Both the position numbers and the translations under genes were made by a program. Below the pieces are notes generated by a model. The model had not been told where the DNA came from and made no database searches. It saw nothing but the letters and a program-made list of their open reading frames with translations. From positions 1,002,685 to 1,066,684 of the forward strand of contig NZ_CP073710.1 of assembly GCF_021184045.1 (NCBI RefSeq): 64,000 nucleotides of DNA, given 5' to 3'. Positions 1 through 64,000 of this stretch are shown here, in pieces. Position 1 is the stretch's first letter; each line of letters starts with the position of its first letter. Source of the DNA: Methanococcoides orientis. Lineage in GTDB: Archaea; Halobacteriota; Methanosarcinia; Methanosarcinales; Methanosarcinaceae.

Positions 1-225
1 ATCGCGGAACGCACCGATCTTGCAGATGATGTGTTGGAGAGCAAAAGGCAAGAACACAGAGCTATCAATGATGATACGCAAAACCATGTTGTTCTTGACA
101 GAGCTGCTAACATTGCAACCGAAAAAAACCTTGATTCCGGCGCTGTCAAAGAGATCTTTGAGATCCTTATCAGGATGAGCATTGAGCGCCAACATGAACT
201 TAGTGGGGAAGGGAACCTCCCCTAA
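1..225 (+). CDS. Chorismate mutase, AroQ class (5' end outside window)
   Basis: The reading frame is open from base 1, so the start lies upstream and only the last 74 residues are seen. The visible part matches the C-terminal two thirds of an AroQ-type all-helical chorismate mutase: an Ala-Glu-Arg helix, a Lys-Arg pair followed by an acidic Asn-Asp-Asp turn, and the final [16 protein letters not shown] helix that carries the active-site Ser/Gln side of this fold. The family converts chorismate to prephenate for Phe and Tyr synthesis in the cytoplasm. Its TAA stop overlaps the first possible ATG of purE by one base, so the two are probably co-transcribed. The family assignment rests on partial sequence. 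Confidence 0.8.
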
Positions 226-236
226 TGGAGATAAAA

Positions 237-626
237 ATGGTAGATATTTCAATATTAATGGGCTCTGAATCAGATCACGCAATTGCAAACCGCGTTACAA
301 AAGTATTGGAAGATACAAAATACTCCTTTGAAGTAAATGTTATTTCCGCACACAGAGACCCCGACAAACTTGAAGACCACATCGCCAGCAGTGATGCAAA
401 GGTCTACATTGCTATTGCAGGACTATCCGCCGCACTTCCGGGAGTCATTGCTTCCAAGACAATGAAACCTGTGATCGGTGTACCTGTCAGTGCAAAACTT
501 GGCGGACTTGATGCATTGCTCTCAGTTGTGCAGATGCCTCCAGGAGTGCCTGTTGCCAGCGTTGGTATCGATAACGGTGCAAATGCTGCAAAACTTGCAA
601 TAAGGATCCTCGATCTTATTGAATGA
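237..626 (+). CDS. purE: N5-carboxyaminoimidazole ribonucleotide mutase PurE
   Basis: A 129-residue protein with the PurE signatures: the N-terminal ILMGSESD nucleotide-binding loop, the SAHRDP motif with the catalytic His, and a [12 protein letters not shown] helix. PurE carries out a carboxylation or mutase step of purine synthesis (CAIR formation). An upstream ATG at 225 overlaps the chorismate mutase stop. I prefer the ATG at 237 because GGAG lies six bases before it and the protein then begins directly at the first beta strand. It is slightly shorter than typical bacterial PurE (about 160 residues), as many archaeal PurE proteins are. No purK is visible nearby. Confidence 0.92.
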
Positions 627-1082
627 TAAAATCGATCAAATTTAATAACTACAACAAAAATTAATCAAATAAATTAATGAAATATAATGAAACTTTATTT
701 TAAAGAATTTAAAGGGAAACGAAATAGATCCGAAAAGCAATCATTTTTCCCTAAATATTCTTTAATAAATTCTATTATTTTTACATATATTTCATTTTAC
801 TTTTACATCGATTCTATTTTATTTTTGTCACGAAACGACATTTTACTGATGTACATGATTCCCCAAAGATCCAGCTTTATTTTCGGCAAACAAATTAATT
901 TTATCGAGCATACAAAACCAACTAAAAACATATCAAGCCATAGCTTTCAGACCGGACTGAAATAGTTAAATATATTTAGTTGAATGCCTCTATTATAATA
1001 TAGAAAAATTCTCGAAACAATTACATTAGTGCATATTTCCTGTAAATATCTGCATATCATACTGTTAAAATGTGAGTTAACC
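627..1082. other. AT-rich intergenic region upstream of lonB
   Basis: This 456-base stretch is very AT-rich and holds no convincing gene. A 92-codon frame at 687-965 has biased low-complexity composition and no ribosome binding site. A TATA-like element (about 966-977) lies some 105 bases before the lonB start and could be its promoter, giving a long leader. Nothing else is recognisable. Confidence 0.5.
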
Positions 1083-2996
1083 ATGGACAACGAAATGACT
1101 CCTAATGAAGAAGCCGAACTGTTCGGTGAAGATTTTAACACTACAAATTCAATAGATGTACCTGAATTACTGATCGATCAGGTCATCGGGCAGGACCACG
1201 CCGTTGAAGTTGTAAAGAAAGCAGCTAGCCAAAGGCGTCATGTAATGATGATAGGTACACCAGGTACCGGAAAATCAATGCTCGCAAAAGCAATGGCTGA
1301 ACTTTTGCCAAAGGAAGAACTTGAAGATATAATGACATATCCTAATCTTGAGGACAATAACAATCCAAAGATCAGGGAAGTACCTGCCGGCAAAGGCAGG
1401 GAGATCGTGTTAGCCCATAAGATGGAATCACGCAAGAAAGCACAGTCACGCAATATGCTGATGATGTTCCTTGTATTTGGTATTGTAATGTATTCCTTCT
1501 ATGTTGGGCAGTTGCTCTGGGGTATCATTGCAGCTATCATGATACTTATGTTGACAAGACAGTTCATGCCAAAAGAAGAAATGATGATACCAAAGCTCAT
1601 CGTTTCAAATTACCAGAAAGACCACGCACCATACATCGATGCAACAGGAACACACGCTGGTGCACTCCTTGGAGATGTCAGACACGACCCATTCCAGTCA
1701 GGTGGACTTGAAACACCATCCCACGACAGGGTTGAGAGCGGAGACATCCACAAGTCACACAAAGGTGTGCTTTTCATTGACGAGATCAACACATTAAAAC
1801 TTGAATCACAGCAAAGCCTCCTCACAGCATTACAGGAGAAGGAATATGCCATTACAGGTCAGTCCGAACGCAGTTCCGGTGCACTTGTAAAGACAGAACC
1901 AGTTCCATGTGACTTCATCATGGTAGCAGCAGGTAACCTCGATGCCATGGAAAAGATGCACCCTGCACTGCGCTCACGTATCAAGGGATATGGATACGAG
2001 GTCTTCATGAGAGATTCAATGGAAGATACTCTTGAGAACAGGAAGACACTTGTCCGCTTTGTAGCACAGGAAGTTGCACGAGATGGACACATCCCTTCAT
2101 TTGATAAAGATGCAGTAAATGAAGTGATCAGGGAAGCAAGAAGAAGAGCAGGAAGAAAAGGCCATCTTACCCTTAAGTTCCGTGACCTTGGAGGACTTAT
2201 CCGGGTTGCCGGTGACATTGCTCACTCCGAGAACGCAGAGATCACAACTGCAAAGCATGTTCTGGCAGCAAAGAAGATCGCACGTTCAATTGAACAGCAA
2301 CTCGCAGACAGCTATCTGGAGAGGCGTAAGGACTATCAGCTCTTTACCAAGGTAGGAGCAGCTGTCGGCAGGGTCAACGGACTTGCGGTCATGGGTGGAG
2401 ATTCCGGCATTGTACTTCCGATCATGGCAGAAGTGACACCGACACAATCTACTGGTCAAGGACACGTTATCGCCACTGGTATGCTGAAAGATATAGCAAA
2501 GGAAGCTGTACAGAACGTTTCAGCAGTCATCAAGAACGTAACCGGGGACGATGTGATCAATCACGATATTCATATCCAGTTCATTGGAACCTATGAAGGT
2601 GTGGAAGGTGACAGTGCATCAATATCAATTGCAACTGCTGTTATATCTGCAATGGAAAACATCCCTATCGACCAGACCGTTGCAATGACAGGCTCTCTTT
2701 CTGTCAGAGGAGACGTACTGCCAATAGGCGGTGCTACCTACAAGATAGAAGCTGCAGCACAGGCAGGCATCAAGAAGGTCATTATTCCAAAATCCAACGA
2801 AGCCGATGTCCTTATCGAGGAGAACTATAGAGATATGGTTGAGATCATACCTGTAACAACAATTGCAGAGGTCATCGAACATAGCCTTGTAGGTGAAGAC
2901 AAAGCAGGCATTATTGAGAAGCTCAGGAAACTGACAGAAATGAATGCCATTCCAAAATCTGAAGTTGAAACGCTCACAGGTAGCAACAATGAATGA
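1083..2996 (+). CDS. lonB: Membrane-anchored ATP-dependent protease LonB
   Basis: A 637-residue archaeal LonB. It has a Walker A motif GTPGTGKS (residues 58-65), a two-segment hydrophobic membrane insert at about residues 122-156 that replaces the N-terminal substrate domain of bacterial Lon, a Walker B motif LFIDEIN, and a C-terminal Lon protease domain. The catalytic dyad reads as Ser511 (in GDSASIS) and Lys554 (in ATYKIEA); the 43-residue spacing matches the dyad of E. coli Lon. It degrades unfolded and regulatory proteins at the inner face of the membrane. The frame extends upstream to 1029, but the extra 18 residues are not family-like, so I take the ATG at 1083. The stop overlaps tldD by eight bases, indicating an operon with tldD and tldE. 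Confidence 0.95.
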   Translation: MDNEMTPNEEAELFGEDFNTTNSIDVPELLIDQVIGQDHAVEVVKKAASQRRHVMMIGTPGTGKSMLAKAMAELLPKEELEDIMTYPNLEDNNNPKIREVPAGKGREIVLAHKMESRKKAQSRNMLMMFLVFGIVMYSFYVGQLLWGIIAAIMILMLTRQFMPKEEMMIPKLIVSNYQKDHAPYIDATGTHAGALLGDVRHDPFQSGGLETPSHDRVESGDIHKSHKGVLFIDEINTLKLESQQSLLTALQEKEYAITGQSERSSGALVKTEPVPCDFIMVAAGNLDAMEKMHPALRSRIKGYGYEVFMRDSMEDTLENRKTLVRFVAQEVARDGHIPSFDKDAVNEVIREARRRAGRKGHLTLKFRDLGGLIRVAGDIAHSENAEITTAKHVLAAKKIARSIEQQLADSYLERRKDYQLFTKVGAAVGRVNGLAVMGGDSGIVLPIMAEVTPTQSTGQGHVIATGMLKDIAKEAVQNVSAVIKNVTGDDVINHDIHIQFIGTYEGVEGDSASISIATAVISAMENIPIDQTVAMTGSLSVRGDVLPIGGATYKIEAAAQAGIKKVIIPKSNEADVLIEENYRDMVEIIPVTTIAEVIEHSLVGEDKAGIIEKLRKLTEMNAIPKSEVETLTGSNNE

Positions 2997-4320
2997 AGTT
3001 TGTTTTTACGACGCCAGGGTGATCGATGGTACATCTACCTCGATCGTCCTTGATAATGGCAATATCGAAGAGATCTCGGTAAATTACAGCAGGGGATGTG
3101 GAGTTCGCGCATTATGCGGAGGATCCTGGGGATTTACTACAGCTGAGGGGAACTTTGATATTAAAGATGCTATCAGTTCGGCTTCAGAGCTTGCACAGCA
3201 GATGAACAACATCTCTCCAAAAGACAAGGTTGAGCTCAAACCCACGGAAGAACCGGTAGTTAAAGACCTCCCGGTTGCTACTATTGATCCCAAGGACATT
3301 CCAATTGAAGAGAAGGTCCAGTTGTTGAAAGACATAGACAGTCATGCAAAGATAGATGGAATTAGCAGTACCTCTGCAGTTTATTCTGAAGCTTCTGTCA
3401 AAGTACAATACATCAATTCCGAAGGTATTGATTGTGAATACGATCTAATAAGAACTGGATTCGCCATCAGTGCAGTGGCCAGCGAAGGCGGAGCTTACCA
3501 GGTAGGCAGAGAAAGCCGTTTCGGAGTTTCCGGCTATGAACTTTTTGAGAAGAACGATGTATTTGCTCTCGCCGAATCCGCAGGAAGAACTGCTGTGGAA
3601 TTACTTGGTGCAAAACAGGCAAAGGGTGGAACACTTCCCGTTATACTCGACCCGGAACTTGCAGGCGTATTTGCCCATGAAGCCGTAGGCCATGCATCTG
3701 AAGCAGACCTTGTACTTGAAGGAAGCTCCATACTTGAAGGACGTATCGGAGAACAGATCGCTTCACCACTTATTAACATAATCGATGACCCTACTATTCA
3801 TGAATACGGGTACTACCCCTTTGATTCTGAAGGTGTCACGTCCTCAAAGACCACCATCATAAAAGATGGTACCTTAAACTCATACATACACTCAAGGGAA
3901 ACTGCAGCAGCCCTTGGCGGAGAACCCGGGAACTGTCGCGCACAGGGATATTCTGAACCTATCGTAAGGATGAGCAATACTTATATTGACAATGGTGATT
4001 CCAATTTTGACGAGATGCTGGAAGATGTCAAAGACGGCATGTACCTTACCGGCTCACGTGGCGGTCAGGTCAATACAGGTGAGGGGATATTCCAGTTCAA
4101 TGCCGAAAAAGGTTATCTTATAGAGAATGGGGAAGTGACCACATTGATTCGCGATGTATCCCTTTCCGGCAAAACACTTGAGATCCTTAATAATGTCACA
4201 ATGGTCGGAAACGACCTTAAGATGCATTCGGGAAGATGTGGTAAAGGCGGTCAGCTTGCACCGGTCTCGGATGGTTCACCACACATATCAATTTCAAAAG
4301 CACTAGTAGGAGGTGCCTGA
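2989..4320 (+). CDS. tldD: TldD metalloprotease subunit
   Basis: A 443-residue TldD family protein. The HExxxH zinc motif (HEAVGH, residues 230-235) and the conserved C-terminal segment rich in GRCGKGGQ are present. TldD pairs with TldE (PmbA) to form a heterodimeric metalloprotease that degrades unfolded or modified peptides; this is known from E. coli, where the pair matures microcin B17. The start at 2989 lies inside the end of lonB (eight-base overlap), and an earlier in-frame ATG at 2944 would add residues that duplicate lonB sequence out of frame. Translational coupling with lonB upstream and tldE downstream is likely. Confidence 0.93.
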   Translation: MNEVCFYDARVIDGTSTSIVLDNGNIEEISVNYSRGCGVRALCGGSWGFTTAEGNFDIKDAISSASELAQQMNNISPKDKVELKPTEEPVVKDLPVATIDPKDIPIEEKVQLLKDIDSHAKIDGISSTSAVYSEASVKVQYINSEGIDCEYDLIRTGFAISAVASEGGAYQVGRESRFGVSGYELFEKNDVFALAESAGRTAVELLGAKQAKGGTLPVILDPELAGVFAHEAVGHASEADLVLEGSSILEGRIGEQIASPLINIIDDPTIHEYGYYPFDSEGVTSSKTTIIKDGTLNSYIHSRETAAALGGEPGNCRAQGYSEPIVRMSNTYIDNGDSNFDEMLEDVKDGMYLTGSRGGQVNTGEGIFQFNAEKGYLIENGEVTTLIRDVSLSGKTLEILNNVTMVGNDLKMHSGRCGKGGQLAPVSDGSPHISISKALVGGA

Positions 4321-4321
4321 G

Positions 4322-5632
4322 ATGTTCGACCTTGCTGAAAAAACACTGAAAATAGCTGAACAACTGGGTGCCGATGAAGCTGAAGTTTTTATCGTACACA
4401 GCCGGTCCATAACTGCAGATATAAAGAAGAACACGATCGAATCCGCAAAAGACAGAAGCAGTCAGGGTATTGGAATTCGAACTATTGTCAACGGTGCAGT
4501 AGGTTTTGCAAGCACAAATATCGTGGAAAGTATCGATGAAACTGTAAAAGTAGCTGTAGATTCTGCAAAAATAAGAGAAAGCGATCCGGACTGGAGATCA
4601 CTGCCTTCAAATTCAAAATATCCGAAAGTTTCAGGAACCTTTGACAAAAAGATAGAGGAGCTTGGGCTGGACGAGTGTATTTCACTGACAGGTGAAATGA
4701 TCAATGGTGCGTTGTCAATACCAAACATTAACACGACCTCAGGGAGTTTCTCCACAACTATCAGCAAACAAATGATAATGAACACCAACGGTGTTGAGGT
4801 AATTGATGAAGGTACCGGAGTCTCCGGTTTCGTAGATGTTATCACAACAGAAGGAGACATCTCCACAGCCTATGACTTTGAGGTATCACGTTTCCTTGAC
4901 ATTGATACGTTCAACATAGGTAAAAATGCTTCAGACCTTGCCATCAGATCACAGAACGGCATATCCATCGAACCTCAGAAAACGAATGTCATACTTCACC
5001 CATTCGCATTTTCCGACATCCTCGGAAATACATTTGAACCATCCATTGATGCCGATAATGTGCAAAAGGGAAGATCATCGCTTATAGGTAAGATCGATGA
5101 AGAAATTGCCACATCAGAGCTCACAATAGTAGACGATGGCACCCTTCATGCTGGTATTGAGACATCCATCTCCGATGAAGAAGGAACCCCATCCCAGCGC
5201 ACAGAGATCATCGATAAGGGTATTTTCAGATCCTACCTCTATGATAACTATACTGCAGGAAAGGATGATACCAACAGTACAGGAAATGGTACACGCCACT
5301 CCTATGCTTCCACACCTTCGGTAGGTTCTCGTAATCTGATCATAGATTATCCTCAAAGTGATGTAATAGCTGAAACTGAAGAAGGTGTCTTTATCAACAC
5401 GGTGATAGGTGCCCATACTGCAAATGCTATTTCAGGAGACTTCTCAGTAGAAGCCAGGAACGCCTTCACAATAAAGGACGGACAAATAGACAAACCTATC
5501 AAGTCCCTTATGCTTTCAGGCAATATCTTTGAAATGCTCAATAACATAACCGGTGCTGGAGCCGATGTTCGCAAAGTTGGTGGAACAATTGCACCATCAC
5601 TGAGAGTATCCAATATGAGCATTGTAGGATAA
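4322..5632 (+). CDS. pmbA: TldE/PmbA family protein
   Basis: A 436-residue partner of TldD. It shares the family fold and the C-terminal pattern (SLMLSGNIFEMLNNI, then GGTIAPSLRV) but lacks the HExxxH zinc motif, as expected for the non-catalytic TldE/PmbA subunit. A GTG at 4313 opens the same frame, but a strong GGAGGT at 4309-4314 sits seven bases before the ATG at 4322, so I choose that start. The gene begins two bases after the tldD stop. With lonB and tldD it forms a three-gene proteolysis operon; a shared role in peptide turnover is inference. Confidence 0.92.
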   Translation: MFDLAEKTLKIAEQLGADEAEVFIVHSRSITADIKKNTIESAKDRSSQGIGIRTIVNGAVGFASTNIVESIDETVKVAVDSAKIRESDPDWRSLPSNSKYPKVSGTFDKKIEELGLDECISLTGEMINGALSIPNINTTSGSFSTTISKQMIMNTNGVEVIDEGTGVSGFVDVITTEGDISTAYDFEVSRFLDIDTFNIGKNASDLAIRSQNGISIEPQKTNVILHPFAFSDILGNTFEPSIDADNVQKGRSSLIGKIDEEIATSELTIVDDGTLHAGIETSISDEEGTPSQRTEIIDKGIFRSYLYDNYTAGKDDTNSTGNGTRHSYASTPSVGSRNLIIDYPQSDVIAETEEGVFINTVIGAHTANAISGDFSVEARNAFTIKDGQIDKPIKSLMLSGNIFEMLNNITGAGADVRKVGGTIAPSLRVSNMSIVG

Positions 5633-5815
5633 AAAGCAATAATAGCGATATAAATCATAAATAAATCGTAAAATAGTAATGATTATATATTGTTCATTAC
5701 AATAATGATTGTAAGGTTCAAATATAAATCGCTTACTGAAAACCGATGTATTATAGCAGTGATCGTATGAAAAATAATGAATTTGACTCCGAAACCCTGT
5801 CCATTAGGTGTTAAT

Positions 5816-6625
5816 ATGGCTGAGAATGGTAGAACCAAAATACTTGTAGTCGACGATGAACCTGATAATGTCGAATTGCTTACTGCATACCTATCATACG
5901 ATTATGATATAGTTCCAGCATACAGTGGCAGGGAAGCCCTTAAGATCCTGGAGAATTCACAACAGAATTTACCGGACCTTGTTTTGATGGACATTATGTT
6001 AAAGGATGGAATGGACGGTGTGGAAGCTGCAAACCATATCCATATCGACTACGAGATACCTCTTGTCTACATCACTGCCTATGCCGATGAAACCATTATG
6101 CAAAGAGCAAAGTTGACAGAACCTTTTGGTTATATACTCAAGCCCTTTGAGGAAAGTGAACTTCGCACCAACATCGAGATCGCTCTTTACAAGCATGAGA
6201 TGGAGAGTAAACTAAAGGAAAGTCAGAAATGGCTTACTGCAATACTAAACAACACTGGCGATGCAATGATCGCTACTGACCAGGATGGCTACATTAAGTT
6301 CATGAACCCTTTTTCAGAAGCACTTACCGGCTGGAAGCAGGATGATGTACTTGGAAAACCATTAAAGGACATATTCTATGTCGAAAGTGAAGAAACCGGT
6401 AAAGCCGCTGAGGACCCCATTGAGAAAGTCGTTCGCGAAGGTATGTTCTATGGACTTGCAAGCCAGACACTTCTGGTTACAAAGACCAACACAAGAATCC
6501 CTGTCGATATCATCGGATCACCCATTAAAGGCGAGAACGACAAATTGATAGGTGTTCTGATAAGTTTCTGCGATATTTCAGATAGGAAGAGGATCGAGAA
6601 TCTTATCTACAAAGAAAGGATGTAA
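5816..6625 (+). CDS. Response regulator with receiver and PAS domains
   Basis: A 269-residue protein. The receiver domain (residues about 6-122) has the acidic pair DDE, phospho-acceptor Asp59 in LMDIM, a conserved Thr in YITAYAD, and Lys in YILKPF. A PAS sensor domain follows (about 135-255), ending in a coiled segment FCDISDRKRIEN. It stops where a histidine kinase would normally begin, with TAA immediately followed by TAG, so no kinase or output domain is present. Single REC-PAS proteins are common in methanogens and probably relay signals to a separate kinase. An upstream ATG at 5777 is possible, but the ATG at 5816 (TAGGTG eight bases before) begins right at the domain. Confidence 0.88.
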   Translation: MAENGRTKILVVDDEPDNVELLTAYLSYDYDIVPAYSGREALKILENSQQNLPDLVLMDIMLKDGMDGVEAANHIHIDYEIPLVYITAYADETIMQRAKLTEPFGYILKPFEESELRTNIEIALYKHEMESKLKESQKWLTAILNNTGDAMIATDQDGYIKFMNPFSEALTGWKQDDVLGKPLKDIFYVESEETGKAAEDPIEKVVREGMFYGLASQTLLVTKTNTRIPVDIIGSPIKGENDKLIGVLISFCDISDRKRIENLIYKERM

Positions 6626-6660
6626 TAGGGATATAGATTTTTTAGACTACTTTTAGTCAA

Positions 6661-6773
6661 TCATTTTTTGTCCTTATGAACCACATCTGAAGCATTTTCA
6701 GAAACATCATCCTCTGCAACTTTTGTTTTATCTCGGAGACCCACAACAATGTCTCTTGCTTTCACATTATAAT
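6661..6773 (-). pseudogene. Frameshifted cytoplasmic tail of the FN3-type protease
   Basis: Downstream of the TAA at 6767, a different minus-strand frame encodes about 37 residues, from KGYNVKARD to SDVVHKDKK and a TGA at 6661-6663. This matches the C-terminal tail of the paralogue at 10975 (KGYHIKAKD ... SDVIHKNKK). Removing one T from the run at about 6767-6772 joins the frames. I read this as a single-base insertion, or a sequencing error, separating the tail from the gene. Confidence 0.7.
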
Positions 6774-9700
6774 CCTTTTGATCTTGCAACATACGAAGCT
6801 AATACCAATATAAGCACCATAACCACTGGTATTACAAAGAATAGTATTTCAAACTCCGAGTCAGCTGCTTCTTCAAATCCAGTTTCGTTCAAGTCTTCTA
6901 CTGAGGGTTCAGTAATATTAACAGTACTGGAAACAACAAAAAATCTGGAATCCTCTTCAATTAAACCAATATCATCGGCCACAGCTCCGTTATCCATATC
7001 TGCTGCAATAGCAAATGGTGAAAATCCCGGTGTTTCCGCTTCGAAGTAGATGTATGATCCATCTTCTCCGATCATCTCGGTATCAAGAGCATTCCATTTG
7101 CCTTCACTGTGTCGATATAGTACTATTGAATTCTCATCAATGCCATCCTCTGCCAGCCAGTCTTTTGGCACACTGAACCCTATAACAGGACCAGCAATGT
7201 TATCTGCTGTAGCAAATCCTGATTTACCAACCCAGATGTTAAGATTGCTATAAACAATTCCCGGAGCACTTTCATCGACCATTGCAGATTTGTTCTTAAG
7301 CACTTCGATAGTTGTTGAAACTCTTCCACTATTCCTCAGTGCAGAGAAATTGATGTATTGAATTGCATTCTGTCCATCATCGAAGAGATAACTAATTGTA
7401 AGTCCACCTACAATGTTCTCTGTTTTCACATCCTTAAATACGATGTTATCGAAAGCTTCACCGGTAGACCCACCGCCACCTCCGGAAGAGGAACTACTAC
7501 CAGATGATGTATCATCTGACTTTGTAGCACTTGTACTTATACTCAGATTTACCCAGCTGGAATTGATATTACCGACACTATCAACAGTACGGGTACTAAG
7601 TTCATAAACGGCATCAGCAGTAAGACCACCAGCATTATACGAGGTTGAACTGGTATTAGTCTGGAAAATACCGTCAAGATACAACTCAACATGGTCAAGG
7701 TCAGGATCAGAAGGATTGGACCAGCTCCAATTTATCCAGGTTTCCCCAGGACTACCGCTAAGACCGGTTATACTGGATGGTGTAGTGGTATCGGCAGTGG
7801 TATTTGTACTGGAATTTATCCAATTGAAATTGATGTTACCGACGTTATCAACAGTCCTGGTGCTTAATTCATAACTTGTGTTTGCAGTGAGATGTGTAGC
7901 ATTATAATAAGTTGAACTAGTGTTCAATTTGAAAATATCATCAAGGTAGATCTCAACATGAGAAAAGTCAGGATCATAAGGATTGCTCCAGCTCCAATTG
8001 ATCCAGGTTTCCCCAGGACTGCCAACAAGACCTGTTATACTGGAAGGAGCAGTGATGTCGTTGCTTACAGTAGAATTTATCCAATTGACATTGATGTTAC
8101 CAACGATATCAACGGTCCTGGTGCTCAATTCATAACTGGTATTTGCAGTAAGAGGTGTAGCATTATAATAAGTTGAACTGCTGTTCAACTTTAAAACACC
8201 ATTAAGATAAAGTTCTACATGATCAAAGTCAGGATCAGAAGGATTGGTCCAGCTCCAGTTGATCCAGGTTTCCCCAGGACTGCCAACAAGGCCTGTTATA
8301 CTGGAAGGAGCAGTTGTATCGGCAGTGGTGTTCACACTGGAATTGATCCAACTGGAATTAATGTTACCAACGATATCAACGGTCCTGGTGCTCAATTCGT
8401 AACTGGTATTTGCAGTAAGAGGTGTAGCATTATAATAAGTTGAACTGCTGTTCAACTTTAAAACACCATTAAGATAAAGTTCTACATGATCAAAGTCAGG
8501 ATCAGAAGGATTGGTCCAGCTCCAATTTATCCAGGTTTCACTGGGCAGAGCATTAAGATCGCTTATGCTGGAAGGAGCAATAGAATCATTACCAAATAAT
8601 CCGGACATAACAATTGCAAATGGTTGTGGTCCTTGTGGGACGTTTGTTCCATTCACTGTTATCGTATACCAGCCGGTAGTTGGAGATAACAATTCAACCT
8701 GTTCTACATTGTTTATAGTATCGGGCTGGCTTCCCCCATTTCCTAAATAGGTATCATAAGGACCTGTTACGACTAGATCTAAGTTATTGATCAATTCACC
8801 TGCAGCAATTAGGGATCCGGGATAGTCAGTCCAAACGAGCGTTATTTTGAGGGGGACAGAGCTGCTACCAACGTAATAATTAATATCCCAGGATTCAGAT
8901 GTATTTAAGCTAACCGTACTTGAGGTATCATTGAAATATATTTTGCGAGGAAACGTTGGAAAAAGTGATTCACCGACATCCACACGCCCCCATCCTTGTG
9001 CTGCATCAGGATGCACTTGTATCTCCTATACACCATCATATTGGCCGGGAGACATATCATAAGCACCGTTTATTATTGTAGCCTTAAGTAAGGCTGCAGA
9101 AGGTGTTATGTTTTCATATTCTACATAATATTGCCTCACAAGTGCAGCAGAACCCGCAACTATCGGGGTAGACATACTTGTCCCAGAACTATAACGGTAA
9201 TAAGCATCGTAATCTCCCCACAATTGTCCAGTTGCCACGCTTGACCTAGTCGATATGATATAGGTCCCAGGTGCTACTACATCAGGTTTGATACGCCCAT
9301 CGTCAGTAGGACCCCTACTGCTGAATGCTGCAATTCCTTCGCTATTATTTGCCATTTTGTCACTGTATATTGGTTCAGTAGGCCAAAGAAATGGCTTTCT
9401 GTCACCATATGTATCAGACATGTCTGGCCTGTAGTTCTCGGATGCACCAATTGTCAGGCAATTTTTTGCTGTCGCAGGTGATCCCATAGAATCAAGGTCT
9501 ATTACTCCATCATAGTTTGAATCAACACCATCATTACCAGCAGAAAACAAGATCAACATATCCGGATGCTCCCATGTGAAAAGATCAACATCCTGTGAAT
9601 AAGATGTATATTGGCCATGATCCGAAGATCCCCAACTGTTTGTATGAATTCTTGCATTCAGGTCATACGCTTGCTGGAAAAGGCTTGAAAGATGTGTAGG

Positions 9701-10720
9701 AATTCCACTAAGGCGACCATATCGATCTTCGACCGCCTGAAAAACAAGATGTGCCTCTGGTGCCATCCCATTGAATTGGCCATTAGAGTTAGAACCATTT
9801 CCAAGGACAGATCCTGCAACATGAGTTCCGTGTCCACTGAAAATGTCTGCTGCACCATTACCAGAGAGATCAATTAATGCATCGATCCTTCCTTCAAGAT
9901 CATCATGCATTGAGCCATCATTAAAACCTGTATCCAATCCAGTGTCTGCCACTGCTATGACCTGACCGCTTCCATTCAATCCATGTGTATCCTGAACATA
10001 AGGAACGTTGATTATACCAGCTGCAATATCGTTCAATATAACAGGTTGGTGGTATTCTTCTATCCAGCTAACTCCTTTGATAGCTGCAATATCAGATATT
10101 TTTGTACCATCGATCCTTACCCTCATCAGATCTCCGGAATTATCAACAATTTCACCACCCTGTCCGATAATCTCATTAAAAATACGCTCATTATCCTCTG
10201 CATTGAAGAGAATAACAAGTATCTCTATCTGATCGGACTCACCTGAAATCGAGGATAAGGAAGGACTTATCCTGTATGATGGGTGATAAGGACCAATCCA
10301 TTGTACAGAATCCAGAATCTCAATCTCTGCTTTCACTGAGGAGTTCATGCTTACAATAAAGGCATTATTTGGAACATAATCAAAAATAGTTGCACCAGTA
10401 TCCCTTACATCCTGTTTCCACTCTTCAAGTATATATCCACTGAACTGAACGATATAATATTCACCGTCCCCTGATAAAGAAATACTTTCTGTAGATGTCA
10501 GACTGGAAACAAAAGCAGCTTCTTCCGTATTGAATTGTGAAGCTTTAAGCAAAATATATCTTCCATCATTAGAAGTAGCAGAACTATAACTGCTGCTATG
10601 ATCAAAACTACTTCCAGTAGTATTTTTCGGCAGTGATGATCCGGAAGCAGATGCTAAGATCGGAAATAACATTGCCACCACTAAAAAGATAATCAAGAAC
10701 CAAATCGTTTTTCTTTGCAA
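6767..10720 (-). CDS. Subtilisin-like surface protease with FN3-like repeats, interrupted by in-frame UAG
   Basis: One continuous frame of 1317 codons if UAG is read through. It holds a signal peptide, a propeptide, an S8 protease domain (Asp in VADTGLDTG, His in GHGTHVAGS, Ser in GTSMSTPIVAG), four FN3-like repeats of about 89 residues (ETWINWSWTNPSDPD), a Ser/Gly linker, a PGF-pre-PGF domain and a C-terminal membrane segment. A TAG at 9026-9028 falls where the paralogue at 10975-16680 has Gln, just after the protease core, and homology continues in frame on both sides. Translation stops at 6767, but the paralogue's tail continues in another frame to 6661, so an indel truncated the cytoplasmic tail. 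Start is TTG. It is either a pyrrolysine-containing protein or a decaying gene; if UAG stops translation, a 564-residue protease without anchor is made. Confidence 0.75.
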
Positions 10721-10734
10721 TTTAACCCTCTTAT

Positions 10735-10829
10735 ATTAACAAAGACGTACCTACCATACAATCTTGCAATATTATAAAGCTATATTTTTAATTAATTTAT
10801 TTCTATAATGACAAAGCCATATATAATAT
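10735..10829 (-). promoter_or_regulatory. Promoter and conserved leader of the FN3-type protease gene
   Basis: A TATA box lies at 10819-10829 on the minus strand. It is followed by a leader block (10735-10790) that is nearly the same in front of the two neighbouring paralogues; it contains GTACCTACCATACA on the plus strand. The three genes are therefore probably under common control. The predicted start of transcription is near 10795. Confidence 0.6.
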
Positions 10830-10974
10830 TTGATGAAACTTACCTTTACAAGTGAAAATAAGCAGAAGTTTTTTAGTTGTTTTTAAAACGACCAAAATTC
10901 ATCAAAAGAGATATACGAATTTTGATTGGTAAATACACTGATCTTTGGTAGAAAATGGGGTATATAGCTCAGAT

Positions 10975-13900
10975 TTATTTTTTGTTCTTGTGAATTACAT
11001 CCGACAGAATTCCCGATTCTTCCATCTTTTTGAGCTTTTGTTCAATATCAACTGGCTGTATTTCATTTCCCTGAGCAGTAGGTATTCTTTCAGCAGACTG
11101 ATCAGATATATCCTGCAAATTTGTACTATCAGAAGCAGTTTCTTCTGTAACTTTTACCTCATCAAGGAAGTTGGCAACCCTATCCTTCGCTTTGATATGA
11201 TAGCCTTTGGTTACTCCAATATATGAAGTAGATAACACTATAAGCACCATGAGTATCGGTATTGCAAAATAGACTATATTTAGCTCCGAGTCAGTTGCTC
11301 CTTCAGATCTACTTACAACAATACCTGCATCATCTTCTAAAGCTAATGCTGGTTCCTCATTTATAGGTTCAGGAACCAGACTGCCTTCAGCAATAGCTTC
11401 TTCGCCGGCATCCAATGAAACCGGTTCAGTTTCTATGTATTCAATTATTGCAAAAGGTGAATGTAGATCACCAGAGGTAGACGTCTCATAGTAGATGTAC
11501 TCATCATCCTCATCTATCTTTTCCGTAGGCAAAACATGCCAGTCACCGCTACGATAAATGCTTAGTTTTACAGAATATTCCGAAACTCCGTTATCTTCAA
11601 GCCAGGTACTATTCACTCTGAATCCTACATCAGAAGTTGTCAAACTGCTCTTAAGCCTATCATCGCCAACCCATATATTGATGTTCTTGTACACCCTGCC
11701 TTCTGTCGGATTTGATGCCATTGAAGATGTTGATTTAAGAGACTCAACTATAGCCTTTACTTCACCCATATTCAGGTCTGTTGAGATATTGATGTAAGTA
11801 ATGTCAATGCCTTCATTCCTAAATGTAAATGACCTCTCCAAATCTTTTATCATATGTCTGACTGCAACATCTTTCACAGCTATGTTATCATAGTCTTCAG
11901 CTGTGGTGCTGCTGCCACCACCACCACCTCCGCCACTGGAGGAACTACTGCTAGGACTTGATTTTGTAACAGTGATATAATTCAACTTTTCAATATTATC
12001 AAAAAATTCTGGATTACTGGCGTTTAAAGAAACATTGTAATTACCTTCCGCAGTGTAAGTGTGAGATGGATTTTGTAGAGTTGAAGTGCTGCCATCACCA
12101 AAGTTCCACAACCAGTTGGTAGCATTAGCAGACTGGTCTGTGAAAACTACTGTTAAAGGATAATCGCCTGATCTCGGAGTTGCTGTGAAATCAGCAACTG
12201 GCAGGATTGGAACGGCAGTCACATTGATATGATCGGTCTTGACTTCGGAAGATGTGCCATTGAGATTACTGACAGTGAGATTGACAGTGTACAAACCAAT
12301 CGTATCATAGGTATGAACAATGTTCTGAGTGGAATAATCTTCAGTACCGTCATTATCAATATCCCAGGACCAGGACGTTGCACTACTTGAAAGATCAGTG
12401 AAAGCTACGGTAAGTGGGACATGACCTTCAGTTACATTAGAACTGAAATCAGCAACTGGCAGGATTGGAACGGCAGTCACATTGATATGATCGGTCTTGA
12501 CTTCGGAAGATGTGCCATTGAGATTACTAACAGTGAGATTGACAGTGTACAGACCAATCGTATCATAGGTATGAACAATGTTCTGAGTGGAATAATCTTC
12601 AGTACCGTCATTATCAATATCCCAGGACCAGCTACTTGCACTACTTGAAAGATCAGTGAAAGCTACAGTAAGTGGGACATGACCTTCAGTGGTATTAGAA
12701 CTGAAATCAGCAACCGGCAGGATTGGAACGGCAGTCACATTGATATGATCGATCTTGACTTCGGAAGATGTGCCATTGAGATTACTAACAGTGAGATTGA
12801 CAGTGTACAGACCAATCGTATCATAGGTATGAACAATGTTCTGAGTGGAATAATCTTCAGTACCGTCATTATCAATATCCCAGGACCAGGACGTTGCACT
12901 ACTTGAAAGATCGGTGAAAGCTACAGTAAGTGGGACATGACCTTCAGTTACATTCGAGCTGAAATCAGCAACCGGCAGGATTGGAACGGCAGTCACATTG
13001 ATATGATCGGTCTTGACTTCGGAAGATGTGCCATTGAGATTACTGACAGTGAGATTGACAGTGTACAGACCAATCGTATCATAGGTATGAACAATGTTCT
13101 GAGTGGAATAATCTTCAGTACCGTCATTATCAATATCCCAGGACCAGCTACTTGCACTACTTGAAAGATCAGTGAAAGCTACAGTAAGTGGGACATGACC
13201 TTCAGTTACATTCGAGCTGAAATCAGCAACCGGCAGGATTGGAACGGCAGTCACATTGATATGATCGGTCTTGACTTCGGAAGATGTGCCATTGAGATTA
13301 CTGACAGTGAGATTGACAGTGTACAGACCAATCGTATCATAGGTATGAACAATGTTCTGAGTGGAATAATCTTCAGTACCGTCATTATCAATATCCCAGG
13401 ACCAGCTACTTGCACTACTTGAAAGATCAGTGAAAGCTACAGTAAGTGGGACATGACCTTCAGTGGTATTAGAACTGAAAGCAGCAACCGGCAGGATTGG
13501 AACGGCAGTCACATTGATATGATCGGTCTTGACTTCGGAAGATGTGCCATTGAGATTACTGACAGTGAGATTGACAGTGTACAAACCAATCGTATCATAG
13601 GTATGAACAATGTTCTGAGTGGAATAATCTTCAGTACCGTCATTATCAATATCCCAGGACCAGGACGTTGCACTACTTGAAAGATCAGTGAAAGCTACGG
13701 TAAGTGGGACATGACCTTCAGTTACATTAGAACTGAAATCAGCAACTGGCAGGATTGGAACGGCAGTCACATTGATATGATCGGTCTTGACTTCGGAAGA
13801 TGTGTCATTGAGATTACTGACAGTGAGATTGACAGTGTACAAACCAATCGTATCATAGGTATGGATAATGTTCTGAGTGGAATAATCTTCAGTACCGTCA

Positions 13901-16680
13901 TTATCAATATCCCAGGACCAGCTACTTGCACTACTTGAAAGATCAGTGAAAGCTACAGTAAGTGGGACATGACCTTCAGTGGTATTAGAACTGAAAGCAG
14001 CAACCGGCAGGATTGGAACGGCAGTCACATTGATATGATCAGTCTTGACTTCGGAAGATGTGCCATTGAGATTACTGACAGTGAGATTGACAGTGTACAG
14101 ACCAATCGTATCATAGGTATGAGCAATGTTCTGAGTGGAATAATCTTCAGTACCGTCATTATCAATATCCCAGGACCAGCTACTTGCACTACTTGAAAGA
14201 TCAGTGAAAGCTACAGTAAGTGGGACATGACCTTCAGTTACATTCGAGCTGAAATCAGCAACCGGCAGGATTGGAACGGCAGTCACATTGATATGATCGG
14301 TCTTGACTTCGGAAGATGTGCCATTGAGATTACTGACAGTGAGATTGACAGTGTACAGACCAATCGTATCATAGGTATGAACAATGTTCTGAGTGGAATA
14401 ATCTTCAGTACCGTCATTATCAATATCCCAGGACCAGCTACTTGCACTACTTGAAAGATCAGTGAAAGCTACGGTAAGTGGGACATGACCTTCAGTGGTA
14501 TTAGAACTGAAAGCAGCAACCGGATAGATAGCAGCAGATTCTGGATATAGTCCCCCTGACATAACAATTGCAAATGGCTGTGGCCCATTCGGAACATCTG
14601 TGCCATTTACTGTTATTGTATATAACCCAATAGAAGGCGATAGCACTTCGACCTGTTCGACATTATTTATATAATCAGATTGACTTCCACCATTTCCTAA
14701 GTAGGTGCTGCCTGGCCCTATCACAGTTAGATCCAAATCGTTAACCAAATCATATGTTGCAGCTTCAAATTTAGGATAATCAGTCCACACAACCGTTACT
14801 TTAAGTGGTTCAGAACTGCTACCAACATAGTAATTAATGTTCCAAGATTCAGATGTACTTAAGCTAATAGTACTGGATGTATCATTATAATATATCTTTC
14901 GAGGGGACTTTGGGAAAAGTGATTCCTCGATGTTCACACGCCCCCATCCCTGCGCTCCATCGGGACGTATTTGTATTTCCTGTGTAGAAGCTGAGCCATA
15001 TTGCCCGGGCGTCATATTATAGGCACCGTTTATTATCGTAGCTTTAAGTAAGGCTGCAGATGGTGTTATGCTTTCATATTCGACATAATATTGCCTCACA
15101 AGTGCAGCAGAACCTGCAACAATAGGAGTAGACATACTTGTACCACCACTATAACGGTAATAAGCATCGTAATCTCCCCATAATTGTCCAGTTGCCACGC
15201 TTGAATTTGTGGATATGACAAATGTACCTGGTGCTACAACATCAGGTTTAATACGACCATCATCAGTAGGCCCTCTACTGCTAAATGCTGCAAGACCTTC
15301 GATATTATCTGCCATTTTGTCACTGTATATTGGTCCTACCGGAAAATCAAGCGGCCAGCTACCACCATATGTATTAGTTATACTCACCCTGTTGTTTTCC
15401 GATGCGCCAACCGTCAAACAATTCTTTGCCGTTGCAGGTGATCCAATGGAATCAGGGTCTACTATTCCATCAGAGTCTGAGTCCTCACCATTGTTCCCTG
15501 CAGAGAACAGAATCAGCATATCCGGATGTTCCCACGCGAAGAGATCAACATTGCGTGAATCTACAGTATATTCACCATCTAACGGTGCTCCCCAACTGTT
15601 TGTATGAATTCTTGCATTCAAATCATATGCCTGTTGGAAAAGATATGAAAGGTTTGCAGGAATTCCACCAAGACTTTCATCTGCATCTTCAACAGCCTGA
15701 AAAACAAGTCGTGCTTCTGGTGCCATTCCCTTGAATTGGCCACTCGAGTTAGAACCGTCTCCAAGGACAGAGCCTGCAACATGAGTTCCGTGTCCAGTGT
15801 AAATGTCTGCTGCACCGTTATCAGAAAGATCTATCAATGCATTGATCCTACCTTCAAGATCATCATGCATTGAACTATCATCGACACCAGTATCCAATCC
15901 AGTATCTGCCACTGCTACGATCTGGCCACTACCGGTTAATCCATGCGTATCCTGAACATAAGAAACGTTGATTATACCAGCTGCAACATCATTCAATATC
16001 ACAGGCTGCACATATTTTTCTATCCAGCTGATCCCATCCAAAGCTGCAATATAAGAAATATTCATTTTATTGATCCTGACTCTTATTATATCCCCAGAAT
16101 CATCAACTATTTCACCGCCAAGTCCGGTAATCTCATTAAAAATATGCTCATTGTCCTTTGAATCGAAGAGCATCACAATTATATCTACCTGACCAGCATC
16201 TTCAGAAATAGAGGAGAGCCCCGGGCTGATCCTGTATGATGGATAATATAGACCTACCCATTGTACAGAGTCAAGATTCTCGACTTCGGTTTTGACTGAA
16301 GAATTCATGCGTATAATAAAAGCATTGTTCGGTACATAATCAAAAATAACTGCACCAGTATCTCTTACATCCTGTTTCCAGTCTTCAAGTACATATCCTT
16401 TAAACTGAACTATATAATATTCATCGGAAGTTGAAGAAGAAGTGCTTTCCATAGTTGACATACTGGAAACAGAAGTAACTTCTTCTGTGTTGAATTGTAC
16501 AGCTTTAAGTAGGATATATCTTCCATCATTAGAAATCGCGGAAACAGAACTGCTGCTATGATCAAAACCACTTTCAGTAGTATTTTCCGGCAATGTTGTT
16601 CCTGAAGCTAATGTTAGCACGGAAAATAATGTTGCAATCACTAAAAGCATAGTGAAAAGCCAGATAGTTTTACTCTGCAA
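10975..16680 (-). CDS. Subtilisin-like surface protease with ten PKD domains and PGF-pre-PGF domain
   Basis: A 1901-residue secreted protease. Order: signal peptide (1-27), propeptide, S8 domain with Asp259, His297 and Ser515, a beta-rich P-type segment (to about 715), nine almost identical 86-residue PKD repeats (about 720-1494), one divergent PKD (WLWNFGDGST), a Ser/Gly linker, a PGF-pre-PGF domain, a membrane helix (IPILMVLIVLSTSYIG) and a Lys-ending cytoplasmic tail of about 75 residues. PKD domains usually bind surface polymers or proteins, so it should digest extracellular or cell-wall protein at the surface. Start is TTG, preceded by GGTG. Its target is unknown. It is a close paralogue of the genes on both sides. 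Confidence 0.93.
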   Translation of the reverse strand: MQSKTIWLFTMLLVIATLFSVLTLASGTTLPENTTESGFDHSSSSVSAISNDGRYILLKAVQFNTEEVTSVSSMSTMESTSSSTSDEYYIVQFKGYVLEDWKQDVRDTGAVIFDYVPNNAFIIRMNSSVKTEVENLDSVQWVGLYYPSYRISPGLSSISEDAGQVDIIVMLFDSKDNEHIFNEITGLGGEIVDDSGDIIRVRINKMNISYIAALDGISWIEKYVQPVILNDVAAGIINVSYVQDTHGLTGSGQIVAVADTGLDTGVDDSSMHDDLEGRINALIDLSDNGAADIYTGHGTHVAGSVLGDGSNSSGQFKGMAPEARLVFQAVEDADESLGGIPANLSYLFQQAYDLNARIHTNSWGAPLDGEYTVDSRNVDLFAWEHPDMLILFSAGNNGEDSDSDGIVDPDSIGSPATAKNCLTVGASENNRVSITNTYGGSWPLDFPVGPIYSDKMADNIEGLAAFSSRGPTDDGRIKPDVVAPGTFVISTNSSVATGQLWGDYDAYYRYSGGTSMSTPIVAGSAALVRQYYVEYESITPSAALLKATIINGAYNMTPGQYGSASTQEIQIRPDGAQGWGRVNIEESLFPKSPRKIYYNDTSSTISLSTSESWNINYYVGSSSEPLKVTVVWTDYPKFEAATYDLVNDLDLTVIGPGSTYLGNGGSQSDYINNVEQVEVLSPSIGLYTITVNGTDVPNGPQPFAIVMSGGLYPESAAIYPVAAFSSNTTEGHVPLTVAFTDLSSSASSWSWDIDNDGTEDYSTQNIVHTYDTIGLYTVNLTVSNLNGTSSEVKTDHINVTAVPILPVADFSSNVTEGHVPLTVAFTDLSSSASSWSWDIDNDGTEDYSTQNIAHTYDTIGLYTVNLTVSNLNGTSSEVKTDHINVTAVPILPVAAFSSNTTEGHVPLTVAFTDLSSSASSWSWDIDNDGTEDYSTQNIIHTYDTIGLYTVNLTVSNLNDTSSEVKTDHINVTAVPILPVADFSSNVTEGHVPLTVAFTDLSSSATSWSWDIDNDGTEDYSTQNIVHTYDTIGLYTVNLTVSNLNGTSSEVKTDHINVTAVPILPVAAFSSNTTEGHVPLTVAFTDLSSSASSWSWDIDNDGTEDYSTQNIVHTYDTIGLYTVNLTVSNLNGTSSEVKTDHINVTAVPILPVADFSSNVTEGHVPLTVAFTDLSSSASSWSWDIDNDGTEDYSTQNIVHTYDTIGLYTVNLTVSNLNGTSSEVKTDHINVTAVPILPVADFSSNVTEGHVPLTVAFTDLSSSATSWSWDIDNDGTEDYSTQNIVHTYDTIGLYTVNLTVSNLNGTSSEVKIDHINVTAVPILPVADFSSNTTEGHVPLTVAFTDLSSSASSWSWDIDNDGTEDYSTQNIVHTYDTIGLYTVNLTVSNLNGTSSEVKTDHINVTAVPILPVADFSSNVTEGHVPLTVAFTDLSSSATSWSWDIDNDGTEDYSTQNIVHTYDTIGLYTVNLTVSNLNGTSSEVKTDHINVTAVPILPVADFTATPRSGDYPLTVVFTDQSANATNWLWNFGDGSTSTLQNPSHTYTAEGNYNVSLNASNPEFFDNIEKLNYITVTKSSPSSSSSSGGGGGGGSSTTAEDYDNIAVKDVAVRHMIKDLERSFTFRNEGIDITYINISTDLNMGEVKAIVESLKSTSSMASNPTEGRVYKNINIWVGDDRLKSSLTTSDVGFRVNSTWLEDNGVSEYSVKLSIYRSGDWHVLPTEKIDEDDEYIYYETSTSGDLHSPFAIIEYIETEPVSLDAGEEAIAEGSLVPEPINEEPALALEDDAGIVVSRSEGATDSELNIVYFAIPILMVLIVLSTSYIGVTKGYHIKAKDRVANFLDEVKVTEETASDSTNLQDISDQSAERIPTAQGNEIQPVDIEQKLKKMEESGILSDVIHKNKK
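12199..14521 (-). repeat. Nine tandem 258-bp PKD-coding repeats
   Basis: Nine direct repeats of exactly 258 bp encode PKD domains starting PVA(A/D)FSSN(T/V)TEGHV. Only a few positions vary: A or D, T or V, SASS or SATS, and single substitutions such as NDTSS and EVKIDH. The variants occur in shuffled combinations. Such near identity, silent sites included, indicates very recent expansion or continuing homogenisation. The copy number may vary between strains and could be mis-assembled from short reads. Confidence 0.95.
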
Positions 16681-16785
16681 CTCAACACCTTCTTATTAAC
16701 AAAGAAGTACCCACCATACATCCTTGTAATGTTGGAAAGCCGTATTTCTATCAATTAATTCTATACTTCCAACGACATATATACT
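16681..16785 (-). promoter_or_regulatory. Promoter and conserved leader of the PKD-type protease gene
   Basis: The TATA box is at 16776-16785 (minus strand). The leader at 16681-16762 shares long identical stretches with those at 10735 and 17868, including the GTACCCACCATACAT block. It is stronger in identity to the 17868 leader than to the 10735 one. Confidence 0.65.
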
Positions 16786-16844
16786 CTTTCGTGAATTAAA
16801 TTTTGCCAGTCAAACCTATCAAAATTAGGATTAATAGTTCCTAT

Positions 16845-17867
16845 TTATTTTTTATGTTTGTAAACAATATCTGAGATAATGTTAGAATCTTTCAGCGCCT
16901 TGATCTTCTGTTCAATATCAATTAACTGAATTTCATCCACCTGGGTTCGAGTTATTGTTTCAGTGGATGGAATGGAAATTTCCTGACCATTCGTGCTATC
17001 TGAAACAGTTCCAGAAACAGCATCCTCTGCAACTTGTTTTTCATCTTGAGGAGGAGGAGCACTACCTATTGCTTCAGCATGATATCCTTTTGTTTTACCA
17101 ACATACGAAGTGGATAGCACTATAAGCACTATAAGTGCCGGTATTGCAAACAATAATATATTTAAGTTCGAGTCAGTCGCTCCTTCAGATTCACTTGCAA
17201 CAATACTTGTGTCCCCTTCCAAAGCTAATGCCGACTCTTCATTTATAGGTTCAGAAACCAGATTTTCCCCAGCAATAGATCCTTCGCCGGCATTCAATGA
17301 AACTGCTTCATTTTCTATAGATTCAACTATTGCGAAGTGCGTACGCAGATCACCTGAGGTATTAGCCTCATAGTAGCTGTAATCATCATCCTCATCTATC
17401 TTTTCTGTGGGTAAAATGTCCCAGTTACCACTAAGAAAAATGCTTAGTTTTACAGATTGATCGGAAACATCGTTATCTTCCAGCCAGGTACGATTTACTC
17501 TGAATCCTACATCAGAAGTTATCAATCTGTGCTCAAGCTTGGTATCACCAACCCATATGTTGATGTTCTTGTACACTCGGCCTTCTGCCGGAGTTGATAC
17601 CATTGAAGAGGTCGAGTTTAGAGATTCCACTATTGCCTTTACATCCCCCACAGTCAGATCTGTTGAGATGTTGATATAAGTGATATCAATCCCCTCATTC
17701 CTAAAAGTAAATGATTTCTCAACATCCCTTAGTACATATCTTACTGCAACATCTTTTTCATCTATATTCTCAAATGCTTCAGCCGTAGCATTACCTACTG
17801 ACAAAATCAAAAATGATGTTGCTATCACTAAAAAGATAGTGAAAAACCAGATATATTTATTCTTCAA
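16845..17867 (-). CDS. PGF-pre-PGF domain surface protein without protease domain
   Basis: A 340-residue protein: signal peptide (about 1-28), then directly a PGF-pre-PGF domain (VAVRYVLRDVEKSFTFRN ... VYKNINIWVGD), a membrane helix (NILLFAIPALIVLIVLSTSYVG) and a charged cytoplasmic tail ending SDIVYKHKK. Each part is closely similar to the ends of the PKD-type protease upstream, as if the protease and repeat region had been deleted from a duplicate. It could act as an anchor or partner for its paralogues; that is inference. The start is TTG with a GGGGG-rich site before it, as in the other two genes. Confidence 0.85.
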   Translation of the reverse strand: MKNKYIWFFTIFLVIATSFLILSVGNATAEAFENIDEKDVAVRYVLRDVEKSFTFRNEGIDITYINISTDLTVGDVKAIVESLNSTSSMVSTPAEGRVYKNINIWVGDTKLEHRLITSDVGFRVNRTWLEDNDVSDQSVKLSIFLSGNWDILPTEKIDEDDDYSYYEANTSGDLRTHFAIVESIENEAVSLNAGEGSIAGENLVSEPINEESALALEGDTSIVASESEGATDSNLNILLFAIPALIVLIVLSTSYVGKTKGYHAEAIGSAPPPQDEKQVAEDAVSGTVSDSTNGQEISIPSTETITRTQVDEIQLIDIEQKIKALKDSNIISDIVYKHKK

Positions 17868-17970
17868 CTCAACCCCCGCCTATTAACAAAGAAGTACCCA
17901 CCATACATTTTTGCAAATTAGAAAGCCTTGTTTTTATTAATTAATTCTATACTGTCAAACACATATATAG
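17868..17970 (-). promoter_or_regulatory. Promoter and conserved leader of the PGF-pre-PGF gene
   Basis: TATA box at 17961-17970 on the minus strand, then the same leader block as in the two protease genes (GTACCCACCATACAT at about 17894-17908). The remaining bases up to 18158 are AT-rich and must contain the divergent promoter of the P-type ATPase, which I could not place. Confidence 0.65.
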
Positions 17971-18158
17971 CCTTTCATAAAAAATAACTTTTTAATAATA
18001 TCAATATACTAAGCACCATTTCTTTAAAAATAGAAATTAATAATACCTACAGCTGATTTTTAAATAATCACATTAAGAAACTATAGACTCTAATAGAATT
18101 AAGGTATTCTAACAAAAAACCAAAAAGAATATCATCCTACAATAACACATAATTACCT

Positions 18159-20813
18159 ATGAGTGGGGAAATCAAATGGTATCGTGTGCCTGTCGATGAG
18201 GTTCTTACCTTACTGAACACCGATGAAGATGGTATTACTGCCGAAGAAGCAGAAATTCGACTTTCAAAGTATGGGTTCAATGAAGTTGAGGTAAAGGAGA
18301 AAGAGAGTCCCCTTCATCGATTTGCAAGACAATTCGCAAGCCCACTCATATATGTACTTCTTGCAGCCTCACTTGTCACATTCATTCTCGAGGAATATGC
18401 AGATATGGCAGTGATCCTCGGTGTTATCCTTGCCAATGCTTTAATAGGTTTCATTCAGGAAAGGAAAGCTGAAAATGCACTTGAGTCCCTTGCAAAGATG
18501 CTTGTGCCCGAAACAAGCATCCTAAGAGACGGGCAGAGGATGATAATACATAGCAGGGAACTTGTTGCAGGTGATATCGCAATAATGGAAGCAGGCGATA
18601 GGATCCCAGCAGACCTGCGGCTGATGTACGCAAAGAACCTTCGTATAGACGAATCCATGCTTACCGGTGAATCCACAGCTGTGGAGAAGAACATCGATCC
18701 TATAGAGACCAAAGGCCTTCCACTTGCAGAGCAGAAGAACATTGCATTTGGAGGCACACTGGTAACTCAGGGAAGCGGTCTTGGAATTGTGGTTGCTACG
18801 GGTTCTGAAAGCGAGATCGGAAAAATATCAGAACTCATCAGTAAAACAAAGAAGATCTCAACACCTCTTGTCAGGACTATCGACCAGATGGGAAAAACAC
18901 TTGCTGTTGTGATCCTGGGACTGGCAATACTGACATTTATTATCGGAAGGCTCAGGGGATTCGATGATCTGGATATATTCTTCGCCTCTGTGAGCCTGGC
19001 AGTTGCAGCCATTCCGGAAGGCCTGCCTGCACTTATTACCATCTCCCTGGCATTCGGAATAAAGCGAATGGCATCCCGAAATGCAATAATCCGGACAATG
19101 CCTGCTGTCGAAAGCCTTGGTTCGGCCACAGTAATCTGTTCTGACAAGACCGGTACGCTTACCAAGAACGAGATGACGGTAAGGAATATCTACACTCTGG
19201 AAGGAAAGTTCGATGTCAGCGGTGTCGGATATACCACAGAAGGAGATCTCGAGCTCCAGGGGAAGAAGATCGATCCGTTTGAGCATCCCGCATTGATGGA
19301 GACGCTCAAAGCCGGAGCACTATGTAATGACGCTTACCTAAGGGAAGAAGGTGGTATAGATGGCGATCCCACCGAAGGAGCACTTCTTGTATCTGCCTCT
19401 AAAGCCGGAAAATTCTACATGCAAAGAGTTGATACCATACCCTTCGAATCTGAAGAAAGGTTTATGGCAACATTGCATCAGGATGAAGTAAAAAATAGCT
19501 GGATATATGTCAAGGGATCTCCTGAAAAACTTATCGAACTTTGCAGCCATCAGTTCAGTGGAAAAGAACTGTCACCTATCGACCCGGAAAAGTTCCTTAC
19601 AGCTGCAGAGGACATGGCATCTGAAGGTCTCAGGGTCATTGCAACAGCATACCGGAAATTAGAATCTGGAAAGGATGAGATCGAAGAGGAGGATACAAAG
19701 GACCTCATATTCCTTGGCCTGCAGGGAATGATCGATCCTCCAAGGGAAGAAGTTAAAAGATCCATCTTCAAGTGCAATAATGCCGGCATCAGGGTGATAA
19801 TGATAACAGGAGATCATATCCTGACCGGTCACACGATCGCCAGGCAACTCGGCATACGAACTGATGGTGCCTTATCAGGAAGCGATATCCAGGGAATGTC
19901 AGATGAAGAGCTCACTGAAGCACTGAAAACAGTATCAGTCTTTGCAAGAACATCTCCTGAGGATAAATCAAGAATTGTTGGTCTGCTTAAACAAGAGGGT
20001 GAGGTCGTAGCAGTAACAGGAGATGGTATCAACGACGCTCCAGCACTTGAGAATGCTGATATTGGTGTCGCCATGGGGAAGTCAGGTACAGAAGTTGCAA
20101 AGGATGCATCCGATATGGTACTTGCAGATGATAATTTTGCATCCATTGTAAATGCTGTAGAAGAAGGAAGGAATGTCTACAGCAAGATACAGAAAGTCAT
20201 ACTCTGGACACTCCCTACAAATGCAGCAGAAGGATTAGCAGTGCTGGCAGCTGTTATTATTGGACTAAAGAATCCACCATTGCTCCCACTACACATTCTC
20301 TGGATCAATACGGTCACTGCATTGGGACTGGGAGTACCCATCACACTGGAACCGATGGAAAAAAAACTCCTGAACAGACCCCCAAGGCAACCAAATGAAC
20401 CACTTCTTCTTCCAGTTATAAAGCAAAGGATTGTCACCGTAGCATTGTTAATGGTAACTGCTACATTTTTGCTATACTTCTTTGAGATGATGCGGAACGG
20501 CAGGGATAGCAACACTGCTCAGACAATAGCACTCAACACAATAGTCTTCTTCGAGATATTCTATCTTTTCAACTGTAAGTCCATCTATGAGAATGTATTC
20601 AGAGAACTTTTCTCTAATAAATTCATGCTGATGGGGATAGCACTGGTGGTATCTCTTCAGGTTTTCATTACATACAACCCTACAATGAATGCGATCCTTA
20701 AGACAAGCCCCATTGACCCTATGGACTGGGTGATAATAGTAATTACCGCAAGCTCGGTCTTCTTCCTGATAGAACTGGAGAAGTATGTGAAAAAGAAAAG
20801 AAAAGAAAAATGA
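18159..20813 (+). CDS. P2-type cation-transporting ATPase
   Basis: An 884-residue P-type ATPase. It shows an N-terminal cation ATPase domain, the actuator motif LTGES, the PEGLP bend in M4, phosphorylation site Asp329 in CSDKTGTLT, the KGSPE nucleotide-binding motif, TGDGINDAPAL, and about ten membrane segments. The PEGLP motif puts it in the P2 group, which moves Ca2+, Na+/K+ or H+. M5 and M6 (TNAAEGLA, LWINTVTALGLG) resemble archaeal and mycobacterial CtpF-like pumps more than classical SERCA, so the ion cannot be decided from sequence. It lies alone between the surface protein genes and a GATT repeat. Confidence 0.92.
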   Translation: MSGEIKWYRVPVDEVLTLLNTDEDGITAEEAEIRLSKYGFNEVEVKEKESPLHRFARQFASPLIYVLLAASLVTFILEEYADMAVILGVILANALIGFIQERKAENALESLAKMLVPETSILRDGQRMIIHSRELVAGDIAIMEAGDRIPADLRLMYAKNLRIDESMLTGESTAVEKNIDPIETKGLPLAEQKNIAFGGTLVTQGSGLGIVVATGSESEIGKISELISKTKKISTPLVRTIDQMGKTLAVVILGLAILTFIIGRLRGFDDLDIFFASVSLAVAAIPEGLPALITISLAFGIKRMASRNAIIRTMPAVESLGSATVICSDKTGTLTKNEMTVRNIYTLEGKFDVSGVGYTTEGDLELQGKKIDPFEHPALMETLKAGALCNDAYLREEGGIDGDPTEGALLVSASKAGKFYMQRVDTIPFESEERFMATLHQDEVKNSWIYVKGSPEKLIELCSHQFSGKELSPIDPEKFLTAAEDMASEGLRVIATAYRKLESGKDEIEEEDTKDLIFLGLQGMIDPPREEVKRSIFKCNNAGIRVIMITGDHILTGHTIARQLGIRTDGALSGSDIQGMSDEELTEALKTVSVFARTSPEDKSRIVGLLKQEGEVVAVTGDGINDAPALENADIGVAMGKSGTEVAKDASDMVLADDNFASIVNAVEEGRNVYSKIQKVILWTLPTNAAEGLAVLAAVIIGLKNPPLLPLHILWINTVTALGLGVPITLEPMEKKLLNRPPRQPNEPLLLPVIKQRIVTVALLMVTATFLLYFFEMMRNGRDSNTAQTIALNTIVFFEIFYLFNCKSIYENVFRELFSNKFMLMGIALVVSLQVFITYNPTMNAILKTSPIDPMDWVIIVITASSVFFLIELEKYVKKKRKEK

Positions 20814-20820
20814 ATTGTTT

Positions 20821-20890
<70 letters not shown>

Positions 20891-20904
20891 AAGGAACTCA
20901 TTTG

Positions 20905-21288
20905 TTATTCTTCATCGCCACAGCAAGTACAGGAAACATTACCTTTGAGGATCTCCTTCCAATCCCCAATTACATCATGTGTCCAGCAGTCATCAGCGCC
21001 TGCCGCCTCTCTCATTGTAAGGGCAAATATGTATGATAGTTCCTTGACAGTGGCCCCGGCCTCAAGAGCACCTTTGAAATGTTTGAGCACACAGGGTTTT
21101 GATCTTGCCTTGATGGAAAGAGCAAAACAGATGAACTGATATGTCTTTTCATCAATGGTTCTATTATCGGCATACAACTTGTCGATCTCATCAAGCTTTT
21201 CCGTAAATTCCGGGAAGAATTCTTCTAACATCCTCATTTTGATCCAAACCTTCGTTTCAGTTGTAATAGCATACTGGTATTGTGCCAA
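20905..21288 (-). CDS. Carboxymuconolactone decarboxylase (AhpD-like) family protein
   Basis: Up to 127 residues with the AhpD/CMD helical core (TYQFICFALSIKARSKPCVLKHFKGALEAGATVKEL). The family's redox motif CxxCxxxH is incomplete: only Cys-x3-His remains, with Ser-Lys-Pro in place of the first Cys region. A new Cys-rich end, CTCCGDEE, follows. Function may therefore differ from peroxidase-type AhpD. The frame opens with TTG at 21288; the ATG at 21237 (MRMLEEF), preceded by GAAGG, begins right at the domain and may be the true start. A second CMD protein with an intact motif lies at 37980. Confidence 0.8.
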   Translation of the reverse strand: MAQYQYAITTETKVWIKMRMLEEFFPEFTEKLDEIDKLYADNRTIDEKTYQFICFALSIKARSKPCVLKHFKGALEAGATVKELSYIFALTMREAAGADDCWTHDVIGDWKEILKGNVSCTCCGDEE

Positions 21289-21388
21289 TATACAAAATAA
21301 GAATGAAAATTATAGAAACTTAAAAGCAGCGCTTCAAATGTTCTTGAAATATCATAGTAAAAAAGAATGAAAAAAGAAATAAGGATAC

Positions 21389-21520
21389 TTACTTCTTTTT
21401 CTCTTTTGCAAGCTTCTTCTTAGCAGATGCATCACCAGCAGCTGCTTTCTTTTCAAGCTCAGCGAGTTTTTCTTTCTTCTTTCCGCTCTTCCTTGCCAGA
21501 TCCTTCTTAGACATTGCCAT
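21389..21520 (-). CDS. Small lysine-rich protein (43 residues)
   Basis: A short open frame with ATG at 21520 (a second ATG at 21514) and TAA. The product is about 40% Lys, with Ala and Glu, and looks like one long helix (SKKDLARKSGKKKEKLAELE ... KKKLAKEKKK). It should be strongly basic and could bind nucleic acid or ribosomes, but I do not recognise a family. Codon use fits the genome, and the region has no other explanation, so I consider it a real gene. No strong ribosome binding site is visible. Confidence 0.65.
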   Translation of the reverse strand: MAMSKKDLARKSGKKKEKLAELEKKAAAGDASAKKKLAKEKKK

Positions 21521-21631
21521 AGGGTTTATCTCTTGAAGTCCAAACTATTTAAAATGATGGCATTCGTCTTTTATATTGATAGATTTCATCTTCTTAGAAA
21601 CTTTAAAATTTAAGAACGTACCATCTTATGT

Positions 21632-22465
21632 ATGGACATTAACAGGATAACATCCATCAATCGTCCACTTGATCCGGCCTATCCCACCAACCGTCTGATA
21701 ATATGGATCTTTGTAATTGTACTGGTAGTTGCTTCATTATTCCATTTAAGCCTCAACAATACCATCATCATTTCAATGATATATGGTATAACAGGAGGAA
21801 CATCCATATTTCTGGTCTGGGCAATCTCAAGAGAAGTTGACCCTGACCACGATATAGCTGCCTTTGTTCCTGTTATCCTTTCATTTATTCCTGTTGTAGT
21901 CTTTGGGATACATCCAGTATTACCCTTATTGTGGCTTCTGCTCTTACTACGCATAGTAGATCGTTCGACCGGCTTAAAAGCAAGACCATTCGATACAATA
22001 TCTGTGCTTCTACTCAGTTTATTTCTCACCTACCAACTGACCTGGATATTTGGAATAATAACAACTACTGCGTTTTTTCTTGACAGCAGAGCATCTTCAC
22101 CAAACCAGATTCATTTGGTCGCATCAATACTTATGCTAGTTGTATCTGTATTCAGCATCTTCGAGGGAAACAGTACTGCAATTGAAGATATAACATTGAT
22201 AGAGATCACTGCTTTACTTTCCATGGTAATATTATTCATTCCTTCTATCCTTGATTCCCGGAAACTAAAAAGCAAAGGCGATATGACTGGCGAATCTCTT
22301 GATACATTAAGAGTGAAAATGGGGAAGATACTGTTAATAGTAACTGCAATACTTTTCCTTTTAACAAATGTCGGATCTGCTAATCTCTGGTCTCTTCTAT
22401 GGTGTATTGCGACAGGAATTGGCTTATATCGTATTCTTATCGGAGATCAGACTGTTAAACTTTGA
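21632..22465 (+). CDS. Uncharacterised multi-pass membrane protein
   Basis: A 277-residue hydrophobic protein with about eight predicted membrane segments, beginning LIIWIFVIVLVVASLFHL. An internal region (PLLWLLLLLRIVDRSTGL) has a conserved-looking Arg-Asp pair between helices, and a polar stretch SRKLKSKGDMTGESLD separates the last two. I do not recognise a family. It is monocistronic by spacing, followed by the separately promoted lysE-type gene. Confidence 0.8.
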   Translation: MDINRITSINRPLDPAYPTNRLIIWIFVIVLVVASLFHLSLNNTIIISMIYGITGGTSIFLVWAISREVDPDHDIAAFVPVILSFIPVVVFGIHPVLPLLWLLLLLRIVDRSTGLKARPFDTISVLLLSLFLTYQLTWIFGIITTTAFFLDSRASSPNQIHLVASILMLVVSVFSIFEGNSTAIEDITLIEITALLSMVILFIPSILDSRKLKSKGDMTGESLDTLRVKMGKILLIVTAILFLLTNVGSANLWSLLWCIATGIGLYRILIGDQTVKL

Positions 22466-22513
22466 ATACATATTATGGCATAAAGTAAAAATATAGGGAC
22501 GCTGCGGCATAGG

Positions 22514-22545
22514 TCTATATATAGGTTCATTTTTATAAATGAACC
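22514..22545 (+). promoter_or_regulatory. TATA box with adjoining 22-bp palindrome before the LysE gene
   Basis: A TATA element at 22514-22523 is directly followed by a perfect inverted repeat at 22524-22545: 9-base arms GGTTCATTT and AAATGAACC around TTAT. It ends 22 bases before the ATG at 22568 and covers the expected transcription start. This is the classic position of a repressor operator in archaea; the regulator is not known. Confidence 0.6.
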
Positions 22546-22567
22546 ATATAATCAGGTCCCCGATATT

Positions 22568-23215
22568 ATGATAGAACTTATCAAAGCACTTGCCCTGGGA
22601 TTTACAATTGGCATTTCTGCTGCACTTATTCCAGGACCCATGATGTTCGCCACGATAGGAATATCACTTGAAAAGGGCTGGCGCACAGGACCATTTATTT
22701 TCCTTGGACACTCACTGGTAGAGATATCCATAATACTCCTGATAATTGGCGGTATTTCATCCTTTATCGGAAGAAGTACCATTGCATACATGTCAATTGT
22801 TGGTGGTATTATAATGATATTATTTGGACTGATAATCTTTAAAACCGCAAAAAGTGTTTCAACGATGGACATCACCGGAACGGCCAGTAAGATCAGGATA
22901 TCGAAGAGTCCGATCCTTGCGGGCATCCTTACTTCCGCACTTAATCCAACTTATGTGCTCTGGTGGCTTACAGCAGGCAGTGCCATAATACTTCAGGAAT
23001 ACCTTATAGGAACGATTGCTATAATTGCATTTGTCGCCGGTCACTGGCTGGCAGACCTTAGTTACCTTGTTGTAGTATCATCATCCACATCCAGAGGAAA
23101 GGATTTCATCTCCAGAAGGAGTCACACAAAAGTACTCTATTTCTGTGGAAGTTTCATGATGATCTTCGGTATCTGGTTCATCTTTAACTACAACAACCTC
23201 TCTGCAATGTTATGA
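22568..23215 (+). CDS. LysE/RhtB family amino-acid exporter
   Basis: A 215-residue membrane protein with six hydrophobic segments and the LysE family N-terminus (LALGFTIGISAALIPGPMMFATI, with the Gly-Pro bend). A second conserved part, AGILTSALNPTYVLWWL, is the family's Asn-Pro motif. Members export amino acids or related compounds. The substrate cannot be read from sequence. An operator-like palindrome at the promoter suggests that expression is regulated, perhaps by the exported compound. Confidence 0.88.
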   Translation: MIELIKALALGFTIGISAALIPGPMMFATIGISLEKGWRTGPFIFLGHSLVEISIILLIIGGISSFIGRSTIAYMSIVGGIIMILFGLIIFKTAKSVSTMDITGTASKIRISKSPILAGILTSALNPTYVLWWLTAGSAIILQEYLIGTIAIIAFVAGHWLADLSYLVVVSSSTSRGKDFISRRSHTKVLYFCGSFMMIFGIWFIFNYNNLSAML

Positions 23216-23321
23216 TGTTGGTATTACTACTATTATATGGAAATCGAGTTTGAAAAGAATAACAGATTTAAATATTCAAGAATTACTGAACAGGAAATAA
23301 AAAAGATATAAAAAAGAAAGG

Positions 23322-24176
23322 TCAGATGAACCTGTCAAGCAGTTCATCTACTTTTTGAGGATCACTTTTATTTCTTACTAATGTCCCGGACTTAAGAACA
23401 TCAAGGTGGTCCTCGAAAGTTGGTTTCTCATTTACATAAAAAATACCGAGAGGTATCTTTTCTCCCCATTCCAGAGACTTTTCGAAAGCTTTCACCCTAT
23501 CATTAGGATCGTGGTCTCCTTCTTCCATCTTATATACTCTTTCTGAATACCAGCTGAAAGTGTTGAGCTTATTAAAGGAAATACATGGCTGAAGTACGTC
23601 CACCAGGGAGAATCCCTTGTGCTGGATAGCCTTTTTGATAAGCTCAGTAAGATGAGCAACATCACCTGCAAAGCCCCTGCTTACAAATGAACAATCAAGG
23701 GAAATTGCAAGCGACAATGGGTTTAGCGGAGTATTGAACACGCCATGCGTCTGTACCTTTGTCTTCATCCCGAGCTCACTTGTAGGTGAAGCCTGTCCTT
23801 TGGTAAGACCATATATCTGATTGTCGTGAACAATCAGAGTGATATTAGGGTTTCTCCTTACATTATGCAGGAAATGATTACCACCTTCCCCATAGCAATC
23901 ACCATCTCCTGTAACTGCAAGTACGGTTAATTCATGGTTGGCTAACTTCGCTCCTATTGCAGGAGGCAGGGACCTGCCATGAAGTCCGTTGAAGACATTG
24001 CATTTCAGGTAATGTGGCAATTTACTTGACTGGCCAATACCTGATGTGAGCAACACTTCATCCGGCGACTTGCCAAGCTCTGCAAGAGCACGCTTGACTG
24101 CCTTGAGTATCATAAAGTTCCCGCAACCGGGACACCATTCCGTTTCAAATTCACCATAATCTTCAACACTGACCAT
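23322..24176 (-). CDS. 2-oxoacid:ferredoxin oxidoreductase, beta subunit
   Basis: A 284-residue beta subunit. Cys15 and Cys18 (WCPGCGNF) with later Cys residues (KCNVFNG, QPCISFN) can bind the 4Fe-4S cluster. The thiamine diphosphate and Mg2+ site is TGDGDCYGEGGNH. The enzyme decarboxylates a 2-oxoacid and reduces ferredoxin, or runs in reverse to fix CO2. This two-subunit form (fused gamma-alpha plus beta) is typical of KorAB-type enzymes for 2-oxoglutarate or broad 2-oxoacids. No separate ferredoxin-like delta subunit is present. It lies one base after the alpha gene stop, clearly an operon. Confidence 0.93.
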   Translation of the reverse strand: MVSVEDYGEFETEWCPGCGNFMILKAVKRALAELGKSPDEVLLTSGIGQSSKLPHYLKCNVFNGLHGRSLPPAIGAKLANHELTVLAVTGDGDCYGEGGNHFLHNVRRNPNITLIVHDNQIYGLTKGQASPTSELGMKTKVQTHGVFNTPLNPLSLAISLDCSFVSRGFAGDVAHLTELIKKAIQHKGFSLVDVLQPCISFNKLNTFSWYSERVYKMEEGDHDPNDRVKAFEKSLEWGEKIPLGIFYVNEKPTFEDHLDVLKSGTLVRNKSDPQKVDELLDRFI

Positions 24177-24177
24177 A

Positions 24178-25914
24178 TCAGATCACCCCCTTTTCCCTCA
24201 TGGAACGTATTATCGATTCAGGACTGTATGGTTTCCCATCAGACCTAAGGACATTTTCAGAAACATGCAGGCCAGTTTCAGATTCAAGTAACTTCGCAAA
24301 CTGTCCCGTTGCATTGTTCTCCACGCAGACAATGGTTTCTGAATTACCAAGAATATTTTTGGTAGCCTCTAAAGGCAGAGGAAAAACATGAGTGAAGTGC
24401 AAATGATTCACCGAATGACCTTCGCTTATGAGAATATTAACCACTTCCATAAGAGGACCGTATGTAGAACCCCATCCAACAAGTGTGATCCTGGCATCTT
24501 TAGGGCCATACTGATGCGGAGGTTCCATATCCTCCCTCAAAAGATCGAGCTTTTTCATCCTCTTTTCATTCATAAGAATCCGGTTCTCGATGGTCTGGTC
24601 AATATGACCATATTCATTGTGTTCATCACTATCAGCTACGACCACTTTTCCTGCCTGCCCGGGTATCGCACGTAGCGAGATCCCTGTTGGTGTTAGTTCA
24701 TAGCGCTTATACTCATCTGTGTCAGCCAGTTCTTCATCAGACATAAGATACCTTGCCACCTTCACCTTCGAGGGATCAAACCTCTGACATGTGAAAAGTG
24801 AATCTGCAAGATACTGGTCGCTCATGATAAAGACCGGTATCTGGTACTTGTCAGCAATGTTGAAAGCTTCAGCTGTCATATAGAAACAATCATCAGGTGT
24901 TCCGGGTGCCAATACACAGCGAGGGAACTCACCCTGTGCTGCGGTCAGCACGAACTGAAGATCACCCTGCTCGGTCATGGTAGGAAGACCGGTAGCAGGC
25001 CCGGGACGCTGGGACAGGAATATTACAGCAGGCGTCTCTGTGATGCCGGAAAGGCCTAAGGCTTCTGACATCAGGCAAAATCCACCGCCTGAGGTTGTTG
25101 TCATTGCCCTTGCGCCGGCAAAGGAAGCACCAAGCACCATGTTCAAGGCAGCGATCTCGTCTTCCGCCTGCTCGACCACGACATTGAAATCATCAGCATT
25201 TGCAGCCACATAGGTCATGACACCTGTAGAAGGTGTCATCGGATATGCTGCAAGGAACTGTACTCCTGCAGCCAGTGCTCCCAGTCCCACAGCATCGTTT
25301 CCTGCGATAAGCATCCTTCCGTCCTTGTCCGTTGGTTCACTTACCGTGAACTTGCAGCCTGAAGAAAAATTCTTCTTTGCATAATCATAACCTGCACGTG
25401 CTGCCTTGATGTTGTTATCAACGATCTCATCGCCTTTTTTCTTGAAAACTTCAGCCAGGACCTTTGCAAGATAATCAAATTCAAAGCACATCACACCAAG
25501 AGCAGCACCACTTGCGACAGAATTGGAATATATCTTGTTCCCGCAGACATCTTTTGCGATCTTCAGCATCGGCACATGGAAAAAGATACCATTGTTGTTA
25601 TCGTTGTTGTTATTGATCTTAATGACATCGTTGTCAAATATGATGACACCATCGAACATTTCCTCGATCTGCTCCTCAATGGACTCTTCATCAAGAGCTA
25701 TCAGGATATCCACTTTCTCGGGCATTGCTCTGATAGGCTCATCGCTCACACGTAGCTGGAACGTATTATGTCCGCCTCTCACTCTTGAAAGATAGAACTG
25801 GGTGGCAAAAACATTGAAACCGCTTTTCTTGAAGGTCTTTGCCAGTGCAACACCTATGGTCTGTAAACCCTGACCTGCGGCTCCGCCTACTTTTATTACA
25901 AGATCTGTACTCAT
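24178..25914 (-). CDS. 2-oxoacid:ferredoxin oxidoreductase, fused gamma-alpha subunit
   Basis: A 578-residue fusion. The gamma domain (about 1-190) begins KVGGAAGQGLQTIG. The alpha pyrimidine-binding domain (from about 205) contains AAYPMTPSTGVMTY and TTSGGGFCLMSEALG, and the C-terminal transketolase-like domain ends the protein. It works with the beta subunit downstream. An Asn-rich run (KINNNNDNNNNG, about residues 98-110) lies between two strands of the gamma domain, an unusual low-complexity insert. Possible substrates are 2-oxoglutarate or other 2-oxoacids. With the nearby aconitase gene, a role in the 2-oxoglutarate branch is possible but not shown. Confidence 0.92.
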   Translation of the reverse strand: MSTDLVIKVGGAAGQGLQTIGVALAKTFKKSGFNVFATQFYLSRVRGGHNTFQLRVSDEPIRAMPEKVDILIALDEESIEEQIEEMFDGVIIFDNDVIKINNNNDNNNGIFFHVPMLKIAKDVCGNKIYSNSVASGAALGVMCFEFDYLAKVLAEVFKKKGDEIVDNNIKAARAGYDYAKKNFSSGCKFTVSEPTDKDGRMLIAGNDAVGLGALAAGVQFLAAYPMTPSTGVMTYVAANADDFNVVVEQAEDEIAALNMVLGASFAGARAMTTTSGGGFCLMSEALGLSGITETPAVIFLSQRPGPATGLPTMTEQGDLQFVLTAAQGEFPRCVLAPGTPDDCFYMTAEAFNIADKYQIPVFIMSDQYLADSLFTCQRFDPSKVKVARYLMSDEELADTDEYKRYELTPTGISLRAIPGQAGKVVVADSDEHNEYGHIDQTIENRILMNEKRMKKLDLLREDMEPPHQYGPKDARITLVGWGSTYGPLMEVVNILISEGHSVNHLHFTHVFPLPLEATKNILGNSETIVCVENNATGQFAKLLESETGLHVSENVLRSDGKPYSPESIIRSMREKGVI

Positions 25915-26011
25915 TTTGTTTCCCCTTTAGTGCAATTGTAGATCAGATAGGATCAGGTTCGATAAAACTTAGAAGGCTGACCAACAGCCCTGATCCGGAT
26001 CAAATATGACC

Positions 26012-26383
26012 TTACTTTGCGTTCTCATTTACTTCCCATAAACCGAAGGTGTTCGCCTCGGTATCCATACAAACTGCAAGATAGCCCCAACCTGGCACGG
26101 GCATCTTTGGTTGTAGCACCATACCCCCGAGTTCCTTCACATGATCGCAGTACTCATCCACCGAAGTTACTTCAACGAAATTGGTTATCCTCTGATCAGG
26201 ACTGCCACGAGGCCCCATACCCCCACCAAGACCTGGTTGACCTTCAAGGTCTGTGGTCTCGATGAAATAATAATCAAAAGCCCCATCCACTTTCTCGATC
26301 TTCCAGCCAAAAAGCTCACTGTAGAACTTCTTTGCCCGCTCAGGATCATCAACTGGCAGGTCAAAATGTGCAATCGTTGGCAT
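26012..26383 (-). CDS. VOC family (glyoxalase-like) protein
   Basis: A 123-residue vicinal oxygen chelate fold protein: IAHFDLPVDDPERAKKFYSELFGW at the N-terminus and ACMDTEANTFGLWEVN at the C-terminus, typical of the glyoxalase/bleomycin-resistance-like superfamily. The His and the C-terminal Glu could contribute metal ligands, but many relatives of this subgroup have no known reaction. It lies upstream of the oxidoreductase operon on the same strand, with 97 bases between. Confidence 0.85.
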   Translation of the reverse strand: MPTIAHFDLPVDDPERAKKFYSELFGWKIEKVDGAFDYYFIETTDLEGQPGLGGGMGPRGSPDQRITNFVEVTSVDEYCDHVKELGGMVLQPKMPVPGWGYLAVCMDTEANTFGLWEVNENAK

Positions 26384-26449
26384 ACATTATCACTCCCAGA
26401 TAAAATATGCCTTTGAACTGATTTAAATTTTATGTAGAGAACATATCAT

Positions 26450-26659
26450 TCAATAATCATACAAAATATCCCTGTTGATATCCTCAAGGCTATTCCAAGC
26501 CGTCATGATCATAGCCTTTTCAATATCCGATTTCATGTACTCGATCCTTCAACAATACTCGGGAGCACTTCAGCAACACCGGGAGTGGAATCAAGCACAC
26601 GTTCTCCATGGTTTGAGATGCCTATTATGTCAGCTCCGGATTCTTTGATAAGGTCTTAT
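26450..26659 (-). pseudogene. Relic of an FMN-dependent alpha-hydroxy-acid dehydrogenase
   Basis: Two pieces of one protein lie side by side. The first encodes SGADIIGISNHGERVLDSTP and then VAEVLPSIVEG, the SNHGGR-x-LD signature region of FMN-dependent alpha-hydroxy-acid dehydrogenases, ending in TGA. The second encodes KSDIEKAMIMTAWNSLEDIN and RDILYDY, which looks like the family's C-terminal helix (elsewhere EL-x3-M-x-LTG-x3-I-x3-I). The barrel section between them, including the second FMN-phosphate loop, is missing, and everything upstream is lost. The active-site Gly of NHGGR is now Glu. I infer a dead gene with large deletions. Confidence 0.65.
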
Positions 26660-26679
26660 AGAAATTGAAATGAAAATAA

Positions 26680-26726
26680 TAAGAAAAAAAGAAAAAAAGG
26701 TGGTGAATGGGCTTTGTGTGCCCATT
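26680..26726 (-). terminator. Terminator of the aconitase gene
   Basis: On the minus strand a perfect 7-bp stem (AATGGGC at 26706-26712 and GCCCATT at 26720-26726, 7-base loop) is followed by a long T-rich tract (reverse complement of 26680-26700). It lies 84 bases after the acnB stop. Confidence 0.7.
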
Positions 26727-26759
26727 GCTAAATGCGCTTAAAGTTATGCGTTAAAGATT

Positions 26760-26805
26760 GTTTCACAATTGATTCTACAATTGTTTCACAGTTGGTTCTA
26801 CAGTT
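26760..26805. repeat. Tandem pair of 23-bp repeats
   Basis: Two adjoining 23-bp units (26760-26782 and 26783-26805) differ at only three positions; each holds TTTCACA and TTCTACA. They are just downstream of the acnB stop codon and upstream of its terminator. A function is not apparent. Confidence 0.8.
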
Positions 26806-26809
26806 CGTA

Positions 26810-29341
26810 TTACTGGTATTCTTCCATTTCATCGAACTGAAGATATTTGTAGATCTCATCCTGTTTTGGCTCGATCTTCTCTTTGTAAGCTTCCAGGTAC
26901 TCATCGACCGTAGGCATCCTGCCAAGGTTGGTAACGACAGCTCCAAGCTCTGCTGAGCCAAGGTAGACCTGAGCTCCGTCACCCACACGGTTGTCAAAGT
27001 TACGTGTGCTGGTGGAGAACACTGTGGATCCATCCGGTACACGGGCCTGGTTACCCATGCACAGAGAGCATCCTGCGATCTCGATGCGGGCACCGACCTG
27101 GCTGTACACTGAGAAAACTGATTCTTCTTTGAGCTGTGCCTGATCCATTTTTGTAGGTGGGCATATCCAGGTACGGACATCGGGGTTGAACTTCTGGTCA
27201 CTCCAGATCGTGGCTGCAGCACGGAAGTGTCCGATGTTCGTCATGCATGAACCTATGAAAACGTCCTGGATCTCTGTTCCTGCAACCTCGGAAAGAAGCT
27301 TGACATCGTCAGGATCATTTGGACATGCAAGGATCGGTTCCTTGATGTCTGCAAGGTCGATCTCTATGACCGCAGCGTATTCTGCATTCGGATCTGCTTT
27401 GAGCAGGCTCGGGGATTCCAGCCACTCCTCAACAGCTTCGATGCGCTTCTGGATGGTCTGTGCGTCGCGGTATCCGTCCCTGATCATCTTCTTCATCAAT
27501 GCCAGGTTGGAGCGCAGGAAAGTGGATACGGATTCCTCGCTTAGCTGGATACAACCTGCTGCGGCTGAGCGCTCTGCGGCTGAATCGGTAAGCTCGAATG
27601 CCTGCTCGGCTGTGAGGTCAGGAAGTCCTTCGATCTCGAGGATGCGACCATTGAAGATATTGATCTTGTTCTTCTTTGGCACGGTCATAAGACCCTGTTT
27701 GATAGCATAGTATGGTATAGCGTTGACAACATCACGCAGCGTAATGCCAGGATTAAGCTTACCGCTGAAACGTACCAGAACGGATTCCGGCATATCCAGA
27801 GGCATGAAACCAAGAGCTCCTGCAAAGGCTACAAGTCCAGAACCTGCCGGGAATGATATGCCTATCGGGAACCTTGTATGAGAGTCGCCACCGGTACCTA
27901 CTGTGTCCGGGACAAGCAGGCGGTTGAGCCAGCTGTGAATTACACCGTCTCCGGGTTTCAGGGATACGCCGGCACGCTCAGAAACGAAATCCGGGAGTGT
28001 TTTATGCATCTTCACGTCTGCAGGCTTAGGGTAAGCTGCGGTGTGACAGAATGACTGCATGAACATTGGAGCCTGGAACTTCAGGCAGGCAAGTTCTGTG
28101 AGTTCGTCAGCGGTCATTGGACCGGTGGTGTCCTGGGAACCTACTGTGGTCATTATCGGCTCACAGGCAGTACCTGGGAGAATTCCATCCACGCCACATG
28201 CACGACCAACGATCTTCTGTGCCAAAGAGTATCCCTGCCCTGCTTCCGGAACCGGATTATCGGGCTTTGTGAATATGTCTGTCTCAGGCAGTCCAAGTGT
28301 TTCGCGGGCCTTAGTGGTCAAAGAGCGACCGATTATGAGAGGGATACGACCTCCGGCACGGTATTCATCTGCTATGGTGTTGGGCTTGAGATCGAAAGTG
28401 GAGAGGACATTGCCATTCTCATCTGTTACTTCACCCTTTACGGTGTTGATGGTAACGATATCTCCCTGATCGATCTTACTGATGTCCATTTGCAGAGGCA
28501 GTGCACCTGAGTCCTCGGCTGTGTTAAAGAAGATAGGAGCTATAGCGGTTCCAATGATCACGCAGCCACGGCGTTTATTTGGAACGAACGGTATGTCCTT
28601 ACCGATGTGCCAGAGCACACTGTTGCAGGCGGATTTACGAGAGGAACCGGTTCCTACCACATCAGCTACAAAGGCGACATCGTGTCCTTCCTCGCGCCAT
28701 TCTGCCATCTCCTCAATGCCCCCTGGGAAGCGGGTCTTACCCATTTCCAGTGCATGAAGAGGTATGTCCGGGCGGCTCCATGCAGCACTTGCAGGGGAGA
28801 AATCGTCGGTGTTGATCTCGCCATCGACCTTGAATACCTTTACAGTAATGTTCTCAGGAATTCCCGGTCTGCTTGTGAACCACTCAGCGTTAGCCCAGCT
28901 CTCAAGGACCTTCTTTGCGGCTTCATTTGTCTTTGACAGTTCCACTACATCGTCAAAAGCTTCGTAGACAAGAGTTATGCCTGAAAGCGCACAGGTAGCT
29001 TCATCTGCTACCTCAGTATCCCCAAGTGCTTCGATCAGATATTTGACATTGTAGCCACCGATCATGGTTCCCAGGATCCTGATGGCTTCTTTTTTGTCGA
29101 TGAGAGTTGAAGAGACTTCTCCTGAGAGAATCTTACCAAGGAAATCTGCCTTGACCTTTGCAGCTGGGTCCACACCTGGAGAGATCCGTTCCGTGAACAA
29201 GTTCAGCAGGAACTCTTCCTGGTCTGCAGGAGGATTTTGTAACAATTCACAAAGTTCAGAGGTCTGTTCCGGATTCAGAGGAAGTGAGGGAATTCCCTGT
29301 GCGTTCCTCTCTTCTTCGTGTTTTAGATAAGCTTCGATCAT
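26810..29341 (-). CDS. acnB: Aconitate hydratase B
   Basis: An 843-residue AcnB-type aconitase: the N-terminal HEAT-like domain (MIEAYLKHEEERNAQG), the swivel domain (about 165-380) ahead of the catalytic domains, a GGDSHTRFP motif, and the cluster Cys in GSCMTNIGHF and in CSLCMGN, which together hold the 4Fe-4S cluster. It interconverts citrate and isocitrate in the partial oxidative branch leading to 2-oxoglutarate and glutamate. AcnB is the bacterial type, and its presence in a methanogen suggests an old transfer. The frame is intact, with a probable terminator downstream. Confidence 0.95.
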   Translation of the reverse strand: MIEAYLKHEEERNAQGIPSLPLNPEQTSELCELLQNPPADQEEFLLNLFTERISPGVDPAAKVKADFLGKILSGEVSSTLIDKKEAIRILGTMIGGYNVKYLIEALGDTEVADEATCALSGITLVYEAFDDVVELSKTNEAAKKVLESWANAEWFTSRPGIPENITVKVFKVDGEINTDDFSPASAAWSRPDIPLHALEMGKTRFPGGIEEMAEWREEGHDVAFVADVVGTGSSRKSACNSVLWHIGKDIPFVPNKRRGCVIIGTAIAPIFFNTAEDSGALPLQMDISKIDQGDIVTINTVKGEVTDENGNVLSTFDLKPNTIADEYRAGGRIPLIIGRSLTTKARETLGLPETDIFTKPDNPVPEAGQGYSLAQKIVGRACGVDGILPGTACEPIMTTVGSQDTTGPMTADELTELACLKFQAPMFMQSFCHTAAYPKPADVKMHKTLPDFVSERAGVSLKPGDGVIHSWLNRLLVPDTVGTGGDSHTRFPIGISFPAGSGLVAFAGALGFMPLDMPESVLVRFSGKLNPGITLRDVVNAIPYYAIKQGLMTVPKKNKINIFNGRILEIEGLPDLTAEQAFELTDSAAERSAAAGCIQLSEESVSTFLRSNLALMKKMIRDGYRDAQTIQKRIEAVEEWLESPSLLKADPNAEYAAVIEIDLADIKEPILACPNDPDDVKLLSEVAGTEIQDVFIGSCMTNIGHFRAAATIWSDQKFNPDVRTWICPPTKMDQAQLKEESVFSVYSQVGARIEIAGCSLCMGNQARVPDGSTVFSTSTRNFDNRVGDGAQVYLGSAELGAVVTNLGRMPTVDEYLEAYKEKIEPKQDEIYKYLQFDEMEEYQ

Positions 29342-29510
29342 GTTTTATCCTCCATTAGAAATTGCGTTTTCACCGCATTGGCGGCTGAGTAGCTTTTTCC
29401 GATCTTGTTTTCTTGAAAAAAAGCATTAATTATGATATATGATGCTGATAATCGCGTTTTCTGTATATGACGTTAACGGGGCAATTACTGAAAAAAACAA
29501 CTCAAAATAC

Positions 29511-30722
29511 TTAATCGTCCAGTCCTTTCCTGCCGAAAATATAGTTGGCAACCCTCAGAGCATCGCGATCCCCTGTGGCCTTGTCCGCAGAATCACTCAG
29601 CTTCACCACAGGTATGTTATCGATCTTGTGGAGCTTGATCACCATGTTAAGCGGTGGACTGTAGCTGAAGAAATCAGAATTGTTCGTCAGACTTGTTCCG
29701 ATACCAAAACTGCAATTGATGCGGCCTTTACAATGCTCTTTCAGCCTGATAGCATCCTTTACATGGAGTGAATCACTGAAAACAAGTGACTTCTTCATAG
29801 GATCGATACCCAACTTTTTGTAATGCTCAATGACCTCATCCGCAAACTTAAAAGGATCTCCGCTGTCATGGCGGACACCATCATAGAGCTTGGCAAGCTC
29901 AAGACCGAAGTTCCTGAAGAAAGGCTTTGATCCGAACGTATCACTCAGTGCAATTCCCAGATCACCTTTGTAGACCTTTATCCAGTTCTCGAAAGCGAAG
30001 AGGTTTGCGTTTCGGAGTCCCACAAGAGCAGAATTACCCATGATCCATTCATGTCCGATGGTTCCTATAGGACGGACACCGTACTTTTTAGCAAGATAGA
30101 CATTGCTTGTTCCGGCAAATGACTCAAGCCTGTGTAGGACGTCAACCACCTTGTCGTGTAACTTGAATCCCCTGCGTCGCCGGGTTCCGAATTCTGAGAA
30201 GATACAACCGTTTGTGCTGAGTTCTTCACCCATCTCGCTCATCAGATTACCATACTCGTTCATTAAAGTGGTCTCAGGATCATCACCATTGGATGCGAAC
30301 CGGTTCAACCAGTCCTTTTCCACAATCGTGAAATAAAGTTCCGAGATGGACGCCATGAGGACGATCTCCCAGAGAATGGAGCTATGCCATGGCCCTTCTA
30401 CCCAGAGATCAAGATCACCGTCATCGGTGAGGGATAATCTTACTTCAGAAGGATCGAAGCGGAAGTTCTTAAGATACTCAAGATAAGAAGGTTTGAAAAA
30501 AGGACAATTTATCTTAAGCCAGGAATATTCCTCATCATTCAGTGCCAATCCAACAATGTCTTCATTGATAGTTCGCCTTAGTTCTGCCACGAACTCAGAA
30601 GTAAAGCGCTGTTCTCCCCTGTTTATGAAATGGTACTCTGCCCGTGCATCAGGGAAAAGTTCCAGCACAGCCATCTGCATTGTGAACTTGTAGAGGTCAT
30701 TGTCCAGTATCGATCGGATCAC
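29511..30722 (-). CDS. pncB: Nicotinate phosphoribosyltransferase
   Basis: A 403-residue PncB of the E. coli-like type. It starts with the family signature [20 protein letters not shown], keeps [11 protein letters not shown] with the His that is phosphorylated in relatives, and the phosphate-binding GIGTSLTNN near the C-terminus. It condenses nicotinate with PRPP, using ATP, in the NAD salvage pathway. It diverges from the EamA transporter gene; the space between holds TATA elements for both. Whether that transporter brings in a precursor is speculation. Confidence 0.94.
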
Positions 30723-30759
30723 ATGAGGTCTTCCTTTTTAGGCATTGACTTATATCATT

Positions 30760-30800
30760 GCCTTATATGAATGTACATATCGAAACCAATATATAAAAAC
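30760..30800. promoter_or_regulatory. Divergent promoters of pncB and the EamA gene
   Basis: A TATA box for the plus strand lies at 30789-30798 (AATATATAAA), giving a start near 30825 and a leader of about 25 bases to the ATG at 30851. A minus-strand TATA-like element at about 30762-30771 could serve pncB. Confidence 0.5.
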
Positions 30801-30850
30801 ACAGGCTCGCAAATACAGTCCTGATGTTAAAGCTTACAAAAGTGGTGAAA

Positions 30851-31720
30851 ATGGAAGATCGAACAAAAGGAATTCTCTACATGTTGATGGTTGTTGCCAT
30901 CTGGGGATTTTCCTTCGTTGCTACAAAAATGTTGCTTGATTACCTTGATCCTGCAATCATTGCGTTTACCCGCTTTTTCATTGCTACCGTCCTTCTGTTC
31001 GCTATTTGCAGGAAAAGGGAGAGCTACAGCCGCAATGAGGTCAAGTATGTTGCAATCGCTGGTTTTCTGGGGATCACCTGTTACTATATGTTCGAGAACG
31101 TGGCACTGACATTCACAACAGCCACCAACTCATCCCTCATAAGTGCCACTGTACCGGTATTCTTCCTGTTCACTGTCGATGCCCTCAGAAGGAAGTTCTC
31201 AAGACCAATAAAGTATTTTGGAGCATTCATTGCCTTTGTTGGAGTTGGTTTACTGATATTGAACGGAAAGTTCAACCTTGACCTTAACCCTTTAGGAGAT
31301 TTTCTGATGTTCGGATCCGTCTTTTCCTGGGTATTTTACACCCTGATCATCGACCGAATGGGTTCAAGGAACATCCTCATTGTTTCTCGGGACCTCACAT
31401 TGTCAGGAACGGTCTTTCTCCTTCCCTTTGCACTTTTTGAAGCACAGGACCTGAGGATAGACATATTCTCACAAAATGACCTGCTGGTGGTCATAGCTGC
31501 TCTTATCTATCTGGGAGTTTTCTGCTCAGCATTTGGTTTCCTTTTCTGGAACAAAGCAATACACCTTGCAGGGTCAAGTACGACTACCAATGGAATATAC
31601 CTGCTCCCGCTTGTGACCATCATTGGAGACAGCATAATAATCGGTAATGTGCCGAATATCTATGTGGTGATCGGGGCAGTGCTTGTACTTGCAGGAGTTT
31701 ACCTCTCCGAGCGTAACTGA
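30851..31720 (+). CDS. EamA/DMT family transporter
   Basis: A 289-residue membrane protein with ten predicted helices in two EamA repeats, starting GILYMLMVVAIWGFSFVATK and containing the family's AITRF-like AFTRFFIATVLL segment. Members move amino acids, nucleobases or other metabolites; the substrate is unknown here. The frame opens at 30824, but GTGGTG five bases before the ATG at 30851 supports the later start. It is transcribed away from pncB. Confidence 0.88.
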   Translation: MEDRTKGILYMLMVVAIWGFSFVATKMLLDYLDPAIIAFTRFFIATVLLFAICRKRESYSRNEVKYVAIAGFLGITCYYMFENVALTFTTATNSSLISATVPVFFLFTVDALRRKFSRPIKYFGAFIAFVGVGLLILNGKFNLDLNPLGDFLMFGSVFSWVFYTLIIDRMGSRNILIVSRDLTLSGTVFLLPFALFEAQDLRIDIFSQNDLLVVIAALIYLGVFCSAFGFLFWNKAIHLAGSSTTTNGIYLLPLVTIIGDSIIIGNVPNIYVVIGAVLVLAGVYLSERN

Positions 31721-31772
31721 AATGATCGTATAAAGATCAGTGAGAAGATCTGACGACCAGTAAGTATTCAAT

Positions 31773-32018
31773 TCAGGACATGTCACACCTGATGGCCTCT
31801 TCTCCGGTCTCAGCATCACGATATGTCTTCCTCCGCTTGGAATACCTCTCCTTGTAGCCACAGACGATGAAGATGCAGTCGATCTTTGTGAAATGTTCAC
31901 ATTTCATGCATTCCAGCAGTTCGATGTCCCTGTTAAGCTAAGGGCAGTTCTCGATCCATCCTTCAAGAACTGGAAATTTGTTTTTATGTTCTATTGTATC
32001 ACCCCATAATATGGGGTG
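31773..32018 (-). pseudogene. Small Cys-containing ORF with in-frame UAG, probably decayed
   Basis: A minus-strand frame reads IEHKNKFPVLEGWIENCP, then TAG (31938-31940), then LNRDIELLECMKCEHFTKID and on to GEEAIRCDMS with a TGA stop. It looks coding on both sides of the TAG, with paired Cys (ECMKC, CIFIVC), but has no start codon upstream of it. An ATG at 31907 would give a 44-residue product (31773-31907). A more degraded copy of the same segment lies at 32417-32495. I do not recognise the family. Loss of function is more likely than UAG decoding because no start is present. Confidence 0.5.
32000..32018. other. Perfect 8-bp inverted repeat
   Basis: CACCCCAT and ATGGGGTG around a 3-base loop. 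There is no T-tract on either side that would make it a clear terminator. It marks the upstream edge of the degraded ORF. Confidence 0.6.
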
Positions 32019-32249
32019 TTAAAGACCAATATATATTTTGTCCAGATTGTGGCAAACGGAAACAAGATCACATAAATACCGGGATGGTTTATTGTCCAAG
32101 AGTTTCTTTGCCAAAAAAACCACTTTGCTTCAGTAATAAATTCTGTCCTAATCTTACCTTAACACATAATATAGAATGACAAAACCAAAATTATATATTT
32201 TGTAAGTTTTGAGATATATATGTTTAAAAAAATACGAAAGGTTGATAAA

Positions 32250-32390
32250 ATGGTTGATCAGAGAAACTGTACATGTCTAAATTGTGGAAATTGTTTTTGT
32301 GAAAAAAGCCCTGAAATAGTATTAAAGGAAGGTTGCCAAAATTGTATTTGTAAAGAAGTTGGACCTAGCTTCTGTCTTTTAGAACTATAA
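32250..32390 (+). CDS. Cysteine-rich 46-residue protein
   Basis: An intact short frame with ATG at 32250, AAAGGT seven bases before it, and TAA. The 46-residue product has nine Cys spaced CxCx2Cx2CxC, then Cx2CxC, and one near the end (residues 7, 9, 12, 15, 17, 29, 32, 34, 42). Such spacing suggests metal binding, in the manner of metallothioneins or small metal chaperones; it does not match the bacterial SmtA consensus closely. A TATA-like element lies about 40 bases upstream. Only acidic and polar residues separate the Cys, and there is no membrane segment. The metal is unknown. Confidence 0.7.
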   Translation: MVDQRNCTCLNCGNCFCEKSPEIVLKEGCQNCICKEVGPSFCLLEL

Positions 32391-32416
32391 AATGCGGATC
32401 TGCCCGAATAACGTAA

Positions 32417-32495
32417 GAACAAGATCTCGTAGAAGTGCTCACATTTAATTCATTAATTCAATCAATAATTCGAAATCTCTGTTAAACCAGAGGTT
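32417..32495 (-). pseudogene. Second degraded copy of the Cys-containing ORF
   Basis: The minus strand encodes NLWFNRDFELLIELMN followed by a stop, and in a shifted frame CEHFYEI. These align with LNRDIELLECMKCEHFTKI of the relic at 31773. The copy is short, out of frame and has no start. The pair indicates duplication followed by decay in this stretch. Confidence 0.5.
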
Positions 32496-32546
32496 TTTCT
32501 CGCCCATTACCCTAATATTTCTAATCAACAATTTTTATTGTACCTC

Positions 32547-32585
32547 ATTCAATTCAATTCAATTCAATTCAATTCAATTCAATTC
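32547..32585. repeat. AATTC pentanucleotide microsatellite
   Basis: Nearly eight tandem AATTC units in the non-coding stretch before the end of the ABC permease gene. Length variation by slippage is expected. Confidence 0.95.
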
Positions 32586-32667
32586 CAATAGAAAAATAAG
32601 ACCGGCAGAAATAAAAAGGATCTGAGAAACAAGAGCAATGTTCCTCAGTACTTCACCTCTTCTCGAT

Positions 32668-33975
32668 TTACTCATACCTCAAAGCATCTACAGGATTCAG
32701 CTTCGATGCATTCTTTGCAGGCATGAGACCGGCAACCAGACCAACTCCAATTGAAACGATGGTTGCCACTGCTGTTGCCTTCAGGCTAAGTGTGAATATA
32801 AATGGTATCTTCAGCTGCATAGAGATCAGGAAAACAATGACCTGGACGATCGCTGTTCCCAGCAAGATCCCAAGTAGACCGCCTACAAGACCGATCAAGG
32901 CAGCATTGCACAGGAATATCATGAGGATGTCTTCATTTCTGGCACCAATTGCTTTCATGATACCGATCTCCTTTGTCTTCTCAAGCACTGAAGTGAACAT
33001 AGTGTTGGCAATGCCCACAGAACCTACCAGCAGTGAGATCCCTGCAATGAAAGCAAGGAATGCGGTCAGACCGGTGATCAGCTTATTAGTACCTTCCATT
33101 ATCTCCTTCTGTGAGGATATGTAGAAATCCTTTGTATCTTCATCGACACGTCTTGATAACTTCAGCTTTTTGTCCATGTCATCGAGCACAGCATTCACAT
33201 CGGATCCTTCGTAAAGCATCACTTCAATGGAATCGTAGACACCTTCCTCTTTTGCAAAAACATCATCCTCAGATTGAAGGCCATAGACATCATCGCATGA
33301 CATGTAGACACTACTACCGAACATACTACTTATGCCTCCAAGCAGTCCGTCACCTTTTGCAAGGATACCAACCACCCTGTAGGACCTTTCATTAAGGACG
33401 ATCATCTGGTTAAGCCTTATCTTCTTATCCTTGAAAGCCTCGTTAGCAAGTGAATCAGAGATCACCACAACATTCCTGTCACCGCTTTTTAGCATCCGGC
33501 CCTCGGCGATATTCTCTGTGGTCATCTTCTCCCATACCTTCGGGTCCACACCACTTATCCATACGGACGTTTCTTCTCCACTCATATCCAGTAATGCACT
33601 GCTTTCCACTTTTACGTTGATGTACTCGACCTCAGGGATACGTTCAAGGGTCAGTACATCTTTTTTTGTCAACTTTGCCTGTGCCTCCATGTCAGGATCT
33701 TCCAGATACTCATTGTACCCCTGATCCTCAACAGGATCGACACCTACTTCTTCTTCATTAATGATCTGGAAAGGTGTGGAAGCAACTATGGTGATAGTAT
33801 CACCTCCAAATCCTTCCAGTGTTTTGGTCACCTGATCCTGGAAAAATTCACCTGTTGTTACTACTGTCATAACAGATGCTATCCCTATGATAACGCCAAT
33901 GATGGTAAGCCAGCTTCGCAGCTTATTAGCCTTGACCATGTTCAATGATATCTTTAATATCTTCGCCGGTTTCAT
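32668..33975 (-). CDS. MacB-like ABC transporter permease
   Basis: A 435-residue permease with the MacB/FtsX layout: one helix near the N-terminus (LTIIGVIIGIASVMTVV), a large extracytoplasmic MacB_PCD domain (about 45-270), then three helices including the FtsX motif with KTKEIGIMKAIGARNEDIL. Such permeases form mechanotransmission transporters rather than simple importers, and act on lipoproteins, peptides or surface proteins. It is the last gene of an operon with the ATPase and a surface protein (27 bases from the latter). Confidence 0.9.
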   Translation of the reverse strand: MKPAKILKISLNMVKANKLRSWLTIIGVIIGIASVMTVVTTGEFFQDQVTKTLEGFGGDTITIVASTPFQIINEEEVGVDPVEDQGYNEYLEDPDMEAQAKLTKKDVLTLERIPEVEYINVKVESSALLDMSGEETSVWISGVDPKVWEKMTTENIAEGRMLKSGDRNVVVISDSLANEAFKDKKIRLNQMIVLNERSYRVVGILAKGDGLLGGISSMFGSSVYMSCDDVYGLQSEDDVFAKEEGVYDSIEVMLYEGSDVNAVLDDMDKKLKLSRRVDEDTKDFYISSQKEIMEGTNKLITGLTAFLAFIAGISLLVGSVGIANTMFTSVLEKTKEIGIMKAIGARNEDILMIFLCNAALIGLVGGLLGILLGTAIVQVIVFLISMQLKIPFIFTLSLKATAVATIVSIGVGLVAGLMPAKNASKLNPVDALRYE

Positions 33976-34002
33976 GATGAATACCCCACAAAAGAAGAAG
34001 CA

Positions 34003-35259
34003 TCAGAGCTTTTTCTTCTTATTGTTATAGAACACAAACCCTGCAACACAGGCTACTGCAAAGGCAAGGACCAGCCAGCTTTTTGATCCGCTGCTTTTAG
34101 CAGATTCCTGTACTACCACCGGTTTTGATGCAAGTACTGATAACTCCTTTTCCTGAACTTCCCTCTCACCATCACTTGATGTATATGCGATCTGGAATTT
34201 CAATGGAAGGAACTCACCGTAGTTGTCAGGAGTGATCCCAAAATCTGCCATTGTATAATCACCCTTTTGAAGGCTGCCAAGAACAACAGAATTAGAACCA
34301 CCGTTCATGCTCCAGCCTTCCTGATCAGGAATGGATATGGTCACAGAACTTGCCTTGTTGTTACCGATATTGGAAACCGAGAAAGAATAATCCCCTCTCA
34401 TGGTCTGCTCAACGAAAACGATATCAAAATCAGTTGTACCTCCTATGTAGATACCTGCTTTGCTCTCAATGGTTTTGCGTTTCTGGTTCTCCAGCGTCCC
34501 GGCCTGTGTAATGGTCTGCAGTTCTTCGACGTCATCATAGACAAGTATCATATCCAGCTTGTAGAGTCCGGGTTTTGTGTTGACGTTCGTCAATACCTGA
34601 TACTCAACAGTTGCATTCTCACCAATATCGATAAAATTAATGTATTTCACATTGCTTGAACCAACAGGTAGTATGAGGTCACCTGTACTATCCCAGGAGA
34701 ACATAGCATTCTTCAGTGGAGAATTGCCAACGTTCTTTATGACAAAGGACAGGTTGGTCTTCTTTCCCGGAACCAGTTTTTCAAGGCTTATAGACTCGAT
34801 CTCAGCATTTGATTCACTGTCAACATCGATCATGACCTCCTGTTTCAAGGAAGCATGGTTCCTGTTGCCCTGCTCATAGACCAATACCTCAAGAGGATAT
34901 TGACCTGCATTGACATTGTTGTCGACAAGAAGTTCAAACTTTACAACCTTGCTGTTCTCGTCCTCATACCTCTTTCCAAGCTTACCGATGTTCTCAATGA
35001 GAGGTTGACCGGAAACTTTGCTGAAAGGATATTTTGGTACGAGCTCAACAACAACGCTATCTGTTGTACTTGATCTGGCATTCTGGATGGAAAATCTGAC
35101 CTCAAGAACATCACCGGGTTTTACGGGATCAGGGTTTTGATTAAGGAGATCTACGACCAATCCCCTGTCTGAATTGGTCAGAGCCATTGCAGTTTGTCCA
35201 AATGACATTGAAATGAAAAGTAATAGTACTAGAATACTTGAAATCTTTTTAAAATTCAT
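34003..35259 (-). CDS. Secreted S-layer-like accessory protein of the ABC operon
   Basis: A 418-residue protein with a signal peptide (about 1-26, ending TAMA), several beta-sandwich domains of the COG1361/NEW3 type (for example DPVKPGDVLEVRFSIQN, VPGKKTNLSFVIKNVGNSPL), and a C-terminal membrane anchor (LVLAFAVACVAGFVFY) with a KKKKL end. It is anchored outside the cell. Its place between the ATPase and permease genes suggests it is the extracellular partner of that transporter, as seen in many methanogen MacB-type operons; its ligand is unknown. Confidence 0.85.
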   Translation of the reverse strand: MNFKKISSILVLLLFISMSFGQTAMALTNSDRGLVVDLLNQNPDPVKPGDVLEVRFSIQNARSSTTDSVVVELVPKYPFSKVSGQPLIENIGKLGKRYEDENSKVVKFELLVDNNVNAGQYPLEVLVYEQGNRNHASLKQEVMIDVDSESNAEIESISLEKLVPGKKTNLSFVIKNVGNSPLKNAMFSWDSTGDLILPVGSSNVKYINFIDIGENATVEYQVLTNVNTKPGLYKLDMILVYDDVEELQTITQAGTLENQKRKTIESKAGIYIGGTTDFDIVFVEQTMRGDYSFSVSNIGNNKASSVTISIPDQEGWSMNGGSNSVVLGSLQKGDYTMADFGITPDNYGEFLPLKFQIAYTSSDGEREVQEKELSVLASKPVVVQESAKSSGSKSWLVLAFAVACVAGFVFYNNKKKKL

Positions 35260-35274
35260 ATCGGATCACTTTTT

Positions 35275-36015
35275 TTAGATATTATGGTCATCAAAGTTTG
35301 ACTGAGATCTATCCCTGGATAAAATGTCATTTGGTTCATCGCGAACTATCTGACCATCCTTTAGAACAATATGTCTTGCAGCATACTGTGCAAGATCCAT
35401 ATCGTGGGTTACCATCACCACGGTCTTTCCCTTCTCGTTCCAGAGCCTTTGAAGAATGTTCATAACCTCACGTCCGGTCTTACTGTCCAGTGCACCGGTT
35501 GGTTCATCTGCAAGGATAAGCTCCGGATCACAGGCCAGTGACCTTGCAATAGAAACACGTTGTTGCTGCCCACCTGAAAGCTGGCTGGGCCTGTTGTTCA
35601 GCTTGTCCGACAGGCCGACCATTTCAAGGGCTTCCTTTGCCCTTTCCATGGCAATGTTATCTTCAACTTCCTGGATCTCAAGGGGCAGAAGAACATTTTC
35701 AAGAGCTGTCATTCCGGGAATCAGATTATACTGCTGAAAAACGAATCCGATCGTCTTCCCCCTGAGTGTGGAAAGGTCTGATTCGGTCATTTCAGATATA
35801 TTCCTTGACTTCAGGAAGATCTCACCATCGGATGGGACGTCAAGACATCCTACGAGGTTCATCATTGTGGATTTTCCACTCCCTGATGGTCCTATGATAG
35901 CTGCAAACTCTCCACGGTCTATGGAAACACTTACATCCTGGAGAGCATTTACCTGCACCTCACCCATCTGGTAGGTTTTCCAGACATCTCTGAAAGTGAT
36001 CAGTGGTTCTGACAT
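35275..36015 (-). CDS. MacB/LolD-type ABC transporter ATP-binding protein
   Basis: A 246-residue ATPase: Walker [11 protein letters not shown]-loop [16 protein letters not shown], signature LSGGQQQR, Walker B LILADEP, and His in VMVTHD. The MacB/LolD group is recognisable from the [17 protein letters not shown] start. The frame extends to 36087 but the ATG at 36015 (MSEPLITF) begins the domain. First gene of the operon with the S-layer-like protein (15-base gap) and the permease. Confidence 0.93.
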
Positions 36016-36053
36016 GAAATGTTGTAAATACTGACATCTATAAAAACGAGAAG

Positions 36054-36090
36054 TAGTTGAGAAACATAGTTGAAAAAGATAGTTCAACTA
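36054..36090. promoter_or_regulatory. Repeated TAGTTGA elements in the divergent intergenic region
   Basis: TAGTTGA occurs at 36054 and 36067, and its inverted form closes the set at 36083-36090. TAGTTGAA (36067-36074) and TTCAACTA (36083-36090) form an 8-base perfect inverted repeat. The 36080-36090 part, TAGTTCAACTA, is itself palindromic. The position between the ABC operon and the gene pair with a winged-helix regulator suggests an operator. Confidence 0.5.
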
Positions 36091-36128
36091 CATTTTTTTT
36101 ATATACCAGCTCTGATATAGAACCCGGC

Positions 36129-36905
36129 ATGGCAATTGATGCTATTGATGCAATACTGACACCGAAAATACTCGAGATGTCAACAGAAATGACATCCATG
36201 TACACACTAACGGATGTTGTATTCGACCTTGTTGCATATCCTGTTATGGCCATTCTTGCACTGATGATCTATCTGGAAATTGCCAAACTTTATTCAATTA
36301 GCCAGTATGAGGGACTGAAGCATTTCAAAAATACCTTCTTTTTCTTCGGTGTTGGAAATCTTGCAATTCTTACAATGATGATCTCAATGATAATTGCAAA
36401 ATTTTCATTGGAAGCCGGAACATTATTTTTTCTTTTTGTGGGAATCCCTGCACTCCTATTAGCAGGTTGTTCTTTCTGGATAGCAAATACTGAGCTACTC
36501 TATACTATAACGTGGCGGCTTTTTGATAATATTTCCACAAAAAGAAGATATAAATCAATGTTTTTCCTGGCCTTGATGATATTCGTCCTGATAGATGTAA
36601 TAGCATACGGAGTTATTTCAGAATATTATGGACTTACCAGTACAATTATGTACAAAGGAAGTATATTTATACTGATTCTTCTGCTAATAAGATCTAATCT
36701 CAGGTCTTCCGGAAGAATAGGGTCAATAAAACATCCTTACTACCTCGGGCTTATAATTATATTTACACTGAACTTCCTGGGAACTTTTAGTGATGTTATA
36801 TCAGAAGATACCATAGCAGGATTTATTATAAATGGACTGACGATCGTAGCTTATTTTATTATTCTTAAGGGAATTCGAAAATGGACTCGCATTCTAACAA
36901 TATGA
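36129..36905 (+). CDS. Uncharacterised membrane protein
   Basis: A 258-residue protein with seven or so hydrophobic segments and no motif I know. A first helix region (VVFDLVAYPVMAILALMIYL) is followed by pairs of helices, separated by basic loops such as DNISTKRRYKS. The frame opens with TTG at 36057; I take the ATG at 36129, since the earlier part overlaps the operator-like repeats and has no helix. Its end overlaps the winged-helix gene by 25 bases, so both are one unit. It may sense the state controlled by that regulator, but this is a guess from context. Confidence 0.75.
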   Translation: MAIDAIDAILTPKILEMSTEMTSMYTLTDVVFDLVAYPVMAILALMIYLEIAKLYSISQYEGLKHFKNTFFFFGVGNLAILTMMISMIIAKFSLEAGTLFFLFVGIPALLLAGCSFWIANTELLYTITWRLFDNISTKRRYKSMFFLALMIFVLIDVIAYGVISEYYGLTSTIMYKGSIFILILLLIRSNLRSSGRIGSIKHPYYLGLIIIFTLNFLGTFSDVISEDTIAGFIINGLTIVAYFIILKGIRKWTRILTI

Positions 36906-37183
36906 AGCCATTCCAGAAAAGAAGCCGCCTGGAGATCATAAGGGATATACTCAAAGTTATCCGCGAGTCCAACAATACGATCAGTCCAACAAAACTTCAG
37001 AGATTATCAAATCTTTCCTTCCAGATGTTCGAAGAATATGTAGGAGACCTTGAATCAAAAGGTCTGATCACTGTCAAGCCATACAAGGAAAAACGCAAGA
37101 TATATTCATTGACCGATAAGGGAAGAAATTTTCTGGATAAATACGAAGATTTCGTAGCATTTCTTGCAGACTTTGGCCTATGA
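36881..37183 (+). CDS. Winged-helix transcriptional regulator
   Basis: A 100-residue archaeal winged-helix protein of the HTH_45 type: SRLEIIRDILKVI, recognition helix region SPTKLQRLSNLSFQMFEEYVGDL, then the wing (GLITVKPYKEKRKIYSLTDKG). Many such proteins are local repressors. It overlaps the upstream membrane protein gene. The TAGTTGA repeats at 36054-36090 are a plausible target, and the ABC operon the regulated neighbour; neither is proven. Confidence 0.88.
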   Translation: MDSHSNNMKPFQKRSRLEIIRDILKVIRESNNTISPTKLQRLSNLSFQMFEEYVGDLESKGLITVKPYKEKRKIYSLTDKGRNFLDKYEDFVAFLADFGL

Positions 37184-37259
37184 ACAGCAGTCGATATTTT
37201 ATCATTCTGATCAACGATAGCTCTTTTATTTAAGGAGAACAATATAAGACCGGGGTTAT

Positions 37260-37937
37260 ATGGCAAGGCCAAAAGTAATAATACATAATTCCATTACACT
37301 TGATGGCCCATTCAAGGACATCATAGTCGATATGAGAAAACATTATGGACCATTGCCAATCTTTGAATAAGACATCCACCTGGTAGGAGCGAACACTGTG
37401 AAGGCCGGGATCGAAATGTTTGGTGGAGTTCCACCGGAAGAGGATACAGATCTCAGGAAACCTGAAAGAGAAAGCAAGATCCAAATATGAACTCTAGTTG
37501 ACTCGAAAGGTACCCTCAAAGGTTCACTTCATGTATTTCGAAGGTTCGAGCTGTGTCGTGATGCTTTCGTTCTTGTATCAGCATCAACACCAGAGGATTA
37601 TCTGGAATACCTTAAAGAAAGGAATTACGACTTCATTGTAACAGGTGAAGAACACGTTGACCTCCGGGAAGCACTTGAAGTACTTAACAAAAAGTACAAG
37701 GCAAGAACAGTCCTTTTAGACAGCAGAAGCGGACTTAACGAAGCCTTGCTCGGACAGGATCTTGTGGATGAGATCAGCCTTATCATGCTGACCCTTTTGA
37801 TAGGGAAAGAAGTTGATACCTTGTTTGCCAATATTGGAAAGAAGAAACCTATCGAACTTGAACTGTTAAAATGTGAGAAACTGGAGAAGGACAATGTATG
37901 GCTTATTTACAAATTAAAGCGTTCTTCTGATAAATGA
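37260..37937 (+). pseudogene. RibD-C/dihydrofolate reductase-like gene with two nonsense codons
   Basis: A single frame of 225 codons, without frameshift, encodes a RibD_C-like reductase: ARPKVIIHNSITLDGPFKD, DIHLVGANTVKAGIEMFGGV, DYDFIVTGEEHVDLREAL-like, TVLLDSRSGLNEALLG, LVDEISLI. Two codons are stops: TAA at 37368-37370 and TGA at 37488-37490. Relatives reduce the pyrimidine in riboflavin biosynthesis or have unknown targets. Since neither stop is UAG, pyrrolysine cannot rescue it. The well-kept frame after the stops suggests recent loss. A product from an internal start (about 37746, 63 residues) would lack the active site. Confidence 0.85.
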
Positions 37938-37979
37938 TAGTACACTTGTATTCGATAAAATAGACAATGGAGATTAATA

Positions 37980-38276
37980 ATGACATTTTTAGATGAAAAT
38001 TTACCAGAAGCTTCTAAAGCCTTCGCAGACATGCGTTCAGCAGTATTCAGGAATAATTCACTTGATCTGAAGGTCAAGGAACTTATAGCAGTTGCATCTT
38101 CAGTTCTCATGAGATGTGAGAAATGTGTGAAGATACATTCTGAAAGAGCAAAGGAAAACGGTGCAACAGAGGAAGAGATCGCCGAAGCTATAGCAGTAGC
38201 AATGTTCATTGCAGGTGGATCACAGTTACACTGGACGGAGGCTTATGAAGATATCTTTGACGGATCCGATGAGTAA
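37980..38276 (+). CDS. Carboxymuconolactone decarboxylase/AhpD-like protein
   Basis: A 98-residue protein with the full redox motif CxxCxxxH (CEKCVKIH) in the AhpD/CMD helical bundle, followed by a SERAKENGATEEEIAEAI helix. Proteins of this type act as thiol-dependent peroxidases or disulfide carriers. Spacing from the dead reductase gene is 42 bases on the same strand, with a GGAG site before the ATG; the two may once have been co-transcribed. Confidence 0.9.
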   Translation: MTFLDENLPEASKAFADMRSAVFRNNSLDLKVKELIAVASSVLMRCEKCVKIHSERAKENGATEEEIAEAIAVAMFIAGGSQLHWTEAYEDIFDGSDE

Positions 38277-38519
38277 ATGAATATATAATCGAAGTAAAGA
38301 AAATCAATTTGTGGAAAAGTTTATTTGTATTGGAGCTATTACCTATGTTAGCATAACAGTTAGTGAATAGCTTCAATATTAATAAGACCTAACAAAAAAA
38401 AAGAAACCCGAATTAAACTTCGTATAAAACAGACATTTATGCCATAAAAAACGATATTATATTCTGAATACAGAAATATAATCTATTTTAAAATTAAAAA
38501 TTATTTAATGGGTTAAAAT

Positions 38520-41500
38520 ATGGTGGTAAAAAGATCCATTCTAAGCTTATTGATAGTTATCCTCCTGATCTCAGGATTTAGCATTCAGGCTCAAAGTCTG
38601 AGCTTTGAGGCCAGAGCACTCAATGAAGAAGGACTAACTTTTACATTTAACGGAAGTTATGAAAAAGCATTGGCAAATTACGATATGGCCCTTGACATTG
38701 AACCTGATTATATTGAAGCTCTTGATAATAAAGCATCAACATATTATCTTCTTGGGGAGTACGATAAAGCAATAGAATGTTATGACATGATGCTGGAACT
38801 TCAACCTGATCATGTGTTAACGCTCACCAAAAAGGGTATGGCCTTTTCTGAAAAAGGTGACTACAAATCTGCTATTTCGATGTATGATCAGGCACTTGTC
38901 TCCATTGAAAAATACCTGATCAAAACCAGTGGACCAAACAATTCCAGCAGAATAGATACTGACATGCCAGCATCTGAGATGACAGATGATATGAGCTCAG
39001 AAGAAGCAGTCGTACTATATCATAAGGCAAAAGCACTGGACACTATTGGACAACATGATGAAGCAATGAACATCTATGGAAGTTTCCTTGAACTCCAGAT
39101 GGAACATTCAGCTTACATCTACAAGGAAGCTATAGCTTGTGCAGAAGAAGGCAAGACTTCAAAAGCTATCGAACTATATGGTGAAGCTCTAAAGATCGAT
39201 CCGGACAATTCCACCATATGGTACCACAAAGGCCAGGCATATGATAGTCTTGGAGAATATGAAAAGGCAATTGAAGCATATGAAATGGTAATCGAGTTCG
39301 ATACTAAGAGCAACGATGCATGGTGGAGCAAAGCAAAAGCTCATGAGATCCTTGGTGAAACTGAACCATCAATAGCAGCTTATGAAAAAGTTGTAGAACT
39401 TGATCACCATAATATCGATGCATGGTTCAAACTTGGTGAAGCATTTGAATCAACTGAAAAATATCAGGATGCTTTAACAAGTTACGGACAGGTGATCAAG
39501 CTTGATCCGGATAATACAAGAGCTTGGCAAAAGAAAGGCATGGTACTTGAAATTCTTGGAAAATATGATGAAGCCATTGTTAGTTATGATAAAGCTTTAG
39601 GCGTAGACCCCGATACAATTGCAAAGATATATTTACAGAACCCTGCTATTTCCCGATTGAATACAAGCAAGGAAGAAAATTGCTATGATCAAACTCCAGA
39701 TTTTAGCATTGAATCCACAAAAATATGGTTTGATAAAGGTTCGATCTACCTGAAACAGGGAAAATATGAAAATGCTGTCGAGAGTTTTGACAAAGCACTT
39801 GAACTTGAAACAAAGCACCCTTCTGTCTGGTACAATAAAGCGATCGCTCTTGACGAACTAGGGATGAAGAGCGAAGCTGTAGAATCATATACAGTAGCCC
39901 TGAAAAAAGATGCATCCTGTTCAGAGGCATGGTATAGGAAAGGCTTTGATCTTGATGCACTCGACAGGTATAACGAAGCTGTCTATTGCTACAGAAAAGC
40001 AGTTGAGATAGAACCGGAGTTCACTCTGGCATGGTATGCACTCGGACTTGACCTTGACCACCTCGAAAAATATGATGAAGCTATCAGAGCTTATGGAATG
40101 GTCATTGAACAGACCCCCGACTTCGTTGATGCTTATTATAGAAAAGGAAGGATCCTTGCGAAGCAGGGTCATTATTCAGAAGCAATTGAGAATTATCAAA
40201 CAGCTTTAACATTTGAACCATCAAATCCAGCCATAAACACTCAGATGCATGTAGCCATCAGCAAAATGGAAAGTATCAACAGCTCTTCAAGCATTCCCAC
40301 CGTTACAAATTCATTTACCGGACCGGGCTTAATTGACATGTTCAAGATCGTCGATCTGGAAAATGGATACTATGATCCAATTACTGATAATGATCTGAAT
40401 TCCCTTGATGTGGATCTAATAGGTGTTGAACCTCATGCAGAGGACGCCTGGTTTGCACAGGGAAATGCACTTTTAAATTCCGAAGACTATTCATCCGCTC
40501 TAAGTTCATACAATAAAGCCATCCTCATAGATCCCAATTCCAGCAATATGTGGCTCATGAGGGGAATTACATTTGATATGCTGAAAAGACAAGTTGAAGC
40601 TATTGAAAATTACAGGATAGCAGTGGAACTTAATGCTGATAATACTGATGCATGGTCCTATCTTGCTCAGGATTATAGCAACATCGGGGATCACTATCAT
40701 GCAGTTGAGTGCTATGACAATGTTCTCAGGGTAAAACCACAGGATACAACTGCATTATTCCTGAAAGCTCGCTCATATGACAAACTTGGATCTCATGAAA
40801 GTTCATTAGTTTCTTATGACCGACTTCTGGAGCTAGAACCTGATAACCTTGAAGGATTGTACTATCGCGGAGAAACATACTACAAGCTTGGAAACTACGA
40901 AGCTGCGATCCAGTCCTATGAAAAAGTACTGGAAATTGAACCGAATAATGTGGATGTCATGTTCGCACAGGCACTTGCATTTGAAGCTGCCAACAGGAAA
41001 GAAGATGCCATCGCATCCTATGACATGATATATTCCACTGAAGTTAAGGATACGTCTGTACTTTACAAGTTGGGTGAAGCATATGAGGAGTACGCCCTTT
41101 ACAGAAATGCCATCAACTGTTATGATGATATACTGGCAAACACCCCTGCAGACACGAAAGCTCTTAGCATGAAAGGATTTGCGCTCTACATGACCGGGGA
41201 CTACAATGGTGCTATGTACCATTATGACAAGGTACTTGAGATAGAGCCGAACAATGCCGCTGCGTGGTACAACAAAGCAACTGCTGCTTACCTTAAAAGC
41301 AGTTATGTTGCATCATCAGAATACTATGCAAAGGCACTCGAACTACAACCCAATAGCATAACTGCATGGTATAATATGGGATTTGTTGCCAACATCTTCG
41401 GGGATGTAGAAGGCGCCATCAAGTGCTATGAAAATGCATTAAGGATCGATCCGACATCGACATCTGTGCTCTACAACAAGAGGTTTGCACATTATAGAAT

Positions 41501-41693
41501 CGGTGAATCGGTATCTGCAGAAACTGAGAAGAACAAACTGGAATCCATTGATCCGGGATTTATCGAGGCACTTGATGACAGGGGAACAAAGTTCTTCCTG
41601 CCTCAGGAGTATGACCCTACTATCAACTATGAGCTGCCTGACAGATGGTATGATGAGAACGAGAATAACACAATAAAAACTATCTCAAAGTGA
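38520..41693 (+). CDS. Secreted tetratricopeptide repeat protein
   Basis: A 1057-residue protein. A signal peptide (about 1-26, ending QAQS) precedes some 20 TPR units of the 34-residue type (for example AWYNKATAAYLKSSYVASSEYYAKALELQP). Two or three short linkers break the array (about residues 150, 380, 600). No anchor is seen at the C-terminus. TPR arrays make binding surfaces, so it probably organises a surface or pseudoperiplasmic complex. Its repeats are much more diverged than those of the TPR gene at 58178. The 243 bases upstream are AT-rich and hold its promoter. Confidence 0.9.
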   Translation: MVVKRSILSLLIVILLISGFSIQAQSLSFEARALNEEGLTFTFNGSYEKALANYDMALDIEPDYIEALDNKASTYYLLGEYDKAIECYDMMLELQPDHVLTLTKKGMAFSEKGDYKSAISMYDQALVSIEKYLIKTSGPNNSSRIDTDMPASEMTDDMSSEEAVVLYHKAKALDTIGQHDEAMNIYGSFLELQMEHSAYIYKEAIACAEEGKTSKAIELYGEALKIDPDNSTIWYHKGQAYDSLGEYEKAIEAYEMVIEFDTKSNDAWWSKAKAHEILGETEPSIAAYEKVVELDHHNIDAWFKLGEAFESTEKYQDALTSYGQVIKLDPDNTRAWQKKGMVLEILGKYDEAIVSYDKALGVDPDTIAKIYLQNPAISRLNTSKEENCYDQTPDFSIESTKIWFDKGSIYLKQGKYENAVESFDKALELETKHPSVWYNKAIALDELGMKSEAVESYTVALKKDASCSEAWYRKGFDLDALDRYNEAVYCYRKAVEIEPEFTLAWYALGLDLDHLEKYDEAIRAYGMVIEQTPDFVDAYYRKGRILAKQGHYSEAIENYQTALTFEPSNPAINTQMHVAISKMESINSSSSIPTVTNSFTGPGLIDMFKIVDLENGYYDPITDNDLNSLDVDLIGVEPHAEDAWFAQGNALLNSEDYSSALSSYNKAILIDPNSSNMWLMRGITFDMLKRQVEAIENYRIAVELNADNTDAWSYLAQDYSNIGDHYHAVECYDNVLRVKPQDTTALFLKARSYDKLGSHESSLVSYDRLLELEPDNLEGLYYRGETYYKLGNYEAAIQSYEKVLEIEPNNVDVMFAQALAFEAANRKEDAIASYDMIYSTEVKDTSVLYKLGEAYEEYALYRNAINCYDDILANTPADTKALSMKGFALYMTGDYNGAMYHYDKVLEIEPNNAAAWYNKATAAYLKSSYVASSEYYAKALELQPNSITAWYNMGFVANIFGDVEGAIKCYENALRIDPTSTSVLYNKRFAHYRIGESVSAETEKNKLESIDPGFIEALDDRGTKFFLPQEYDPTINYELPDRWYDENENNTIKTISK

Positions 41694-41707
41694 TGGGGAG
41701 AAAGCTC

Positions 41708-42100
41708 TCAACTTTTTTTCTTAAAGAAGAGCCAACTATTCTTAACCTTCCCGAAGTTCGTCTTTAACAGGACGAACTTGCCTTTCATTTTTTCACCTGA
41801 GAGACGGAAAACAATCTCCTTTTCTTTAACGACCACAGGTTCAAATCTACCATGGTCCCATATCTCGACCTTCCCAGCACCATAGCTGCCTTCAGGTATC
41901 GTTCCTTCAAAATCAGCATACTCAATTGCATGATCATTGGTCTGTATGGCAAGTCGCTTGACCCCTTCTACAATAGGAGGTTCCTTAGGGATCGCCCAGC
42001 TTTTGAGAACACCATCCATCTCCAGACGCAGATCATAGTGAAGATTTCGGGCATGGTGCTTCTGTATCACAAATATAAAAGCGTCCTTATCAGTCATCAA
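41708..42100 (-). CDS. Stand-alone DNA 3'-phosphoesterase (LigD PE domain)
   Basis: A 130-residue protein that is just the 3'-phosphoesterase domain of bacterial LigD: FVIQKHHARNLHYDLRLEMDG with the metal-binding His and Asp, then IQTNDHAIEYADFEGTIPEG and GYGAG-like GSYGAGKVEIWDHG. The family trims 3'-phosphates and 3'-ribonucleotides before ligation, in end joining. Stand-alone PE proteins are known from archaea, including Methanosarcina. No ligase, polymerase or Ku gene is near. Confidence 0.92.
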   Translation of the reverse strand: MMTDKDAFIFVIQKHHARNLHYDLRLEMDGVLKSWAIPKEPPIVEGVKRLAIQTNDHAIEYADFEGTIPEGSYGAGKVEIWDHGRFEPVVVKEKEIVFRLSGEKMKGKFVLLKTNFGKVKNSWLFFKKKS

Positions 42101-42239
42101 TAATAAAAAGAGAGCTTGAACTTAATAAAGTTTCACTCCTAAACGGATTATGAGCAAAATATATTGAAAGAAAAACAAGAGCATATTTTGAAAGGCTTTC
42201 CCATTCCAAAATATGCCGGTCAGAACTAGTGTCCTTTGC

Positions 42240-43502
42240 TTAACTGAAATTGTCGAGACCTTCGAGGTCAAGGGTTGCAAAGTGGTCTTCGATCGTTTCT
42301 GCCCTTCTTATCTGGACAAAGCTGCCGTCCTCTCTTAAGAGAAGTTCAGCAGAGCGGAGCTTACCGTTGTAATTGAATCCCATCGCATGACCATGGGCAC
42401 CGGTGTCGTGAATTGCAAGAATATCACCGCGTTCAACTTCCGGGAGCATTCTGTCGATGGCAAATTTGTCATTGTTCTCACAAAGGGAACCTGTGACATC
42501 ATACTTGTGTGTTCCAGACTGGTCTTCCTTTCCAAGAACTGTTATGTGGTGGTATGCACCATAGAGACCAGGTCTCATGAGGTTTGCCATACATGCATCG
42601 GTTCCCACGTAATCCTTGTAGATGTGCTTGAGATGTCTTACCTCGGTCACAAGGTAGCCGTAAGGACCTGTGATGGTTCGGCCACATTCCAGATAGATCT
42701 TCAGCGGGTCAAGTCCATTGGCCTTGATCTTTGCATCATATTCCTCTTTAACGCCCTTTGCAATGACATCGTATGGAACAGGTTCCTGATCCGGCAGGTA
42801 AGGGATACCAATACCGCCACCAAGGTTCACGAAATCGAAGCGGATGTCAAGCTCATTTGAGATTTCGACAATAGTCTCAAAAAGTAATCTTGCAGTCTCC
42901 ACAAAGTAAGATGGGTCAAGTTCATTGGATGCCACCATTGTATGCAGCCCGAAGCGCTTGACACCTTTCTCTTTGAGCATCCTGTAGCCTTCAAAGAGCT
43001 GTTCCTTTGTAAAACCGTACTTTGCCTCTTCCGGATTTCCAATGATAGCATTTCCTTTCTTTAGGGTACCGGGGTTAAATCTGAAACAAACCAGCTCAGG
43101 GAGTCCTGCTGTCTCTTCAAGGAACTCGATATGGCTGATGTCATCGAGGTTGATAATCGCACCGAGTTCTTTTGCTTTGACGAACTCTTCTGCAGGAGTG
43201 TCATTTGAGCTGAACATTATGTCCTCACCAACGATACCGGTCTTCTCAGAAAGAAGTAATTCGGGTAATGAACTGCAGTCTGCACCGAAGCCTTCGCTCT
43301 TCAGTATCTTCAGGATATATGGATTCGGTAATGCTTTGACGGCAAAGAATTCTGTGAATCCTTCGAGAATGCTGAAAGCATCCTTGAGCTTCCTTGCATT
43401 CTCCCTTATGGCCTTCTCATCATAGACATGAAAAGGAGTAGGGTACTGCTCTTTTATTTCCAGGATCTGTTTCTTTGTGAATGGAACTGTCTTTGACACC
43501 AT
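42240..43502 (-). CDS. lysA: Diaminopimelate decarboxylase
   Basis: A 420-residue PLP-dependent fold III decarboxylase. Lys56 in FFAVKALPNP should bind PLP; NLGGGIGIPY and ECGRTITGP are phosphate and substrate motifs, and GSLCENNDKFA carries the Cys of the second active-site half. It makes lysine from meso-diaminopimelate. The gene has TAGGAG nine bases before the ATG. A 10-base inverted repeat with one mismatch lies just upstream (43517-43544). Confidence 0.9.
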   Translation of the reverse strand: MVSKTVPFTKKQILEIKEQYPTPFHVYDEKAIRENARKLKDAFSILEGFTEFFAVKALPNPYILKILKSEGFGADCSSLPELLLSEKTGIVGEDIMFSSNDTPAEEFVKAKELGAIINLDDISHIEFLEETAGLPELVCFRFNPGTLKKGNAIIGNPEEAKYGFTKEQLFEGYRMLKEKGVKRFGLHTMVASNELDPSYFVETARLLFETIVEISNELDIRFDFVNLGGGIGIPYLPDQEPVPYDVIAKGVKEEYDAKIKANGLDPLKIYLECGRTITGPYGYLVTEVRHLKHIYKDYVGTDACMANLMRPGLYGAYHHITVLGKEDQSGTHKYDVTGSLCENNDKFAIDRMLPEVERGDILAIHDTGAHGHAMGFNYNGKLRSAELLLREDGSFVQIRRAETIEDHFATLDLEGLDNFS

Positions 43503-43516
43503 TTTTTAAATTCTCC

Positions 43517-43544
43517 TAATTAGGGTTCTGGTGTACCCTAGTTA
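43517..43544. promoter_or_regulatory. Inverted repeat upstream of lysA
   Basis: TAATTAGGGT (43517-43526) and ACCCTAGTTA (43535-43544) are inverted copies with one mismatch around an 8-base spacer. The right position for an operator or a leader hairpin, 15 bases before the lysA start. Confidence 0.5.
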
Positions 43545-43601
43545 CTTCAAAGTTAATACTATTTTGGGTAATTAAATTTTTTGAAATGAAGTAGGCTTAA
43601 T

Positions 43602-43835
43602 TTGGAATCAATTTGTGTAGAATTTGATTGTATTGTTAAAGGAGTGGATGCGATACAAATAAAGGTGTCAAATTATACGCATAGAAATAAAGAATCGTTT
43701 TCCATCAGGAAATGTGAGAAAGGATGTGGCACCTTACATGAAATTAAAAATATGGAGACGAGATCATACATAACAACTGTAGACAACAATACTGACATGC
43801 TTGGTCGAACTGAAACATATTCCTACAATATTTAA
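43602..43835 (+). CDS. Possible small protein (77 residues), uncertain
   Basis: A TTG-initiated frame, with GTAGG six bases before it. The product has a Cys pair KCEKGCGTLHEI and a run of beta-like residues, but no family I know. Composition is coding-like but not decisive. The surrounding 416 bases hold nothing else apart from the lysA upstream repeat. Confidence 0.3.
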   Translation: MESICVEFDCIVKGVDAIQIKVSNYTHRNKESFSIRKCEKGCGTLHEIKNMETRSYITTVDNNTDMLGRTETYSYNI

Positions 43836-43919
43836 GCTTAAATAAAGAAAATTGATCCTGAATTCTATAATAGCAAGCTTATGATCTCAGATCAATCAAT
43901 GCTGGTTAAATTCTAATTA

Positions 43920-44210
43920 TTATTCAGCCTTATCTTTTTTGAAGAAAAGTTCACAATGGCACATCCCATCATTTTCGATCTCTTCTTTGAGATAGATACA
44001 TGGACAAATTATTTTTTTATCCTCTTCCTCATCGCCTTTTATAATCCGACATGGACAGTACCTCTTGCCGTATTCTTCTTTATTTTCAGCAAGTCCATCG
44101 ATCACAGTGTCGACTATTTCCTTATCAGGATTCAGCCTGTATCCTTTCTTTTCAGCGTACCTTATACCCAATTCATATAAATGTTCTTTTAGTCTTTCAT
44201 GTTCATTCAT
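43920..44210 (-). CDS. Ferredoxin-thioredoxin reductase catalytic chain
   Basis: A 96-residue FTR beta-type protein. Six Cys occur in the family's pattern CPC (YCPCRI), CPC (ICPCIY) and CHC (MCHCEL), which hold the 4Fe-4S cluster and active-site disulfide. It passes electrons from ferredoxin to thioredoxin-like proteins. Methanogens have such enzymes without the plant variable chain. There is no thioredoxin gene next to it in this window. Confidence 0.93.
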   Translation of the reverse strand: MNEHERLKEHLYELGIRYAEKKGYRLNPDKEIVDTVIDGLAENKEEYGKRYCPCRIIKGDEEEDKKIICPCIYLKEEIENDGMCHCELFFKKDKAE

Positions 44211-44627
44211 GTTTGCCCCCGGAATAGTTCTAAAGTTTCCCCAATCCTGTTAATAAATATCCATTTCAATCCCATATTGCCGATCAGAGTCTTCACCATT
44301 TTATCAACAGAATGTGGTTTGAAGTTTTCTGATCAATAGTGGTTTTTTAAGAATATCTGTATGGTTATACATCATATCAGAGAAAAGTCCCATACAAAAG
44401 ATGTAAATCAAATTATCTCTACCGCTTTTTCCCAACTACGTATCTATTTTTTATTCATATTCATATTTATCATTTTGTTTTTGATCAAATATGAATCGAA
44501 TAATGTTGATCCTTATTATATGATTTTATACATCCTTATCAAGTTTTGATCATGAATAAAAACATATCAAAACAGCAAACCCAAAGCTAGTGAGTTAAGA
44601 TCAGTTAAACAAAAAGGGTAATAGAGT
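44211..44627. other. Intergenic region between FTR gene and the distal 5S gene
   Basis: AT-rich and without a clear gene. A 62-codon frame at 44361-44549 has a hydrophobic run (FLFIFIFIILFLIKY) but no binding site and low-complexity codons, so I do not call it. A T-rich tract (minus strand, about 44606-44617) follows the 5S gene and may end its transcription. Confidence 0.5.
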
Positions 44628-44754
44628 GAGCACAGCAGCGACGCAGATTTCCCGAGGACTCTCGTACCTCAGTACAGTAAGCAACGTGGGCAGGCTTATC
44701 TTCTGTGTTCGGAATGGGAACAGGAGTGGCCCTGCCGCTATGGCCGCCGTACTC
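44628..44754 (-). rRNA. 5S rRNA, second copy
   Basis: The 127-base sequence folds with the terminal helix GAGTA / TGCTC and differs from the copy at 45248-45374 at only a few positions, for example ACTCC preceded by GCC rather than GCA, and GTGCTC rather than ATGCTC. It lies downstream of tRNA-Cys and of two 104-bp repeat units, so it may be transcribed from the tRNA-Cys promoter. Confidence 0.93.
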
Positions 44755-44770
44755 TGACTCTTATTAATGG

Positions 44771-44978
44771 ATGAAAGCCAAGATCCGAATCCAGATCAGC
44801 GCTTCTGCAGCGCGCAACCTTTGAGCTTTGCTCAAGAGGTCAGGATGCTGAATCAGACTTTACTTTTTTAACGGATGAAAGCCAAGGTCCGAATCCAGAT
44901 CAGCGCTTCTGCAGCGCGCGACCTTTGAGCTTTGCTCAAGAGGTCAGGATGCTGAATCAGACTTTACTTTTTTAACGG
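44771..44978 (-). repeat. Two tandem 104-bp units carrying a copy of the tRNA-Cys 3' end
   Basis: Units 44771-44874 and 44875-44978 are nearly identical. On the minus strand each ends with a copy of the last ~15 bases of tRNA-Cys and its downstream flank (GGACCTTGGCTTTCATCC). Each unit has a strong hairpin, GACCT-TTGAGC around TTT with GCTCAA-GAGGTC, and a G/C-rich AGCGC element. They separate tRNA-Cys from the second 5S gene. This looks like tandem duplication of a tRNA tail plus spacer. Confidence 0.9.
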
Positions 44979-44984
44979 ATGAAA

Positions 44985-45055
44985 GCCAAGGTCCGGATTC
45001 GAACCGGAATGGAATCGCTCTGCAGGCGATTGCGTAGCCGCTCCGCCACCTTGGC
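44985..45055 (-). tRNA. tRNA-Cys (GCA)
   Basis: A 71-base cloverleaf. Acceptor GCCAAGG pairs with CCTTGGC, and the anticodon loop is CTGCAGA with GCA. The T arm is CCGGTTCGAATCCGG. CCA is not encoded. It follows the 5S gene of the rRNA operon, as in other Methanosarcinaceae, but has its own TATA box upstream. Confidence 0.97.
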
Positions 45056-45086
45056 ATTTGAACGAATCCTAGTAGGTAATACAGGC

Positions 45087-45096
45087 ATATAAGCCT
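45087..45096 (-). promoter_or_regulatory. TATA box of tRNA-Cys
   Basis: GCTTATATGC on the minus strand, about 32 bases before the tRNA 5' end, after the putative terminator of the rRNA operon. It suggests the tRNA-Cys and second 5S are transcribed independently. Confidence 0.55.
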
Positions 45097-45184
45097 TTAC
45101 ATTGCGACAATGAAGGCACAAGTCTGATGATCAGCCATCAGCTCAGTACTAACTTTAAGCAAAGCTCAAGGACTGTTGGATACT

Positions 45185-45216
45185 AGAAAAAGATAAAGTT
45201 ACAACTCATGAGTTGT
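45185..45216 (-). terminator. Terminator of the rRNA operon
   Basis: A 16-base perfect palindrome ACAACTCATGAGTTGT at 45201-45216 is followed on the minus strand by CTTTATCTTTTTC. It lies 32 bases after the 5S gene. Confidence 0.65.
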
Positions 45217-45247
45217 AGCAGATTGAAGAAAAGTTAAGGTAAAGAGT

Positions 45248-45374
45248 GAGCATAGCAGCGACGCAGATTTCCCGAGGACTCTCGTACCTCAGTACAGTAA
45301 GCAACGTGGGCAGGCTTATCTTCTGTGTTCGGAATGGGAACAGGAGTTGCCCTGCCGCTATGGCCGCCATACTC
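45248..45374 (-). rRNA. 5S rRNA, operon copy
   Basis: The 127-base archaeal 5S, with the conserved CCCATTCCGAACACAGAAG loop and the terminal helix GAGTA / TGCTC. It follows 23S directly, so is part of the main operon. Confidence 0.95.
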
Positions 45375-45405
45375 ATCTCTAATACTGGAAATGATCATGT
45401 TATTA

Positions 45406-48405
<3,000 letters not shown>

Positions 48406-48513
48406 TATACATGATCTCATAGTGCCCAATATCGGGGAAAGGGCACATCCATCCTTCCCAAGCAACATTACTTGCTCGGTGCACTTGATGATTGTGAATC
48501 GTAATTGATCCAA

Positions 48514-48586
48514 TGGACTTGCTGGGATTCGAACCCAGGGCCTTCGCCTTGCAAAGGCGACGATCTTCCAACTGATCTACAAGCCC
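48514..48586 (-). tRNA. tRNA-Ala (TGC)
   Basis: A 73-base tRNA between 16S and 23S. Acceptor GGGCTTG pairs with CAAGTCC (with a G-T pair), the anticodon loop is TTTGCAA, and the T arm is CTGGGTTCGAATCCCAG. Its place in the spacer is standard for euryarchaea. Confidence 0.97.
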
Positions 48587-48635
48587 TCGCTCGCATTTTT
48601 TCCAGCGAAATCTTGTTTCATTGAAGTGGTTTGTC

Positions 48636-50329
<1,694 letters not shown>

Positions 50330-50431
50330 AACGTCAGACCGGAAAAGCTCCGGTCTCCACTAATGATTTTGAAATGGAGGTGATTGAAATTCCACGCACG
50401 TTGTGCGGGATTCTCATAATACATCTCATCG

Positions 50432-50440
50432 CATATATAC
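50432..50440 (-). promoter_or_regulatory. rRNA operon promoter, proximal TATA box
   Basis: GGTATATAT on the minus strand, about 260 bases upstream of mature 16S, giving a start near 50408. The leader then contains the 16S processing stem. Confidence 0.6.
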
Positions 50441-50583
50441 CTTCCTGATCGGAAGATTATGACACATTTTTGGAGAATGTGTCGATATACGCGAAATGTA
50501 TGACGTTTTTCGAACTCTCAATAGATCGTGTCAGAATCGACAGCGACCAGCTCACTGAGAGCACCCCTACAACAGCTCACTCG

Positions 50584-50593
50584 TATTTATACG
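50584..50593 (-). promoter_or_regulatory. rRNA operon promoter, distal TATA box
   Basis: CGTATAAATA on the minus strand. It is some 150 bases upstream of the first box, so the operon may have tandem promoters. The rest of the 50173-50798 interval holds leader sequence, and I see no protein gene in it. Confidence 0.5.
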
Positions 50594-50798
50594 TTGTGTG
50601 TCAATTTGTGACACGGATTTATTACAAGGGTGATTCGGCGTTTCAAACGATCAAATATTAATGCCGATTTGCATCAGCATTGCTTTTTAGAATACCTTCC
50701 TCAAACCATTAAAACAAATAGTAAAGTATAACATACATCAAATCTTTGATGCTTAGCATAATATTTGTCAACCAAAAAGGAAACAGGGGCACTTAAAA

Positions 50799-53700
50799 TT
50801 GGCATCCACCAAACTCAACGATAATCAGCAAAAAGCAGTCACATACACCGAAGGCCCACTCCTCATCCTCGCAGGTCCCGGCTCAGGAAAGACATTCACC
50901 ATCACAGAAAAAGTTGTAGACCTAACTGAAAACAACCTCTCCCCGGAAAAGATACTTGCACTAACCTTCTCCGAAAAAGCAGCCGGAGAGATGCAGGAAA
51001 GGATAGAGAACAAAATAGGCGTTGGAAGCAGCATCACGGTTTCCACATTCCACTCATTCTGCAATGACCTGATACGCGAGTTCTCCCTGTACCTTGGAAT
51101 TAACCAGAACGCAAAGCTGATCTCAAAGGAACACTCCCACGTCTGGGGCATCAAGAACATCGATTCCTTCGGTTTTCAGAACCTTGCCATCCCCACACAG
51201 CCATACGACCTCATTACCAGCCTGCTGGAAGGAGTATCCCAGCTGAAGGACCACCTTGTCTCACCGGAAAAGCTGGCCGAATATGCAGGCAGGAATCTGG
51301 AAGATGCGAGCATCGACGAAGGTGAAAGGGATGTTCTGTTAAAGCTCAGCGACCTTGCAAGGTTCTATGAGCATTACCAGCAGTACAAGAGTGACAACGG
51401 ATTCCTTGACTACGACGACATGATCACCATGGCCTGCAACCTCCTTGAGACGAATGATGTTGTCAGGAACATGGTGAGATCCAGATATGACTATGTTCTG
51501 GTGGATGAGTTCCAGGACACCAATTTCGCACAGCTGTTCCTCGTGCACCTGATAGCTGATGGCAATAACCTGACCTGTGTGGCTGACGATGACCAGTGCA
51601 TCTACCTTTTCAGAGGAGCATATCTTGCTAACATAGAACAATTGCAGGAATACTACCACACCCTTGAGAAGATCCCGCTTGAGAAGAACTACAGGTCAAG
51701 CTCACAGATCGTGCAACTGTCCCAGCAGCTCATTGCGAACAACCCGCAGAGGCAGGAGAAGAAACTCACGGCCCACAATGGCGAGAAGAGCGAGGTAAAG
51801 GTGGTCAAGGCGCCTGATGATGTGAGCGAGGCAGAGTGGGTCGCTGAAGAGATCACTAACATGATCAATGAAGGTGTCCGGCCGGGGGAGATATTCATAC
51901 TTACACGAAAAAGGGCTGACGGAAAGAAGTTCAGCGAATCATTGAAGCAGAGGATGGTGCCTGTGGAATTTGTGGGAAGCATCCAGCTCAACCGTTTCCC
52001 GGTGGTGAGGGAAGCAATGGCATACCTCCACGTGGTGGCCGATCCGTTCAACAACGGAATCGCCTTTGCAAAGATACTGTCAAGGGAAGGACTGAGCGAG
52101 CATAACCTGCAGAAGATCAACCTTCAGGCATTGAAGATCAGCAGGGATGACAGCGATACAGGCGACGGGATATACTCCGTGCTGCTCTACCACCTTGACG
52201 AGCTTGACATCAGCCAGAAGGACCTGATAAGGTCGATCGTATCCCGGCTCAATGAGCTGATAGAATACAAAAAAAGCCACCTGCCATCGGATACTGTGAA
52301 GCACATGCTGTCCAAGAAGACCGACTTCTACAGGACACAGCTGCAGGAGGATACGCAGGCGTCCAGAAGGAACATTTCCATCCTGAACTCCCTTGTCACC
52401 ACTGTGGAAGACCTTGAGCTCGTTGATGGTGGCAGTGAACTGGATACCGTGGTTGAGGACCTGGAGCTGGTCTTCGGCCTGGACCTGGATGAGGGAGTGT
52501 CCAGCGAGGAGGATACTGTGAAGGTGATGACCATCCACCAGTCCAAGGGCAAGGAAGCGAAGGTGGTGTTCGTCTGCGACATGGCCACCAGGCACCTCCC
52601 TCTGACCTACAGAAGAAAGGCCTTCACCGTGCCAAAAGCGCTCTCCAAGGGCAGGCAGAGGGATGTGGACGAGAAGGTGCTGCACCTTGAGGAGGAAAGA
52701 AGGCTGGCCTATGTTGCCATGACAAGGGCAAAGGAAGAACTTTACCTGATGTTCCCTGAGAAGTATGAAGGCAACAAAAGGAAGGTCTCCCCAAGCGAGT
52801 TCCTTGCACAGCTTGAGTACACGTCAAATCCGCTGATCGAGTATATCGAAGCAGAGCAGTTCGAAAAGAAGAGCGAGGTCGAGGAGGTTTCACCCCTGAT
52901 GAAGAAAAAGGACGAATACCTCCGGATGCTCAGCATGTATTCAAAGCAGGGCCAGTTAAAGCAGGCCCTGGAATCCCTTGTGGTCCTCGCCCAGCTGAGG
53001 GAGATCGAGGATGAAGGCAACCTGTCTGCTTTTGATGCAAAGGATTTCCTGCAGGTCAACCCCAAGCAGCCGCAGGAACTGGAGGACCTGATCGATAACA
53101 ATATCCCGCCCCTTGTGGACCCGAACATGAGATTCTCCGCTTCCAAGATCAAGACATACCAGGACTGCCCGCTGAAGTTCAAGTACGGGACAGTCCTCAA
53201 CATTCCCACGCCGCAGAAGGCCTATTTCCAGGTCGGGACAGACGTGCACTCCGTCTACGAACAACTGTCCCAGATGGACATGAAGGGAGAATCCATTGAC
53301 ATCACCACAGCCAACAAATTGCTAGATGATATATGGGACCCTACAGCATTCCCCTCCAGTACCCTGGAAAACCAGGAACACAGCAAGATGAAGAAGATGC
53401 TGGACTTCTGGTTCCGCTTTGAAGCCGACAATCCCAACGAGACCGTTGCAGTGGAAGAATGGTTCGACCTCGACCTGAACGGTGCCATTTTCGGAGGAGT
53501 CATCGACAGGATAGACCGGACACAGGAAGGCGAATACATCGTCATAGACTACAAGACCGGCAAGACCACCCTCCCAAAGAGCAAGCTGAAAGACTATGTC
53601 CAGCTGGCTCTCTATTGCCTGGCCGTGAAGGAGATGTACGGCAAGCTCCCGGTACAAGCCGGATTGCTTTACGTCAACCCCGAGGTGCAGGAACTAAGGA

Positions 53701-53855
53701 TGATGGATGTTGATGAGGAGAGGATCGGGATGGTGGTGGATGAGATCAATGCTGTGGTTGCAAGGGTCTTGAGGGATGATTTTGAGGTTGATGGGGAGCC
53801 GAATTGTTATTTCTGTGATTTTAAGGGGATCTGTGAGTGGGGGGAGGAGGAGTGA
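50799..53855 (+). CDS. UvrD-like helicase with C-terminal RecB-type Fe-S nuclease
   Basis: A 1018-residue protein. The SF1A helicase core (about 1-650) has Walker A AGPGSGKT (25-32), motif II VLVDEFQDT, and motif VI YVAMTRAKEELYL. The C-terminal part (from about 775) is a PD-(D/E)XK nuclease with GGVIDRIDR and VIDYKTGKT. It carries CPLKFKYG (Cys about 790) and the late NCYFCDFKGICEW, the four Cys of an AddB-type 4Fe-4S site. It should process DNA breaks for recombination in the AddAB style within one chain. Start is TTG with AGGGG before it. GC is higher than in its neighbours. Confidence 0.92.
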   Translation: MASTKLNDNQQKAVTYTEGPLLILAGPGSGKTFTITEKVVDLTENNLSPEKILALTFSEKAAGEMQERIENKIGVGSSITVSTFHSFCNDLIREFSLYLGINQNAKLISKEHSHVWGIKNIDSFGFQNLAIPTQPYDLITSLLEGVSQLKDHLVSPEKLAEYAGRNLEDASIDEGERDVLLKLSDLARFYEHYQQYKSDNGFLDYDDMITMACNLLETNDVVRNMVRSRYDYVLVDEFQDTNFAQLFLVHLIADGNNLTCVADDDQCIYLFRGAYLANIEQLQEYYHTLEKIPLEKNYRSSSQIVQLSQQLIANNPQRQEKKLTAHNGEKSEVKVVKAPDDVSEAEWVAEEITNMINEGVRPGEIFILTRKRADGKKFSESLKQRMVPVEFVGSIQLNRFPVVREAMAYLHVVADPFNNGIAFAKILSREGLSEHNLQKINLQALKISRDDSDTGDGIYSVLLYHLDELDISQKDLIRSIVSRLNELIEYKKSHLPSDTVKHMLSKKTDFYRTQLQEDTQASRRNISILNSLVTTVEDLELVDGGSELDTVVEDLELVFGLDLDEGVSSEEDTVKVMTIHQSKGKEAKVVFVCDMATRHLPLTYRRKAFTVPKALSKGRQRDVDEKVLHLEEERRLAYVAMTRAKEELYLMFPEKYEGNKRKVSPSEFLAQLEYTSNPLIEYIEAEQFEKKSEVEEVSPLMKKKDEYLRMLSMYSKQGQLKQALESLVVLAQLREIEDEGNLSAFDAKDFLQVNPKQPQELEDLIDNNIPPLVDPNMRFSASKIKTYQDCPLKFKYGTVLNIPTPQKAYFQVGTDVHSVYEQLSQMDMKGESIDITTANKLLDDIWDPTAFPSSTLENQEHSKMKKMLDFWFRFEADNPNETVAVEEWFDLDLNGAIFGGVIDRIDRTQEGEYIVIDYKTGKTTLPKSKLKDYVQLALYCLAVKEMYGKLPVQAGLLYVNPEVQELRMMDVDEERIGMVVDEINAVVARVLRDDFEVDGEPNCYFCDFKGICEWGEEE

Positions 53856-53874
53856 TTAGTATAATAGGGAATTG

Positions 53875-54447
53875 TTATTCCATATTATCAATTGTTTTTT
53901 CTATTAATTCTTCAATATCTTCTATATCCCTAGATTGGACTTTATTTAATATGATTCCAAAATTATATATTTTGTAAAACCACAAAAAAATGAGTGACGA
54001 CTCAAGTAGAAATAAGATTTGTGTTGCTTCGATTCTCGACATTGTTCCAAAAATCATACCCTCTGGATTTGAAGTACTATATATTCCTGAAAAGAACAGC
54101 GCAGCTAACAATATTAATACGTATTTACCAGATTTATAGATAGAATCTTCATTTTTCAATAGTTTAGAAATTGCTTCGTTTTTCCCTTGCCAATCATCCA
54201 TGAAAGTCATAATAATTTCTAATGATTGTTCATCTCCTTCATTTTCGGAATCTTTACAGAATTCTTGGATGTCATTGAAGAGTTCTAAAGACTTTTCTCG
54301 ACCATATTTTTTCAAATCTTGTTTAAAAACAATGGTTTTTTCAGTTAAATCCCGTTGAAGGAAAACGACCCATATTGTTGCCAAAGATGGTACTAATATA
54401 GCTGTAAGAGTAAGAATTTGGAATGAACTTAATGCAAACCACGCCAT
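53875..54447 (-). CDS. Membrane protein of unknown function
   Basis: A 190-residue protein with an N-terminal helix (ILTLTAILVPSLATIWVVFL), a long charged region (about 35-100) and two further helices (YVLILLAALFFSGIY; ATQILFLLESSLIFLWFY), then an acidic C-terminus with Glu/Asp-rich IEDIEELIEKTIDNME. No family is recognised. It has its own TATA box (about 54466-54476, minus strand). It is AT-rich, as is the helicase gene upstream on the same strand, while the UvrD-like gene is not. Confidence 0.75.
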   Translation of the reverse strand: MAWFALSSFQILTLTAILVPSLATIWVVFLQRDLTEKTIVFKQDLKKYGREKSLELFNDIQEFCKDSENEGDEQSLEIIMTFMDDWQGKNEAISKLLKNEDSIYKSGKYVLILLAALFFSGIYSTSNPEGMIFGTMSRIEATQILFLLESSLIFLWFYKIYNFGIILNKVQSRDIEDIEELIEKTIDNME

Positions 54448-54601
54448 GTAATTTGCAATAATCTTTTAAAATATATATATTTGTTGATTTACAAAATGTG
54501 TAAAGATTACTTTTAGTATTAACTTTATTTCACTTTTGGACAGTCGTTGGATATTTTATTTCATCTCTTTTTTGGCATACATTTTCAAATCCATATATAC
54601 A

Positions 54602-56638
54602 TTATTTGATGATTCTAAGCTTCTTGAGCTTTGACCTTATGATTCCATCCTTTCTTCCAATAGGTTCATCTATTTCTTCACTCTTTATTTCAAATCCGAA
54701 CTTTTTGATTATTTTAGGCTCGTCTTTAGTTTCTACTTTTGTTTGTTTATTGGAATTGTTTTTTCGATCATTATTCAATACAAAATTATGTTTTTGAGCC
54801 TTAATGGTCTCTTTTTGGGGTTTAACTGCTTTCTTCTTTTCGAAAACTGTCTCTTTCTTAGCTACTTTTTCTTTTTCAAGAACTACAGGTTCATTTCCGG
54901 TTATTTTTTTGTAGCAATTTAGCAGTTCATTAAAAACAGATCCACCTTCAGAATTTGGAGAATGAATTATCAATTTTTCAGAAGCACGAGTCATTCCTAC
55001 GTACAAAAGCTTCTTGTCTTTGATCTTATCCACATCCATAAGGATGCAAACTTTACTTTCAATACCTTTAGCAGAATGATATGTGACAAAATTCATTTTT
55101 TTGTCGTTCAAATGTTTTGAAGCTACAGTATTTGATTTCAGGTTATTGTCCAACGATTTGTAGAGTTCATCCCGAAGCCAATTATTTGGGAATAAAACGA
55201 GCACATCCTCTGGATTATAATCCTGATTCTTAAATAATTCCTGCAATAGTTCATTGATGACTTTGAAATTACCTTTAACAAACTCAAGATTGTTGCCAAT
55301 ATCAAAATTGCAACAAATTCCGTCTCTCCCCTCGTAGAAGTTCTCTACTTCCTTCTTTGTTGATGGATTTTCCATTAAATAGTCTAAAGCCAGATTCACG
55401 TGAGTGCTTCCGGAACGATATGACGTTTTCAGAAGTTTGGATCTTCCTACAATATTGATCCCCAAACTTTTCCAGTTGTGAGTTGAAGGATTGTAAATAC
55501 TCTGCAGCCTGTCGCCTGCTAAAAATAGGTTTTCAGTTTGTTGACCATTGTGATCATGCTTTCGACATAACAGTAAACAAAGCTTCATCCAAGAAACATG
55601 AAAATCCTGATATTCATCGATCAACATCGCATCATAAATTGGAGGAACATTTTGTGCTTTTTCGATAGCTTTGTATGGTAATATTAGTTCCCAGTAATTA
55701 TCTGGGAGAGGTTTTGACACAATACCAACGTCTGCAATTGATTTTGCAAGGCTGTGGAAGGTGGATATTTCAATATTCTGAAAATTAACTCCCATAAGAT
55801 CCAGATCTTCATGGATTGATGCAAGTTTACTTTTCAGCTTATCTGCCAGTGAATTATTATATGTCAGGATCTTAATTTTCCAGTCTGGATTATCTCTGGC
55901 AAGATGTACAGCTCTGGCCAAAAGAATTACAGTTTTACCGCTTCCGGGGATGCCAGAAACCATATAGTGTCCATATGGGACCCTTCTTGCAAACTTTTCC
56001 TGTTCTTCATCAAGAGTTTTTATAGTACTATTTTCAGTTATTTTCTTTCTGCCGTATTCCCAGATCTCTTTCTGTACAGTCTTGACTTTGATTTCCGGGA
56101 AGAAAGTGCCCCTCATAACTGAAAAATCATGTCTATCAATATACTGAACTTCTTCAGAAAAGAGATCGTTGATAGTAAGATCAGTTATATTTTCAGATGT
56201 TATGCAGTTTGAAGGGGGCTGGAAAAAACAGTCCTCATACTCTTCAAGCTCGTGTGACTTTATATTAGGAAGAACTAAATTTGAATATAAACCATATTTC
56301 AGCTCATGCTTATCGTCTACAAGTGCAGCTTGATTCTGTAATCTACTTTTTGCAGCATTAAAATATTGGTTTGTTACATAGATGGGATTATGCCTGGTTT
56401 TACCATTGACAATTGCACTCAATGGATTTATTTCATCAATATATTCCAAACTCCAATCTTTAACTTCAATGATAGAAACGCCTTTGTAGTCATCAATTAA
56501 AATGAAATCCGGATTCCACTTTTTAATGCGAGGTTGATAATAGAGATATGCATTCCATGTTGCGTCTTTGTAGATTTGTTTAATCTTGTTAGCGACCTTT
56601 TTCTCTCCGGCCGTTAATTCAGATTGATCAACCTGCAT
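54602..56638 (-). CDS. NERD-domain SF1 DNA helicase
   Basis: A 678-residue protein. An N-terminal NERD nuclease-related domain (about 10-130) shows the core of such nucleases, DFILIDDYKGVSIIEVKDW. A UvrD/Rep-like helicase follows: Walker A SGIPGSGKT, motif II LIDEYQDF, motif VI YVGMTRASEKLII. The last 110 residues are Lys-rich and low-complexity. Some NERD-helicase proteins occur in anti-phage or plasmid-defence loci; others serve DNA repair. A TTG at 56653 opens the frame, but the ATG at 56638 begins more naturally. The AT content and lack of a metabolic neighbour suggest transfer. Confidence 0.88.
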   Translation of the reverse strand: MQVDQSELTAGEKKVANKIKQIYKDATWNAYLYYQPRIKKWNPDFILIDDYKGVSIIEVKDWSLEYIDEINPLSAIVNGKTRHNPIYVTNQYFNAAKSRLQNQAALVDDKHELKYGLYSNLVLPNIKSHELEEYEDCFFQPPSNCITSENITDLTINDLFSEEVQYIDRHDFSVMRGTFFPEIKVKTVQKEIWEYGRKKITENSTIKTLDEEQEKFARRVPYGHYMVSGIPGSGKTVILLARAVHLARDNPDWKIKILTYNNSLADKLKSKLASIHEDLDLMGVNFQNIEISTFHSLAKSIADVGIVSKPLPDNYWELILPYKAIEKAQNVPPIYDAMLIDEYQDFHVSWMKLCLLLCRKHDHNGQQTENLFLAGDRLQSIYNPSTHNWKSLGINIVGRSKLLKTSYRSGSTHVNLALDYLMENPSTKKEVENFYEGRDGICCNFDIGNNLEFVKGNFKVINELLQELFKNQDYNPEDVLVLFPNNWLRDELYKSLDNNLKSNTVASKHLNDKKMNFVTYHSAKGIESKVCILMDVDKIKDKKLLYVGMTRASEKLIIHSPNSEGGSVFNELLNCYKKITGNEPVVLEKEKVAKKETVFEKKKAVKPQKETIKAQKHNFVLNNDRKNNSNKQTKVETKDEPKIIKKFGFEIKSEEIDEPIGRKDGIIRSKLKKLRIIK

Positions 56639-56903
56639 TATGTTTAAAACCAATTTAGTGCCCCTCTTCCAACATATAAAATTATTAGTACAAATATATT
56701 ATAAGAATGTACAGCCAATATAAATTTTTCTATTTTCACCTCATCTGCAAGTGAAAATTATAAATTTTCAATTTTTCAATTTTCATAACCTTGAAAACCG
56801 AAATTCCAGCAGAACAAGTTGTGACTTTTGTAAAAGGTTATTTAAAGAAATATTAACAGATTAAATCATACTGTATTCGCATTAGTGGGGGAGTAAAGTT
56901 ATC

Positions 56904-57707
56904 ATGAACACAGATCAAAGAAAACAAATAATAAAAATCATCACAGCAGTAACGTTCCTGATAATGATTACAGTCAATGCACTGGCCAACATTCTCCCCA
57001 TCAATGACATGACCACCGGCCAGCTCTCAGACTCCTATCCCAATCTATTTGCCCCTGCAGGAGCGACCTTCGCGATCTGGGGAATCATATACCTCTTACT
57101 GGGTGGATACACACTTTACCAGCTTGGTATTTTTCAGGGAAACACAACCACCGACAAGACCGAGCTCATCTATAAACTCGGAATCCTGTTCTCTGTATCT
57201 TCCATTGCCAATGCATCCTGGATCTTCGCATGGCACTATGAAATAATCCCATTATCCATGTTGCTGATGATCGTGATCCTCATCTGCCTGATCCTGATAA
57301 ATCAGTTGACAAGCAGGGAACAGTTTTCTAAGAACGAATATTTCTTTATCAGACTTCCATTCAGCGTTTACTTCGGATGGATCACCGTAGCAACCATTGC
57401 CAATGCCACTGTACTTCTTGTCAGCCTGGGCTGGAAAGACTTCATTTTGAGTGACGCTTCCTGGACTGTTATAGTAATTGCTTTAGGACTTGTTATCGGC
57501 CTTGCAACAATGCTGAAGAACAGGGATGTTGCCTACGGGCTTGTTATTGTCTGGGCTTATTCAGGAATATTGCTAAAGCACACTTCCCCTGAAGGATTTG
57601 GGTATCAGTATCCTGCAATTATCAATACAACGATTGGGTGTATTGTGTTGTTGCTTCTTGGTGAGGCTTATTTGTTGATTTCAAAAAGGAAGAAGATGGG
57701 GTATTGA
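56904..57707 (+). CDS. TspO/MBR-related membrane protein
   Basis: A 267-residue protein with about eight helices, related to the tryptophan-rich TspO family: NALANILPINDMTTGQLSDS and FAPAGATFAIWGIIYLLL, then NASWIFAWHYEI. It is longer than bacterial TspO (about 160). TspO proteins bind porphyrins and cholesterol-like molecules; relatives in methanogens have unknown roles. GTGGGGGAG lies about 10 bases before the ATG. Confidence 0.85.
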   Translation: MNTDQRKQIIKIITAVTFLIMITVNALANILPINDMTTGQLSDSYPNLFAPAGATFAIWGIIYLLLGGYTLYQLGIFQGNTTTDKTELIYKLGILFSVSSIANASWIFAWHYEIIPLSMLLMIVILICLILINQLTSREQFSKNEYFFIRLPFSVYFGWITVATIANATVLLVSLGWKDFILSDASWTVIVIALGLVIGLATMLKNRDVAYGLVIVWAYSGILLKHTSPEGFGYQYPAIINTTIGCIVLLLLGEAYLLISKRKKMGY

Positions 57708-57926
57708 ATATAGTCGGTGGGAGAGGGATTAAAATATTCATGCTATTATTTCTAACAGATCTTTCTTGATGTAATGCCAATCCTGATTGAGATTTATTGA
57801 CATTATACTGATCCTGTGATTTTCGTAATTGTAACAAAAATCAAAGTTTAGAATTTCAACAAGAGCTTCTGGCGTATGAAAACCGGATCATTTCAGCACA
57901 AAATAAAAGCGTACACTTTTTTCACG

Positions 57927-57971
57927 TTATATATACCCACCCTCAATGTCGGAGGTAACATTCGAACCTCC
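57927..57971 (+). promoter_or_regulatory. Promoter with start-site hairpin upstream of the TPR gene
   Basis: TATA box at 57927-57935. Some 20 bases on lies the hairpin GGAGGT (57951-57956) / ACCTCC (57966-57971) with a 9-base loop, at the likely transcription start. The TPR gene begins 207 bases further down, so the leader would be long. The intervening sequence is AT-rich with no gene. Confidence 0.45.
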
Positions 57972-58177
57972 ATGAATGAATCACTACAAAATTAATATTT
58001 AAAGATTTGTTAACAATATTTTTAATATATGAACGTATTAATTTCTTATTGGGAACTAATATTTATGTGTACAATTGAATATTATGAAGAATGTATACGA
58101 AAGTTTTATTAAAATGCCTTATTTTTACATGGAGAGTTTAAGGGAAGTAGACTTTAGTTCTAACTAAAGGGTAGACT

Positions 58178-60361
58178 ATGAATCCAGAGAATGCTGATAC
58201 TTGGAATAACAAAGGTAATGTCCTTTATGATCTTGGAAAATATGAGGATGCAATAAAGGCATACGATAAGGCCCTTGAGATTGAGCCAAACTATGTCCAT
58301 GCATGGAATGGAAAAGGTAATGCACTTTCTGAACTAGGGAAACACGAGGATGCAATAAAGGCATATGATACGACCCTTGAGATTGAGCCAAACTATGTCC
58401 ATGCATGGAATGGAAAAGGTATTTCCCTTTCTAAATTAGGGAAATATGAGGATGCAATAAAGGCATACGATAAGGCCCTTAACATTGACCAAAAGTATGT
58501 CGATGCCTGGAATGGCAAAGGTAATGACCTTTTTAAATTAGGGAAACACGAGGATGCAATAAAGGCATACGATACGACCCTTGAGATTGAGCCAAAGCAT
58601 GTCCATGCCTGGAATGGCAAAGGTAATGCTCTTTCTGAACTCGGAAAATACGAGGATGCAATAAAGGCATACGATAAGGCTCTTAACATTGACCAAAAGT
58701 ATGTCGATGCTTGGAATGGAAAAGGTTATACCATTTCTAAATTAGGGAAACACGAGGATGCAATAAAGGCATACGATAAGGCCCTTGAGATTAACCAAAA
58801 GTATGTCCATGCATGGAATAACAAAGGTAATGTCCTTTCTGATCTTAGGAAATACGAGGATGCAATAAAGGCATACGATAAGGCCCTTGAGATTGAGCCA
58901 AACTATGTCCATGCATGGAATGGAAAAGGTATTTCCCTTTCTAAATTAGGGAAATATGAGGATGCAATAAAGGCATACGATAAGGCCCTTGAGATTGACC
59001 AAAAGTATGTATATGCCCGGAATAACAAAGGTATTTCCCTTTCTAAATTAGGGAAATACGAGGATGCAATAAAGGCATACGATAAGGCCCTTGAGATTGA
59101 GCCAAACTATGTCCATGCATGGAATGGAAAAGGTAATGACCTTTCTGAACTAGGGAAACACGAGGATGCAATAAAGGCATACGATAAGGCCCTTGAGATT
59201 GAACCAAAGCATGTCCATGCCTGGAATGGCAAAGGCATTTCCCTTTCTGAACTAGGGAAACACGAAGATGCGATAAAGGCATACGATGCAGCCCTTGAGA
59301 TTGACCAAAAGTATGTATATGCCTGGAATAACAAAGGTATTTCTCTTTCTAAATTAGGGAAATACGAGGATGCAATAAAGGCATACGATGTGGCTATTGA
59401 GCTTAATCCGAAGTATGTTTTGGCACACAGCAAATTAGGAGAACTCCATTTCATCCTCGGAAATATTGATAAAAGTAAAGAAGAAGTTAAAAATGCACTT
59501 GATATAGATGAGAAAGATGCTTACGCATTAAATATGGATGGTAAAATTAAAATTGAAGAGCAGAATTATTCTGGGGCGGCCAAATCCTTTAAAATGGCTA
59601 TTTCTTCAGATGTGGGAAATCCATTGCATCTTCTCTGGGAAGTGTATGCTGATTACCTTAATGCAGAATTTTACTGGACTTCAAAAAATGAAATGTATCA
59701 GGAAAAGATAGTCTCAATAATAAGAAAACTGGAAAGGGCAGAGAACTTATCTAAAAAGAATGGGAAAGAAGAGATACAGGCTTATATTCTATATTTTATG
59801 GGTTATTTTTACTATAAGAATAAAGACAATCCTACAGCTAAACAAAAGCTGGAAGAGTGTATCAAGTTGAGATCAAGGTTTCCAGTAAAGACATACGTTC
59901 GTGAATTGCTCAGGAATAAATTAAGATATCCGATAAGGACATACGTTCAAGAAACAAAAAAAAGCAGATCAAAGTTTCCAATGAATCCATATGCTCGTGA
60001 ATTGCTCGGCAACATCTGGAATTGTCAAATAAATCCACCTTTGATCAAATGGTGGTTAGCTTCTCCATTACATTGCTGGGTTAAAAGAATTGTATTTACT
60101 CTACTTTCACTATCTATTTTGGCATTGTTTTCTTTTTATCTAGTTATAAGTATATGGCATCCATTTCTTCAAATAAATTGGACTATGTATATATTTTTTA
60201 TCATACTTTTAATTCTTATTATTTTATCTCCAAGAATAGAATCTTTCAAAACAAAAGAATTAGAAGTAGAAATATACTCGCCTTCTGCCATTGAAGTTGT
60301 CCTGTCTCCTGTAACAATGGAATCAAAGATGGCGGAATTAGAAACAGATTCAAACAAATAA
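58178..60361 (+). CDS. TPR protein with 12 near-identical repeats and membrane anchor
   Basis: A 727-residue protein. Twelve 34-residue TPR units (core GKYEDAIKAYDKALEIEPNYV, about residues 5-415) are followed by two or three less regular TPR-like units, a Lys/Arg-rich stretch with a repeated RSRFPVKTYVREL motif, and a helix pair near the C-terminus (FTLLSLSILALFSFYLVI; MYIFFIILLILIILS). Unlike the TPR protein at 38520 there is no signal peptide, so the repeats likely face the cytoplasm. The array should bind protein partners. Its repeats match at DNA level. Confidence 0.9.
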   Translation: MNPENADTWNNKGNVLYDLGKYEDAIKAYDKALEIEPNYVHAWNGKGNALSELGKHEDAIKAYDTTLEIEPNYVHAWNGKGISLSKLGKYEDAIKAYDKALNIDQKYVDAWNGKGNDLFKLGKHEDAIKAYDTTLEIEPKHVHAWNGKGNALSELGKYEDAIKAYDKALNIDQKYVDAWNGKGYTISKLGKHEDAIKAYDKALEINQKYVHAWNNKGNVLSDLRKYEDAIKAYDKALEIEPNYVHAWNGKGISLSKLGKYEDAIKAYDKALEIDQKYVYARNNKGISLSKLGKYEDAIKAYDKALEIEPNYVHAWNGKGNDLSELGKHEDAIKAYDKALEIEPKHVHAWNGKGISLSELGKHEDAIKAYDAALEIDQKYVYAWNNKGISLSKLGKYEDAIKAYDVAIELNPKYVLAHSKLGELHFILGNIDKSKEEVKNALDIDEKDAYALNMDGKIKIEEQNYSGAAKSFKMAISSDVGNPLHLLWEVYADYLNAEFYWTSKNEMYQEKIVSIIRKLERAENLSKKNGKEEIQAYILYFMGYFYYKNKDNPTAKQKLEECIKLRSRFPVKTYVRELLRNKLRYPIRTYVQETKKSRSKFPMNPYARELLGNIWNCQINPPLIKWWLASPLHCWVKRIVFTLLSLSILALFSFYLVISIWHPFLQINWTMYIFFIILLILIILSPRIESFKTKELEVEIYSPSAIEVVLSPVTMESKMAELETDSNK
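58184..59400 (+). repeat. Twelve tandem 102-bp TPR-coding repeats
   Basis: The 102-bp units share long identical blocks (GATGCAATAAAGGCATACGA in nearly every one). Variation is mainly in three sites: KY/KH, DKA/DTT and the end EIEPNYVHAW, EIDQKYVYAW or NIDQKYVDAW, again in shuffled order. Confidence 0.92.
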
Positions 60362-60565
60362 ATTTCTACCACAAAAAACATGGATATAGTTTATCCGTTT
60401 AGTTAAACTTTGGATAGTATGCAAACCAAATACTTTAGAAATTAAATCAATGATTCACTTTTTGAAATGATTTAGGTGTTATAATCATCAAATTTCTAAA
60501 AATATATTATTATTCTTTTAGGTAGGTTTCGGCTTTGTAGAAATCCTCAACCAGACAAAACATAG

Positions 60566-60589
60566 AATCTTGACATATCTGTCAAGATT
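60566..60589. terminator. Perfect 10-bp inverted repeat downstream of the TPR gene
   Basis: AATCTTGACA and TGTCAAGATT around TATC. It lies 205 bases after the TPR stop; a T-rich stretch follows 14 bases later. It may be a terminator or a regulatory hairpin. Confidence 0.45.
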
Positions 60590-60687
60590 GTGCAATACCA
60601 TTTTAATTTCACTTGTTTTACTTGGTTTCTATATTTCCTGACTCTCAGATTTTTTCATATTTTCTTTTCAATACAGAAAACATCGTT

Positions 60688-60891
60688 TCACTCAAATTTT
60701 GCAGCAACTCCAAAATGATTCTTTAGTAAATTACAAAATTCACTTGTAGTCATGCCATCGTAGACATAACCTTCGAGTTCAAGAAGAATACTACGTGCGA
60801 GCTCTTCTTCACTTACAGAATCACATACTTCAAGTTCGTCTATTTGACTAGAAGTTTTAGTCTTTCCACTTGCACATTTCTTAATACAATT
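60688..60891 (-). pseudogene. Probable gene remnant with conserved-looking frame but no start
   Basis: The minus strand reads NCIKKCASGKTKTSSQIDEL, EVCDSVSEEELARSILLELE and GYVYDGMTTSEFCNLLKNHF up to TGA. The residue pattern is coding-like (acidic helix, Cys pair CIKKC), but no ATG, GTG or TTG opens it, and a stop lies immediately upstream. I do not recognise the family. The rest of 60362-60954 holds only the inverted repeat at 60566 and the sirtuin promoter. Confidence 0.4.
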
Positions 60892-60920
60892 TTAGTAATG
60901 TAACTAATATCCCACCTTCC

Positions 60921-60930
60921 CTCTATAAAT
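60921..60930 (+). promoter_or_regulatory. TATA box of the sirtuin gene
   Basis: CTCTATAAAT at 60921-60930. Transcription should start near 60952, only three bases or so before the ATG, so the mRNA is likely leaderless. No ribosome binding site is present. Confidence 0.6.
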
Positions 60931-60954
60931 ACCATTACCACCCCACCTTTAACC

Positions 60955-61704
60955 ATGCAAGAACTCCTCACTCTCCTGCAAAACTCAAAATACTGCGTCA
61001 TCCTGACCGGCGCAGGAATCTCCACCCTTTCAGGCATCCCTGATTTCCGCGGAAAGGACGGGATCTTCAACAAGTTCGATGCGGACCTCATCTTTTCAAT
61101 AGACTACTTCAACGAGGACCCTTCGTATTTTTACACGCATTCCAGGGAACTGATATACGATCTTGAGAGGAAGGAGCCGAACATCATTCATAAGGCCCTG
61201 GCAGAACTTGAGAGGAGAGGGATCGTTAAGGCGGTGATCACGCAGAACATTGATATGTTGCATCAGAGAGCGGGGTCTGAGAATGTTATCGAGGTTCACG
61301 GGTCTCCGGCGAGGCATACGTGTCTTGCTTGCGGGAAGAAGTATTCCTTTGAAGACGTTGTGGGGCTTCTTGAGAAGGAGGAGGTTCCCATGTGCAATGA
61401 GTGCGGGGGGCTGATCAAGCCGGATGTTGTGTTCTATGGGGAGCTGCTTGAGCATGATGTGATCGAGAAGGCCATTGAGGAGAGCTCGAAGGCAGACCTG
61501 ATAATTGTGCTGGGGTCAACACTGGTGGTTCAGCCGGCGGCTTCGCTTCCGTTGTATACGCTGGATAACGGCGGGGAGCTGGTGATAGTGAACAACATGC
61601 CGACTCCGCTGGATGATTATGCAAGGAGCAGGTATGATGACCTTGTGGAAGTATTCAGCTATCTGGATGAAGTAATGGGTCTTAACATTTCAGAACATAT
61701 ATAA
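60955..61704 (+). CDS. Sirtuin (NAD-dependent protein deacylase)
   Basis: A 249-residue Sir2 protein. It shows GAGIST (19-24), TQNID (96-100), the catalytic His115 in VHGS, and four zinc Cys (123, 126, 147, 150 in CLACG and CNECG). It removes acyl groups from Lys on proteins, with NAD. In archaea the chromatin protein Alba is a known target of one sirtuin; here the target is not known. The gene's GC content is higher in its second half. The stop lies just before the promoter of the DUF92 gene. Confidence 0.94.
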   Translation: MQELLTLLQNSKYCVILTGAGISTLSGIPDFRGKDGIFNKFDADLIFSIDYFNEDPSYFYTHSRELIYDLERKEPNIIHKALAELERRGIVKAVITQNIDMLHQRAGSENVIEVHGSPARHTCLACGKKYSFEDVVGLLEKEEVPMCNECGGLIKPDVVFYGELLEHDVIEKAIEESSKADLIIVLGSTLVVQPAASLPLYTLDNGGELVIVNNMPTPLDDYARSRYDDLVEVFSYLDEVMGLNISEHI

Positions 61705-61748
61705 ATGAATACAGCTTAAAGAGCTGATACATATATAATTTAAAAACG

Positions 61749-63167
61749 ATGAATATGAAACTGATACCGGATCACATTACAGAGGCTGAACCACAGGCAC
61801 ACGGGCAGTTGATACTATCCTTTGCCTTCATGTTCCTGTTCCTGCTGTTCCCATTCGTAAGCTGGGAGGTACTTATCGGCCTGTTCTTCTCCTTATTTGT
61901 AACCATCAGGTATCTTGAGGACAGACCTGACAGATTGGGAATGTTCGAACCGATGTTGAAGATACGATCACCTCAGTATCTGGTAGTTTCGATCTTCATC
62001 CTGCTTCTGGTAAGCTTTGTGCTCAACCTGTTCTCTGCCACATATCCGCTCTTTGTGATAGGGCAGACGATCACCATATCAACCATGGGTCTGGGTGTTG
62101 CGACCATCGTTCGCTGCCACATGAAGTCAAAGTATATTTCCCTTACAAAGAATGAATACCCTTCAAAGAAATACAAAGATGAACCAAATATCCTGAATCT
62201 CATACCTTCAAGCATCTCAATGCTTATCACCGGAATTATCTTCGCATCCATCGCCGGTGCATGGATAGTCTACTGGCAGGATTCCGGCATATCCTATAAT
62301 CTGGTATTCTTTGTAGCAGTAATAGGCTCAATAACGGCTGCACTTTTCGAATCCATACCATCCAGGATAAATGAGAATATTTCCATCCCGCTTGGTGCAG
62401 GAATGGCAATGTGGCTTTTCGTCTCCTTTGGCTATTCCATACCACCCCAGCAAATATTATTCGCCCTTCTGTTCTCATTGTTCCTGGGATACCTTGCCTA
62501 CTATGCGAAGATAGCAGACATATCCGCATCCCTGAGTGCCACCCTCATCGGTGTCCTCATCATAGCGTTCAGCAATATCTACTGGTTCGTCCTGCTGCTG
62601 ACATTCTTCATACTTGGAGGTATGTTCACCAAGTACAAGTACAAACTGAAAGAATCCATGGGCATTGCAGAATCAAAAGGCGGTGTGCGAACCTACGAGA
62701 ATGTTTTCAGCAACAGTACAGCAGCCCTCATACTTGCAATAGCATACGGGATCTACCCGCAATATGGCGAACTGATCATCTTTGCATACCTCGGGACCGT
62801 AGCAACCGCTGCAGGAGATACCCTTGCCAGCGAGATAGGTACGACCTCCAACCAGAAGCCAAGGATGATAACCACCCTCAGGCCGGTCAAAACAGGTGTT
62901 GACGGCGGTGTCACCCTGCTAGGTGAGCTCTCCTCAATAGGCGGATCTGCAGTTATCGCTATCCTTGCAGTGGCTTTCGGTATGGTTGATAATATCACCG
63001 CAGCCCTTTTCATAACCATCGCAGGTGGATTCCTGGGTACGAATGTCGACAGCCTTCTGGGTGCTACCCTCCAGAGTAGAGGAGTGTTGTCCAACAGTGG
63101 TGTCAATTTTGTAGCCACCTTCATAGGCGCAATTATCTCTGCAGGACTCTATCTGCTGCTTTTTTAA
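61749..63167 (+). CDS. DUF92 family membrane protein
   Basis: A 472-residue integral membrane protein with 12-14 predicted helices. The C-terminal half (about 240-470) is a DUF92 domain: YAKIADISASLSATLIGVLI, GDTLASEIGT and RPVKTGVDGGVTLLGE. DUF92 proteins are related to plant VTE6, a phytyl-phosphate kinase, so a role with isoprenoid phosphates is possible. The N-terminal half adds further helices, with a polar loop at about 135. A TATA box at 61697-61706 overlaps the sirtuin end. Confidence 0.9.
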   Translation: MNMKLIPDHITEAEPQAHGQLILSFAFMFLFLLFPFVSWEVLIGLFFSLFVTIRYLEDRPDRLGMFEPMLKIRSPQYLVVSIFILLLVSFVLNLFSATYPLFVIGQTITISTMGLGVATIVRCHMKSKYISLTKNEYPSKKYKDEPNILNLIPSSISMLITGIIFASIAGAWIVYWQDSGISYNLVFFVAVIGSITAALFESIPSRINENISIPLGAGMAMWLFVSFGYSIPPQQILFALLFSLFLGYLAYYAKIADISASLSATLIGVLIIAFSNIYWFVLLLTFFILGGMFTKYKYKLKESMGIAESKGGVRTYENVFSNSTAALILAIAYGIYPQYGELIIFAYLGTVATAAGDTLASEIGTTSNQKPRMITTLRPVKTGVDGGVTLLGELSSIGGSAVIAILAVAFGMVDNITAALFITIAGGFLGTNVDSLLGATLQSRGVLSNSGVNFVATFIGAIISAGLYLLLF

Positions 63168-63235
63168 ATTGCAGATATTAATATAGAAAATAAACTTCAG
63201 CAAAACTATATCATCTTCGAAAACAATTTCTTATT

Positions 63236-63631
63236 ATGAAAGTAAATGGCATTGCACGTGAAACGCTGGAGTTCATCCTGGGTGTCAGCAAAGCATCAGC
63301 CCCGAACGAGTTTGCCGGGCTTTTACAGGTGGAGAAAGACGTGATCGCGGAGGTCCTCATACTTCCGGGAACCGAGACCAGTGATCAGAATGCTGTTATC
63401 AAATTATTCATGATGCCAAACGTATCATCCGTGGGATCGGTACATAGCCATCCCGGACCTAATATAACCCCTTCAAAGGCCGACCTTCGGCTCTTCGGGA
63501 AGACAGGAAGCTACCACATAATTGTAGGGGAACCCTATGATGAGAACAGCTGGCAATGTTACAATGGCGATGGTGAGCCTATCGATCTGCCTGTACTGGA
63601 TGTTGAACTGGATGAACCGGAATTCATCTGA
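63236..63631 (+). CDS. JAMM/MPN-domain metalloprotease-like protein
   Basis: A 131-residue protein with the JAMM motif: Glu25 (PNEFAGLL), then His70, His72 and Asp83 in HSHPGPNITPSKAD. The zinc site looks complete. Archaeal JAMM proteins such as HvJAMM1 remove ubiquitin-like SAMPs, so deconjugation is the leading hypothesis. No SAMP or E1 gene is visible in this window. The start is ATG at 63236, 68 bases after the DUF92 gene. Confidence 0.9.
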   Translation: MKVNGIARETLEFILGVSKASAPNEFAGLLQVEKDVIAEVLILPGTETSDQNAVIKLFMMPNVSSVGSVHSHPGPNITPSKADLRLFGKTGSYHIIVGEPYDENSWQCYNGDGEPIDLPVLDVELDEPEFI

Positions 63632-63684
63632 TGCTGTGGTATCAACAACATATTAATGTCTATTTTAGTTACTGCAGTTTGAAA

Positions 63685-63885
63685 TTACTCATCCTGCATC
63701 TTCTTGTGGACAAGGCCACCGAGCCAGAAGCCCACCATTCCAATTGCAAAAGCTGCCGGTATGAGAATAAGCATCTTAAAACCGAGTGGTTCCATAAGAG
63801 GGAAGCCCACTGCTACGAAAGCAAGAATGAAAAAGATGTAACCTGCATACTGTGCCTGTCTTCTGGAGATATTGCTCTTTGACAT
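63685..63885 (-). CDS. Small two-helix membrane protein
   Basis: A 66-residue protein (ATG at 63885) with two hydrophobic segments (AGYIFFILAFVAVGFPLM; MLILIPAAFAIGMVGFWLGGLV) and a basic N-terminus (SKSNISRRQAQ). A GTG nine bases upstream opens the same frame. AAGTGA is a possible binding site for the ATG. No known family. The region beyond, to 64000, is AT-rich with its likely promoter. Confidence 0.7.
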   Translation of the reverse strand: MSKSNISRRQAQYAGYIFFILAFVAVGFPLMEPLGFKMLILIPAAFAIGMVGFWLGGLVHKKMQDE

Positions 63886-64000
63886 GATGGTCACTTTGTA
63901 ATATCTGATAGTATTTAAAGGAAACAGATAACATTAATATGCACTCATCAAAAATTATCACCAGATATGGCTTATAATTCAAAAAAATAAAGCGTACTTA

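Follow-up and report, generated by a model that had tools for sequence, protein, structure and literature searches.

The window analysed here is a 64,000-nucleotide stretch of the Methanococcoides orientis chromosome (contig NZ_CP073710.1) in which the gene of a predicted surface protease carries an in-frame TAG and lies next to an intact paralogue. The protease gene starts on the minus strand with a TTG at 10720, runs through 564 sense codons to the TAG at 9026-9028 and continues in the same frame for 752 further open codons to a TAA at 6767-6769, so that read-through would give a product of 1317 residues. The initial annotation had correctly described this unbroken frame and its length, and had proposed the TAG as a candidate pyrrolysine (Pyl) site. 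The features of the locus are as follows:

9026..9028, minus strand: in-frame TAG, codon 565, a putative pyrrolysine codon; the aligned homologues all have CAG (Gln); it lies in a loop that neither KP-43 nor the M. burtonii-type homologues possess
9029..10720, minus strand: codons 1-564, with signal/membrane segment, propeptide and most of the subtilase domain
8987..9973, minus strand: Peptidase_S8 domain of the read-through protein, extending beyond the TAG
6767..9025, minus strand: 752 codons and terminal TAA, with the end of the catalytic domain, a KP-43-like beta domain, FN3-type repeats, PGF-pre-PGF domain and membrane anchor
7004..7456, minus strand: PGF-pre-PGF domain (TIGR04213)
6661..6766, minus strand: remains of a longer cytoplasmic tail in a different frame, beyond the single-base frame change near 6770 and outside the translated gene
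10975..16680, minus strand: intact paralogue with PKD repeats and CAG at the TAG-equivalent site

Architecture of the protease gene and its paralogue

By its predicted domains, the protease is a membrane-anchored subtilase of the KP-43-like type that carries FN3 repeats. The Peptidase_S8 Pfam match in the read-through protein (E=4e-48) covers residues 255-583. In that frame the TAG is residue 570, and QGWGRV, a conserved segment of this domain, lies 3' of it, so termination at the TAG would shorten the catalytic domain. The 564-residue product that was first envisaged as a secreted protease does correspond to the number of codons preceding the TAG, but its catalytic domain would be incomplete. 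The PGF-pre-PGF domain (E=5.5e-55) precedes a C-terminal membrane helix. The nearest solved relatives are KP-43 (1wmd) and SubHal (5fax), matched with E about 1e-105 to 1e-107 over query residues 230-704; they have the subtilase core and C-terminal beta domain in common with the window protease, which differs by its additional FN3 repeats, PGF-pre-PGF domain, anchor and TAG-bearing loop.

The one-base frame change near 6770, also reported in the initial annotation, was confirmed: a cytoplasmic tail resembling that of the paralogue is encoded in a different frame, which ends with a TGA at 6661-6663. The change falls after the membrane anchor, and the orthologues in genomes G003, G004 and G005 likewise end soon after the anchor, so it provides no evidence of decay of the protease.

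Additional observations were made on the neighboring and orthologous genes. The paralogue contains about nine near-identical PKD repeats with a spacing of 258 bases (window 12400-14500), which suggests recent expansion or homogenisation, and a short protein encoded at window 16845-17867 consists of a paralogue-like C-terminal PGF-pre-PGF domain and anchor fused directly to a signal peptide, without a protease. Besides, the window gene (6767-8600) and its orthologue in the sister species (L045) are alike up to the FN3 part but differ in the C-terminal domains that follow, suggesting that paralogues have exchanged domains.

Pyrrolysine machinery and TAG usage in the genome

The window comes from a methylotrophic methanogen of the Methanococcoides type, whose genome consists of a single closed contig of 2,494,162 bases, with an estimated completeness of 99.99%. 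The genes pylT (tRNA-Pyl, anticodon CUA), pylS, pylB, pylC and pylD, the search for which had been suggested as a check of the candidate site, are all present and intact in one cluster; PylC was detected with TIGR03909, and no match to the PylC profile PF21360 was found in the genome. Two mtmB genes were also identified, each with one in-frame TAG. The pylB gene itself ends in TAG beside the pylC start in all 11 genomes of the genus (L011:8129-8131; loci L094-L103). If this UAG were read as Pyl, PylB would be longer by about 42 residues, and a feedback role would be possible. A terminal TAG in pylB has been reported for several species (PMC2933860), and since pylB still ends in TAG, the decoding of UAG need not be absolute.

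Codon usage was counted for confident coding frames on sampled stretches amounting to 860 kb of the 2.49 Mb genome. Among the 637 frame ends, TAA was observed 271 times, TGA 351 times and TAG only 15 times, and an open extension of at least 60 codons followed 10 of the 15 TAG-ended frames, compared to 57 of the 622 (9%) ended by TAA or TGA (Fisher p=1.7e-7). Chance does not account for the in-frame TAGs of coding regions in this genome. Among the interrupted frames are two mtmB genes, mtbB and the genes for a biotin carboxylase, a PPTase-like protein, a DUF3987 protein and surface-type proteins. TAG is rare at gene ends and frequent within conserved genes, as in a genome-wide pyrrolysine code, which indicates that UAG is generally a sense codon in this genome and genus.

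Comparison across the genus showed that several of these codons are shared or have arisen repeatedly. The biotin carboxylase (acetyl-CoA/pyruvate carboxylase subunit A type; L075:6503-8014, genome 166503-168014) carries its TAG at L075:7751, in the C-terminal domain, and this TAG is common to six Methanococcoides species, while Ile or Val takes its place in the four remaining species that possess the gene; the shared TAG constitutes stronger evidence for sense UAG than the TAG of the protease. In the PPTase-like gene (L082:9318-10064, TAG at L082:9609), three species share a TAG that arose from CAG, the codon seen in three others, and a further TAG of independent origin occupies a TCG position in two other species. 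The TAG of the DUF3987 gene occurs in this genome only, two relatives having TGG. No TAA or TGA interruption was found in any genus match to the biotin carboxylase, PPTase-like, DUF3987 or protease genes. Two more surface-type genes, at L020:6731 and L084:8316, also contain an in-frame TAG followed by an open extension; one of them has a PGF-pre-PGF domain and the other shows weak S-layer similarity.

Conservation of the codon and selection downstream

The Gln noted initially in the paralogue at the position of the TAG is encoded there by CAG, and the same codon was found in all five aligned homologues (the adjacent paralogue, G003, G004, G005 and G010), TAG being present at codon 565 in one genome only. 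The sister species G004, whose protein is 93% identical, has CAG at codon 565 and an in-frame TAG of its own at codon 164, where every other aligned copy has CAG; the two TAGs are thus best read as two separate CAG-to-TAG changes. No other stop was found within the 1317 codons of the window gene or the 1495 codons of the G004 gene, and the comparison with sister species revealed no decay-type stops in G004. TAG is the commonest target of one-step transitions in the protease gene (38 of 80 routes), so that the occurrence of TAG rather than TAA or TGA at both sites is weak evidence when considered alone.

The conservation that characterizes a catalytic Pyl of the MtmB/MtbB/MttB type is lacking at the protease position, where all five homologues have CAG, which makes a catalytic role of Pyl in the protease unlikely. 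The loop bearing the TAG, an insertion relative to KP-43, would be surface-exposed on that basis; an AlphaFold prediction of a 718-residue part from three sequences was of low confidence (mean pLDDT 33). The gene itself is accessory, as it was not found in two of the 11 genomes of the genus and only weak matches were obtained in a third. Moreover, a homologue in G039 is interrupted by TGA, the one TGA carrier in roughly 80 homologous matches across the family, indicating that ordinary decay does occur in the wider protease family. The unconserved position, the accessory status of the gene and this TGA-interrupted relative speak against decoding of the TAG as Pyl, as does the TAG that ends pylB.

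Between the window gene and its G004 orthologue, dN/dS was 0.37 for codons 1-163, 0.18 for codons 165-564, 0.19 for codons 566-718 and 0.11 for codons 719-830. Changes polarised with three outgroups comprised five nonsynonymous and 10 synonymous changes on the window branch 3' of its TAG, and 15 nonsynonymous and 22 synonymous changes on the G004 branch 3' of its own TAG (codons 165-718), so that in both branches nonsynonymous changes were below the neutral 3:1 expectation. Selection 3' of the codon is therefore not visibly relaxed. Purifying selection acts after both TAGs, with dN/dS of about 0.1-0.2, values that are supporting rather than conclusive evidence, as they may partly predate the TAG.

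Interpretation of the in-frame TAG

These results agree with the proposal made for codon 565 in the initial annotation. Very probably, the TAG of the protease is read as pyrrolysine in an organism that uses UAG as an ordinary sense codon, through what would be one of many near-neutral exchanges of Gln for Pyl. Three features of a Pyl-encoding gene were found together: tRNA-Pyl(CUA), PylS and PylBCD in the host, a frame that stays open across the TAG with homology on either side of it, and purifying selection downstream. According to this interpretation, UAG would be a genome-wide pyrrolysine codon that seldom serves as a terminator; an ancestral CAG (Gln) in an insertion loop of the subtilase would have become TAG by drift, through a single C-to-T transition; and charged tRNA-Pyl would decode UAG to give the full-length protease of 1317 residues with Pyl replacing Gln. 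The exchange would probably be close to neutral in a tolerant loop, Pyl having no catalytic role and the codon no function as a programmed switch between two forms. Translation of the UAG at codon 565, its efficiency and the insertion of Pyl are what we infer from the genomic context.

Plain decay had been held to be an equal candidate, in which case the TAG would be a nonsense mutation, with a second lesion at the frame change near 6770. We consider such an early pseudogene unlikely. The accessory nature of the gene, the intact paralogue nearby, the restriction of the TAG to one genome, the shifted tail frame and the TGA-interrupted homologue in G039 would all be consistent with decay, although the frame change touches only the tail beyond the anchor, which is short in the orthologues too, and both the window gene and its counterpart in the sister species remain free of further stops and under purifying selection after their TAGs. 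Besides, the full pyl set and the general sense use of TAG in this genome argue for decoding of the codon rather than for decay of the gene.

Partial decoding of UAG had also been suggested to yield both a secreted short protease and an anchored long one, in which case the ratio could be set by the Pyl supply, that is, by methylamine availability, and UAG decoding would decide between an anchored and a released surface protease. Competition between Pyl-tRNA and the single archaeal release factor is expected at UAG, which favors this possibility, as does the truncated mtmB product reported under some constructs (PMC2933860). A useful short protease is nevertheless very improbable, since the S8 domain of the terminated product would be missing its end, with the QGWGRV segment, and the TAG of G004 precedes the whole catalytic domain, so that termination there would leave no protease at all. 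The TAG site is moreover unconserved, and folding of the RNA downstream of the TAG revealed nothing unusual (z -0.5) that would resemble a PYLIS-like element. A sequencing or assembly error, to which the presence of the TAG at codon 565 in one genome might be attributed, is scarcely credible given the single closed contig, its 99.99% estimated completeness and the similar changes seen in other genes and in the genome of the sister species.

An archaeal genetic code in which all TAG codons stand for pyrrolysine has reportedly been described (Kivenson and colleagues, in Science, 2025); the window gene resembles that case in that TAG behaves as sense throughout the genome of a Pyl-using archaeon, its own membership being deduced from DNA only. 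In MtmB, MtbB and MttB an in-frame TAG is likewise read through in the same genome as the protease, but there Pyl is catalytic and its position conserved, whereas in the protease it would replace Gln at an unconserved site. Another parallel is Thg1 of Methanosarcina acetivorans, a non-methyltransferase gene of a Pyl-using methanogen in which an in-frame UAG was gained in one lineage; Pyl was observed in this protein and is dispensable for its activity (PMC2933860). The two cases differ in that Thg1 is an intracellular tRNA enzyme in which Pyl was seen directly, while the window protein is a predicted surface protease whose Pyl is read from the genome. It has also been noted that amber is little used as a stop in Pyl-using methanogens (PMC3941956), and neutral acquisition of in-frame UAG has been proposed for some candidates (PMC3639795).

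The initial remark that Pyl would be unusual in a protease holds historically, outside the methyltransferases, but not for this genus, in which in-frame TAGs in ordinary genes are common. In our literature search, no publication describing a Pyl-containing Methanococcoides protease was found. Since Pyl outside the methylamine methyltransferases is already known, the protease would add one more instance of an established phenomenon. With standard annotation (table 11), genes of this type will be split or labelled as pseudogenes. Overall, the protease may provide a clean case of UAG drifting into an ordinary structural gene, with two different CAG-to-TAG changes in the same protease of two sister species, in neither of which the gene shows decay. 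Together with the biotin carboxylase TAG of six species, it leads to the testable claim that pyrrolysine in this genus extends well past the methylamine enzymes.
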